From: Clostridia bacterium
GTDB lineage: Bacteria > Bacillota > Clostridia > Christensenellales > Aristaeellaceae
Assembly: GCA_017938695.1 (NCBI GenBank)
Contig: JAGBBA010000046.1
Coordinates: forward strand, 1 to 44,272
DNA: 44,272 nt
Reading direction: 5' to 3'
This document shows, piece after piece, positions 1-44,272 of this stretch. A model generated the notes under the pieces. It did no database searches. It was not told the DNA's origin and saw only the letters and a program-made list of their open reading frames with translations. Made by a program: the position numbers and the translations under genes. Each line of letters opens with the position of its first letter. The first letter of the stretch is position 1.

Positions 1-5
1 TTCAT
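1..5 (-). CDS. start of a gene running off the left edge
   Basis: A leftward gene probably begins here. On the minus strand AAAGGAGG (13-20) lies 7 bases ahead of ATG (3-5). Only the first codons are inside the window, so no product can be named. Confidence 0.5.
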
Positions 6-50
6 GATGATGCCTCCTTTGCTTGCTTTTGCGGTTGCCAGACCACTCTC

Positions 51-56
51 AGTATA
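51..56 (-). promoter_or_regulatory. extended -10 box for the left-edge gene
   Basis: The minus strand reads TGC-TATACT about 45 bases upstream of the left-edge start codon. No convincing -35 lies 16-18 bases further up, which is acceptable for an extended -10 promoter. Confidence 0.4.
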
Positions 57-93
57 GCATAGGAGGCCTTTTTCCGTAGGTTTTTCTTATTGA

Positions 94-112
94 CCCCCAG
101 TTCAACTGGGGG
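94..112. other. perfect 7-bp hairpin
   Basis: CCCCCAG and CTGGGGG pair around a TTCAA loop, followed by TTTT on the plus strand. No rightward gene ends here, so it is not an obvious terminator. It could be a repeat remnant; nothing else supports that. Confidence 0.35.
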
Positions 113-140
113 TTTTATAACGCCTTTTCGGCTGACAATG

Positions 141-175
141 AAAAACGCAGCCGAAGGAAGCGTTTCGGCTGCGTT
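141..175 (-). terminator. terminator of the zinc-ribbon repeat protein gene
   Basis: AACGCAGCCGAA (144-155) pairs perfectly with TTCGGCTGCGTT (164-175) over an 8-base loop. In the minus direction the stem is followed by a T run (plus-strand A run 141-145), 40 bases past the stop codon at 216. Confidence 0.8.
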
Positions 176-215
176 TGGCAGCCCAGCGTAAGCACGGGCT
201 ATGGGTCAAAAGATT

Positions 216-3041
216 TTACTCGGCTGCACCCTCGGTGCGGGTGAGGCGGATGATCTTGGTGCGGTTGTCCCTCAGGTCGTAGAGCACGGCCTCATCGCCG
301 CTGACGGAGGCTAGGCGGTGGGTGGGCTGCAGGGTCTCCTTGCTGTCGCCGGTGCTCATGGCCAGGGTGCTGATGGAGAAGTGCAGCTCCTCGCTGCCCA
401 GGGTGCAGGTGCCGTCCTCGCGGAAGATGAAGCTTTCGCCGTCGCGGTTCACCCAGGTGCCCAGAATGCGGTAGCAGGCGCGGTCCAACTGCTTGGCGGT
501 ATCCTTGTAGCCGGGCACGGCGCGGTAATAGGGCAGCGCGTCATAGGGGAAGCCAGCTTTGTCCAGGCGCTGGGCCTCCAGGTAGTTGGCCTCCTGCCAG
601 GTATCCGGCAGGGAAGCATATTTCTCCGGCAGGTCAGTCAGGTCCACACCGGAGAGCAGCTGCACGGCCTGGGCGTATTCGCCGCCAGCCATGGCCTGGG
701 CGACGGCCTCGGCGGTGGCCTGGTAGCATTCGTCGTAGAGGCTTTCCGCCTGGGCGGGGGCATCCTGCACATTGCCAGCCAGGGTGTAGTACCGGGCGGC
801 CTGCAGGGTGAGGCCCTCGGCCTTGGTTTCACCGGCCAGGGCGTAGTAGGCCTCCTGGGCCTTCAGGGCGGCATCCTCGTGGGAGACGATGGAAGTGAAC
901 AGCTCGGCGGCTTCCAGGTACTTCTGCTCGGCCATCAGGGCGGAGGCAGCCAGGTAGTCGCAGGCAGCCAGCCTGGCGGCAGCATCGGCATGGCCGGAAA
1001 GCTGCTCGAAGATGGGCCGTGCGGCGGCATAATCACCGGCGGCCAACAGGGCTTCGGCCTGGGTGAAGCGGATCTGCTCCAGCTTGTCGGCGGAATCCCT
1101 GTAGCCGTCCACCAGGGCGTAGAGCTTCTCAGCGGCGGCAAAGTCCTGGGCGTCGAAGAGGATCTCCGCCTGCTTGTAGCGGGCGATGCGCAGCTGCTTT
1201 TCGCTGTCGCTGTAATCCCCCAGGATCTCATACTGGGCGATGGCACCGGGGTAGTTGCCCTGGTTCATCAGGCTGTCGGCCAGGCGGTAGCGGGCCTTGT
1301 TCAGCTGCTTGTCCGCATCCCGGTAGCCGGGGATCTTGCTGAAGCCGTCCACTGCGGCCTGGTAATCCTTGCGGTCGTAGGCGGCGTCGGCAGGGGCGTA
1401 GATGCACTCCTGGCGCAGGTCGGCCACGTCCTGGTAATCATCGGGCAGCTGGGCCAGGTAGGTACCGGCCAGGGTGTATTCCATGTCGTCCATGGCAGTC
1501 TTGGCCAGGGTGTAGATGCAGTTGTCGCGCTTGGCGGCGGCATCCTGATAGGTGCTGATCTTGCTGAACAGCTCGATGGCGGTGATGTAGTCACCGGCCT
1601 GCATGGCTTCGTCGGCGGGGGTGTAGAAGCACAGGCTGGCCTGGTCGGCCGCGTCCTGATAATCCCCGGCCAGCAGGAATTCCTCGCCAGCCACCAGCAT
1701 TTCGCCCTGGTCGCGGAGCAGTTCGCCCTGCTTGTAGTGCACCTGCTTGATCAATTCATCGGCGTCTTCAAAGCCGGAAACCTGCTTGAGCAGCGTTAGC
1801 GCGGCGTCCCATTCGCCGGTTTCGAGAGCCTCCTTGCCGGGGAGATACACGGCCTGCTTGGCCTTCACCGGCGCGTCGTCATAATCGCCCAGGGCCTCGA
1901 AGGCGGCGCGGGCCTCGTCGTACTGCTTGCTTTGCAAAAGGGCGTCGGCGGCCAGGTAATCGCAGTAGGTCACCTGGGCGGCACTGTCCTGATAATCGCC
2001 CAGGGCGGCATACAGCTCCCGGGCTTCGGCGGTGCGGCCACCCTGCAGCAGCAGCCCGGCGCGGAGGTACTCCGCCTCGGTTACCAGCTGGGGCGCATCC
2101 TCATAATCGCCCAGGGCTTCCAGGGTGTTGCGGGCGTCCAGCACGGCCTTTTCGTCCTGGCTGGTCATGCTGTTCTTCGCCAGCAGATAGCGGCACTGCT
2201 TGAGGTAGTCTTCCGCCTCCAGGTAGTCGCCCATGTCGGCAAAGACGGTCTCGGCCTTGGCCCAGTTACCGTCGTTCAGGTCGCGGACGGCCAGCTGGTA
2301 TTGCACATAGGGCCAGGCGTGGAACACGCCCACATAGGCCAGGGCGGCACACACGGCCAGGGACACCACCGCGATGGTGATGCGCTTTTTCTTCTTTTGC
2401 TTGGCCTGGTACTTGGCTTCGCGCTCCAATTGCAGGCGGGAGGCATCCTCGCGGGCGGCCTTGGCCTTCAGGGCCAGCTGCTGCTCGCGCTGCTTGGCGG
2501 TTTTCTCGATGGCCTCGCGGTTGAACTGCTCGAAGACCAGCTTCTTCTCCCGGTGGCAGCGGATGCAGCGGTCGCTGTAATCCGCATTGGGGCGGCCGCA
2601 CACGCACAGCCACAGGCCCTCCTGCTCCTGGGGGAAGCCCACGGCGGCGGGCCCGGCGGCATAGCGCAGGTTTTCCAGCGAGCGGCTGTTGGGCAGGGCG
2701 TTGGAGGTATATTCGCTCATGGGCCCCTTGCCACGCCGCCAGATGCTGTTGTCGTCGAACCAGACCTTTTCGATCACGGTTTCGATCTGGGCGGGCTTCG
2801 CGTCCTCTTCCACCGGCACGGACAGGCCGAAGGTCTTGCCGGGCTCGCCGTGCAGGTCATGGCCGCGGTAGGTCAGCCGGGACAGTTCGCTGCCGTCCTT
2901 GCCGGTGAGGATCAGCGTCACCTCCACCGAGGAGATCAGCTTATCCGAAAGATTGTACAGCAAAAGATCGCAGGCGGCATAATCCTCCTGGGGAAGCTCG
3001 TAGCGCCACAGCTCCGCCGGGCAGGTCAGGTCGATCTTCAT
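216..3041 (-). CDS. membrane-anchored zinc-ribbon protein with about 16 TPR-like repeats
   Basis: 941 aa, function unknown. Residues 1-140 form a beta-rich domain, followed by a zinc-ribbon pattern (Cys146, Cys148, Cys159, Cys162). A basic, coiled-coil-like stretch (170-220) precedes one transmembrane helix (221-240). From about residue 249 come roughly 16 repeats of about 37 residues, each with a GDY-x-DA core, which should fold as TPR/Sel1-like helical pairs. A C-terminal beta domain (from about 885) resembles lipocalin-like modules. With no signal peptide, the zinc ribbon should be cytoplasmic and the repeats outside, which suggests a scaffold or sensor (inference). The start follows AGAGGTGA with good spacing. 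The gene begins 20 bases after the stop of the 4255-3062 gene, so the two form an operon. Long frames on the opposite strand are artefacts of the repeats. Confidence 0.85.
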   Translation of the reverse strand: MKIDLTCPAELWRYELPQEDYAACDLLLYNLSDKLISSVEVTLILTGKDGSELSRLTYRGHDLHGEPGKTFGLSVPVEEDAKPAQIETVIEKVWFDDNSIWRRGKGPMSEYTSNALPNSRSLENLRYAAGPAAVGFPQEQEGLWLCVCGRPNADYSDRCIRCHREKKLVFEQFNREAIEKTAKQREQQLALKAKAAREDASRLQLEREAKYQAKQKKKKRITIAVVSLAVCAALAYVGVFHAWPYVQYQLAVRDLNDGNWAKAETVFADMGDYLEAEDYLKQCRYLLAKNSMTSQDEKAVLDARNTLEALGDYEDAPQLVTEAEYLRAGLLLQGGRTAEARELYAALGDYQDSAAQVTYCDYLAADALLQSKQYDEARAAFEALGDYDDAPVKAKQAVYLPGKEALETGEWDAALTLLKQVSGFEDADELIKQVHYKQGELLRDQGEMLVAGEEFLLAGDYQDAADQASLCFYTPADEAMQAGDYITAIELFSKISTYQDAAAKRDNCIYTLAKTAMDDMEYTLAGTYLAQLPDDYQDVADLRQECIYAPADAAYDRKDYQAAVDGFSKIPGYRDADKQLNKARYRLADSLMNQGNYPGAIAQYEILGDYSDSEKQLRIARYKQAEILFDAQDFAAAEKLYALVDGYRDSADKLEQIRFTQAEALLAAGDYAAARPIFEQLSGHADAAARLAACDYLAASALMAEQKYLEAAELFTSIVSHEDAALKAQEAYYALAGETKAEGLTLQAARYYTLAGNVQDAPAQAESLYDECYQATAEAVAQAMAGGEYAQAVQLLSGVDLTDLPEKYASLPDTWQEANYLEAQRLDKAGFPYDALPYYRAVPGYKDTAKQLDRACYRILGTWVNRDGESFIFREDGTCTLGSEELHFSISTLAMSTGDSKETLQPTHRLASVSGDEAVLYDLRDNRTKIIRLTRTEGAAE

Positions 3042-3061
3042 GAAAGGTCACCTCTTGTAGA

Positions 3062-4255
3062 TCAGTGGGTGAAGTAAAGCATGATTTCGTTCAGGGACAT
3101 GTAGCTGAAGTTCATGTGCAGCACCACGGCCTGGCCGGAGGCGGCGCGCAGGGTGTAGCGCAGGGTGGCGGAGCCGTCCTCGCTGTATTCGGCGGTGCCG
3201 CAGGTATCGGAACCGGCGGTGCCGTAGAGCACCTCGGTCATGGTGGCGTCGTCGTACTGGCCCTCGTTATAGCGGAAGCGGTTCAGCACGCTGGGGAAGC
3301 TGTCGCCGATGCGCACGCAGCGGGGGCCTTCGATGCCGTCGGCCAGGATGGACATGGCGTAGAGGGCGGGGTTTTCCTTGTTCTTGTCATAAACGAAGGT
3401 CAATTCGCACTGGGCGAACTCCATGGCGCGGATGTACTCGCCGGTGTCGTCCTCCATCCACTGATCCTCCCGGGGGGCACCGAAGGCAGCCTGGGCAGAT
3501 TCGGGGGTGAGGGTGAGGAAGTCGATGCCGGCAAAGGCCAGGTCGCTCTCCTGGAAGGGGGTCAAGTCGGTGCCGATATAGCTGACGGGCACCTGGGTGT
3601 AGGCAGTTTGAGCCATCACGTCTTCCACGGTACTGAGGTTATCCAGCACGTCGGCCTCGTCGATGACCACGTCCAGGCCGTAGGCGCGGATGGCGGCCAC
3701 CATGTTCTCCTGAATGGTGTACAGAAGGCCCGCATCGGTATAGCCGTCGCCGCCGGAGGCCAGCTGGTCGTGCACGGCATACTGGATGGCCATGATGCGC
3801 TGGCCGTCGCGCTGCACCCAGCCCCACATGGCACCCATGGGCATGGTGTTGCTCAGGTACAGGGCGGCAAAGCCGCGGTCGCCTGCCAGGTTTTCGTTTT
3901 CATTATAATAGGCGGCCAGCACGTCGCTGGTGAACATATCCACCTTGGTGCCCCGGGGGGCCTCCTCCTCGGCACTGACGATCACCAGGTTCTTCAACAC
4001 GCTGTCCTCGGTCATCTCAGGACGGTCCATGTACAGCGTGGCAAATTCATAAATGAAGGCATAGCCGTCCTCGGAATAGGCTTCGGGGGCGGTGGGATCG
4101 TTCAGGGGCTGCTCCTTCAGGGCGCGGGCCTTATAGCTGTTGGCCCAGGTGAGCAGTTCCTCCCACTCCAGGGCACCGGCAGCATTGTCCTCGGCCAGGG
4201 CAGGAACGACGGGCAGAAGCATCAGGGTCATGATCAGGCAAAGCAGGCGTTTCAT
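3062..4255 (-). CDS. secreted protein of unknown function
   Basis: 397 aa, not recognised. A clear signal peptide (MKRLL, a hydrophobic core, then ALA before Glu) indicates export. The mature part is acidic with mixed helix and strand and no transmembrane segment or catalytic motif I can name. Two starts are possible. A GTG at 4261 lies only 4 bases from the GGAG and is too close, whereas the ATG at 4255 has 10-base spacing and places Lys-Arg at the head of the signal peptide, so I chose the ATG. It is the first gene of a two-gene operon with the zinc-ribbon repeat protein (20-base gap). If the partner's repeats are indeed extracellular, the two products could meet outside the membrane; that is inference from order only. 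The 110 bases upstream are AT-rich, but I found no convincing promoter. Confidence 0.75.
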   Translation of the reverse strand: MKRLLCLIMTLMLLPVVPALAEDNAAGALEWEELLTWANSYKARALKEQPLNDPTAPEAYSEDGYAFIYEFATLYMDRPEMTEDSVLKNLVIVSAEEEAPRGTKVDMFTSDVLAAYYNENENLAGDRGFAALYLSNTMPMGAMWGWVQRDGQRIMAIQYAVHDQLASGGDGYTDAGLLYTIQENMVAAIRAYGLDVVIDEADVLDNLSTVEDVMAQTAYTQVPVSYIGTDLTPFQESDLAFAGIDFLTLTPESAQAAFGAPREDQWMEDDTGEYIRAMEFAQCELTFVYDKNKENPALYAMSILADGIEGPRCVRIGDSFPSVLNRFRYNEGQYDDATMTEVLYGTAGSDTCGTAEYSEDGSATLRYTLRAASGQAVVLHMNFSYMSLNEIMLYFTH

Positions 4256-4372
4256 CGTCACAAAACTCCTTTTGGAATATCCATAGTTTTTTCCAGCTTT
4301 TATTTTAACCTAAAAATCATGACTTGTACAGATATTTTTGTAAAATTTCTGCCTTAATCGTCATAATTTCTT

Positions 4373-4414
4373 AATAAAAGTGCCCCGTGCGGAAAGAAAG
4401 GCAGGCCGCACGGG
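4373..4414 (-). terminator. terminator of the SH3b protein gene
   Basis: CCCCGTGCGG (4383-4392) pairs perfectly with CCGCACGGGG (4405-4414). On the minus strand the stem is followed by CACTTTTATT. It lies 45 bases past the stop at 4459. Confidence 0.75.
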
Positions 4415-4458
4415 GTCAAGATGTGCTCATCGCAGGAGTCTTTTGTGTCGGTTTTGGG

Positions 4459-5382
4459 TTACTTCATGAACCAGGTGCTGATGTAGCCGGTCACGCCTTC
4501 CACATCCACCTTGCACCAGTCGGTGCCGTGCTCCAGCACGGTGACGGTGGTGCCCACGGGCACAGTGCGGATGATCTCGCTCTGCAGGCTGGGGCCCTTG
4601 CGGAAGTTGACGATCTTGCCGCCGTTGACGTTGATCAGCTGGGCGGTGTAGGGCTGAGCCTCGCCCTTCTCATCGGTGACCTTGAGGAATTTGGCCATCA
4701 TGTAGCCGATCTTGCCGTCCTCCACCTGCACCTTATGCCAGGTGGAACCAGACTTGAGGATGGTCACCTTCACGCCGTTGCGGTAGTAATCCAGCACCTT
4801 GGCGTCCAGGGAGGCGGACTGGCGCAGGTTGAGCACCTGGGTGTCCTTGGGATTGTTCACCAGGGCGATCTTACCGGTGGCACTGCTGCCGGAAGAGGCA
4901 TTGCCGGAAGAGAAGTTCAGGTACTGAGTAGCCATGAAGCCTTCCTGGCCGTTCACGCTCACGCGGGACCAGGCGGCACCCTTCTGCAGCACGGTCACCT
5001 TGGTGCCGGGCTTGTAACTGGTGATGATGGCACCCTCCATGCTGGGCTCCTCGCGGAAGTTCAGGCCGATGCCAGTGTTGGTGCGCACGGTGGCGGTGGT
5101 GTCCTTGTTCTCGGTGGAGAGGTACTTGGCCATCATGTAGCCGCTCTTGCCGCCCACCTCGACCTTGTGCCACTCGTCGCCGGCTTCAACGATCTCCACC
5201 AGCGTGCCGGTGGGGAACTGCCCCAGCACCTTGGCGGTGAGGGAGGCGGTTTCGCGCAGGTTCAGCGCGCCGCCCTTCACCAGGGCGGACTGGGCGGTGT
5301 CGGCCATGGCCATCATAGGGGTGAGGGACAGGGCCGCAGCGGCGGTGATCCCCGCCAGCTTCTTGAAAGATACGTGTTTCAT
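4459..5382 (-). CDS. secreted protein of four bacterial SH3 (SH3b) domains
   Basis: 307 aa. A signal peptide (residues 1-28, ending MAMA before Asp) leads into four SH3b repeats at about 33-91, 96-156, 172-233 and 247-307. Each carries the family pattern LN(L/F)R near its start and a final (S/I)GY(M/I) segment followed by the closing strand. SH3b domains bind peptidoglycan peptides or other wall parts (established for the family). No hydrolase domain is attached, so it is probably a wall-binding or adaptor protein rather than an enzyme. Short Ser/Gly-rich linkers separate the repeats, most clearly between the second and third. The start follows GGAGG with 8-base spacing. It is a single-gene unit with its own terminator and a perfect inverted repeat in its leader. 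Confidence 0.85.
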   Translation of the reverse strand: MKHVSFKKLAGITAAAALSLTPMMAMADTAQSALVKGGALNLRETASLTAKVLGQFPTGTLVEIVEAGDEWHKVEVGGKSGYMMAKYLSTENKDTTATVRTNTGIGLNFREEPSMEGAIITSYKPGTKVTVLQKGAAWSRVSVNGQEGFMATQYLNFSSGNASSGSSATGKIALVNNPKDTQVLNLRQSASLDAKVLDYYRNGVKVTILKSGSTWHKVQVEDGKIGYMMAKFLKVTDEKGEAQPYTAQLINVNGGKIVNFRKGPSLQSEIIRTVPVGTTVTVLEHGTDWCKVDVEGVTGYISTWFMK

Positions 5383-5403
5383 TTCGGGTTCCTCCTTTGC
5401 TTT

Positions 5404-5425
5404 GTGTAAGCCAGGCAGCTTACAC
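5404..5425. promoter_or_regulatory. perfect inverted repeat upstream of the SH3b gene
   Basis: GTGTAAGC (5404-5411) and GCTTACAC (5418-5425) are perfect 8-base arms around a 6-base centre, about 22-43 bases upstream of the start at 5382. It could be an operator or a leader hairpin. No regulator is known for it. Confidence 0.4.
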
Positions 5426-5529
5426 CCACATAACGCAGCAAATCAGGACTGTATTGCTGGCAAAAGCTGTTATGCAGCAAGGCTTTGCACCGTTTTGGAT
5501 AATGATGGAAACATCACTGTTATACGGCC

Positions 5530-5558
5530 TTGTGTCCCTGGGCGAAACATGTTATAAT
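5530..5558 (+). promoter_or_regulatory. promoter of the KDG kinase gene
   Basis: A consensus TATAAT (5553-5558) with TG one base upstream (extended -10) sits 17 bases from TTGTGT (5530-5535). The expected start of transcription is 25 bases or so ahead of the ATG at 5590. Confidence 0.65.
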
Positions 5559-5589
5559 ATGGTTACAAGCTATCTGGAGGTCGTTTCAC

Positions 5590-6678
5590 ATGATCCATAT
5601 GAATCCGTTGACGAAGGATAATCCCTTCCCCAAGAAGTTCATCACCATGGGCGAAATCATGCTGCGCCTGTCTCCGCCCAACTACGCCAAGATCCGCATG
5701 GCCAACAACTTCGACGCCAGCTACGGCGGCTCCGAGGCCAACATCGCCCTGGCCCTGGCTAACCTGGGTGTGGACAGCACCTTCTTCTCCGTGGTGCCCA
5801 ACAACTCCCTGGGCAAGAGCGCGGTGCGCATGCTCCGTTCCAATGATGTGCACTGTACGCCCATGATCCTCTCCACCCCGGAGGAGACCCCCACCCACCG
5901 CCTGGGCACCTACTACCTGGAAACCGGCTACGGCATCCGCCCCAGCAAGGTGATCTACGACCGCAAGCATTCCGCCCTGACGGAGTACGACTTCTCCAAG
6001 GTGGATCTGGACGAGCTGCTGGAGGGCTTCGACTGGCTGCACCTGTCCGGCATCACCCCGGCCCTGGCCCCCAACTGCCGCCAGTTTACCCTGGACATGC
6101 TCAAGGTGGCCCATGCCAAAGGGATGACCGTGTCCTTCGACGGCAACTTCCGCTCCACCCTGTGGACCTGGGAAGATGCCCGGGACTTCTGCACCGAGTG
6201 TCTGCCCTATGTGAACATCCTGCTGGGCATTGAGCCCTACCATCTGTGGAAGGATGAAAACGACCACACCAAGGGCGACTGGAAGGACGGCGTGCCCATG
6301 CAGCCCAGCTATGAGCAGCAGGACGAGATCTTCCAGCACTTCATTGCCAAGTATCCCAACCTGCAGTGCATTGCCCGGCACGTGCGTTACGCCCACTCCG
6401 GCAGCGAGAACAGCCTGAAGGCCTACATGTGGTATCAGGGCCACACCTTCGAGAGCAAGCTGTTCACCTTCAACATTCTGGACCGCGTGGGTGGCGGCGA
6501 TGCCTTTGCCTCCGGCCTGATCTACGCCTACATGCACGAGTATAAGCCCATGGATCTGATCAACTTCGCCGTGGCCTCCAGCGTGATCAAGCACACCATC
6601 CACGGCGACGCCAACATTACCGACGACGCCCGGTCCATCAAAAACCTGGCGAATATGAACTACGATATCAAGCGGTAA
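5590..6678 (+). CDS. kdgK: PfkB-family kinase, probable 2-keto-3-deoxygluconate kinase
   Basis: 362 aa, cytoplasmic. PfkB/ribokinase fold. The N-terminal sugar-binding pattern GGSEANIA (47-54) and the C-terminal signature DRVGGGDAFASG, with catalytic Asp304, are both intact. Length and overall pattern match the KDG kinase branch, which phosphorylates 2-keto-3-deoxygluconate to KDPG in uronate and pectin catabolism. A related sugar specificity cannot be excluded. I chose ATG 5590 because CTGGAGG (5574-5580) is 9 bases upstream and a strong promoter ends at 5558; the open frame extends further up but overlaps the promoter. It is a single-gene unit with its own terminator. It fits the rhamnogalacturonan genes at 33-41 kb, whose PL22 product would enter this pathway through KduI and KduD, neither of which is in the window. 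Confidence 0.85.
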   Translation: MIHMNPLTKDNPFPKKFITMGEIMLRLSPPNYAKIRMANNFDASYGGSEANIALALANLGVDSTFFSVVPNNSLGKSAVRMLRSNDVHCTPMILSTPEETPTHRLGTYYLETGYGIRPSKVIYDRKHSALTEYDFSKVDLDELLEGFDWLHLSGITPALAPNCRQFTLDMLKVAHAKGMTVSFDGNFRSTLWTWEDARDFCTECLPYVNILLGIEPYHLWKDENDHTKGDWKDGVPMQPSYEQQDEIFQHFIAKYPNLQCIARHVRYAHSGSENSLKAYMWYQGHTFESKLFTFNILDRVGGGDAFASGLIYAYMHEYKPMDLINFAVASSVIKHTIHGDANITDDARSIKNLANMNYDIKR

Positions 6679-6688
6679 ATGAAACATG

Positions 6689-6718
6689 TCCGGCATCCTG
6701 AGGGGTGCCGGATGATTT
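6689..6718 (+). terminator. terminator after kdgK
   Basis: TCCGGCATCC (6689-6698) pairs with GGGTGCCGGA (6703-6712), with one wobble pair and a TGAG loop, followed by TGATTTT. Confidence 0.65.
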
Positions 6719-6730
6719 TGCGCCAGAAAA

Positions 6731-6758
6731 TTGCAAAAAAATTTTGAAAAAATATATT
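6731..6758 (+). promoter_or_regulatory. putative promoter of the FMN-binding-like protein gene
   Basis: TTGCAA (6731-6736) and TATATT (6753-6758) are separated by 16 bases in an AT-rich stretch. The predicted leader is about 95 bases long. TACAAT (6762-6767) is an alternative -10. Confidence 0.45.
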
Positions 6759-6767
6759 GTATACAAT
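6756..6767. promoter_or_regulatory. ATTGTATACAAT palindrome, GntR/FCD-type operator candidate
   Basis: A perfect 12-base palindrome overlaps the -10 and transcription start region of the gene at 6863. Its core TTGT-AT-ACAA matches the operator style of FadR-branch GntR regulators, many of which sense organic acids or uronates. The position suits a repressor. No gntR gene is in the window. Confidence 0.5.
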
Positions 6768-6862
6768 CAAATTGGGAAGGAATTGATGGAGCGCATGGAG
6801 AACAGTACAGAGCAATTTCCCGAAATGAAGGAAATGCGAATGAAAAGCTGTGGAGGTATCCC

Positions 6863-7834
6863 ATGCGTAAAGTGATTTCCCTGATCCTCTGCCTGGCCCT
6901 GTGCCTGGCTTGCATCCCCGCTGTGGCCGAGGAAGCCGTGGCGGTGAAGACCGGCCTGTCCTTTGTGACCAGCGTGTCCGGCTCCAAGGACGGTGCTGCT
7001 CAGGCTACCCTGACCCTGGCTGCCGTGACCGTGGACGACAACGGCGTGATCGACTCCTGCGTGATCGACGCTGTGCAGGCCACCATCAACTTCGATGAGA
7101 ACGGCAAGCTGACCACCGCTCCCGCCACCGAGTTCGCCTCCAAGAACGAGCTGGGCGACGCCTACGGCATGCGTAAGGCTTCCTCCATTTCTGCTGAGTG
7201 GAACGAGCAGGCCGCTGCTTTCGCCGCCTACTGCGTGGGCAAGACCATCGACGAGCTGAAGGCCATGCCCGTGGACGAGGCCCAGAAGCCCGCTGATGCC
7301 GACCTGGCCGCTGGCTGCACCATGGCCGTGTACAACTTCCTGCCCAGCGTGGAAGACGCTGTGCGCAATGCCCAGCACCTGGGTGCCAAGAAGGGCGACA
7401 TGCTGAAGCTGACCACCACCGCCAACGCCTCCAAGTCCAAGGACGCTTCCGAGTCCGCCGACGGCCAGGCCCAGGTGTACGCTCATGTGGGCGTTGTGAC
7501 CCTGAACGGCGAAACCATCACCTCCTGCTACATCGACGCTGTGCAGGCTACCGTGAAGTTCAACGCCTCCGGCAAGATCACCTCTGACCTGGGTGCTGCT
7601 GTGCTGTCCAAGAACGTGATCAAGGACGGCTACGGCATGAAGGGTGCTTCCTCCATCGGCAAGGAATGGTACGAGCAGGCCGCTGGCTTCTGCGCCTATG
7701 TGACCGGCAAGACCATCGCTGACGTGGCTGGCATCGCCATCGTGGACGGCAAGGTTGCCGACGCTGACCTGGCCGCCACCACCACCATCGGCATCGCCGA
7801 CTTCCAGGCCCTGATCGAAAAGGCCGGCAAGTAA
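6863..7834 (+). CDS. secreted protein with two tandem divergent FMN-binding-like domains
   Basis: 323 aa with a signal peptide (1-22). The mature part is an internal duplication at about 30-172 and 200-323. The two halves share a VDDNGVIDSCVIDAVQ-like strand pair, a KN-x-x-x-D-x-YGM segment, EW-x-EQAA and GKT. Each half ends with DADLAA followed by GCT (151-153) or TTT (306-308), in the place where FMN-bind domains (PF04205; RnfG, NqrC, PplA) carry D-x-x-S/T-G-A-T, the site ApbE flavinylates. Here the S/T-G is replaced by L-A; the second half keeps the Thr (306) and the first half has Gly. The layout resembles the two-domain Listeria lipoprotein PplA, but there is no lipobox. An apbE gene lies 346 bases downstream. 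A flavin-carrying electron shuttle is an inference; a flavin-free relative is possible. TGGAGG (6851-6856) sets the start. Codon use (many GCT, GTT) resembles the binding-protein genes and suggests high expression. Confidence 0.6.
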   Translation: MRKVISLILCLALCLACIPAVAEEAVAVKTGLSFVTSVSGSKDGAAQATLTLAAVTVDDNGVIDSCVIDAVQATINFDENGKLTTAPATEFASKNELGDAYGMRKASSISAEWNEQAAAFAAYCVGKTIDELKAMPVDEAQKPADADLAAGCTMAVYNFLPSVEDAVRNAQHLGAKKGDMLKLTTTANASKSKDASESADGQAQVYAHVGVVTLNGETITSCYIDAVQATVKFNASGKITSDLGAAVLSKNVIKDGYGMKGASSIGKEWYEQAAGFCAYVTGKTIADVAGIAIVDGKVADADLAATTTIGIADFQALIEKAGK

Positions 7835-7838
7835 GCCT

Positions 7839-8120
7839 TCAACAAAGTGGCGGAGCCACTTTGTTGAGTTTGCGCTCCGTCACTGTGTCCGGCGTAAACG
7901 CCGTTCACGGCCGTTCCTTCGCGTAAGGAAAGTTTCCGGCAAAGCCGGAAACGCCCCGCCTACCCGAGGGAGAGGCTATGCCTCGACTAACGAGGCCAAT
8001 GCGAGCATTGGCCGAAGTGTAGCCAACGCACGGCCTTGTGCCGTGTGATGGCCGAGTACGGCGGAGCCGCCGGATACGATAACAGTCGAAGGGGCTGCGG
8101 CCCCTCCGACGCCACCCCTC
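7839..8120. repeat. array of about ten small perfect hairpins
   Basis: The 346-base gap between the two flavin genes holds no credible gene. It contains back-to-back inverted repeats with 2-5 base loops. The clearest are TCAACAAAGTGGC/GGA/GCCACTTTGTTGA (7839-7867), CGGCG/CGCCG (7890-7903), TTCCTT/AAGGAA (7915-7930), TTTCCGGC/GCCGGAAA (7933-7951), GAGGC/GCCTC (7972-7984), CCAATGC/GCATTGG (7996-8011), CACGGC/GCCGTG (about 8029-8045), CGGCG/CGCCG (8059-8072) and GGGGC/GCCCC (near 8090-8104). The first may end the upstream transcript, although its T run is weak. Confidence 0.7.
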
Positions 8121-8130
8121 AAGTACCCTC

Positions 8131-8166
8131 GGCTGCCTCCTCATTCCGGGGAGGCAGCCTTCTTTT
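8131..8166 (+). terminator. terminator-like hairpin just ahead of apbE
   Basis: GGCTGCCTCC (8131-8140) pairs perfectly with GGAGGCAGCC (8150-8159), followed by TTCTTTT. It ends 14 bases before the apbE start, so it would limit read-through from the upstream gene into apbE. No separate apbE promoter was found. Confidence 0.55.
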
Positions 8167-8180
8167 GCAAAGGAGATCCC

Positions 8181-9209
8181 ATGTTCAAGCGACTGCTGGC
8201 CCTGGCCTTGTGCCTGCTGCTCCTGCCCCTGGGGGCCCGGAGCGAGGCGGAAATGAAACGCTACAACGCCTCGTTTCTCGACCTGTTCAACACCGTGACC
8301 ATCATCGTGGGCTGCGATGACAACATTGCGGAGTTCCGCGCCGTTGCCCAGCGCATCCACGATGAGCTGGAGGAGTACCATCAGCTTTACGATATCTACA
8401 ACACCTATGAGGGCATGAACAACCTGAAGACGGTGAACGATATGGCTGGCGTGGCTCCGGTGGAGGTGGACGGGCGCATCATCGACCTGCTGCTGTTCTG
8501 CCAGGAGATGTCGGAAAAGACCGGCGGCCTGACGGACGTGACCATGGGCAGCGTGCTCTCCCTGTGGCATGAGGCCCGAGTGCACGGCATTGACTTCCCG
8601 GAGGAAGCGTATCTCCCGGAGGCTGCCGCCCTGCAGGAGGCTGCCAGGCACACCGGTTTCGACAAGGTGATCATCGACAAGGAAGCGTCCACCGTGTACA
8701 TCACCGACCCTGCGGCCAGCTTGGACGTGGGGGCCATTGGCAAGGGGTATGCTGTGGAGCGCGTGTGCGAAACCCTGCCTGACGGGCTGCTGCTCTCGGT
8801 GGGCGGCAACGTGCGCGGCACAGGGGTGAACCCCATGACCGGCGCGTTCTGGACGGCCGGTGTGCAGGACCCGGAGGGCAGTCAAAATGACTACCTCCAC
8901 GTGGTGTATGTGGACGGCGTGAGCGTGGTGACCAGCGGCGACTATCAGCGGTACTACACCGTGGACGGAGTGCGCTACGGGCACATCATTGATCCCCGGA
9001 CGCTGTACCCCACGGGGCTGTGGCGCGCGGTGTGCATCCTGGCCCCGGATTCCGGTCTGGCGGATGCACTGTCCACCGCGCTGTACCTGCTGCCGGTGGA
9101 GGACGGTCAGAAGCTGCTGGACGAATTCGGCGTGGAGGCCATGTGGATCCCCGAAGAGGGCGAATGCGTGTACAGCCCGGGCTTTGCCAGGTACATCAAG
9201 GGACAGTAA
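8181..9209 (+). CDS. apbE: FAD:protein FMN transferase (ApbE), exported
   Basis: 342 aa with a signal peptide (1-21). ApbE proteins attach FMN from FAD through a phosphoester bond to Thr or Ser of extracytoplasmic target proteins and need Mg2+. Family blocks are present in order: TGGLTDVTMG, LDVGAIGKGYAVE, SVGGNVRGTG, TSGDYQRYY, GHIIDPRT and LADALSTALY. AAAGGAG, 6 bases from the ATG, fixes the start. The only evident local substrate candidate is the duplicated secreted protein at 6863-7834, but no Rnf, Nqr or NosR-type target is in the window. A terminator-like hairpin precedes the gene, so its coupling to the upstream gene is uncertain. Confidence 0.9.
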   Translation: MFKRLLALALCLLLLPLGARSEAEMKRYNASFLDLFNTVTIIVGCDDNIAEFRAVAQRIHDELEEYHQLYDIYNTYEGMNNLKTVNDMAGVAPVEVDGRIIDLLLFCQEMSEKTGGLTDVTMGSVLSLWHEARVHGIDFPEEAYLPEAAALQEAARHTGFDKVIIDKEASTVYITDPAASLDVGAIGKGYAVERVCETLPDGLLLSVGGNVRGTGVNPMTGAFWTAGVQDPEGSQNDYLHVVYVDGVSVVTSGDYQRYYTVDGVRYGHIIDPRTLYPTGLWRAVCILAPDSGLADALSTALYLLPVEDGQKLLDEFGVEAMWIPEEGECVYSPGFARYIKGQ

Positions 9210-9241
9210 CTGGACAGAAAACTGCTTTTGCAAAGCAGGAT

Positions 9242-9277
9242 AAAGAACCACAGGCCTTGGCTGGCTTGCGGTTCTTT
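9242..9277 (+). terminator. possible terminator after apbE
   Basis: AAAGAACC (9242-9249) pairs with GGTTCTTT (9270-9277), with a shorter inner stem. The T residues are inside the stem, so termination is uncertain. A second small hairpin, CTGCTTT/AAAGCAG, lies at 9222-9238. Confidence 0.35.
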
Positions 9278-9338
9278 GGATTGGTGTGGAAAATGAAGAT
9301 AACAGATTTGGATGTAGCGACAAGGCCATTCATGCAAC

Positions 9339-9568
9339 TTTCCACCTCATCCGTCACGGCTTGCGCCGTGCCACCTTCCCCTCAAGGGGAAGGCTTTGTG
9401 CGGGATCAGTTTCTCTGGCTTCCCCTTGAGGGTGAGTGATGCGAGCGTCGCCTGTGGCGACAATGAGCGAGCTGAGCGAATCAACCGAAACGAGCATTCG
9501 AGCGTAGCGAGAAGGCGACGATTGAGGTTGCGGATAAGCTGTCGCCGCAGCGACTGATGAGGTGGAAA
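9339..9568. repeat. nested palindromic MITE-like element, long copy
   Basis: 230 bases bounded by perfect inverted ends, TTTCCACCTCATC and GATGAGGTGGAAA. Inside are CACGGC/GCCGTG and CCTTCCCC/GGGGAAGG hairpins and the right-arm core AGCTGTCGCCGCAGCGACTG. Compared with the copy at 23279-23401 it carries about 105 extra bases (about 9431-9537) that themselves contain inverted repeats such as GTCGCC/GGCGAC. No open frame of interest is present. It fills most of the 478-base gap between apbE and the PII-like gene. Confidence 0.75.
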
Positions 9569-9612
9569 CTCCAGGTTGTGCTCAATTATTAAATCCATAT
9601 TTGCCGCTTAGC

Positions 9613-9661
9613 AAAAAAGAGCGCACCTGCACACCGCCTCTGTGGACGGTGTCAAGTGCGC
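9613..9661 (-). terminator. terminator of the DUF1538-PII operon
   Basis: A two-part stem: GCGCAC (9621-9626) with GTGCGC (9656-9661), and ACACCG (9631-9636) with CGGTGT (9647-9652). On the minus strand it is followed by a run of six T within 3 bases. It lies 27 bases past the stop at 9688. Confidence 0.75.
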
Positions 9662-9687
9662 TTTTTGTGTGCAATCAGCCGAAAGAA

Positions 9688-10386
9688 TCATTCCTCGGCA
9701 GGGGGTTCCTCTTCATCATCCTTGTCGATCTGGCGCAGGCCGGCCACCTGGGACACCGGCAGCGAGAAGCAGATGGCGCCGGCCTTGGTCTGGGGGCCTG
9801 CCTGCTCCACGATGGCCTTCATGATGGCGGACTTCTTTTCCGCCTCGCTGACGATGAGCACAACGTCCTTCTCGTTGGCCAGGGAGATGCCCAGGAAACG
9901 CTCGGCTTCCTTGGCACCGGTGCCCTTGCCGGCCAGCACCGTGCCGCCGGTGGCTCCGGCGGAGCGGGCGGCGTGCATCACCAGGTCGGAGTTGCCCTCG
10001 TTGAGGATCACGTAGATCAGCTCGTGGGGGAATTCCATTTTGATCTTGTCCCCGGAGGGGGTTTTGTTATCGGTCAGGTATGCCATGGTTCGGCCGCCTC
10101 CTACGCTTTTGATGGGAATGGACAGCATAATGCCGTTGCCGGGAATGTCGATAAACATGCGCAGCTTGGCTGCACGCATCAGCCGCTGGGTCTGCTCCCG
10201 GTCGGCCACCACGGTGAGCAGTGCCTTTTCCGTGGGGATCAGCCCATAGAGGGAAAGGTGCTCCATGGTGGCGGTGCCCTGGCACATCATGGTGAGGGTC
10301 AGGGGCAGCTTCAGGTTATGGCAGATGTTTTCCATGGTTTCGTGCCGGTCGCGGTTCACAATGGCCATGATCAGGTTCAATTCCAT
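9688..10386 (-). CDS. PII-like signalling protein with two PII-type halves
   Basis: 232 aa, cytoplasmic, no membrane segment. The N-terminal half (about 5-100) and the C-terminal half (about 118-215) each show the ferredoxin-like strand-helix-strand pattern of the PII/GlnK superfamily. The second half keeps the motif GATGGTVLAGKGTG, typical of PII-like proteins, and SEAEKKSAIMKAI near its end. The canonical T-loop uridylylation Tyr of GlnB is not evident, so nucleotide-only control is more likely. It lies 7 bases after the DUF1538 gene and must be co-transcribed with it. By analogy with GlnK-AmtB and SbtB-SbtA it should gate the partner membrane protein (inference). The acidic tail (DDEEEPPAEE) is probably disordered. 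Confidence 0.75.
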   Translation of the reverse strand: MELNLIMAIVNRDRHETMENICHNLKLPLTLTMMCQGTATMEHLSLYGLIPTEKALLTVVADREQTQRLMRAAKLRMFIDIPGNGIMLSIPIKSVGGGRTMAYLTDNKTPSGDKIKMEFPHELIYVILNEGNSDLVMHAARSAGATGGTVLAGKGTGAKEAERFLGISLANEKDVVLIVSEAEKKSAIMKAIVEQAGPQTKAGAICFSLPVSQVAGLRQIDKDDEEEPPAEE

Positions 10387-10393
10387 GCTATAT

Positions 10394-11914
10394 TCACACC
10401 TCCCACAGTTCGATCACGTCGCTCTCGCCGTATTCCAGCTCGGGCTGCTGCTGCACCGTGCGCACCTTCAGCACATAGATCAGGCCCATGATCTGCACGG
10501 TGATCAGGGGCATCATGGCCACCAGGGCCACCAGGCCGAAGGCATCGGTCATGATGTTGCCGCCCATGGCGTTGCAGGCACCCATGGCAAAGGGCAGCAT
10601 GAAGGTGGCCGTCAGGGGGCCGGATGCCACGCCGCCGGAGTCGAAGGCGATGGCGGTGAAGGTTTGGGGAACGAAGAAGGCCAGGATCAGTGCCACGGCG
10701 TAGCCGGGGATCACCAGCCACATGATGGACATGCCCGTCAGCACGCGGAGCATGGCCAGGCCCATGGCCGCAGACACGGCAATGGACAGGCTGTAATGCA
10801 TGGCCTTTTCAGAAATGGCACCGGCACTGAGCTCCTCCACCTGCTTGTTGAGCACATGCACGGCAGGCTCGGCATTGATGATGAACCAGCCCATCACCAT
10901 GGCGATGGGGATCAAAAGGAAGCGCAGCTCCGGCGAGGTGAGCCGCTGGCCCAGGATGTAGCCCAGGGACGAAAAGCCCACATTGACGCCGGTGAGGAAC
11001 AATACCAGACCCACGCAGGTGATCACCAGGCCCAGCAGAATGCGCATCAGGGGCAGGTGCTGCAATTTCAGTGCCACGACCTGGAAGAGCAGGAAGAATA
11101 CCACGATGGGCAGCAGGGCGATAACGACCTCCAGCAGGTATTCCGGCAGGGCGTGGACGTAGCTCAGGCCCAGCTCCACCGTGGTGGCATAGTTGTTTAC
11201 CAGCGAGGCGGCTGCACTCTCCGGTGCATTTTTGTAGATGAAGCTCAACAGCAGCACGGCCAGGATGGGCCCCACCGAGCACAGTGCCACCAGGCCGAAG
11301 GAGTCGGTCTGGGCGTTTTCGTCGCTGCGGATGGAGGCCACGCCAACGCCCAGGGCCATGATAAAGGGCACGGTCATGGGACCGGTGGTCACGCCGCCGG
11401 AATCGAAGGCCACGGCGAGATAATCGGGGTCAGTGAAGGCGGCAAGGATAAACACCAGCGCATGCAGCCCCAGCAGCAGCCACTTCAGCGGGATGCGGAA
11501 CAGAATGCGCAGCATGCTGACCATCAGAAACAGGCCCACGCCGATGGCCACGGTGATGATCAGCACCAGGGTGTTGATGTTGGGCACGTTGGCGGCCAGC
11601 ACCTGCAGGTCAGGCTCGGCCACGGTGATGGCAATGCCCAGCACCAGGCTGACGCAGATGATCAGCGGCAGGTTGCGGCTCTTGGTCAGCTTGGCACCCA
11701 TGTGGGAGCCGATCTGCGTCATGGATACATCGCTGCCCATGGTAAACAGGCCCATGCCCACGATCAGCATCACCGCGCCCACAAGGAAGGCCAGCAGCAG
11801 ATCGGTGGTCACAGGAACAAAGCTGAAGCACATCACGGCCACGATCAGCGTAATAGGCAGCACGGATGCCGCAGCTTCGCGGAATTTTTCAAAGAACATC
11901 TTTTTCGGGTTCAA
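10394..11914 (-). CDS. DUF1538 family multi-pass membrane protein, putative transporter
   Basis: 506 aa and about 12-14 transmembrane helices. The protein is an inverted or tandem duplication. AFDSGGV-T/A-(T/S)GP(M/L)T occurs once in each half (near residues 168-181 and 415-428), each in a re-entrant-like Gly-rich segment, as in transporters with two symmetric pores. DUF1538 has no assigned substrate that I know of. A start at TTG (11912-11914) is supported by AAAGGAG exactly 7 bases upstream; the next ATG is 15 bases further in and badly spaced. The gene is first in an operon with a PII-like protein, which suggests transport controlled by energy or nitrogen status. The strong promoter is at 12066-12094, with a leader of about 140 bases that contains a GC-rich, possibly structured stretch. 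Confidence 0.75.
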   Translation of the reverse strand: MNPKKMFFEKFREAAASVLPITLIVAVMCFSFVPVTTDLLLAFLVGAVMLIVGMGLFTMGSDVSMTQIGSHMGAKLTKSRNLPLIICVSLVLGIAITVAEPDLQVLAANVPNINTLVLIITVAIGVGLFLMVSMLRILFRIPLKWLLLGLHALVFILAAFTDPDYLAVAFDSGGVTTGPMTVPFIMALGVGVASIRSDENAQTDSFGLVALCSVGPILAVLLLSFIYKNAPESAAASLVNNYATTVELGLSYVHALPEYLLEVVIALLPIVVFFLLFQVVALKLQHLPLMRILLGLVITCVGLVLFLTGVNVGFSSLGYILGQRLTSPELRFLLIPIAMVMGWFIINAEPAVHVLNKQVEELSAGAISEKAMHYSLSIAVSAAMGLAMLRVLTGMSIMWLVIPGYAVALILAFFVPQTFTAIAFDSGGVASGPLTATFMLPFAMGACNAMGGNIMTDAFGLVALVAMMPLITVQIMGLIYVLKVRTVQQQPELEYGESDVIELWEV

Positions 11915-12065
11915 TGGCTTGCTCCTTTCCGGATAAATGGATATGGATATTGAAAGGGCAAAGGCCCGTGCATAAAGAAACAGCCGGCGGCGGAGATCCG
12001 TCCTGCGGCAGAAAAATAAAGAAAGATGGATTCCAGACAGGTTTCCTTTTCTTCATATTAAAATA

Positions 12066-12094
12066 ATGTTAGCATGGACTAATTTATTTGTCAA
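12066..12094 (-). promoter_or_regulatory. promoter of the DUF1538-PII operon
   Basis: Minus-strand TTGACA (12089-12094), a 17-base spacer and TAACAT (12066-12071). The 316-base gap 11915-12230 holds this promoter, its leader and the divergent GH13 promoter. I saw no gene in it. Confidence 0.7.
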
Positions 12095-12167
12095 CTGCTT
12101 TATTAATAGGTAGAAATCCACGCCAAAACCTGGTTTTACAAGCCATACGGGGTTTTTCGGCGGATTC

Positions 12168-12196
12168 TTGCAGGAGCTTTTTTTTCATGTTACAAT
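12168..12196 (+). promoter_or_regulatory. promoter of the GH13-GH53 operon
   Basis: TTGCAG (12168-12173), a 17-base spacer and TACAAT (12191-12196) with an upstream TG (extended -10). It is divergent from the DUF1538 promoter. Confidence 0.6.
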
Positions 12197-12230
12197 AAGA
12201 AAAAACGACAACTGAACGGGAGGGTATTCC

Positions 12231-15654
<3,424 letters not shown>

Positions 15655-15694
15655 TTGTTTAACACAAAATAATCGTAAATTGACCAAAAAATTT

Positions 15695-15709
15695 ATGGAA
15701 ACGATTTCA
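15695..15709. promoter_or_regulatory. cre-like / LacI-type operator
   Basis: The 15 bases match every position of the Bacillus cre consensus WTGNAANCGNWWNCA and also look like a LacI-family operator. The site is 8 bases upstream of the -35 of the binding-protein gene. That position suits activation or upstream repression by CcpA or a local LacI-type regulator; none is encoded in the window. Confidence 0.65.
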
Positions 15710-15717
15710 ATTTCCTC

Positions 15718-15746
15718 TTGAAAGATGCAGAAAAAGGTGTTATACT
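15718..15746 (+). promoter_or_regulatory. strong promoter of the MalE-type binding protein gene
   Basis: TTGAAA (15718-15723), exactly 17 bases, and TATACT (15741-15746) with an upstream TG (extended -10). The leader of about 75 bases contains a small GGTGC-ATAA-GCACC hairpin (15789-15802). Confidence 0.8.
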
Positions 15747-15825
15747 AACCACATCGGCAGGGGATTTGTCCCTGTCAAAGTAAAAAAAGGTGCATAAGCA
15801 CCTTAATATTAAAGGAGGAAATCCT

Positions 15826-17031
15826 ATGAAGAAGTTCCTTGCTATGGTTCTGTCTCTGGTGATGGTGCTGTCCATGTTCGGCTGCGCCAACGCCGAAGGT
15901 TTCTCCGGCGAGATCAAGATCTGGGTCGCCGAGAACACCGTTGAGTTCACCAAGGCCAAGGTCGAAGAGTTCAAGGCCGCTCATCCCGAGTATGCCGAGA
16001 TGACCGTGACCGTTGACCCCGTTGGCGAAGGCGATGCCGCCTCCAACATGCTGACCGACGTGGAAGCCGGTGCTGATATCTTCGGCTTCGCTCAGGATCA
16101 GCTGGGCCGCCTGGTGTCCGCTGGTGCTCTGGTGGACGTGCTGCCCGAGAACGCTGAGATCGTGAAGGCTCAGAACGACGCCGGTGCTGTGTCCGCCGTT
16201 ATGATGGGCGAGACCATGTACGCCTATCCCATGACCTCCGACAACGGCTACTTCCTGTACTACGACAAGTCCGTTGTGACCGATCCCACCAACCTGGAAG
16301 CTGTGCTGGCTGACTGCGAGAAGGCTGGCAAGAACTTCTACATGGAGATCAACTCCGGCTGGTACCAGACCGCCTTCTTCTTCGGCGCTGGCTGCACCCT
16401 GACCTACTCCACTGACGACGCTGGCAACATCGTCGCTATGGATTGCAACTATGCCTCCGAGAACGGCGTGAAGGCCCTGAAGTCCATGATCAAGCTGGCT
16501 CAGTCCCCCGCCTTCGTGAACGGCTCCTCCGCTTCCAATGCTACCAACCTGGGCGCCATCGTGGACGGCACTTGGGATGCTGGCGTTGTGAAGGAGGCCC
16601 TGGGTGAGAACTACGCTGCTGTGAAGCTGCCCACCGTGGACGGCTATCAGCTGGGCGGCTTCGGCGGCTTCAAGATGCTGGGTGTTAAGCCCCAGATCGA
16701 CGAGGCTAAGCTGGCTGCTTGCGACGCTCTGGCCCTGTACCTGACCTCCGGCGAAGTGCAGCTGGCCCGTTACGACGCTGTGGGCTGGGGCCCCTCCAAC
16801 CTGGAAGCTCAGAAGTCCGACGCTGTGCAGGCTGACGTGGCTCTGTCCGCTCTGGCTGACCAGCTGCAGTACTGCATCGGCCAGGGTCAGTATCCTGGCG
16901 ACTATTGGACCCTGGCTACCGCTCTGGGCGACGACGTCCTGGCTGACAAGTATGATGCCTACACCGATGAGCAGCTGCTGGAAGTCATGACCAATTTCCA
17001 GACCACCGCTGGCAGCTACGTCACCAAGTAA
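15826..17031 (+). CDS. MalE-type sugar-binding protein of an ABC importer
   Basis: 401 aa. The signal peptide (1-23) ends ...GCANA before Glu. A Cys is present, but the preceding MFG is a poor lipobox, so type I cleavage after ANA and lipoprotein anchoring are both possible. The mature sequence is the classic family 1 binding-protein fold (KIWVAENTVEF near the start, repeated GG/YP hinge segments). The likely ligands are maltodextrins or galacto-oligosaccharides, given the GH13 and GH53 genes upstream and MalF/MalG-like permeases downstream. GGAGG with 7-base spacing fixes the start. The codon choice is biased to GCT, GTT and CGT, unlike the neighbouring enzymes, which suggests very high expression. 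It has its own promoter with a cre-like site and an intercistronic terminator after the stop. Confidence 0.9.
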   Translation: MKKFLAMVLSLVMVLSMFGCANAEGFSGEIKIWVAENTVEFTKAKVEEFKAAHPEYAEMTVTVDPVGEGDAASNMLTDVEAGADIFGFAQDQLGRLVSAGALVDVLPENAEIVKAQNDAGAVSAVMMGETMYAYPMTSDNGYFLYYDKSVVTDPTNLEAVLADCEKAGKNFYMEINSGWYQTAFFFGAGCTLTYSTDDAGNIVAMDCNYASENGVKALKSMIKLAQSPAFVNGSSASNATNLGAIVDGTWDAGVVKEALGENYAAVKLPTVDGYQLGGFGGFKMLGVKPQIDEAKLAACDALALYLTSGEVQLARYDAVGWGPSNLEAQKSDAVQADVALSALADQLQYCIGQGQYPGDYWTLATALGDDVLADKYDAYTDEQLLEVMTNFQTTAGSYVTK

Positions 17032-17043
17032 TCTGGATCTATG

Positions 17044-17077
17044 GCGGGCTGGAAGTTTGATCTTCCAGCCCGCTTTT
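17044..17077 (+). terminator. intercistronic terminator between binding protein and permeases
   Basis: GCGGGCTGGAAG (17044-17055) pairs perfectly with CTTCCAGCCCGC (17062-17073), followed by TTTT. Partial read-through would give much more binding protein than permease, a usual arrangement. A further stem-loop (about 17083-17131) follows before the permease gene. Confidence 0.75.
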
Positions 17078-17185
17078 GTCACTGCTCTCCGCTATACATG
17101 AGGCGCGGCACACCGCTTCATGCGTGGCGGAGCGTCGTTTACGCACACCGGATAACATCCATCAAGAACAAAGGTTGGTGAAAGC

Positions 17186-18976
17186 ATGAACGATCTGGAT
17201 TTTCTGAGGCTTTCCAAGCCTCAAAAGCTCCTGCATAAGTTAAAAACGGCCATCCTGGGCATTCCCGGCAAGCTGCTGGGCAGCCTGAAGGGCCTGGTGA
17301 TGTGGTTTGTGAACCTGTTCAAGGGCATTGGCCACTTCCTGGCCGACCTGGTGATGACCTACGTTCGCGGCGACTGGAAGACCAAGATCTCCTACACCGT
17401 GATGGGCTTTGGCTCCATGGCCCGCGGCCAGTGGCTACGCGGCGTGATGTTCTTTGTGTTCCAAACGCTGTTCAACATGTATCTCTTCATGCCCATCCTG
17501 AAGATCTCCGAGAGCCGCGAACCCCTTTGCGGCCTGAACGTGGTGACCCTGCTGGCGAACCTGGGCACCGTGGAGACCGCCAAGAAGGGCCGCGTGACCG
17601 TGTACGGCGACAACTCCTTCCTGATCCTGCTCTACGGCGTGCTGACGCTGTTCCTCATCGTTGCGTTCCTGTACACCTGGTATGTGAACGTGAAGCAGAA
17701 CAAGATCAGCGAGCAGATCCTCAAGTCCGGCAAGAAGCTCAAGACCGCCAAGGACGACATGGCCTCCATGCTGGACAGCCAGTTCCACAAGACCCTGCTG
17801 GCCATCCCCACCGCGGGCGTGACCATGTTCACCATCCTGCCCATCATTTTCATGATCCTGGTTGCCTTCACCAACTACGACAACCAGCATCAGCCGCCCC
17901 AGAAGCTGTTTACCTGGGTGGGTTTTGAAAACTTCCAGACCCTGCTTTCTGCCGAGAGCAACGACCTGGGCGTTGACATTACCGACAAGGGCAACGGCAC
18001 CGTGACGCTGACCATCACCGCCAAGGACGGCGACATCATTACCGTGGATACCACGGATGTGGCTGCCGCTCAGGCCGCCGACGCCCTGGCTGTGGACAGC
18101 AGCGCAGAGTTCTCCTTTGAAACCATCGGCACCAATGCCGAAACGGGCAAGGACAACTACCGCCTCACCTTCACCGGCGATGCGGGCGAGCCTGTGACGC
18201 TGGAAGCCACCAGCTGGCTCTACGTTTCCACGCCCTCCTTCTCCCACACGTTCAAGCAGGTGCTTTTGTGGACGCTGATCTGGGCCTTCTTCGCCACCTT
18301 CCTGAACTACTTCCTGGGCATGCTGGTGGCCATCATGATCAACAAGAAGGGCATCAAGTTCAAGAAGATGTGGCGTACCATCCTGGTGATGACCATCGCC
18401 ATTCCGCAGTTCATCTCCCTTTTGTATGTGTCCAAGATGTTCGCGGCTGACGGCCTGATCAACGGCATGCTGATGAACTGGGGCTGGATCACCGAGCCCC
18501 TGCCCTTCTGGACCAACGCCAACTGGGCCCGCGTGACCATCATCGGCATCAACGTGTGGATCGGCATTCCCTACCTGATGCTCATCGCCACCGGCATCCT
18601 GATGAACATCCCTGCCGACCTGTACGAGTCCGCCCGTATCGACGGCGCGAACGCCTTCCAGACCTACATGAAGATCACCCTGCCCTACATGCTGTTCGTC
18701 ACCGGCCCCTACCTGCTGACCAGCTTCACGGGCAACATCAACAACTTCAACGTCATCTTCCTGCTCTCCGGCGGCAAGCCCCTGGGCATGGACCTGGCCG
18801 GCAACGCAGGCAATACCGACCTGCTGATCACCTGGCTGTATAAGATGACCGTTACCGACAGCAACTACAAACTGGCCGCTGTTATGGGCATCCTGGTGTT
18901 CGTCGTCTGCGCGGTGATCAACCTGGTGGTCTATAACTTCATCCCGTCGGTCAAGAATGAGGAGGATTTCCAGTAA
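17186..18976 (+). CDS. MalF-type ABC permease with an extracellular insertion domain
   Basis: 596 aa, much longer than most Gram-positive MalF/GanP homologues. The N-terminal part (1-210) contains an extra amphipathic and membrane region. The core permease starts at about 210. Between the third and fourth core helices lies an insertion (about 250-350) rich in Thr, Asp and beta strand, placed like the P2 domain of Escherichia coli MalF that contacts the binding protein. The EAA loop (YESARIDGA near 480) that docks the ATPase is intact. The stop codon overlaps the next start (TAATG), so translation is coupled to the MalG-type gene. The start follows GGTTGGTGA, a modest ribosome site. Confidence 0.85.
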   Translation: MNDLDFLRLSKPQKLLHKLKTAILGIPGKLLGSLKGLVMWFVNLFKGIGHFLADLVMTYVRGDWKTKISYTVMGFGSMARGQWLRGVMFFVFQTLFNMYLFMPILKISESREPLCGLNVVTLLANLGTVETAKKGRVTVYGDNSFLILLYGVLTLFLIVAFLYTWYVNVKQNKISEQILKSGKKLKTAKDDMASMLDSQFHKTLLAIPTAGVTMFTILPIIFMILVAFTNYDNQHQPPQKLFTWVGFENFQTLLSAESNDLGVDITDKGNGTVTLTITAKDGDIITVDTTDVAAAQAADALAVDSSAEFSFETIGTNAETGKDNYRLTFTGDAGEPVTLEATSWLYVSTPSFSHTFKQVLLWTLIWAFFATFLNYFLGMLVAIMINKKGIKFKKMWRTILVMTIAIPQFISLLYVSKMFAADGLINGMLMNWGWITEPLPFWTNANWARVTIIGINVWIGIPYLMLIATGILMNIPADLYESARIDGANAFQTYMKITLPYMLFVTGPYLLTSFTGNINNFNVIFLLSGGKPLGMDLAGNAGNTDLLITWLYKMTVTDSNYKLAAVMGILVFVVCAVINLVVYNFIPSVKNEEDFQ

Positions 18977-20124
18977 TGGCTAAGAAGAACAACATTCCGG
19001 AAGTCGATATCATTGTTGACGAAAAGGCCGGAGTGATCCGCGAGGTGGAGCCGGACAAGAAGCTCCGCTCCAAGAAGGGCCACGAGCGTCGCGTGAACGG
19101 CGCGATCTACGCCATCCTGATCCTGATGAGCATCATCTGGCTGTGCCCCTTCGTGTTCCTGGTACTGCAGTCCTTCCGCGGCGAGAGCGGCGGCCAGGTG
19201 GCCTACGTGATCCCCAAGCAGTGGACGCTGGACAACTACGCCTTCCTGTTCCAGGGCGTGGGCTTCTCCCTGCAGACGCTGGTGAAGGACCTGCCCAACA
19301 TCATCCTGACGGTGATCACCAACGTGCTGGGCATCTGGGGCATGGTGGCCTTCCTGCGCCGCAAGCCCAAGAACCCCATTGAGAAGACCAAGGGCAACCT
19401 GAAGGCTGCCGCGCTGGTCTTCGGCGTGCTGCTGCTGATCAACTTCATGCGCTGCGTGGACTCCACCAACTGCGACTTCGTCCGCTGGTTCATGAATACC
19501 CTGACCATCGCCCTGTTCTGCGCTGTGATCCAGACGGTGATGGTGCTCTCCGTTTCCTACACGCTGAGCCGCATGCGCTTCAAGGGCCGCAAGCTGATCA
19601 TGAACGTGGTGCTGGTGCTGGGCATGTTCCCCGGCTTCCTGACCATGATCGTGCTCTACTACCTGCTGAAGATGTTCGGTCTGACCCAGGCAGGTGCCGT
19701 GCCCGGCCTGATCCTCATTTCCTGCGCATCCTCCGGCATGGGTTACTACATTTCCAAGGGCTTCTTCGATACGATCCCGAAATCCCTGGACGAATCCGCC
19801 CGCATCGACGGCGCGACCCGCTTCCAGGTGTTCCTGAAAATCATCATGCCCATGGCCAAGCCCATCGTGATCTACACCATCCTGATGGCCTTCATGGGCC
19901 CCTGGGGCGACTACGTCTTTGCTTCCTACGTAGCCTTCGGCCACAAGGCCAGCTACAACGTGGCTGTGGGCCTGTACCGCTGGGTGAACACCAACGACTA
20001 TCAGGGCTATTTCACCCGTTTCTGCGCCGGCGGCGTGCTGGTGGCCATCCCGATCACCGTGCTGTTCATGGCCCTGCAGAAGTATTACGTCGAGGGCGTT
20101 ACCGGCGGTGCCGTGAAGGGGTGA
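18976..20124 (+). CDS. MalG-type ABC permease with an extra membrane insertion
   Basis: 382 aa against about 280-300 for typical MalG proteins. A charged cytoplasmic head (1-38) precedes helix 1. The segment between helix 1 and the conserved permease core (about 95-160) holds an additional hydrophobic pair, split by a basic loop (RRKPKNPIEKTKG), that typical MalG lacks. The EAA loop (DESARIDGATRFQ near 275) and the C-terminal GAVKG end are normal. The gene overlaps the MalF-type gene by one base. It partners the MalF-type protein to form the pore for sugar imported by the 15826-17031 binding protein. Confidence 0.85.
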   Translation: MAKKNNIPEVDIIVDEKAGVIREVEPDKKLRSKKGHERRVNGAIYAILILMSIIWLCPFVFLVLQSFRGESGGQVAYVIPKQWTLDNYAFLFQGVGFSLQTLVKDLPNIILTVITNVLGIWGMVAFLRRKPKNPIEKTKGNLKAAALVFGVLLLINFMRCVDSTNCDFVRWFMNTLTIALFCAVIQTVMVLSVSYTLSRMRFKGRKLIMNVVLVLGMFPGFLTMIVLYYLLKMFGLTQAGAVPGLILISCASSGMGYYISKGFFDTIPKSLDESARIDGATRFQVFLKIIMPMAKPIVIYTILMAFMGPWGDYVFASYVAFGHKASYNVAVGLYRWVNTNDYQGYFTRFCAGGVLVAIPITVLFMALQKYYVEGVTGGAVKG

Positions 20125-20136
20125 CTTCGTCACATT

Positions 20137-20278
20137 TTTCCGCCAATGGCGATGGGAGCCTTGCTCGACTTCCGCGCCTGGTGGAGTGCACAGCCCAGCG
20201 GGCAGTGCCCGCGCCCATTTCCGCCAATGGCACTGGAAGCCCTACGCGACTTCCGCGCCTGGTGGAGTGCACAGCCCA
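20137..20278. repeat. two-copy direct repeat, 81-base period
   Basis: Two 61-base copies (20137-20197 and 20218-20278) differ at about 6 positions and are separated by 20 bases. Each begins TTTCCGCCAATGGC and ends GTGGAGTGCACAGCCCA. They fill the gap between the permease and ATPase genes. I saw no other copy in the window. Confidence 0.85.
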
Positions 20279-20332
20279 AAGCCCTGTATGATTGCTTGAT
20301 CGAAGAATCCTATACAAGGAGGAAAAACAACA

Positions 20333-21457
<1,125 letters not shown>

Positions 21458-21487
21458 AGCACAATTGAATCACCGGGGCCCTTGCCC

Positions 21488-21524
21488 CAAAAAACACCCC
21501 TCGGCACCCCCCGCCGAGGGGTGT
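21488..21524 (-). terminator. terminator-like hairpin oriented to the minus strand
   Basis: A 12-bp stem is followed on the minus strand by six T; on the plus strand no T run follows. It may still stop msmX transcription, but by shape it would end leftward transcription from the hairpin array, where no gene is seen. Confidence 0.45.
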
Positions 21525-21768
21525 TCACGTTCCTTGCAATACGTCCTCCTCAAGCCCCTGCGGCTGTCGCACAAGCCGCAAAGGGACAATGCGGTGACTT
21601 TGCAGAGGATTGCTTCCGCTGAAAGCGGAAATTCAGGCAATCCTCTGCAACGGAGCCGCCCCGCATGACAGCCGCTCGACCTGTCGCAAAAGGAGCGAGG
21701 GGGTCCGGGGGGAAGCGTAATCGCTTCCCCCCGGCGGCTTTGCGCCGCTTTCGACGCGCGAAAGCGGC
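21493..21768. repeat. array of long perfect and nested hairpins
   Basis: The 402-base gap 21458-21859 has no credible gene. It contains ACACCCCTCGGC/GCCGAGGGGTGT (21493-21524), an outer 14-bp stem TTGCAGAGGATTGC (21600-21613)/GCAATCCTCTGCAA (21637-21650) that encloses TTCCGCT/AGCGGAA, CCGGGGGGAAGCG/CGCTTCCCCCCGG (21705-21734) and GCCGCTTTCG/CGAAAGCGGC (about 21744-21768). Frames across it are GC artefacts. Confidence 0.7.
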
Positions 21769-21803
21769 CCCCACGTCGCACATCAAACCCACCCCAAATC
21801 CCC

Positions 21804-21846
21804 AAAAAAAGAACAGCTGCGCTATATTGCACGTGCAGCTGTTCTT
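21804..21846 (-). terminator. hisS terminator
   Basis: AAGAACAGCTGC (21809-21820) pairs perfectly with GCAGCTGTTCTT (21835-21846). On the minus strand the stem runs directly into about seven T. It is 13 bases past the hisS stop. Confidence 0.85.
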
Positions 21847-21859
21847 GCTGATAACCGGC

Positions 21860-23104
21860 TTACTCCGCCTTCTGTCCCAACACCTTGATATCCTCATTGT
21901 CATAGAAGGCAACGGCAGCGAAGCCAGTGGCTTCCAGGTTGCCCAGCTGCTTGCCCAGCTTTTTCTGCTGAGGAAGCACCGTAACGGCGTAGTTCTCACG
22001 CAGCCGCTCAGCCTTGAGCAGCACCTCGGCAAAGGGAGCGTCGCTGCGGTAGAGCAGGGCCAGCTTTTCGGCGGCAGGCACCTTGCGGCCCTGCTCCAGC
22101 AGAATGCCGCAGATGCGCTCGAAGCCGATGGAGAAGCCCACGGCAGGCACTTCCTGGCCCAGGAACTTGCCGATCATGCCGTCGTAGCGGCCGCCGCCGG
22201 CCACAGCACCGGAGAAGGCGGCGCAGGTGATTTCGAACACCACGCCGGTATAGTAGCCCTGGCCGCGCACCAGCGAGGGGGCGTAGGCAATGCCGTAGCG
22301 GCCGCCGGACAGCTGGCGAATGGTGCTGATGATGGTCATCAGGTCGTCGGAGAGGGTCTTGTCCTCCAGCAGGGAGGCAACGCGCTCGATGGAGAAATCG
22401 CCCTCGCGCAGGAAGGCGTCCAGGGACTCCACGGCCTGGGCGGGGCATTCCTTGTCGGTCAGCTCGGCCTTCACGCCATCGGGGCCGATCTTATCCAGCT
22501 TGTCAAAGGTGACGCACACGCTGTCCAGGGTATCGGGGGCAAAGCCCATGGCGGCCAGCATGCCGCGGAGCATCCGGCGGTCGTTGATGTTGACGGTGAA
22601 ATCGTTGAAGCCAATGGCCAGCAGAGCGCGGGCGGTGACGTCGATCAGCTCGATCTCCGCGTTGATGCTGCTGTCGCCCAGGATGTCGATATCACACTGC
22701 ACAAACTCGCGGCTGCGGCCCTTCTGGGGACGCTCGGCGCGGAACACGCGGTCAGTCTGGATGGCCTTGAAAGGCGTGGGCAGGCTGGCGCGGTTGGCGG
22801 CATAGTAGCGGGAGAGGGGCAGGGTCAGGTCGTAGCGCAGGCCCATGTCCGACAGGTTCTTCTCTTCGCCGGACTGCAGGGCGGCGGCCAGCTTGTCGCC
22901 GCGCTTGAGCACCTTGAAGATCAGGTTCAGGTTATCGCCGCCGTCGCTCTTGTCCAGGTTTTCCATATCCTCCAGCATGGGGGTGCCGATGCGTTCAAAG
23001 CCGCTGGCGCGGTAGGTTTCCAGAATTTTGCCCTGTACATAATCGCGCAGGCGCATTTCATCCGGCAGATAGTCCTTCATACCCTTCAAGGGGTTGATCT
23101 TCAT
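21860..23104 (-). CDS. hisS: histidyl-tRNA synthetase (class II)
   Basis: 414 aa. It charges tRNA-His with histidine. Class II motif 2 (RAERPQKGRSREF) and motif 3 (VGFSIGFERI) are intact. The histidine-specific block reads LVRGQGYYTG where most HisRS have RGLDYYT, with the key Arg kept, and the second block AGGGRYDGMIG is present. The C-terminal anticodon-binding domain is short and ends soon after the helix LGKQLGNLEATG. So it could be a HisRS of a variant Clostridia branch or a paralogue; the catalytic set argues against HisZ. AAAGGAG with 8-base spacing fixes ATG 23104. It has its own promoter and terminator. Confidence 0.8.
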   Translation of the reverse strand: MKINPLKGMKDYLPDEMRLRDYVQGKILETYRASGFERIGTPMLEDMENLDKSDGGDNLNLIFKVLKRGDKLAAALQSGEEKNLSDMGLRYDLTLPLSRYYAANRASLPTPFKAIQTDRVFRAERPQKGRSREFVQCDIDILGDSSINAEIELIDVTARALLAIGFNDFTVNINDRRMLRGMLAAMGFAPDTLDSVCVTFDKLDKIGPDGVKAELTDKECPAQAVESLDAFLREGDFSIERVASLLEDKTLSDDLMTIISTIRQLSGGRYGIAYAPSLVRGQGYYTGVVFEITCAAFSGAVAGGGRYDGMIGKFLGQEVPAVGFSIGFERICGILLEQGRKVPAAEKLALLYRSDAPFAEVLLKAERLRENYAVTVLPQQKKLGKQLGNLEATGFAAVAFYDNEDIKVLGQKAE

Positions 23105-23131
23105 GGTGATCGCTCCTTTCGTAACGGTTCG

Positions 23132-23160
23132 ATTATAAGGGGTACAGCGATTTTTTGCAA
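23132..23160 (-). promoter_or_regulatory. hisS promoter
   Basis: Minus-strand TTGCAA (23155-23160), exactly 17 bases, and consensus TATAAT (23132-23137), about 28 bases ahead of the start codon. There is no room for a T-box leader. Confidence 0.75.
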
Positions 23161-23203
23161 CCGTTTGCCGGATTTTATGCAAGGAAAAAACCCTGGGGGT
23201 ATG

Positions 23204-23230
23204 AAAAGGGCTCCCCAGTGCCGGGGAGCC
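23204..23230 (-). terminator. terminator of the first MATE gene, past the palindromic element
   Basis: GGCTCCCC and GGGGAGCC pair over a 6-base loop (23209-23230), followed on the minus strand by CTTTT. Transcripts of the MATE gene would run through the palindromic element before ending here. Confidence 0.55.
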
Positions 23231-23278
23231 GGAGGAAGAAGCAATGGGGATTGATCAAACAGGGCGGTGCGTGCAGGC

Positions 23279-23401
23279 TCCACCTCATCCGTCACGGCTT
23301 GCGCCGTGCCACCTTCCCCTCAAGGGGAAGGCTTTGTCGCGGCTATTCTTTGGCTTCCCCTTGAGGGGAAGCTGTCGCCGCAGCGACTGATGAGGTGGAA
23401 A
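23279..23401. repeat. nested palindromic MITE-like element, short copy
   Basis: 123 bases with inverted ends TCCACCTCATC and GATGAGGTGGA. Inside are CACGGC/GCCGTG, CCTTCCCC/GGGGAAGG and CTTCCCC/GGGGAAG hairpins. Its left arm is nearly identical to the copy at 9339-9568 but it lacks that copy's 105-base insertion. The 329-base gap 23105-23433 holds this element, the hisS promoter and a terminator, and no gene. Confidence 0.8.
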
Positions 23402-23433
23402 TGCCAGGCCAAATTTTACGCTTATCCCACCCG

Positions 23434-24882
23434 TTATACCTTAATGCTGTGCCACTTCTCGCTGCGGTAGCGGCGGAGCATCAGCGTCAGGCGGACGGTC
23501 ATGTCGCACAGGGTCGCGCTCCAGGCGGCCACCAGGGCGATGTCGCTGCGGCCGAATACCGTTCCGGCCACGTACACGCCCAGCAGGGCCAGCACGGGGC
23601 GGATGCAGGTAACGGTGATCAGCATCACCCGGGCGGTGTACTTCACGTCGCCTGCGCCGCGCAGGGCACCGGAGGACACCACAGCCACCATCTGCAGCGG
23701 CTGGATCAGCCCCAGGACGATCATCACGTTCACGGCCATGTGGCGCACGGCCTCGGAGTCGTTGCCGGAGATGAACATATTCACCAGCGGCGCGCGGAAC
23801 AGAATGCACACCGCCGCCAGCCCCAGGCCAATGGCCAGGGAGAACCGCTGGGCCAGCGTGCCGTAGATATGGGCCAGGTCGCGCCGCTTTTTGCCCAGCA
23901 TCTGCCCCACCAGGGAGGTACCGGCGATGCCCAGGCCATCGGCAAAGGAGAAGGACAGGTTCAGGAACTGGCCGCAGATCTGGTGGGCGGCGAAGGCGTC
24001 GGTGCCCAGGTCGGCCACGATGCGGGCATAGGCGAAGAAGCCGATGCGCATGGCCAGCTGCTCCACCATGGCGGAGGAACCCACCTGCAGTAGAGCCTTG
24101 CCGCTGGGGATATCGGGCTTCCAGCTATCGTGCCGGGAGAGGCTCAAAAAGCTGCCGTGGCTGTGGAACATGGCCCGCAGGCTGAGGAAGAAACCCACCA
24201 CCAGGCCGATCACCGTGGCGATGGCTGCGCCCCGCACCCCCAGCTTGGGGAAGGGGCCGATGCCGTTGATGAGCAGATAATTGCAGATGATGTTGACGAT
24301 GTTGGAGGAGATGTTCACCTGCATGGTCAGGCGGGTGTTGCCCACGCCGCGCTGGGCGGCGCACAGGCCCATCGACAACGCCTGGAAGGGCAGTGCCCAG
24401 CCCAGGATGGCAAAGTACTCGGTGGAGGATTCCAGGGTGCGGCCTGCCTCGGCCCCGGCGAAGATCATCAGCGCGCGGCTCAGGGGCAGCAGCAGGGCCA
24501 TCAGCACCGCGGAAAGCACCAGGATCATGATAATGGAGGTGCGCACGGTAGCATTGGCGTCGGCTTGGCGGCCTTCGCCCTTGCGGCGGGCCACCACGGC
24601 GGTGATGCCCGTGTTCAGCGCGAAAAACAGGCTCAGCATGATCATGCGGGGCTGGCCCACCAGGCCCACGGCGGCCACGGCATCGGTGCCGATGGAGGAC
24701 ACCATCACCGTGTCCATCATGTTGATGAGGGAGATCAGCACCATTTCACACACCGAGGGCACGGCAATGCGGATGTATTCCTTGTACATCTCGCGGCCCG
24801 GGGGCAGGTCGCCTGCGGTGTTTTTCAGGGATCGGGGCAGCATACGGCGGGTATCAAAATAAGGGAAAAACTTTTTCAGCAT
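23434..24882 (-). CDS. MATE family multidrug/toxin exporter
   Basis: 482 aa and 12 predicted transmembrane helices in two six-helix halves, the usual MATE size. A cytoplasmic head of about 45 residues precedes helix 1. Family-typical segments include the helix 1 stretch MVLISLINMMDTVMVSSIG and the matching A-R-GAGDVK (second half) and AAQRGVGNT (first half) loops. It exports cationic or organic compounds in exchange for Na+ or H+; the substrate is unknown. ATG 24882 follows AAAGG with 8-base spacing and gives MLKKFF; the frame is open further up but without a ribosome site. It has its own extended -10 promoter. Confidence 0.9.
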   Translation of the reverse strand: MLKKFFPYFDTRRMLPRSLKNTAGDLPPGREMYKEYIRIAVPSVCEMVLISLINMMDTVMVSSIGTDAVAAVGLVGQPRMIMLSLFFALNTGITAVVARRKGEGRQADANATVRTSIIMILVLSAVLMALLLPLSRALMIFAGAEAGRTLESSTEYFAILGWALPFQALSMGLCAAQRGVGNTRLTMQVNISSNIVNIICNYLLINGIGPFPKLGVRGAAIATVIGLVVGFFLSLRAMFHSHGSFLSLSRHDSWKPDIPSGKALLQVGSSAMVEQLAMRIGFFAYARIVADLGTDAFAAHQICGQFLNLSFSFADGLGIAGTSLVGQMLGKKRRDLAHIYGTLAQRFSLAIGLGLAAVCILFRAPLVNMFISGNDSEAVRHMAVNVMIVLGLIQPLQMVAVVSSGALRGAGDVKYTARVMLITVTCIRPVLALLGVYVAGTVFGRSDIALVAAWSATLCDMTVRLTLMLRRYRSEKWHSIKV

Positions 24883-24938
24883 GGCTATACCTTTCGGGCA
24901 GTATATCGCTGCGGTTTGTATTGATGTGTCTACCGGAA

Positions 24939-24967
24939 AGTATAGCACAAAAGGACAGGCTTGTCAC
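24939..24967 (-). promoter_or_regulatory. promoter of the first MATE gene
   Basis: Minus-strand GTGACA (24962-24967), 17 bases, and TATACT (24939-24944) preceded by TG (extended -10). Confidence 0.65.
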
Positions 24968-24997
24968 ATATTCCTTGGGTGAAAATGGAACAAAACT

Positions 24998-25492
24998 TTA
25001 CAGCGGATGATACTGCACCCGGGCCAATTGCAAACTGGCGTTGAGCTCCCGCATCAGGTTGCCGGGCAGGTACCGCGCAGGCCGCTTGCGCAGATACACC
25101 GCCCGCGCAGCCTGGAGGGACTCCGCCACGAACTGGGAGCAGAAGTACTTCTTCTCTGCATGATAAGGGATGTGCAGAAAGCAGCAGATCACCCCCAGCA
25201 GGGAGTAGCGGTAGTCCTCCCGGTGGGTTTCAAACCGGGCGATGCGCTGCTTCAGCTGCTGGTAGGCACCGTCGGATATCCGCAGCTGGTAGCATTTGAC
25301 CTGCTCCACGCCGTGCCGCTTGAATTTCGCGGCACTTTCTTTGGTAAAGCCCTTGAAGGTGAAGCTGTACATGGCGTCCATATCGGTGTCCAGGGCCAGG
25401 GACACGTGGGTGAAGTTGCAGCCGTTGAGCAGCGACACCAGCCGGGAGACCGGATCAGTAAACCTGCTGAGCACGATGGCGATGGTTTTCAT
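24998..25492 (-). CDS. small YiiX/permuted NlpC-P60-like protein
   Basis: 164 aa, no signal peptide. A His in THVSLALD (near residue 29) and a Cys in YFCSQFVAESL (near 120) stand in the order found in circularly permuted papain-like (YiiX/YebB) proteins, where His precedes Cys. Such proteins act as cysteine peptidases, amidases or lipid hydrolases; the substrate here is unknown. Two adjacent ATG codons are available; I chose the second (25492) because AAGGTG is better spaced for it. A perfect consensus promoter (TTGACA-17-TATAAT) and an operator-like palindrome precede the gene, so it is likely strongly but conditionally expressed. Confidence 0.65.
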   Translation of the reverse strand: MKTIAIVLSRFTDPVSRLVSLLNGCNFTHVSLALDTDMDAMYSFTFKGFTKESAAKFKRHGVEQVKCYQLRISDGAYQQLKQRIARFETHREDYRYSLLGVICCFLHIPYHAEKKYFCSQFVAESLQAARAVYLRKRPARYLPGNLMRELNASLQLARVQYHPL

Positions 25493-25521
25493 CATATCAC
25501 CTTGATTTACAATAACTTCTA

Positions 25522-25542
25522 ATCGGTTTTTTAAAAACCGAT
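25522..25542. promoter_or_regulatory. near-perfect palindrome in the leader, operator candidate
   Basis: ATCGGTTTTT and AAAACCGAT form a 21-base near-palindrome just downstream of the predicted transcription start of the YiiX-like gene and upstream of its ribosome site. The position suits a repressor roadblock. Read as RNA, it would be a weak AT-rich hairpin. Confidence 0.45.
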
Positions 25543-25551
25543 GCAAAGGTT

Positions 25552-25580
25552 ATTATAAACACGACGAAGCGGCTTGTCAA
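25552..25580 (-). promoter_or_regulatory. consensus promoter of the YiiX-like gene
   Basis: Minus-strand TTGACA (25575-25580), exactly 17 bases, TATAAT (25552-25557). Both boxes are perfect. The -35 overlaps that of the divergent GH26 promoter. Confidence 0.8.
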
Positions 25581-25603
25581 GGGGCGGGGGATGCTGATAT
25601 AAT
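25574..25603 (+). promoter_or_regulatory. promoter of the GH26 gene
   Basis: TTGTCA (25574-25579), 18 bases, TATAAT (25598-25603) with upstream TG (extended -10). The leader is about 28 bases. Confidence 0.75.
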
Positions 25604-25638
25604 CAATAGACCAAAGAAGATCGTTTGGAGGGACAAAA

Positions 25639-27096
25639 ATGAAGCGTTTTGCAGCCCTGCTGCTGGCGATGGTGCTGTGCCTGGCCTCTGCCGGCGCAGA
25701 GGAGATCTGGACGCCCCGGGAGGCCCCGGCCATCCGCAACAGCCTTTCGGCGGAGGAAAAGGCCGCCCAGCAGCAAGCCATTCTGGAAAAGGGCGAGTTC
25801 CTGTTTTCCGGCGTGGTGAACCAGCGGTACCGCGCCTTCAACATCAAATTCCTCAAGGAAGCCGATCCCCAGGATCTGCTGGCCCTTCTGTATGCTACGG
25901 ACAAGGCCTCCAGCGGCACGCTGACGGTGGAATCCGGCGGCAAGTCCATGGAGATCAACGCCTCTGGCAACACGCCCGGGGAGGAAACGCTGCGGATCAT
26001 CTCCATTCAGGATATGATGGACGTTACCGGCGCGGCGGCTCCTGCTGACCTGCGGGGCCTGTCCATCAACGCCAGCGGCGGTGCGCGGATTGCCGGGCTG
26101 TATTTCCTCAAGGGCGAGGTGGCCCGGGAGCTGCTCACCTGGCAGGACAGCGTGAAGGAGGCGGAAAAGATCATCCACACCTATACGGGGGAGCTTTCCA
26201 ACCCCAAGGCCATTGAGAACGCCAGGGTGGTGTACGCCTACCTGCAGGAGATCAACGGCCAAAAGTGCCTTACCGGCCAGATGGAATCCACCTGGATGGG
26301 CTCGCCGGATTACGAGATGAAGTACATCGAAAAGCACACCGGCAAGCTGCCCGCCCTGCGCGGCCTGGACTTTATGCACAACGATTTCAATGGCGTGGTG
26401 AAGCGCGCCATCGCCTGGTGGGAGAAGGGCGGCATCCCCACCATCTGCTGGCACACCGGCTCGGATTTCGCCAGCGGCTACAACGAGAGCCTGAACCACA
26501 ACCTGAACTGGGAGGAAGCCTTCGTCCCCGGCAGCAAAACCTATAACAAGCTGCTCAAGGACATGGACCGGGCGGTGCCCTACCTGCAAAAGCTGGAGGA
26601 CGCGGGCGTGCCCGTTCTGTGGCGGCCCTTCCATGAGCTGGATGGCGGCTGGTTCTGGTGGTCCAAGGGCGGCAGCGAAAGCTTTGTGAAGCTGTGGCAG
26701 CTGATGTACAGCCGCTACACCGATCACTGGGGATTGGATAACCTGATCTGGGTGCTGGGGTATTCCGGCAACGGCGGCAACATGGAAGCCTGGTATCCCG
26801 GCGACAGCTATGTGGATGTGATCGGCGCGGACAGCTACACCGCCGGTGCCAACGGCCACCTGTATGCCGAGGTGGCGGCCCTGGCCCCCGAAGGCATGCC
26901 CATCGTATTCCACGAGTGCGGCTCCATTCCTACCCAGGAGCAGATGGAGCAGGCAGCAGCCCCCTGGGCGCTGTTCATGGTGTGGCACACGGATCACATC
27001 ACCAAGCACGAGTTCAACACCCCGGAAAGCCTGAACGCCGTTTACAACAGCGACTACTTCATTACCCTGGACGAAGTGCCTGCACTTGCAAGATAA
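25639..27096 (+). CDS. secreted GH26 beta-mannanase-like enzyme
   Basis: 485 aa with a signal peptide (1-20). The GH26 barrel runs from about 195 to the end. Acid/base Glu333 is in WRPFHELDGGWFWW, the hallmark of the family, and nucleophile Glu426 is in VFHECGSIP. GH26 enzymes mainly cut beta-1,4-mannan; a few cut mixed-linkage glucan or xylan. Residues 25-190 form an N-terminal beta-rich domain that may bind carbohydrate (inference). GGAGGG precedes the ATG. The 3' end of the gene carries the -35 of the next gene. Mannan is the only polymer in this window without an evident dedicated importer. Confidence 0.88.
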   Translation: MKRFAALLLAMVLCLASAGAEEIWTPREAPAIRNSLSAEEKAAQQQAILEKGEFLFSGVVNQRYRAFNIKFLKEADPQDLLALLYATDKASSGTLTVESGGKSMEINASGNTPGEETLRIISIQDMMDVTGAAAPADLRGLSINASGGARIAGLYFLKGEVARELLTWQDSVKEAEKIIHTYTGELSNPKAIENARVVYAYLQEINGQKCLTGQMESTWMGSPDYEMKYIEKHTGKLPALRGLDFMHNDFNGVVKRAIAWWEKGGIPTICWHTGSDFASGYNESLNHNLNWEEAFVPGSKTYNKLLKDMDRAVPYLQKLEDAGVPVLWRPFHELDGGWFWWSKGGSESFVKLWQLMYSRYTDHWGLDNLIWVLGYSGNGGNMEAWYPGDSYVDVIGADSYTAGANGHLYAEVAALAPEGMPIVFHECGSIPTQEQMEQAAAPWALFMVWHTDHITKHEFNTPESLNAVYNSDYFITLDEVPALAR

Positions 27097-27114
27097 GCGG
27101 CAAGGTGCTATAAT
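27086..27114 (+). promoter_or_regulatory. promoter of the membrane-anchored unknown, overlapping the GH26 end
   Basis: TTGCAA (27086-27091), 17 bases, TATAAT (27109-27114) with TG upstream. The -35 box lies inside the last codons of the GH26 gene. Confidence 0.7.
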
Positions 27115-27148
27115 ACATCATATTTATTTCGTTAGGAGGTTCCCTATT

Positions 27149-27922
27149 ATGGCCAAGAAAAAGTATGACTATCGGGCTGCACAGGCCCACAAGCGTAATC
27201 AGCAGAAGATCGCCGATGCCAAGGCGAAAGCCAAGCAGAAGGAGTTCTTCCAGAAGTACGGCAAGCAGGTGATCATCGGCGTGGTGGCTGCCATCGTGGT
27301 GATCGTGGCCATCTGGCTGGGCTGCAAGTGGTTCGTGGGCCCCGGCGGCTCCATCCCCAACTGGTTCGGCACCCTGCGCAACGTTGAGGAAAACTGGATC
27401 GTGACCAACACCGGCACCACCCGTAGCCCCAAGTATTTCAAGCTGGGCGAGTATAACGCTCCCGAGGGCTACACCCTGGATCCCGATTATGCCGGTTCTT
27501 CCGACCCCCTGAACCAGTTCCAGTACTACACCCCCAACGATGAGGCTTCTCCCATCGAGTCCCTGTACGTCAGCGGCGTGAAGAACACCTCCGCGGCGGA
27601 CATGATCACCAACGTTCTGGGCCTGTACGGCGAGAACGGCGGTGCCAAGCAGGGCACCATCGGCGGCCATGACGTGCACTACGCTTACATCACCATGGAT
27701 ACCACCGTGGACCAGATGGACGAAGAGGGCAACGTGATCGAAGCAGCCGAGGAAGACAAGACCGGCACCAGCATGCTGGTGATGTACACCGACACCGTGC
27801 AGGACTCCTGCATCCTGGTGATGATCAGCACCAAGGAAACTCCTCTGGCCGAAGTGGTGGCCGAGGACGTGCTGCTGGCCGAGGCTGAAAAGGTTCTGCC
27901 CCTGCTGACGGTCGAAAAGTAA
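27149..27922 (+). CDS. single-pass membrane protein of unknown function
   Basis: 257 aa, not recognised. A strongly basic, helical N-terminus (1-37, many Lys and Ala) leads into one transmembrane helix (about 38-60). The remainder (65-257) is an acidic extracellular domain with alternating strands and no catalytic motif I can name. The topology suggests an N-in anchor. The start follows AGGAGG with 8-base spacing; the frame is open further up without a ribosome site. The gene has its own promoter and terminator. Its codon choice (GCT, GTT, CGT present) hints at good expression. It sits between GH26 and GH79-like genes, but nothing ties it to them. Confidence 0.75.
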   Translation: MAKKKYDYRAAQAHKRNQQKIADAKAKAKQKEFFQKYGKQVIIGVVAAIVVIVAIWLGCKWFVGPGGSIPNWFGTLRNVEENWIVTNTGTTRSPKYFKLGEYNAPEGYTLDPDYAGSSDPLNQFQYYTPNDEASPIESLYVSGVKNTSAADMITNVLGLYGENGGAKQGTIGGHDVHYAYITMDTTVDQMDEEGNVIEAAEEDKTGTSMLVMYTDTVQDSCILVMISTKETPLAEVVAEDVLLAEAEKVLPLLTVEK

Positions 27923-27931
27923 TTCACCTAA

Positions 27932-27959
27932 AAACCAGCCGATAACGGCTGGTTTTTCT
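27932..27959 (+). terminator. terminator of the membrane-anchored unknown
   Basis: AAAAACCAGCCG (27932-27943) and CGGCTGGTTTTT (27948-27959) pair perfectly over an ATAA loop and end in a T run. Confidence 0.85.
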
Positions 27960-27985
27960 TCTATCTGCCTTTGCGGGAGACGGTT

Positions 27986-27991
27986 TATAAT
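27986..27991 (+). promoter_or_regulatory. -10 box of the GH79-like gene
   Basis: Consensus TATAAT 49 bases upstream of the start. I found no convincing -35, so the promoter may be activator-dependent. Confidence 0.45.
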
Positions 27992-28039
27992 AGAACCAAC
28001 ACATGATACTTTCATGACTGATCAAAGGAGTGTTATGAT

Positions 28040-29539
28040 ATGGCTCAGTTTGTGAAGCTGAATCCCGAAGCACTGAAGGAACTGCGCAAGGTGGATCCCC
28101 GTCTGGTTTCTTATAACGTGGAAATGACCGAGGTCACCGGCGGCACCTTCTGGAAGGCCTATACCGAGGCCCAGGTGGACGGCACCGAGCCCTTCGACCA
28201 GATCCTGGACTGGCGCAACATGGGCAACCTGCAGCAGTGGTATGACCCCATCGACACCACCAATCCCCGGCTGATCAAGCTGGCCCGCGAGCTGGGCACC
28301 GCCTGGGTGCGCGTTTCCGGCACCTGGGCCAACAAAACCTATTACGATTTCGACGGCCACACCGGCGGCAAGGTGCCTGAGGGCTTCCAGAACCTTTTGA
28401 CCAAGGAGCAGTGGCTGCACCTGCTGGACTTCGTCCGCGCCATCGACGGCAAGCTGCTGGTGTCCATCGCCAACTGCCCCGGCATCCACAGCGCGGATGA
28501 ACCCATCCCCTTCGACCAGGCGGAGCTGCTTTTCCGTACCAGCAAGGAATACGGCGTGCCGATCGCTGCCGCCGAATTCACCAACGAACCCAACCTGATG
28601 GCCATGTCCGGTCTGCCCCAGGGCTACACCCCTGCCGATCATGCTCGCGACCACGACCTGTTCGGTGCCTGGCTGCGTGAAAATTACCCCGAGTGCCTGT
28701 TTGTGGGCCCCTGCACCGTGGGCGATGTGGCCATGTTCAACATCGGCAACGACGGTGCTGGCGGCGGCATGGCGGCTGGCATGAAGATCGTTTCCACCGA
28801 AGATCTTCTGGGCGATTACAAGGTGCCCATGGATGTGTTCAGCTACCACTACTACAACGGCGTAAGCGAGCGCGGCGCGGCCATGGGCGGCCACTGGCCC
28901 TATGAAGCTGCCCTCACCGAGAACTACCTCTCCGTGGCCGGCAAAGCTGTGCGCCAGTACGTCGCCCGCCGCGACAAGTATGTCCCCGGCGGCCAGATGT
29001 GGGTCACCGAGTCCGGCGATGCCGGCTGCGGCGGCAACACCTGGGCTTCCACCTTTGTGGATGTGTTCCGCACCCTGAACGAGCTGGGCGATTTCTGCAC
29101 CGTCACCGACGGCGTGATCTTCCACAACACCCTGGCTTCCTCCGACTACGGCTTCCTGAAGCACGGCACCTTCCTGCCCCGTCCCAACTATTTTGCGGTG
29201 CTCCTGTGGAACCGCCTGATGGGCGAAACCGTGTATGCCACGGGCGAGGAGATCCGCGAGGGTGCCCACGTGTTTGCCCACAGCCGCAAGGACGGCAAGG
29301 AAGGCGTAGTGTACCTGATCATCAACAACTCCAGCGAGGCCACCACCGTGGAGCTGCCCAAGGATGCTGTGCGCTACACCCTGTCCGGCAACGGCAAGCT
29401 GCGCAGCCGCACCATGCTCCTCAACGGCCGGGAGCTTAAGCTGGGCGAGAACGACGAACTGCCCTGCCTGTGCGGCGAGGAGCAGAAGGCCGGCACCATT
29501 GAGATCGCCCCCCAGACCTGCGTGTTCCTGGTTGTGTAA
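28040..29539 (+). CDS. cytoplasmic GH79-like glycoside hydrolase
   Basis: 499 aa without a signal peptide. A TIM-barrel glycosidase of clan GH-A. Acid/base Glu183 in FTNEPN and nucleophile Glu324 in WVTESGDAGCGG follow the pattern of GH79 (beta-glucuronidases and heparanase-like enzymes), and the segment after the nucleophile (GGNTWASTF) resembles heparanase. A C-terminal beta domain (about 400-499) follows, as in GH79 and related families. GH30 or GH39 membership cannot be excluded. The cytoplasmic location implies action on imported oligosaccharides, possibly glucuronic-acid-capped arabinogalactan or xylan fragments. AAAGGAG with 9-base spacing fixes the start. It is convergent with the epimerase gene and shares a bidirectional terminator. 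Confidence 0.7.
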   Translation: MAQFVKLNPEALKELRKVDPRLVSYNVEMTEVTGGTFWKAYTEAQVDGTEPFDQILDWRNMGNLQQWYDPIDTTNPRLIKLARELGTAWVRVSGTWANKTYYDFDGHTGGKVPEGFQNLLTKEQWLHLLDFVRAIDGKLLVSIANCPGIHSADEPIPFDQAELLFRTSKEYGVPIAAAEFTNEPNLMAMSGLPQGYTPADHARDHDLFGAWLRENYPECLFVGPCTVGDVAMFNIGNDGAGGGMAAGMKIVSTEDLLGDYKVPMDVFSYHYYNGVSERGAAMGGHWPYEAALTENYLSVAGKAVRQYVARRDKYVPGGQMWVTESGDAGCGGNTWASTFVDVFRTLNELGDFCTVTDGVIFHNTLASSDYGFLKHGTFLPRPNYFAVLLWNRLMGETVYATGEEIREGAHVFAHSRKDGKEGVVYLIINNSSEATTVELPKDAVRYTLSGNGKLRSRTMLLNGRELKLGENDELPCLCGEEQKAGTIEIAPQTCVFLVV

Positions 29540-29548
29540 GAAAATGAT

Positions 29549-29581
29549 AAAAGGCGGTTCCGATTGACGGAACCGCCTTTT
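29549..29581. terminator. bidirectional terminator
   Basis: AAAAGGCGGTTCCG (29549-29562) and CGGAACCGCCTTTT (29568-29581) pair perfectly over ATTGA between convergent genes. Confidence 0.9.
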
Positions 29582-29598
29582 GCTATGCCGGGAAATCC

Positions 29599-30348
29599 TT
29601 AGTTGAACCCCTGGGCCTTCAGGTAGAGATAGCTGCGGCGCAGGCACTCGATGGGGTCTTCGCCGTTGCAGTCGTCCTGTTCCACCAGCATGAACCGGGT
29701 GCCGCCAGCCTCGGCCTTTTCAAACACCCGGTCGAAGTTGATGTTGCCCTCGCCCACCACGGCCATCTTGCGGCCATAGGCGTAGTCCTTCAGGTGGATG
29801 CAGGGGATGCGGCCCTTCAGCTTTTCCAGCCACTGGGCAGGATCGCCGCCGCCGGCCTGCACCCAGAAGGTATCCAGGGTGAAGCCCATGATATCCGCCG
29901 GGAAGTCCTCCATCAGCTTTTCCAGGATCAGCTTGCCGCCGATGCGCTTGAACTCCTGGTCGTGGTTGTGGTACATGAACAGCTTGCCGTTGTCGCGCAG
30001 GGCTTTGGCCACGGGGGCATAGGTGCTGATGAATTTCTCGTAGGTGTCGCCTTTTTCCTCGTCAAAGGAGTACCAGCCCAGGCCCACATGCTCGCAGCGG
30101 AACACGTCGTGATCCTTGGCCACCTGGGCCGGGTCAGCGGTCAGACGGTCGGCCGGGGTGTGGGTGATTACGCAGCGCAGGCCGTTTTGCGCCAATTGGT
30201 CTTGCAGCCACTGGGGCTCATAGGCGCAGGTGCCGCTGATCTGCACCGTGCGGTAGCCGATATCCGCCACTTTTTTCAGGGTCAGGGCAAAATCGTCGAG
30301 GGTTTTGCACTGCTCTCTCAGGGTGAAAAACTGTGCGCCGATCTCCAT
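29599..30348 (-). CDS. sugar phosphate isomerase/epimerase, xylose-isomerase-like barrel
   Basis: 249 aa, cytoplasmic. TIM-barrel family of AP endonuclease 2/xylose isomerase-like proteins, which isomerise or epimerise sugars and inositol derivatives with a divalent metal. Metal-ligand-like positions are visible in FMYHNHDQEF (His), GFTLDTFW (Asp), CIHLKDY (His) and LVEQDD (Glu). The substrate is unknown. Two ATG codons lie near the ribosome site: 30354 is only 2 bases from GGAGG, whereas 30348 has 8-base spacing and is preferred. It is the last gene of an operon with the MATE and iron-sulfur-flavoprotein-like genes. Confidence 0.8.
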   Translation of the reverse strand: MEIGAQFFTLREQCKTLDDFALTLKKVADIGYRTVQISGTCAYEPQWLQDQLAQNGLRCVITHTPADRLTADPAQVAKDHDVFRCEHVGLGWYSFDEEKGDTYEKFISTYAPVAKALRDNGKLFMYHNHDQEFKRIGGKLILEKLMEDFPADIMGFTLDTFWVQAGGGDPAQWLEKLKGRIPCIHLKDYAYGRKMAVVGEGNINFDRVFEKAEAGGTRFMLVEQDDCNGEDPIECLRRSYLYLKAQGFN

Positions 30349-30369
30349 GGACATATCCTCCTTTTTGTG

Positions 30370-31755
30370 TTACGCCGCCGCGTTTTCAAGGCCGTGCAGG
30401 GGATTCCAGGCCCCCTTGATATAGGTGAACAGGAACAGGCAGAACAAAAGCAGATTGTGGGCGATCATGCAGGCCCAGGCGCTCACCAGGCCAAAGCCCA
30501 TCAGCTGCGTGCAGATGAACGTGCCCAGGATGCGCACGCCCCACATGCCCAGAATGTTGAACACGAAGGGACGCTTGGTGCGGCCCACGCCCTGCATCAT
30601 GCCCTCGATGATGATGGAGAACCCGTAGAAGGGCTCCGATACTGCCACCATGCGCAGCACCGTGGTGCCCAGGCCAATGACCTCCGGGCTCTTGGAGAAG
30701 ATGCCCATCAGGCTGGGGGCCAGCAGGAACAGCGCGCCGCCGGAGAGGATCATCAGCCCGATCTCGATGGGGATGAACATCTGCGCCAGGTCCTTCATGC
30801 GCTTGCCGTCTTTGGCACCGTAGGCGTTGCCAGCCAGGGTGGCCGCTGCCGTCTGCATGCCGTAGCCGGGGATGTAGAAGGCGGATTCCACCGTGTTGGC
30901 GATGGTGTGGGCGGCGGTGGACACCTCGCCCAGGGAGTTGATCATAGCCGCAAAGGCCACATAGCCCAGGGAGGTGCCGAAACGCTGCAGCATGTTGGGC
31001 ATGGCTACCTTCAGGCAGGGGCGCAGGATGGACCAGTCCGGTCTGATGCTCTGGCCCCGTGGGGACACCATGGGGTGCTTCCACAAAACCACGGTGATGT
31101 GGATGCCGCCCCAGGCGAAGGCGATGGCACTGGCGATGGCCGCGCCGATAACGCCCCAGCCCGCGCCGGGCATGGTGAAGCTGAGGCCGAACACTGTCAG
31201 CACCCGGGTGGGGTAGATCAGCAGGAAGTTCAGGCATACGTTGATCAGGTTCACCAGCACGCCGATCTTCATGGGGGTCTTGGTGTCGCCTGCCGCCCTG
31301 AGCACCGTGCCGAAGATGATGCTGGCCGCCCTGGGCAGCATGGGCAGGTACAGGATAAAGAAATACTGCGCCGCCGTGTTGCGGATGGCCTCGTCCACCT
31401 GCATCCACACCGGCACTTGCTGGCTCAGGCCCAGGGTGATGGCCGTGAACGCGATGCCAGCCACCAGCACCGCCAGTACCGCCTGGGACACCGACCGCCG
31501 CGCTGCCGCCCGGTCGTCTGCGCCGCAGGCCTTGGCAATGTAGGAAAGGAAGCCCACGCCCAGTGCGGACACCGTGCTGCCGATAAGCCAGTTTACCGTG
31601 CTGGTGGCACCCACCGCCGCGGTGGCCGCCGTGCCCAGGGAGCCCACCATGGCCGTGTCGATATACTGCACGGCGGTCTGCATCAATTGCTCCAGCATGG
31701 TGGGCCAGGCCAGGGACAGGATCACGCCCATCATGCCCAGATTGAGCTTTTTCAT
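30370..31755 (-). CDS. MATE family exporter, second copy
   Basis: 461 aa with 12 predicted helices. Typical MATE segments are YIDTAMVGSLG in helix 1 and RAAGDTKTP and MQGVGRTKRP in the matching loops of the two halves. It is only distantly similar to the MATE at 23434-24882. The start codon overlaps the stop of the flavoprotein gene (ATGA), so translation is coupled. Co-transcription with a redox flavoprotein and a sugar epimerase suggests export of a redox-active or sugar-derived compound, which is inference. The 15-21 base gap to the epimerase supports one operon. Confidence 0.9.
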   Translation of the reverse strand: MKKLNLGMMGVILSLAWPTMLEQLMQTAVQYIDTAMVGSLGTAATAAVGATSTVNWLIGSTVSALGVGFLSYIAKACGADDRAAARRSVSQAVLAVLVAGIAFTAITLGLSQQVPVWMQVDEAIRNTAAQYFFILYLPMLPRAASIIFGTVLRAAGDTKTPMKIGVLVNLINVCLNFLLIYPTRVLTVFGLSFTMPGAGWGVIGAAIASAIAFAWGGIHITVVLWKHPMVSPRGQSIRPDWSILRPCLKVAMPNMLQRFGTSLGYVAFAAMINSLGEVSTAAHTIANTVESAFYIPGYGMQTAAATLAGNAYGAKDGKRMKDLAQMFIPIEIGLMILSGGALFLLAPSLMGIFSKSPEVIGLGTTVLRMVAVSEPFYGFSIIIEGMMQGVGRTKRPFVFNILGMWGVRILGTFICTQLMGFGLVSAWACMIAHNLLLFCLFLFTYIKGAWNPLHGLENAAA

Positions 31756-33083
31756 TGCTTGTCCTCCAGCAGCTTTTTGTAAGGCATCAGCATACCCTCG
31801 TTCATGGCGTTGCCCATTTTGGCCTTCACCTTGGGCGAGGAGATCAGCGCGCCCACCAGATACATCTTCAGCATGGTGCCGAACTTCTTCTGGGGGAAGT
31901 CATACTGGCCGTGGGCCTTGTAGAACTTGTGGTCTGCCTTCATCATGCCCTGCATCAGCCAGATCAGGTCGCGGAAGATCTTCATGCCGCCGATGCCGTA
32001 GAAATTCTGCGGCGGAACATACTTGTTTTCCAGCGCATAGCAAAGGGTTTTCGCCAGCTGGTCGATCTGCCCGTCGGGGTCGGATTCGTCCGTGGCCACA
32101 CCGGCCAGGAAGTTGCTGCCCACCTGGGCGCGGCCCTCCACAATGGTCTGCACATTGGTTTCCAGGCTGTAGTTGCCGCTGATCAGATACCCCACCGGCA
32201 TGCCCATGGTCACCGTGCGGTGGCCGTTGCAGAACTGCCGGTCGTCGTAGGTTTTGAACAGGCTGCCCATGGAGTGATCCTTGATGGTAAAGGCGTACAC
32301 GATGGCCTCGCCCGTCTGGATGGTGCCGCGCAGGTACTCGTCAAAGCCGTCCTTGTAAACGCACTTGCCGCTGACCGCGCAGTTAAAGCACCCCAGGCAG
32401 CCGCCCTTGAAGGGGAACTCGCGCAGGTTCACCACCCGGCTCTTCCGGGGCAGCACCGCCTGGAACCGGGCGATCATGGCTGCCAGCTGGTCGTTATCGC
32501 AGTCGGTGACGATCACCACATCGCCCTGGGTCTTTTCCCCGGCGGCGGGCACGGTCACGGGCTTCAGGGCCGGGGCAGGCATGGGCGCAGGGGCAGGCTC
32601 GCTGACGCCGTTTTCCACGCACCAGGCCGCATAATCCATAAAGGCCCGGGCTTCCTTTTGCCCCTTCTCGCTGAGCAGGTCGTCCATGTCGGCGGACAGG
32701 CCGCGGATGACCTTCATGCCCATGTCCTGGCAGTTGTTCTGCACATAGCGGTGGGCGGTAATATCATAAAAATGCTTGGAGGTGGTGATCTGCGTGGCGA
32801 ACTTGCCCGCCACCTTCACCCCGTGGATCTTCATCAGCTCGATGCAGCGGTGCAGCTGGCAGGGGGCGATAAACGTATACACCGGATAGGCAAACAGCAG
32901 CAGATCCGCGGCCTCCGCCGCCTTAATCACCGGGGAAAAGTCTTTCTCCAGGGCCTTGATCCGCTGCCCGACGTGCAGCACCTCAAAGCTGTGCTGGGGG
33001 TAGTGCTTTTCAAGATATTTCACCGTTTGCAGGGTGATGGAGTATTCTCCCTTGGGGCTGCCGTTGAGAACCAGGATTTTCAT
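31752..33083 (-). CDS. two-domain flavodoxin-like oxidoreductase with an iron-sulfur-flavoprotein cysteine motif
   Basis: 443 aa, cytoplasmic. The N-terminal domain (1-160) is a flavodoxin-like NAD(P)H:FMN oxidoreductase fold, starting KILVLNGSPKG. A Pro/Ala-rich linker (162-181) leads to a second flavodoxin-like domain with Cys229, Cys232, Cys235 and Cys241 (C-x2-C-x2-C-x5-C), the compact motif of iron-sulfur flavoproteins (Isf), which hold a 4Fe-4S cluster next to FMN. The tail (about 355-443) is helical and unrecognised. It probably moves electrons between a ferredoxin-like donor and an unknown acceptor. It is the first gene of a three-gene operon, with a promoter at 33113-33141. Confidence 0.7.
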   Translation of the reverse strand: MKILVLNGSPKGEYSITLQTVKYLEKHYPQHSFEVLHVGQRIKALEKDFSPVIKAAEAADLLLFAYPVYTFIAPCQLHRCIELMKIHGVKVAGKFATQITTSKHFYDITAHRYVQNNCQDMGMKVIRGLSADMDDLLSEKGQKEARAFMDYAAWCVENGVSEPAPAPMPAPALKPVTVPAAGEKTQGDVVIVTDCDNDQLAAMIARFQAVLPRKSRVVNLREFPFKGGCLGCFNCAVSGKCVYKDGFDEYLRGTIQTGEAIVYAFTIKDHSMGSLFKTYDDRQFCNGHRTVTMGMPVGYLISGNYSLETNVQTIVEGRAQVGSNFLAGVATDESDPDGQIDQLAKTLCYALENKYVPPQNFYGIGGMKIFRDLIWLMQGMMKADHKFYKAHGQYDFPQKKFGTMLKMYLVGALISSPKVKAKMGNAMNEGMLMPYKKLLEDKQ

Positions 33084-33112
33084 GGGCGTGATGCTCCTTT
33101 CGTGCTTATGAC

Positions 33113-33141
33113 ATTATACCATCGGCAGCAGAGGGAAGCAA
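33113..33141 (-). promoter_or_regulatory. promoter of the flavoprotein-MATE-epimerase operon
   Basis: Minus-strand TTGCTT (33136-33141), 17 bases, TATAAT (33113-33118) with TG upstream. The -35 almost touches the T run of the araC terminator. Confidence 0.65.
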
Positions 33142-33143
33142 GC

Positions 33144-33171
33144 AAAAAGCCCCTGGCAGCAGGGCCAGGGG
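33144..33171 (-). terminator. terminator of the AraC-type regulator gene
   Basis: CCCCTGGC (33150-33157) pairs with GCCAGGGG (33164-33171) over a 6-base loop; on the minus strand a TTTTT run follows. Confidence 0.75.
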
Positions 33172-33197
33172 TTTGGTTGAGGCGGGCGCGTTGCGGA

Positions 33198-34130
33198 TCA
33201 TTTTTCCGGCATCGTCCAGCCCTTGAAGGGCAGAATTTGACCCTTGCGGGGGCTGCGGTGGGCGGTGGAGGCACGGTACTGCCGGGGGCTCATGTCCATC
33301 ACCTGCTGAAAGTTGCGGTTGAAGCTGCTCACCGAGGGCATGCCCACCGCCTGGGCGATGTTCAGCACCGGCTCGTTGGTGTTCACCAGCAGCACGCAGG
33401 CCTGGTAGATGCGGGTGGAGATCACGAACTGCAGGGGCGTGGAGCCCATGCAGGAGAGGAACAGCCGCCGGAAGTGGGTCTGGCTCAGGTGGCACAGGTT
33501 GGCCAGGGTGGAGGTATCGCAGGGCTCCATGTAATGGTCGTGGATGTATTCCAGCGCGGGCTTGAGGGGGAACACCTTGCTGTTCTTGGAGGCAGGCTTG
33601 CCGGCGGCCTCCTGGCGGCGCTGCAGCTCGGCGGCGGTGGCCAGGGCGTAGATCTTGAGGAATTGATTGGCTTCGTCGGTGCCCTTCAGGGCTTCCTCCA
33701 GCATGCAGTTGCACAGGAAGTGCAGCCGGGGGTCGCTGTCCTTGGTCAGGTGCATGTATTTGGTCACCTGGGAGGAACTCTTGAAATGATAGGCTTCCTC
33801 GGAGGGGATGATATCCGCCACCAAGGCGTCCAGGTCCATGAAAAGGTAGCTCCACAGGCTTTTGCAGCCCTCGGCAGAGCAGGTGGTGTGGGGCACATGA
33901 CGGGGGATGATGAACACGTCGCCGGCGGAGAAGTGGATCACCTCATCCTCGAAGGTCAGGGTGCCGTGATCCGTGTGGCAGAAGCCGATCTCCAGGCAGT
34001 TGTGGAAGTGCAGCGCGTCGCGCAGCACATCGGAAATGCGCCAGTTCTCGCCTGCAAGGCACAGCAGGGGGAAATCCATGGGCAGGTCGTAAATGCGGTA
34101 TTCGATAATGTTTCTTTTCAGTCGCGCCAT
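33198..34130 (-). CDS. AraC family transcriptional regulator with cupin sensor
   Basis: 310 aa. An N-terminal cupin-like ligand-binding domain (about 20-110; LHFHNCLEIGF and GDVFIIPRHVPH give the metal-like His positions) and a C-terminal pair of helix-turn-helix motifs (about 200-295; LANLCHLSQTHFRRLF and NIAQAVGMPSVSSFNRNFQ, then MSPRQYR). Such proteins usually activate sugar uptake or degradation genes when their sugar is bound. It is divergent from the Lpl-type importer operon, its likely target. ATG 34130 (MARLKRN) is chosen; an upstream TTG frame start would place the GGGAGG inside the coding region. Confidence 0.88.
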   Translation of the reverse strand: MARLKRNIIEYRIYDLPMDFPLLCLAGENWRISDVLRDALHFHNCLEIGFCHTDHGTLTFEDEVIHFSAGDVFIIPRHVPHTTCSAEGCKSLWSYLFMDLDALVADIIPSEEAYHFKSSSQVTKYMHLTKDSDPRLHFLCNCMLEEALKGTDEANQFLKIYALATAAELQRRQEAAGKPASKNSKVFPLKPALEYIHDHYMEPCDTSTLANLCHLSQTHFRRLFLSCMGSTPLQFVISTRIYQACVLLVNTNEPVLNIAQAVGMPSVSSFNRNFQQVMDMSPRQYRASTAHRSPRKGQILPFKGWTMPEK

Positions 34131-34179
34131 TTGCCCATTAACCTCCCGGTGCAATGTCGTTTTTGACTATTCCTACACC

Positions 34180-34207
34180 AGTATATCATGATTTCTGAGA
34201 AAAACAA
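34180..34207 (-). promoter_or_regulatory. promoter of the AraC-type regulator gene
   Basis: Minus-strand TTGTTT (34202-34207), 16 bases, TATACT (34180-34185) with TG upstream (extended -10). Confidence 0.55.
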
Positions 34208-34260
34208 GACATTAATTGCGAATAAATGGTTGTTTTTGAGCGGTATTGAGTTGCTTCCGG

Positions 34261-34290
34261 TTGGAATGATACGGATCGCTGCTATATAAT
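34261..34290 (+). promoter_or_regulatory. promoter of the Lpl-type importer operon
   Basis: TTGGAA (34261-34266), 18 bases, TATAAT (34285-34290). A short direct repeat, GAGCAAT, occurs at 34319-34325 and 34329-34335 in the leader. The AT-rich 239-base divergent region should carry the AraC site, but I cannot locate it with confidence. Confidence 0.55.
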
Positions 34291-34369
34291 ATAAATAGTG
34301 CAACAGAAATACAATTTTGAGCAATAAAGAGCAATTGACGAATATTTCCAAATAGAAGGGGGCTTTGTG

Positions 34370-35317
34370 ATGGCGCAGAACGGCGTGATCAACAGCCGCA
34401 AAAAAAGACGGGTTCTGGGCATTTATATCAAGAACAACTGGCAGCTGTATATGCTTTTGATGATCCCGGTGATCTTTGTGATCATCTTCAAGTATGCAGC
34501 GTATCCGGGCCTGCGCATCGCCTTTATGAACTACAAGCCCGCCAAGGGCTACGACGGCAGCCCCTGGGTGGGCTGGGAAACCTTCGAGAAGATTTTCCGC
34601 GACAAGGATTTCCATCGCGCGCTGAAGAACTCGCTGATCTTCAACTTCCTGGATCTGGGCGTGGGCTTCCCGATCCCCATTATCCTGGCCCTGCTGCTCA
34701 ACGAGCTGCGCTTCCCCCGCTATAAGAAGATCAGCCAAACGATCCTGTATCTGCCCCACTTCCTCAGCTGGGTCATCATCGCCTCGGTGGCGCTGAACCT
34801 GTTCAAGCCCGAGACCGGCCTGATCAACATCCTGATGAAGAACGCCGGGTGGATCGAAGAGGGTATCCCCTTCCTGACGGAGAAATGGCACTGGGCCGTG
34901 ACCTACCTGCTCATCGGCGTATGGCAGAATATGGGCTGGGGCTCCATCATTTACCTGGCGGCCATCACCGGCATCGACGCTGAACTGTACGAAGCCGCCA
35001 CCATCGACGGCGCGGGCCGCTTGCGCAAGATCTGGAGCGTAACGCTGCCCTGCATCCGCGGCACCATGGTCACCCTTTTGATCATGAACCTGGGCCGTGT
35101 GATGGGCTCCAACTTCGAGCGACTGGACGCCTTCGGCAACGTGCAGGTGAAGGACTTCCAGTATCAGCTGGCCATCTACATCTACGAAAAGGGTCTTGCC
35201 GGCGGCAACTTCAGCCGTGCCACGGCAGTGGGTCTGTTCCAGTCCCTCACTGGCCTCCTCCTGGTGCTGGGCTCCGACTGGGTATCCAAGAAGCTCGGCG
35301 AAGACGGACTGCTGTAA
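34370..35317 (+). CDS. ABC permease, LplB/YteP type
   Basis: 315 aa with six predicted helices. LplB-type permease of importers for complex or uronic oligosaccharides. The EAA loop reads YEAATIDGAGRLRKIW (about 205-220). The start follows AAGGGGG with 7-base spacing at ATG 34370; the GTG one codon earlier is less likely. It is 18 bases ahead of its LplC-type partner. No ATPase gene is in this operon. Together with the 36521 binding protein it resembles Bacillus YteP-YtcP-YtcQ, which imports rhamnogalacturonan fragments. Confidence 0.9.
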   Translation: MAQNGVINSRKKRRVLGIYIKNNWQLYMLLMIPVIFVIIFKYAAYPGLRIAFMNYKPAKGYDGSPWVGWETFEKIFRDKDFHRALKNSLIFNFLDLGVGFPIPIILALLLNELRFPRYKKISQTILYLPHFLSWVIIASVALNLFKPETGLINILMKNAGWIEEGIPFLTEKWHWAVTYLLIGVWQNMGWGSIIYLAAITGIDAELYEAATIDGAGRLRKIWSVTLPCIRGTMVTLLIMNLGRVMGSNFERLDAFGNVQVKDFQYQLAIYIYEKGLAGGNFSRATAVGLFQSLTGLLLVLGSDWVSKKLGEDGLL

Positions 35318-35335
35318 GGAAAGGAGGAAGCATTG

Positions 35336-36256
35336 ATGCAAAACACTCAAAAGGCTCCGGTAACGGAAAAGAAAGCATCCCTGTGGACTGGCATCAACCG
35401 CGTTCGCGTCAGCGATTTTGTGATCGCCTTCGTGATCCTGATCCTCTCCCTCACCTGCATCCTGCCCTTCATCCATGTGGCAGCCAAGAGTATCTCCTCC
35501 AACACGGCCGTTATGTCCAAGAGCGTGTACCTGTGGCCCAAGGATATCAACTTTGACGCCTACGCCTCCATCTTCCGCGACGGCCAGCTGACCTACTCCA
35601 TGGGCTACACGGTGCTGGTAACGGTGCTGTTCACCGTCATCGGCATGGTGGTCACCGTCTGCGCGGCGTACCCGCTGTCCATCAGGAGCCTGAAGGGCCG
35701 TACCTTCTTCGCCTTCTTCCTGATGTTCACCATGTACTTCTCCGCTGGTCTGATCCCCGAGTATCTGCTGATGAACGACCTGGGCATGCTGAACACCATG
35801 TGGGTGCTGGTGCTGCCCCTGGCCTTCTCGCCCTATAACATGCTGATCATGAAGTCGTTCCTTTCCTCCACGATCCCCGACAGCCTCTACGAAGCGGCCA
35901 AGCTGGACGGTGCCACCCATATGCAGACGCTCACGAAGATCGTGCTGCCCCTGTCCAAGCCCATCATCGCCACGCTGAGCCTGTTCTACGCCGTGGGCCG
36001 CTGGAACGCCTATGCCGACGCCAAGTACTACATCACCAAAAAGGCCCTGCAGCCCCTGCAGTACCTGCTCTCCAACATGGTGCTGTCCTCTGGCACCGAT
36101 GCCATCAGCCTCTCCGAGAACGCCGCCGTGGTTTCCACCCCCGAGGTTCTCCAGGCTGCCACCATCATGTTCGCCACCATCCCGATCATCATGGTCTACC
36201 CCTTCGTCCAGAAGTACTTCGTCAAGGGTGCCATGATCGGTGCTGTGAAGGGCTAA
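35336..36256 (+). CDS. ABC permease, LplC/YtcP type
   Basis: 306 aa with six predicted helices. It is the second permease of the Lpl-type importer. The EAA loop is LYEAAKLDGATHMQ (about 185-198). It ends KGAMIGAVKG, as is usual for this group. AGGAGG with 8-base spacing fixes ATG 35336. The stop codon TAA is part of the first hairpin of the array at 36254-36400, which separates the permeases from the binding-protein gene. Confidence 0.9.
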   Translation: MQNTQKAPVTEKKASLWTGINRVRVSDFVIAFVILILSLTCILPFIHVAAKSISSNTAVMSKSVYLWPKDINFDAYASIFRDGQLTYSMGYTVLVTVLFTVIGMVVTVCAAYPLSIRSLKGRTFFAFFLMFTMYFSAGLIPEYLLMNDLGMLNTMWVLVLPLAFSPYNMLIMKSFLSSTIPDSLYEAAKLDGATHMQTLTKIVLPLSKPIIATLSLFYAVGRWNAYADAKYYITKKALQPLQYLLSNMVLSSGTDAISLSENAAVVSTPEVLQAATIMFATIPIIMVYPFVQKYFVKGAMIGAVKG

Positions 36257-36400
36257 AGGGGCTCTGCCCCTTTAGAATCCCCGCCAGAGGGCTCTGCCCT
36301 CTGGACTCCCGCTTAAGGGCTTTCAGCCCTTAAGAATCCCGTTCGGGGATGCCCGGGCATGCACATTTCCCGGGGGTCACGGCACGAATACGGTCGTGCC
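36254..36400. repeat. regular array of small perfect hairpins
   Basis: Three matching hairpins at about 30-base spacing: TAAAGGGGC/TCT/GCCCCTTTA (36254-36274), CCAGAGGGC/TCT/GCCCTCTGG (36284-36304) and CTTAAGGGC/TTTCA/GCCCTTAAG (36312-36334), with linkers of the type GAATCCCCG or ACTCCCG. Then come ATGCCCGGGCAT (36349-36360) and GGCACGA/TCGTGCC (36381-36400). The first includes the stop codon of the permease gene. No long T run follows any of them. Confidence 0.75.
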
Positions 36401-36520
36401 GCGACGCGGGGGGAGGCTTCACCCGTACCACAAACTAAATTCCGAATTCCGCATTTCCTTTGGAATAGTGGCGGAAGTGCAATACCGCCATTATCATAAA
36501 TCTAATTAGGAGGAAAAACT

Positions 36521-38158
36521 ATGAAGCGCATCGTATCTTTGGTTCTTGCCCTGATGATGGTGCTGAGCATGGCCGCCGTGGCCAATGCCGAGGCAGCTAC
36601 GGGCATGGCCGCCTGGGCTCCCTTTGAGGAGACCGTGACCATCACCGTCCCCGTGTATGACCGTTCCAAGGCCGGTTATCCCGCCGTTGACGACAACTAC
36701 TGGACCCAGTGGATCCAGAAGGAGTTCGGCGACAAGTGGAACATCGACGTGAACTACGTGGCCATCCCCCGCGGCGACGTGATGACCAAGTATTCCATGC
36801 TGATCGCCTCCAAGGACACCCCCACCATCATGATGGAGTATGACTATCCCAAGGTTGCCCAGTGGGCTACCGACGGTGCCATGCAGGTCATCGACCTGGA
36901 AAAGTTCGCTGCTGTTGCCCCCACCTACTACGGCAAGATGGTGGAAAACAACCAGCTGGGCTACACCGACATCAACGGTGAAACCTTCTTCGTCCTGTCC
37001 GAGCGTCCCTACTACAACACCAACTACACCTACTTCACCTTCGTCCGTATGGACTGGCTGCGTGCTGTGGGCTATGACCATGTGCCCGCTTCCTACGAAG
37101 AGCACAAGGATGCCATCAACAAGATCATTGAGGCCGGTCTGACCGATCAGGCTCCTCTGGGTCTGGGCATCCCCTCCGCCGCTTATGTGGCCAACTTCGC
37201 CTATCATGACGCTGACCTGGTGGAAGCCGAGTGGGCGCAGCACTGCTCTCTGGGCACTGCTTCCATGACCTGGGAACCCACCAAGCGCCTGCTGAAGCGT
37301 ACCAACGCCGAATACAACATGGGCTGGTATTCTTCTGAGTTCGACCTGGACAAGAACACCGCCGGTGCCGCTGCCGACCAGATGCAGACCGACTTCATCA
37401 ACGGCAAGATCTACCAGTACGGTGGCTACATGGCTGCTAACGTGGACTGGCTGAAGGCCTTCTACGAGAACAACCCCAATGCTGAGCTGGCCATCGCTTC
37501 CGCTTACGCTGTGGAAGAAGAAGGCGTGGCTACCGCCCGTAACCGTGCTGACAACCCCTTCGGCATGATCGTTGGCTTCTCTTCCTACGCTACCGAGGAT
37601 CAGCTGAAGGCTGCCTGGATGCTGATGGAGTGGATGATCCAGCCCGAGAACCTGTTCGTTCTGGAGAACGGCATCGAAGGCACCACCTACGTCATGGGCG
37701 AGAACGGCCTGCCCGTGGTTGACGGCGCCTACATGGGCGACGGCATGCTGAACCACAACATGAACATCGACATGACCTGCCTGGTGCACGCCTCCAAGGT
37801 CGTGGGCACCATCGAAGATTCCATCAAGTCTGTGGCTCCTCAGGGCCTGCCCCAGGACTTCGCTCAGGCCATGATCGACTCCTGGACCACCGGCACCAAG
37901 GCCATCGCTGACCGTGGCGACGCCTACTCCGATCCCATCTTCGCCGTGGCTATCGAGTCCGAGGCTGAGTACACCGCCACCCTGCTGTCTCTGTGGCAGG
38001 AATACTACGCCAAGCTGGTGAAGTGCGACCCCGCCGAGTTCGATGCTCTGTACGCTGAGCTGTCCCAGGAATACCTGGATGCCGGCTACCAGGAGATCAT
38101 CGACGAGCGTCTGGAAGCCTACAACAACGGCCAGACCACCAAGCTGCCCAAGAAGTAA
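36521..38158 (+). CDS. large solute-binding protein of the Lpl/YtcQ type
   Basis: 545 aa with a signal peptide (1-23, ending ANA before Glu) and no lipobox Cys, unusual for a Gram-positive LplA. Family 1 binding protein, long version, as in LplA/YtcQ, which bind di- to oligosaccharides. Aromatic residues are plentiful around the hinge (YYNTNYTYFTF). It is the binding subunit for the permeases at 34370-36256. AGGAGG with 7-base spacing sets the start. The coding sequence is rich in GCT, GTT and CGT codons compared with the enzymes around it, which suggests high expression. A TGGCGG/CCGCCA hairpin lies in its leader (about 36467-36488). Confidence 0.9.
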   Translation: MKRIVSLVLALMMVLSMAAVANAEAATGMAAWAPFEETVTITVPVYDRSKAGYPAVDDNYWTQWIQKEFGDKWNIDVNYVAIPRGDVMTKYSMLIASKDTPTIMMEYDYPKVAQWATDGAMQVIDLEKFAAVAPTYYGKMVENNQLGYTDINGETFFVLSERPYYNTNYTYFTFVRMDWLRAVGYDHVPASYEEHKDAINKIIEAGLTDQAPLGLGIPSAAYVANFAYHDADLVEAEWAQHCSLGTASMTWEPTKRLLKRTNAEYNMGWYSSEFDLDKNTAGAAADQMQTDFINGKIYQYGGYMAANVDWLKAFYENNPNAELAIASAYAVEEEGVATARNRADNPFGMIVGFSSYATEDQLKAAWMLMEWMIQPENLFVLENGIEGTTYVMGENGLPVVDGAYMGDGMLNHNMNIDMTCLVHASKVVGTIEDSIKSVAPQGLPQDFAQAMIDSWTTGTKAIADRGDAYSDPIFAVAIESEAEYTATLLSLWQEYYAKLVKCDPAEFDALYAELSQEYLDAGYQEIIDERLEAYNNGQTTKLPKK

Positions 38159-38177
38159 TTCACAGGCAACAAAATCG

Positions 38178-38204
38178 CCGGAGCCCGAAAGGGCTCCGGT
38201 TTTT
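38178..38204 (+). terminator. terminator of the Lpl-type importer operon
   Basis: CCGGAGCCC (38178-38186) and GGGCTCCGG (38191-38199) pair perfectly over a GAAA tetraloop, followed by TTTTT. Confidence 0.9.
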
Positions 38205-38229
38205 GTGTGTGGGGCAGTCCCCGCGCATT

Positions 38230-38392
38230 CTCCCTCAGTCAGCCGCAAGCGGCTGCCAGCTCCCTCCCGGAGGGAGCCTTTTGGTCGCTTTCCTTGTAGC
38301 ATTATCAAAAAAGCAGCAGGAAATGAGACATGCAGCGGTAAGCACAGAGGCTCCCTCCGGGAGGGAGCTGTCGCCGAAGGCGACTGAGGGAG
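38230..38392. repeat. nested palindromic MITE-like element, second sequence class
   Basis: 163 bases with inverted ends CTCCCTCAGTC and GACTGAGGGAG. Inside are GCCGC/GCGGC and CTCCC/GGGAG hairpins and the right-arm core AGCTGTCGCCGAAGGCGACTGA, closely similar to the core of the copies at 9339 and 23279 even though the ends differ. The middle (about 38285-38355) is AT-richer and unrelated. It fills most of the 330-base gap 38159-38488, which holds no gene. Confidence 0.75.
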
Positions 38393-38441
38393 CCCGGCGG
38401 CGCAGCACTCATGCTCAGCGGCATAAGATCCTTTTGCACAA

Positions 38442-38473
38442 ATAAAAACCCCGGCACGGTATGCTCCGCGCCG
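38442..38473 (-). terminator. terminator of the CE12-GH105 gene
   Basis: CCCGGCACGG (38448-38457) pairs with CCGCGCCGGG (38464-38473), with one wobble; on the minus strand a TTTTT run follows. Confidence 0.8.
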
Positions 38474-38488
38474 GGAAGGAGAGAAAAA

Positions 38489-40219
38489 TTACAGTTTGAT
38501 CACACCCTGCATCAGCTCGGTGATCATCAGGAAGGTCAGGCCTTGGCCATAGGCCGTGGGGGTCACGATGATATCCTTGTAGTGCTGCAGGTCATAGCCC
38601 ATGCCCGTGCCGCCGGACACACCCTGCACCGCACCGGTTTCGTCGATCTGATCCAGCACGGCCTGGGCGGAAAGCTTCGCCATGGCGATGTACTTTTCAT
38701 CGCTGATGATGCCCATGCGCACAGCCTTCATGATGCCGTAGGCGATGGCGGCGGTGGCACTGGTTTCGCGGTAGGAGTCCTCCCGGTCCAGCAGGGTGGC
38801 GAACAGGCCGCTCTCCCACTGGTACTTCCACAGGGTGTTCACCTGGTCCTTCCAGGCGGAGAGGATCATCCGCATGGCGGCATTCTGGCGGCCGGTGATG
38901 TCCGCCAGCTCGATGGCGGAGGCGGTGAACCAGGCGTTGCCGCGGGCCCACTTGGCATTGGCGTAGTTGTGGCGGCGGTCGAAGGTCCAGCCGTGGTAGA
39001 ACAGGCCGGTGATCTTATCCTGCAGATAGCGCACGTGCAGCAGGAACTGGTACTCCGCCTCGTCGATCAGCTCGGGGCGACCAAGCACCACGCCGGCCTT
39101 GGCCAGGAACAGGCACACCATGAACAGGGTATCGCACCACAGCTGCTGGTAGTGCTTGTTGAACACCGTGCAGTGCTGTAGGCCGCCGAACTCGGTGCGG
39201 GGCATTTCCTCCAGCACCCACTTCAGCCAGGATTCGATGTGCTCCAGGTACAGGGGGTTCCTGGTTTCGTCGTACAGGCAGGTGAGGGTCAGCACCGGGG
39301 CCACGGTGTTCACGTTGCGGTGGGGCTTCCAGTCACGGGAGAGCATATCGTCGTACCAGACAGTGAGGTAGTCCAGAATGGCCTTGTCGCCGCTCTGCTG
39401 GTAGGTCTTGTAGATGCCGTAGAGGGCCACGCCGGTGGGCCACTCCCAGTTGTTCATGGTCAGATGGCCGTTGGAGGGGTCGTTGCCGTCGGCATGCTGG
39501 AGCATGCTGAGCACCTTGTCGGCAATGGCTTTGTAGTTCATGGGGTTCTCTCCCTTCGGATGCTTCATGTACCGCTGCAGGCGGGGCTCGCGGGCCATCA
39601 TGTCGGCCACCAGACCGGCGATCTTCTTTGCGCCCTCAGCATTGAAATGGGTCTTGTCGTCGTGGCCGTCGGGGAAGTCCGGGTTCTCGCCGGGGGCCAG
39701 GCGGACGAACAGCTTGGCGGTGTCCTCCTCCGTGCTGGAAAGGTACAGCTCGCGGCTGGCCATCTTCAGGTCAAGGAAGGGCACGTTCAGCTCCTGGGCC
39801 ACCTTCTTCACGGCGGCAGGATACTCGCCGTGGGTGTAGAGCAGGCTGCCCCCGCCCACATAGATGCGGCGGCTCACCGGGGAAAGCAGCACCGGCAGCG
39901 CGCCCTTTTCCATGGCGGTGCGGCAGTACATGCGCAGCATGTCCTGATAGCTGCTGTGGGGGTCGGTGTGCAGGGTGGGGTCTTCCTTCTCGTCGTTATG
40001 GCCGAACTGGATCATCAGCACGTCGCCCTGCTGCATGCCCTGCTTCACAGGGTCAAAGCGGCCTTCATCCAGAAAGCTGCGGGTGCTGCGGCCGCTCATG
40101 GCGTGGTTTTCCACCTTCACACCCACGGCCAGGTATTCCGGCAGTGCCCAGCCCCAGCCGCGGAACGGGGGCTTGTTGTCTTCAACGGTGGAATCGCCCA
40201 GGATATAGATGGTCGGCAT
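38489..40219 (-). CDS. fusion of rhamnogalacturonan acetylesterase (CE12-like) and GH105 unsaturated glycuronyl hydrolase
   Basis: 576 aa, no signal peptide. Residues 1-220 are an SGNH/GDSL esterase: GDST with Ser10, GHND with Asn75 and DKTH with Asp188 and His191, the pattern of rhamnogalacturonan acetylesterases (CE12). Residues 227-576 are a full-length GH105 six-hairpin barrel (YteR/YesR type), which removes the unsaturated galacturonate from rhamnogalacturonan oligosaccharides made by lyases. Asp363 in LWCDTLFM is the likely catalytic acid. The join is tight, and Met227 has its own ribosome site, so a separate GH105 could also be made. The cytoplasmic location fits processing of imported acetylated oligomers. 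It is divergent from the PL22-like gene. Confidence 0.9.
   Translation of the reverse strand: MPTIYILGDSTVEDNKPPFRGWGWALPEYLAVGVKVENHAMSGRSTRSFLDEGRFDPVKQGMQQGDVLMIQFGHNDEKEDPTLHTDPHSSYQDMLRMYCRTAMEKGALPVLLSPVSRRIYVGGGSLLYTHGEYPAAVKKVAQELNVPFLDLKMASRELYLSSTEEDTAKLFVRLAPGENPDFPDGHDDKTHFNAEGAKKIAGLVADMMAREPRLQRYMKHPKGENPMNYKAIADKVLSMLQHADGNDPSNGHLTMNNWEWPTGVALYGIYKTYQQSGDKAILDYLTVWYDDMLSRDWKPHRNVNTVAPVLTLTCLYDETRNPLYLEHIESWLKWVLEEMPRTEFGGLQHCTVFNKHYQQLWCDTLFMVCLFLAKAGVVLGRPELIDEAEYQFLLHVRYLQDKITGLFYHGWTFDRRHNYANAKWARGNAWFTASAIELADITGRQNAAMRMILSAWKDQVNTLWKYQWESGLFATLLDREDSYRETSATAAIAYGIMKAVRMGIISDEKYIAMAKLSAQAVLDQIDETGAVQGVSGGTGMGYDLQHYKDIIVTPTAYGQGLTFLMITELMQGVIKL
39541..39556 (-). promoter_or_regulatory. 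internal ribosome site before the GH105 module
   Basis: On the minus strand AAGGGAG (39550-39556) lies 8 bases ahead of an in-frame ATG (39539-39541, Met227), exactly at the domain border. It is either a relic of two ancestral genes or a working internal start. Confidence 0.5.
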
Positions 40220-40260
40220 AGCTGTATGCTCCTTTCAAAAAACGCAGATAACTTTACACC

Positions 40261-40289
40261 ATTATAGCATATTCCATGGACGGAAACAG
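40261..40289 (-). promoter_or_regulatory. promoter of the CE12-GH105 gene
   Basis: Minus-strand TATAAT (40261-40266) with TG upstream (extended -10); the -35 CTGTTT (40284-40289) is weak. The divergent PL22-like gene has only weak candidates (TTGGCA near 40340, TATACA near 40365). Confidence 0.5.
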
Positions 40290-40396
40290 CCTAAAAACTA
40301 TTGTTTACAGCGCAAAAACAACCAGCATTTGGGAAGGTTTGGCAGCGGCGGAAATCGAATTGATATACAAAGCTTTTTCGTTGGAGGATGAATTAT

Positions 40397-41407
40397 ATGA
40401 TCGAATATCGCGACCCGGTCACCGGCTACCTGGTGCGCCGCTATACCCAGGGCCCGGAGCGCAACGCCAAACTGTATTTCACCACAGAGAACTTCTCGGT
40501 GGACGACAAGTATTTCTTCTTCAACAAGGATGTGGCGGGCGGCCGGGAGTGCTACCGCGCTGAGCTGGCCACGGGCGAACTGACCCTGATGACCACTGCC
40601 GACTACGACGGCTTTGCCCTGGACCGGGAAAAGAACGTGGCCTACACCGTGCGCGGCGGCACGGAGGTGTTCGCCGTGAACCTGGACGACAATACCATGG
40701 CCAAGGTGGGCGACCTGCCCGCGGGGGGACGCATCACCGGTCACCTGACCAGTGCCAACACGGGCCGCATCGCTTGCAGCTATCACCTGGCCAACAAGAT
40801 CTACGCCCTGGTGATCCTGGACCCCGGCAAGGAGGCGCAGGTGGTCTACCGCAGCGACTACCGCCTGGGCCATGCGCAGATCTGTCCCACGGATGAAAAC
40901 CTGATCTTCTACATCCACGAAACCGAGGGCGACGCCTTCCAGCGCACCTGGATGTGCGACGTGCAGGAGCAGTACGTCCGCCCCTGGTATGTGGAGCATC
41001 CCAACGAGTGGATTACCCACGAGGTCTGGGCGGCGGACGGCACGGAGATGGCCTTCATGAAGCTGCGGGGCCGCATCCTCATCGGCGACAAGGACGGCCG
41101 CCACTTCGACCAGGCGGCGGAGAGCGAGCAGCTGCTCCACCCCTGCCTGAGCCGCGACCGCAAGTGGCTGGTGGCCGACCGCATCAGCTACCTGGGGGTG
41201 AACGTGCAGGAGGGCGTGGTGCTCATCGAGCGCGCCACCGGCAAGCAGAAGCTGATCGCTACCACCGGCTCCTGCAAGACTGGCAGCGACCACCAGCATC
41301 CCTCCTTCAACCGCGCCGGGGACATGGTGCTGTTCTCCAACCCCGATGAAAACGGCATCGCCCAGGTGTGCACTATCGACCTGAAGCAGGTCATGCAAGA
41401 CTGGTAA
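40397..41407 (+). CDS. oligogalacturonate lyase-like beta-propeller (PL22)
   Basis: 336 aa, cytoplasmic. A seven-bladed propeller starting EYRDPVTG, as in oligogalacturonate lyases (Ogl, PL22), which split unsaturated digalacturonate to the keto-uronate that feeds KduI, KduD and KdgK. The metal site of characterised PL22 enzymes (a His, then Q and H-x-H) is matched by His208 in THEVW and by His299, Gln300 and His301 in DHQHPSF; His159 lies in LGHAQ. The sequence is shorter than the usual 380-390 residues, so a different uronate lyase activity is possible. ATG 40397 is preferred over 40388 because GGAGG (40383-40387) touches the latter. It is divergent from the CE12-GH105 gene and convergent with the deacetylase gene. 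Confidence 0.8.
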   Translation: MIEYRDPVTGYLVRRYTQGPERNAKLYFTTENFSVDDKYFFFNKDVAGGRECYRAELATGELTLMTTADYDGFALDREKNVAYTVRGGTEVFAVNLDDNTMAKVGDLPAGGRITGHLTSANTGRIACSYHLANKIYALVILDPGKEAQVVYRSDYRLGHAQICPTDENLIFYIHETEGDAFQRTWMCDVQEQYVRPWYVEHPNEWITHEVWAADGTEMAFMKLRGRILIGDKDGRHFDQAAESEQLLHPCLSRDRKWLVADRISYLGVNVQEGVVLIERATGKQKLIATTGSCKTGSDHQHPSFNRAGDMVLFSNPDENGIAQVCTIDLKQVMQDW

Positions 41408-41411
41408 CAAC

Positions 41412-41445
41412 AAAACCTCCGCCAGGACGTCCCGGCGGAGGTTTT
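41412..41445. terminator. bidirectional terminator
   Basis: AAAACCTCCGCC (41412-41423) and GGCGGAGGTTTT (41434-41445) pair perfectly between the convergent PL22-like and deacetylase genes. Confidence 0.9.
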
Positions 41446-41446
41446 G

Positions 41447-42784
41447 TTATTGCAGCGAAGGCCTGGCCTCGTAGTAAATGGTGTTGGGCAAAAGGGGAAT
41501 GCCCCGGTTGGCGAAAAGCTCCTCGACCGTAACGCACAGGAAGCCCCGCTCCTCCAATCGGGTCAGGATGGGCTCCAGGTACTGGTGGCAGGCCCGGCGC
41601 AAATCGTGCATCAGCACCACGTCGCCGTCCTGGGCACCGCCGCCCACATTGCAGGCAATGGCGTGGATGTCCGCGTCATCGTAGGAACGGACGTCTGCAC
41701 CGTCGCCGGCACTGATGTTCCAGTTGATCAGCGGCAGGCCGATGTTGGCGGTGATGAAGGGCCCCTCATCGCCGCCGGGGGCGCGCATGATGGTGGGCAC
41801 CGTGCCGGTGATCTGGGCGATCTCCCGGGAGAACTTCTCCCATTCCTCCGGCGCGCCCTTGGCCAGGTTGCCGGTGAGCCGGTGGAAATAGCTGTGGTAC
41901 GCCAGGGGGAAGCCCGCGTCGTGCTCAAAGGCCATCACATAGTGGCCGCTGTTCAGCATGGTGCCCACCAGGAAAAACGTGCCGTCGGCACCGTGGGCGC
42001 GCAGGGTTTCTGCCACGTTGATGGAGTAGCGGTGGGCCGGGCCGTCGTCAAAGGTCAGGGCAATGAGCTTGTAGCAGCTGTTGTCCGTCTGCTTCTGGGC
42101 TTCCTCGCGCATATGGGGGCGGATGTCCGGGTACATCAGGCGCACGTGCATCAGGGTGTTCTGCCCGGGGTAGAGGGCATCGGCCCAGTAGTGCAGGCGC
42201 AGGGAGCCGCCGGTGAGGGTGAAGGGCACCCGACCCAGGGCCTCGCGGGTGCAGAGGGCCTCCAGGGTGGCCGAATCACATTCTTTGTGGGGGAAATAGG
42301 CGTTCAGCTGCGCCTTGACGGCCTGGGCCATGATCTCCCAGCCCTGGCTGTCCGGGGCAAAAAGGTCGTCCATGGTCAGGCGGCGGCCGGTCGCCATGTC
42401 ATAGGCCCGGGCGTCGAAGGTCACGTGGGTCTGCTCGTACTCGTGCTTCACGCTGCCCAGGGTGAGGAAGCTCATCCAGCTCTGGCCGGTGCGGCTGACG
42501 CCGGTGCCCACGCGCAGGTAGCTCTTGTCCCGGTGCACGGGGCCCCTGGGGAGATGGGGCCGCCCCTCTTCCACCAGGAGATCCACCACGCCGCGCAGCT
42601 CGGCATTCACCTGCTTGTTCTGGGTGACCACATAGCTGCGCTGGATGTACACATCGCCGTGGACGTACTCACGCTCCCGGGTCTCCTGGCGGAAGCGGAG
42701 AAGCTCCGGCAGGGGCTGCTCCTCGGCCAGGGCGCAGGAGAAGATCAGCAGGGCAGCCAGCATCAGGGCAAGCGTTTTTTTCAT
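41447..42784 (-). CDS. secreted polysaccharide deacetylase (CE4/NodB) with an RsiV-like N-terminal domain
   Basis: 445 aa with a signal peptide (1-20). Residues about 45-220 resemble the DUF4163/DUF3298 pair seen in RsiV and PdaC. Residues about 238-420 form the NodB domain: TFDDGP (244-249), HSYFH (297-301) as the H-S-x-x-H metal motif, RAPGG (334-338) and LMHD with His393. All catalytic parts are intact. Architecture and size match PdaC-type peptidoglycan N-acetylglucosamine or muramic acid deacetylases, which give lysozyme resistance. GAGGAG overlaps the stop of the CLC gene (4-base gap), so the two are one operon. Start ATG 42784 is chosen by this ribosome site. Confidence 0.88.
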   Translation of the reverse strand: MKKTLALMLAALLIFSCALAEEQPLPELLRFRQETREREYVHGDVYIQRSYVVTQNKQVNAELRGVVDLLVEEGRPHLPRGPVHRDKSYLRVGTGVSRTGQSWMSFLTLGSVKHEYEQTHVTFDARAYDMATGRRLTMDDLFAPDSQGWEIMAQAVKAQLNAYFPHKECDSATLEALCTREALGRVPFTLTGGSLRLHYWADALYPGQNTLMHVRLMYPDIRPHMREEAQKQTDNSCYKLIALTFDDGPAHRYSINVAETLRAHGADGTFFLVGTMLNSGHYVMAFEHDAGFPLAYHSYFHRLTGNLAKGAPEEWEKFSREIAQITGTVPTIMRAPGGDEGPFITANIGLPLINWNISAGDGADVRSYDDADIHAIACNVGGGAQDGDVVLMHDLRRACHQYLEPILTRLEERGFLCVTVEELFANRGIPLLPNTIYYEARPSLQ

Positions 42785-42788
42785 GGGA

Positions 42789-44024
42789 TCACTCCTCGTG
42801 CCCCAGCTTGGGCTCGGCAAACAGCTGGGCGTGGTACAGGCTGAAGTGGCCCGACAGCATGAAGGACACCGCCGCCACCACGCCGAACAGCGGCAGGTAT
42901 TCCGCGCCGAACAGCTCGATCGACAGCAGGATGGCCGCCAGGGGCGCGTTGGTCACGCCGCAGAACACACCCACCAGGCCCAGTGCCGCGCCCAGGGCCG
43001 GGGACAGGCCGATCAGCCCGGCCACGGTGCAGCCCATGGTGGCCCCCACGAAGAAGGAGGGCACGATCTCGCCGCCCTTGAACCCGGCGGACAGGGTGAC
43101 CGCGGTGAACAGCAGCTTCAGCAAAAAGGCCCAGGGGAACGCCTCGCCGGCCAGGGCGGCGAAGATCACATGCATGCCGCCGCCGTTGTAATCCTGGGTG
43201 CCCAGCATCAGGGACATGAGCACCACCACCACGCCGCCCAGGGCGATGCGCAGGAAATCGTTGGGGACAACCTTGCGGAAGGTTTTGCCGCAAATGTGCA
43301 TCACCGTGCAGAAGAGGATCGCCACCAGCGCGCAGGCAATGCCTACCCCGCAGGCCTGCAGGGCGGAAACGGCGGTCACCTGCTCCAGGCCGGAAGCCAG
43401 GAACCAGGGTTCCTCCGGTGCGCCCACGAACTTGGCCACCAGTGCCGCCGTAACGGCGGAGGCCACGCAGGGCAGGAAAGCGCGGTAGTTGATGCGCCCC
43501 ACCTCGATGATCTCGATGACGAACACCGCCGCGGTGAGGGGCGTGCCGAACAGCGCGGCAAACAAGGCCGCCATGCCGCACAATTCAAAAATGCGGCGGG
43601 AGTCGGACTTGGGGTGGGTCAGGTCGCCCACGGCGGCACCGATGCTGCCGCCCAGCTGCAACGCTGCGCCCTCGCGGCCAGCGGAGCCGCCCAGCAGGTG
43701 GGTGATCACCGTGGACAGGAAGATGGCCGGGGCCATGAGCACCGGCACATGGCCCTGGGTGCGCACGGTGGTGATGATCTCATCCGTGCCCAGGGACAGG
43801 GGGAGCTTCATCAGCCGGTACAGGCCGGCGATGGCCAGGCCGCCCAGGGGCAGCAGGTACAAAAGGAACGTGTGGTGCTGCCGCAGGTGGGTAACGCCCT
43901 CCACAGCCATGGCGAACAGCGCGCCGATCACGCCGCACACCGCGCCGATGACAACGCCCGTGAGCACCCAGCGCAGGAACGCGACGCCATATAGCATGGA
44001 AGCATGGAATTGCTTGCGAAACAT
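42789..44024 (-). CDS. CLC family anion channel or antiporter, possibly fluoride type
   Basis: 411 aa, membrane, about 10-12 helices, no CBS domains. The second CLC motif reads GSAGREGA (113-120), with gating Glu118 but Ala in place of the usual Pro. The first motif GSGIP is not found; LGTDEI (78-83) stands there. The third motif is FKGGEIVPSFF (315-325) rather than GxFxP. These departures point to a non-standard branch such as the fluoride-exporting CLC-F proteins, but no fluoride riboswitch is visible upstream. The internal proton Glu203 position of Escherichia coli CLC is Ile (VIEII). ATG 44024 with CGAGG is chosen; the frame runs on upstream into the tRNA gene. It is the first gene of an operon with the deacetylase. 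Confidence 0.8.
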   Translation of the reverse strand: MFRKQFHASMLYGVAFLRWVLTGVVIGAVCGVIGALFAMAVEGVTHLRQHHTFLLYLLPLGGLAIAGLYRLMKLPLSLGTDEIITTVRTQGHVPVLMAPAIFLSTVITHLLGGSAGREGAALQLGGSIGAAVGDLTHPKSDSRRIFELCGMAALFAALFGTPLTAAVFVIEIIEVGRINYRAFLPCVASAVTAALVAKFVGAPEEPWFLASGLEQVTAVSALQACGVGIACALVAILFCTVMHICGKTFRKVVPNDFLRIALGGVVVVLMSLMLGTQDYNGGGMHVIFAALAGEAFPWAFLLKLLFTAVTLSAGFKGGEIVPSFFVGATMGCTVAGLIGLSPALGAALGLVGVFCGVTNAPLAAILLSIELFGAEYLPLFGVVAAVSFMLSGHFSLYHAQLFAEPKLGHEE

Positions 44025-44099
44025 GTTGAAAGACCTCGATCTTTGGTGGATTTTTCGGGAATAGTGTAGCACTTTTGGCGGAGCGGGGCAAGGGCAAAA

Positions 44100-44127
44100 G
44101 AAAAACCTCAGTCTTGCGACTGAGGTT
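44100..44127 (-). terminator. terminator of tRNA-Ala
   Basis: AACCTCAGTC and GACTGAGGTT (44104-44127) pair over TTGC; on the minus strand a TTTTT run follows. It lies 6 bases past the tRNA end. Confidence 0.85.
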
Positions 44128-44132
44128 ATCCG

Positions 44133-44205
44133 TGGAGCATAGCGGATTCGAACCGCTGACCCCAACACTGCCAGTGTTGTGCGCTACCAGCTGCGCTAAT
44201 GCCCC
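44133..44205 (-). tRNA. tRNA-Ala (anticodon GGC)
   Basis: 73 bases. Acceptor stem GGGGCAT/ATGCTCC contains the G3:U70 wobble that identifies alanine tRNAs. D arm, anticodon stem CAACA/TGTTG with loop CTGGCAG (anticodon GGC), and T arm AGCGG-TTCGAAT-CCGCT are all perfect. The discriminator base is A; CCA is not encoded. Confidence 0.95.
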
Positions 44206-44211
44206 ATATGA

Positions 44212-44235
44212 AAGCCTCTGCTGAAACAGAGGCTT
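44212..44235 (-). terminator. hairpin upstream of tRNA-Ala, terminator of a gene beyond the edge
   Basis: AAGCCTCTG (44212-44220) and CAGAGGCTT (44227-44235) pair perfectly. On the minus strand TTTC follows. It would end leftward transcription from an RNA or gene outside the window, and it is only 6 bases from the tRNA start. Confidence 0.5.
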
Positions 44236-44272
44236 GAGTGGTGCTTACTGGACTCGAATTAACCGAAAGAAA

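Follow-up and report, generated by a model that had tools for sequence, protein, structure and literature searches.

A two-domain exported protein encoded beside apbE in a Clostridia bacterium: a likely flavinylated electron carrier with an acceptor consensus of its own

Organization of the locus

The window, the whole stretch of 44,272 nucleotides that was analysed, is contig 24 of a draft genome (2.53 Mb, 76 contigs) of a Clostridia bacterium. It encodes a secreted 323-residue protein and, 346 bases downstream on the same strand, an ApbE protein, as the preliminary description had reported. The features are summarized in Table 1.

Table 1. Features of the duplicated gene and the adjoining apbE gene
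Feature	Position	Strand	Basis
Gene for the duplicated secreted protein, 323 aa	6863..7834	+	Open reading frame and ribosome-binding site GGAGG
Signal peptide, about residues 1-22, cleavage between AVA and EE	6863..6928	+	By eye, without a predictor
Half 1, FMN_bind-like domain, residues 28-171	6944..7375	+	Domain HMM, AlphaFold model
Half 1 motif D147-L-A-A-G-C-T153, proposed FMN acceptor Thr153	7301..7321	+	Half-half alignment, 2kzx profile, domain HMM, hhalign
Half 2, FMN_bind-like domain, residues 179-322	7397..7828	+	Domain HMM, AlphaFold model
Half 2 motif D302-L-A-A-T-T-T308, proposed FMN acceptor Thr308	7766..7786	+	Half-half alignment, domain HMM
Spacer between gene and apbE, dispersed composite repeat, 340 bases	7836..8175	+	40 own-genome matches scored
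apbE, FAD:protein FMN transferase, 342 aa	8181..9209	+	PF02424, E 1e-59, 202.8 bits

The internal duplication recognized at first reading is borne out by BLASTP, which aligns the two halves at 45% identity over 128 columns (E 2e-32), and by a half-against-half local alignment score of 251, compared with a mean of 35 (sd 6, maximum 68) in 1000 shuffles. DADLAAGCT and DADLAATTT are located near the ends of the halves, also as first described. Cys17 of the protein lies within LACIPA, where no clear lipobox is seen; a lipobox-like Cys is present in many relatives, and one relative (L008) has no Cys. The gene has the lowest Wright Nc, 24.5, among six genes of the window (the next is 26.2), and this codon bias is consistent with the abundant production proposed in the preliminary description.

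The 40 matches of the spacer repeat include the spacer itself and one short self-match, and segments of the repeat occur separately or together in the genome. Since the spacer is a dispersed repeat, the wide gap between gene and apbE probably arose by insertion. Further along the window (9688-11914, minus strand), a P-II-like protein, in which the P-II match begins only at residue 123 of 232, adjoins a membrane protein with two DUF1538 domains.

Ser252, His268 and Asp295 of the window ApbE align with the catalytic triad of ApbE/FmnB chains in the PDB, including 7esa; these Ser-His-Asp catalytic residues of ApbE and FmnB are named in PMC12052999. Its HMM match and active-site residues mark it as an ordinary member of the ApbE/FmnB family. 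The genome encodes a second ApbE, on contig 71 (L079), and the two enzymes fall in separate clades. The second apbE is followed by an 891-codon reading frame with seven FMN_bind matches (1336-4909 for the two genes together), whose product would be a multi-flavinylated protein.

Spread of the family and linkage to apbE

A family match was found in 36 of the 150 genomes searched, the own genome included and weak matches counted. The main family set consists of the window member and the best 80 of at least 199 confirmed relatives, and gave 167 domains, 166 of which cover the acceptor site. A phylum sample was obtained from 398 evenly drawn genomes, 61 of which, the own included, matched at E <= 0.001; 40 loci from 39 genomes (E 2e-43 or better) were taken, and 21 genomes at E 3e-12 or worse, 17 of them matching from the signal-peptide end, were left out. 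The two sets overlap in part (L083/G008:C15, L158/G517:C6) and are not independent samples.

The linkage to apbE, noted at first for this locus, is strong across the family. With flanks of up to 6 kb, apbE is present at 70 of these best 80 loci; it lies directly downstream on the same strand in 69, overlapping the end of the gene by a few bases in three, and upstream and divergent in one (L086). Among the ten loci without apbE, three contigs stop less than 700 bases downstream. In the phylum sample, apbE is downstream on the same strand in 34 of 40 loci, and three of the other six (L223, L236, L242) are at contig ends. An apbE gene is present in 36 of 36 genomes with a family match vs 92 of 114 without (p 0.002, kinship not corrected), and coordinates read by eye place it directly downstream in 15 of those 36. 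Domain layouts vary from single-domain members through the two halves of the window protein to the four domains of L103 and L106. In L231 (G185 contig 36), tandem family genes with four domains in all are followed by one apbE.

A first tree of 77 linked and 23 other ApbEs separated all but L183 and suggested a clade exclusive to the family; most of the 23 had been chosen from the highest PF02424 scores. A second tree, with 19 ApbEs added from genomes without a family match, kept 45 of the 77 linked enzymes beside 42 others. Here the label needs 6 changes (shuffled mean 29), with L064, L067 and L068, which are linked to single-domain members, among the others and with L183 and L203 among the linked, so that the linked enzymes are clustered and an exclusive clade is rejected.

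The acceptor motif

The preliminary description had aligned the motif with Thr306 in half 2 and Gly151 in half 1. This register is rejected; the Asp of the motif corresponds to the second one in DAD (D147, D302), and the acceptor positions are T153 of DLAAGCT and T308 of DLAATTT. The register was set at the second Asp because family members show plain DLASGAT in the same columns, because profile alignment matches DAISGAT of 2kzx in register, and because hhalign to 32 FMN_bind stretches, which had been chosen by their motif, agrees.

In this register, the acceptor is Thr in 150 and Ser in 16 of the 166 domains, and it is the sole column confined to Ser/Thr among the 140 that are occupied in 150 or more domains. 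Position -6 is Asp (150) or Glu (16), position -3 is Ser (82), Ala (75) or Thr (9), and position -1 is Val (116), Cys (22), Ala (19), Thr (7) or another residue (2). Position -2, the column of Thr306, whose conservation had been put forward as a check, varies (S 128, T 21, G 13, V 2, A 1, M 1). An earlier set of relatives has Thr as acceptor in 48 of 48 domains. Of 80 domains found in the phylum sample, 77 cover the site, with Thr in 76 and Ser in one; the commonest motifs are ELTSSVT, ELTSLVT and DLKSSVT, and SGAT occurs in none of the 77.

The pattern D-x-x-[ST]-G-A-[ST] is found in 4 of 166 family domains and is absent from the window motifs, which end in AGCT (half 1) and ATTT (half 2). 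All four read DLASGAT and come from L103 (6001-7977) and L106 (6001-7983). In each of these proteins, which have four domains, this motif is in domains 1 and 3 and ASVS in domains 2 and 4, and canonical and variant motifs alternate. Judged from the aligned domains, the family has its own acceptor consensus, [DE]-L-x-[SA]-S-V-[TS], which replaces [ST]-G-A-[ST]. In the canonical motif, about 50% of flavinylation is reported to remain after Gly to Ala or Ala to Val replacement (PMC12052999), which suggests that Val before the acceptor is tolerable, though not ideal. A rule that Cys precedes the acceptor where an apbE of the linked type is not adjacent fits the window's kin L083-L086, L089 and L092; it was dropped, as L090 reads AGCT/ATTT on a contig without apbE, and L123, L135, L222, L237 and L238 are without adjacent apbE yet have Val or Ala.

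Relation to FMN_bind proteins

In contrast to the cAD1/PplA type, the window protein and 11 other scanned members give no Pfam match to PF04205, and NCBIfam returned nothing exceeding its cut-off in the window protein and five members. We attribute the failure of these annotation libraries to find the relatives to the unusual attachment motif. A Pfam match of the window protein to the adenovirus knob (E 7e-4, below its cut-off) was regarded as a chance hit; of ten other members, L131 alone gives it (E 0.17).

The family profile matches 2kzx in register (E 3.9e-6). Alignment of the family to the FMN_bind stretches by hhalign gave E 1.3e-4 with a probability of only 54, and a single-half alignment against one FMN_bind domain gave a short match only, in another part. 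The best structural matches of the AlphaFold model are 3o6u (CPE2226) and 2kzx, both single FMN_bind proteins, at modest Z, and Foldseek against the PDB gave no significant match. Of the outcomes named at first reading as speaking against the proposal, a fold unlike FMN_bind did not emerge, within the limits of these modest matches, and neither did a lack of linkage to apbE. The description of an ApbE-linked, two-domain, extracytosolic, FMN_bind-like protein is supported. A distant relative, L191 (G046 contig 136, 267-1913), has two DALTGAT motifs and lies beside apbE, eetA and eetB; it might bridge the window family and canonical FMN_bind proteins.

Extracellular electron transfer and Rnf loci

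Neighbors were identified by clustering of reading frames and by tblastn with representatives, seven identities being assigned by Pfam. The names EetA, EetB, DmkA and DmkB follow what we take to be Listeria usage. Relatives of the window gene have neighbors (apbE/fmnB, eetA, eetB, ndh2, dmkA, dmkB) similar to those of PplA in the extracellular electron transfer (EET) locus of Listeria. Two layouts are seen. One is ndh2-dmkB-dmkA-eetA-eetB-gene-apbE; in the other, rnf genes come after eetA-eetB-gene-apbE. Caproicibacter fermentans (L141) and Sinanaerobacter (L122) are examples with the EET layout. Of the five EET genes, two or more are present in 41 of 80 loci (10 of 40 in the phylum sample), without an Rnf gene in 30 and together with Rnf genes in 11; Rnf genes alone are found in 16, neither in 23, several of which have short flanks, and a histidine kinase in 12. 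None of ndh2, eetA, eetB, dmkA and dmkB is located in the window, where only apbE adjoins the gene; this genome carries its eetA and eetB elsewhere, on contig 52 (93.9-94.8 kb). In 572 Clostridia genomes, eetB has been reported beside rnf (PMC9973259).

Proposed function and alternatives

We consider it likely that the 323-residue protein is an exported electron carrier with two domains of FMN_bind type, and that the neighboring ApbE places FMN on Thr153 and Thr308, so that both halves probably receive a flavin from this enzyme. The computed basis is homology, the conserved acceptor, gene linkage, and a model fold with a modest match; we infer an FMN adduct, the identity of the ApbE that acts on the carrier and, for this organism, both the source and the recipient of the electrons. 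ApbE would split FAD outside the membrane, supplied by EetB, and would tie FMN through a phosphoester bond to both threonines, giving two flavins per molecule. In the relatives, the carrier holds the position of PplA in a flavin-based EET locus or precedes an Rnf operon; there it would most likely take electrons from the membrane, through Ndh2/demethylmenaquinone or Rnf, and hand them to outside acceptors.

It is improbable, though it comes nearest among the alternatives, that only canonical ApbE substrates encoded elsewhere are flavinylated, and that the family is a degenerate FMN_bind relative with non-covalent flavin or none, in which Thr serves as a helix cap. The departure from [ST]GA[ST] in 162 of 166 domains points in this direction, as does the distribution of canonical substrates. 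Fifteen genomes with a single apbE match (12 near a family gene and 3 not) were searched for FMN_bind and NqrB/RnfD, and 14 have both of these canonical kinds of substrate; the linked ApbE must therefore serve canonical motifs too. Together with the ApbE trees, this leaves an ApbE specialized for the variant motif unsupported, and that idea was dropped. A helix cap, however, would allow Asp or Asn, neither of which occurs at the acceptor column in the 166 and 77 domains, and the linkage to apbE (69/80 loci, and 34/40 in the phylum sample) argues against this alternative. So does the remaining genome, G043 (91% complete, 190 contigs), which has neither FMN_bind nor NqrB/RnfD matches and represents an orphan-ApbE case; its one apbE adjoins a single-domain member with DLKTAVT (L068, contig 177), the sole substrate seen among the types searched.

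Still less probable is a mixed carrier, in which flavin is attached to half 2 only, as the preliminary description proposed, or to half 1 only. The halves differ at the two residues preceding the acceptor (GC vs TT), and the SGAT and ASVS domains of L103 and L106 indicate that modification could differ by domain. The Gly on which the proposal was built is nevertheless a product of the register error, and Thr or Ser is kept in all site-covering domains (166/166 and 77/77), first and second halves alike. A protein for flavin storage or for FAD/FMN trafficking to ApbE, rather than an electron carrier, is very improbable: eetB, whose Listeria homologue is described as a FAD-export subunit (PMC9973259), is present in the flanking DNA at 37 of 80 loci, but a conserved acceptor and an architecture of two or four domains accord with redox carriers of the PplA kind and with multi-flavinylated proteins, and multi-domain FMN_bind proteins are encoded near the family gene in G021, G031, G042 and G074.

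Comparison with known carriers and significance

As an ApbE-flavinylated two-domain carrier, the protein is of a known kind, represented by PplA and FMN-bind2. PplA of Listeria and the cAD1 precursor lipoproteins are exported and have two FMN_bind-type domains and two flavinylation sites (PMC9973259, PMC7074142), a likeness of described layout. In contrast to the SGAT/TGAT motifs of cAD1 and its Listeria orthologue (PMC7074142), the window family is mostly without these. FMN-bind2 (Huang et al. 2024, PMC11334425) comprises domains of about 150-160 residues, often two or four per protein, which were found by BLAST rather than Pfam, are tied to ApbE, and were modelled as pairs meeting via beta sheets. 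The window family likewise has a domain of about 160 residues, often in even numbers but with single-domain members too, and no Pfam annotation; it may be the same as FMN-bind2, to which it is likened by description. The proposal of a new branch was only partly right: a subtype with two or four domains was published in 2024. The available text of PMC11334425 gives [ST]GA[ST]-like motifs and makes no mention of an SVT-type consensus, and no description of an SVT-type flavinylation motif was found in the open-licence literature. A NosR-ApbE route, and not the window family, is proposed for Clostridium in the available text of PMC13134045. So far as the open-licence literature shows, three things are new: the consensus, the strict confinement of its acceptor to Thr/Ser, and the position that the family occupies in EET and Rnf loci of Clostridia; if FMN-bind2 and the window family are the same, the novelty left is the motif and locus analysis.

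Extended to Clostridia at large, the reading is evenly poised between right and wrong: exported carriers with two flavins each and a consensus of their own would form a large family, dark to annotation, that replaces PplA in EET loci and elsewhere lies between eetAB and rnf. Earlier surveys found ApbE substrates through Pfam domains and [ST]GA[ST] (PMC8238504), to which PMC11334425 added BLAST. A family that adjoins apbE in most loci, lies in EET and Rnf loci, keeps a strict Thr/Ser acceptor and escapes both survey tests would imply a wider ApbE code. If this holds, a major substrate of many ApbEs in Clostridia would have escaped such surveys, and the motif accepted by ApbE would be broader than supposed. 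The family would then give many anaerobic Clostridia a concrete and testable, now unnamed, electron-export protein.
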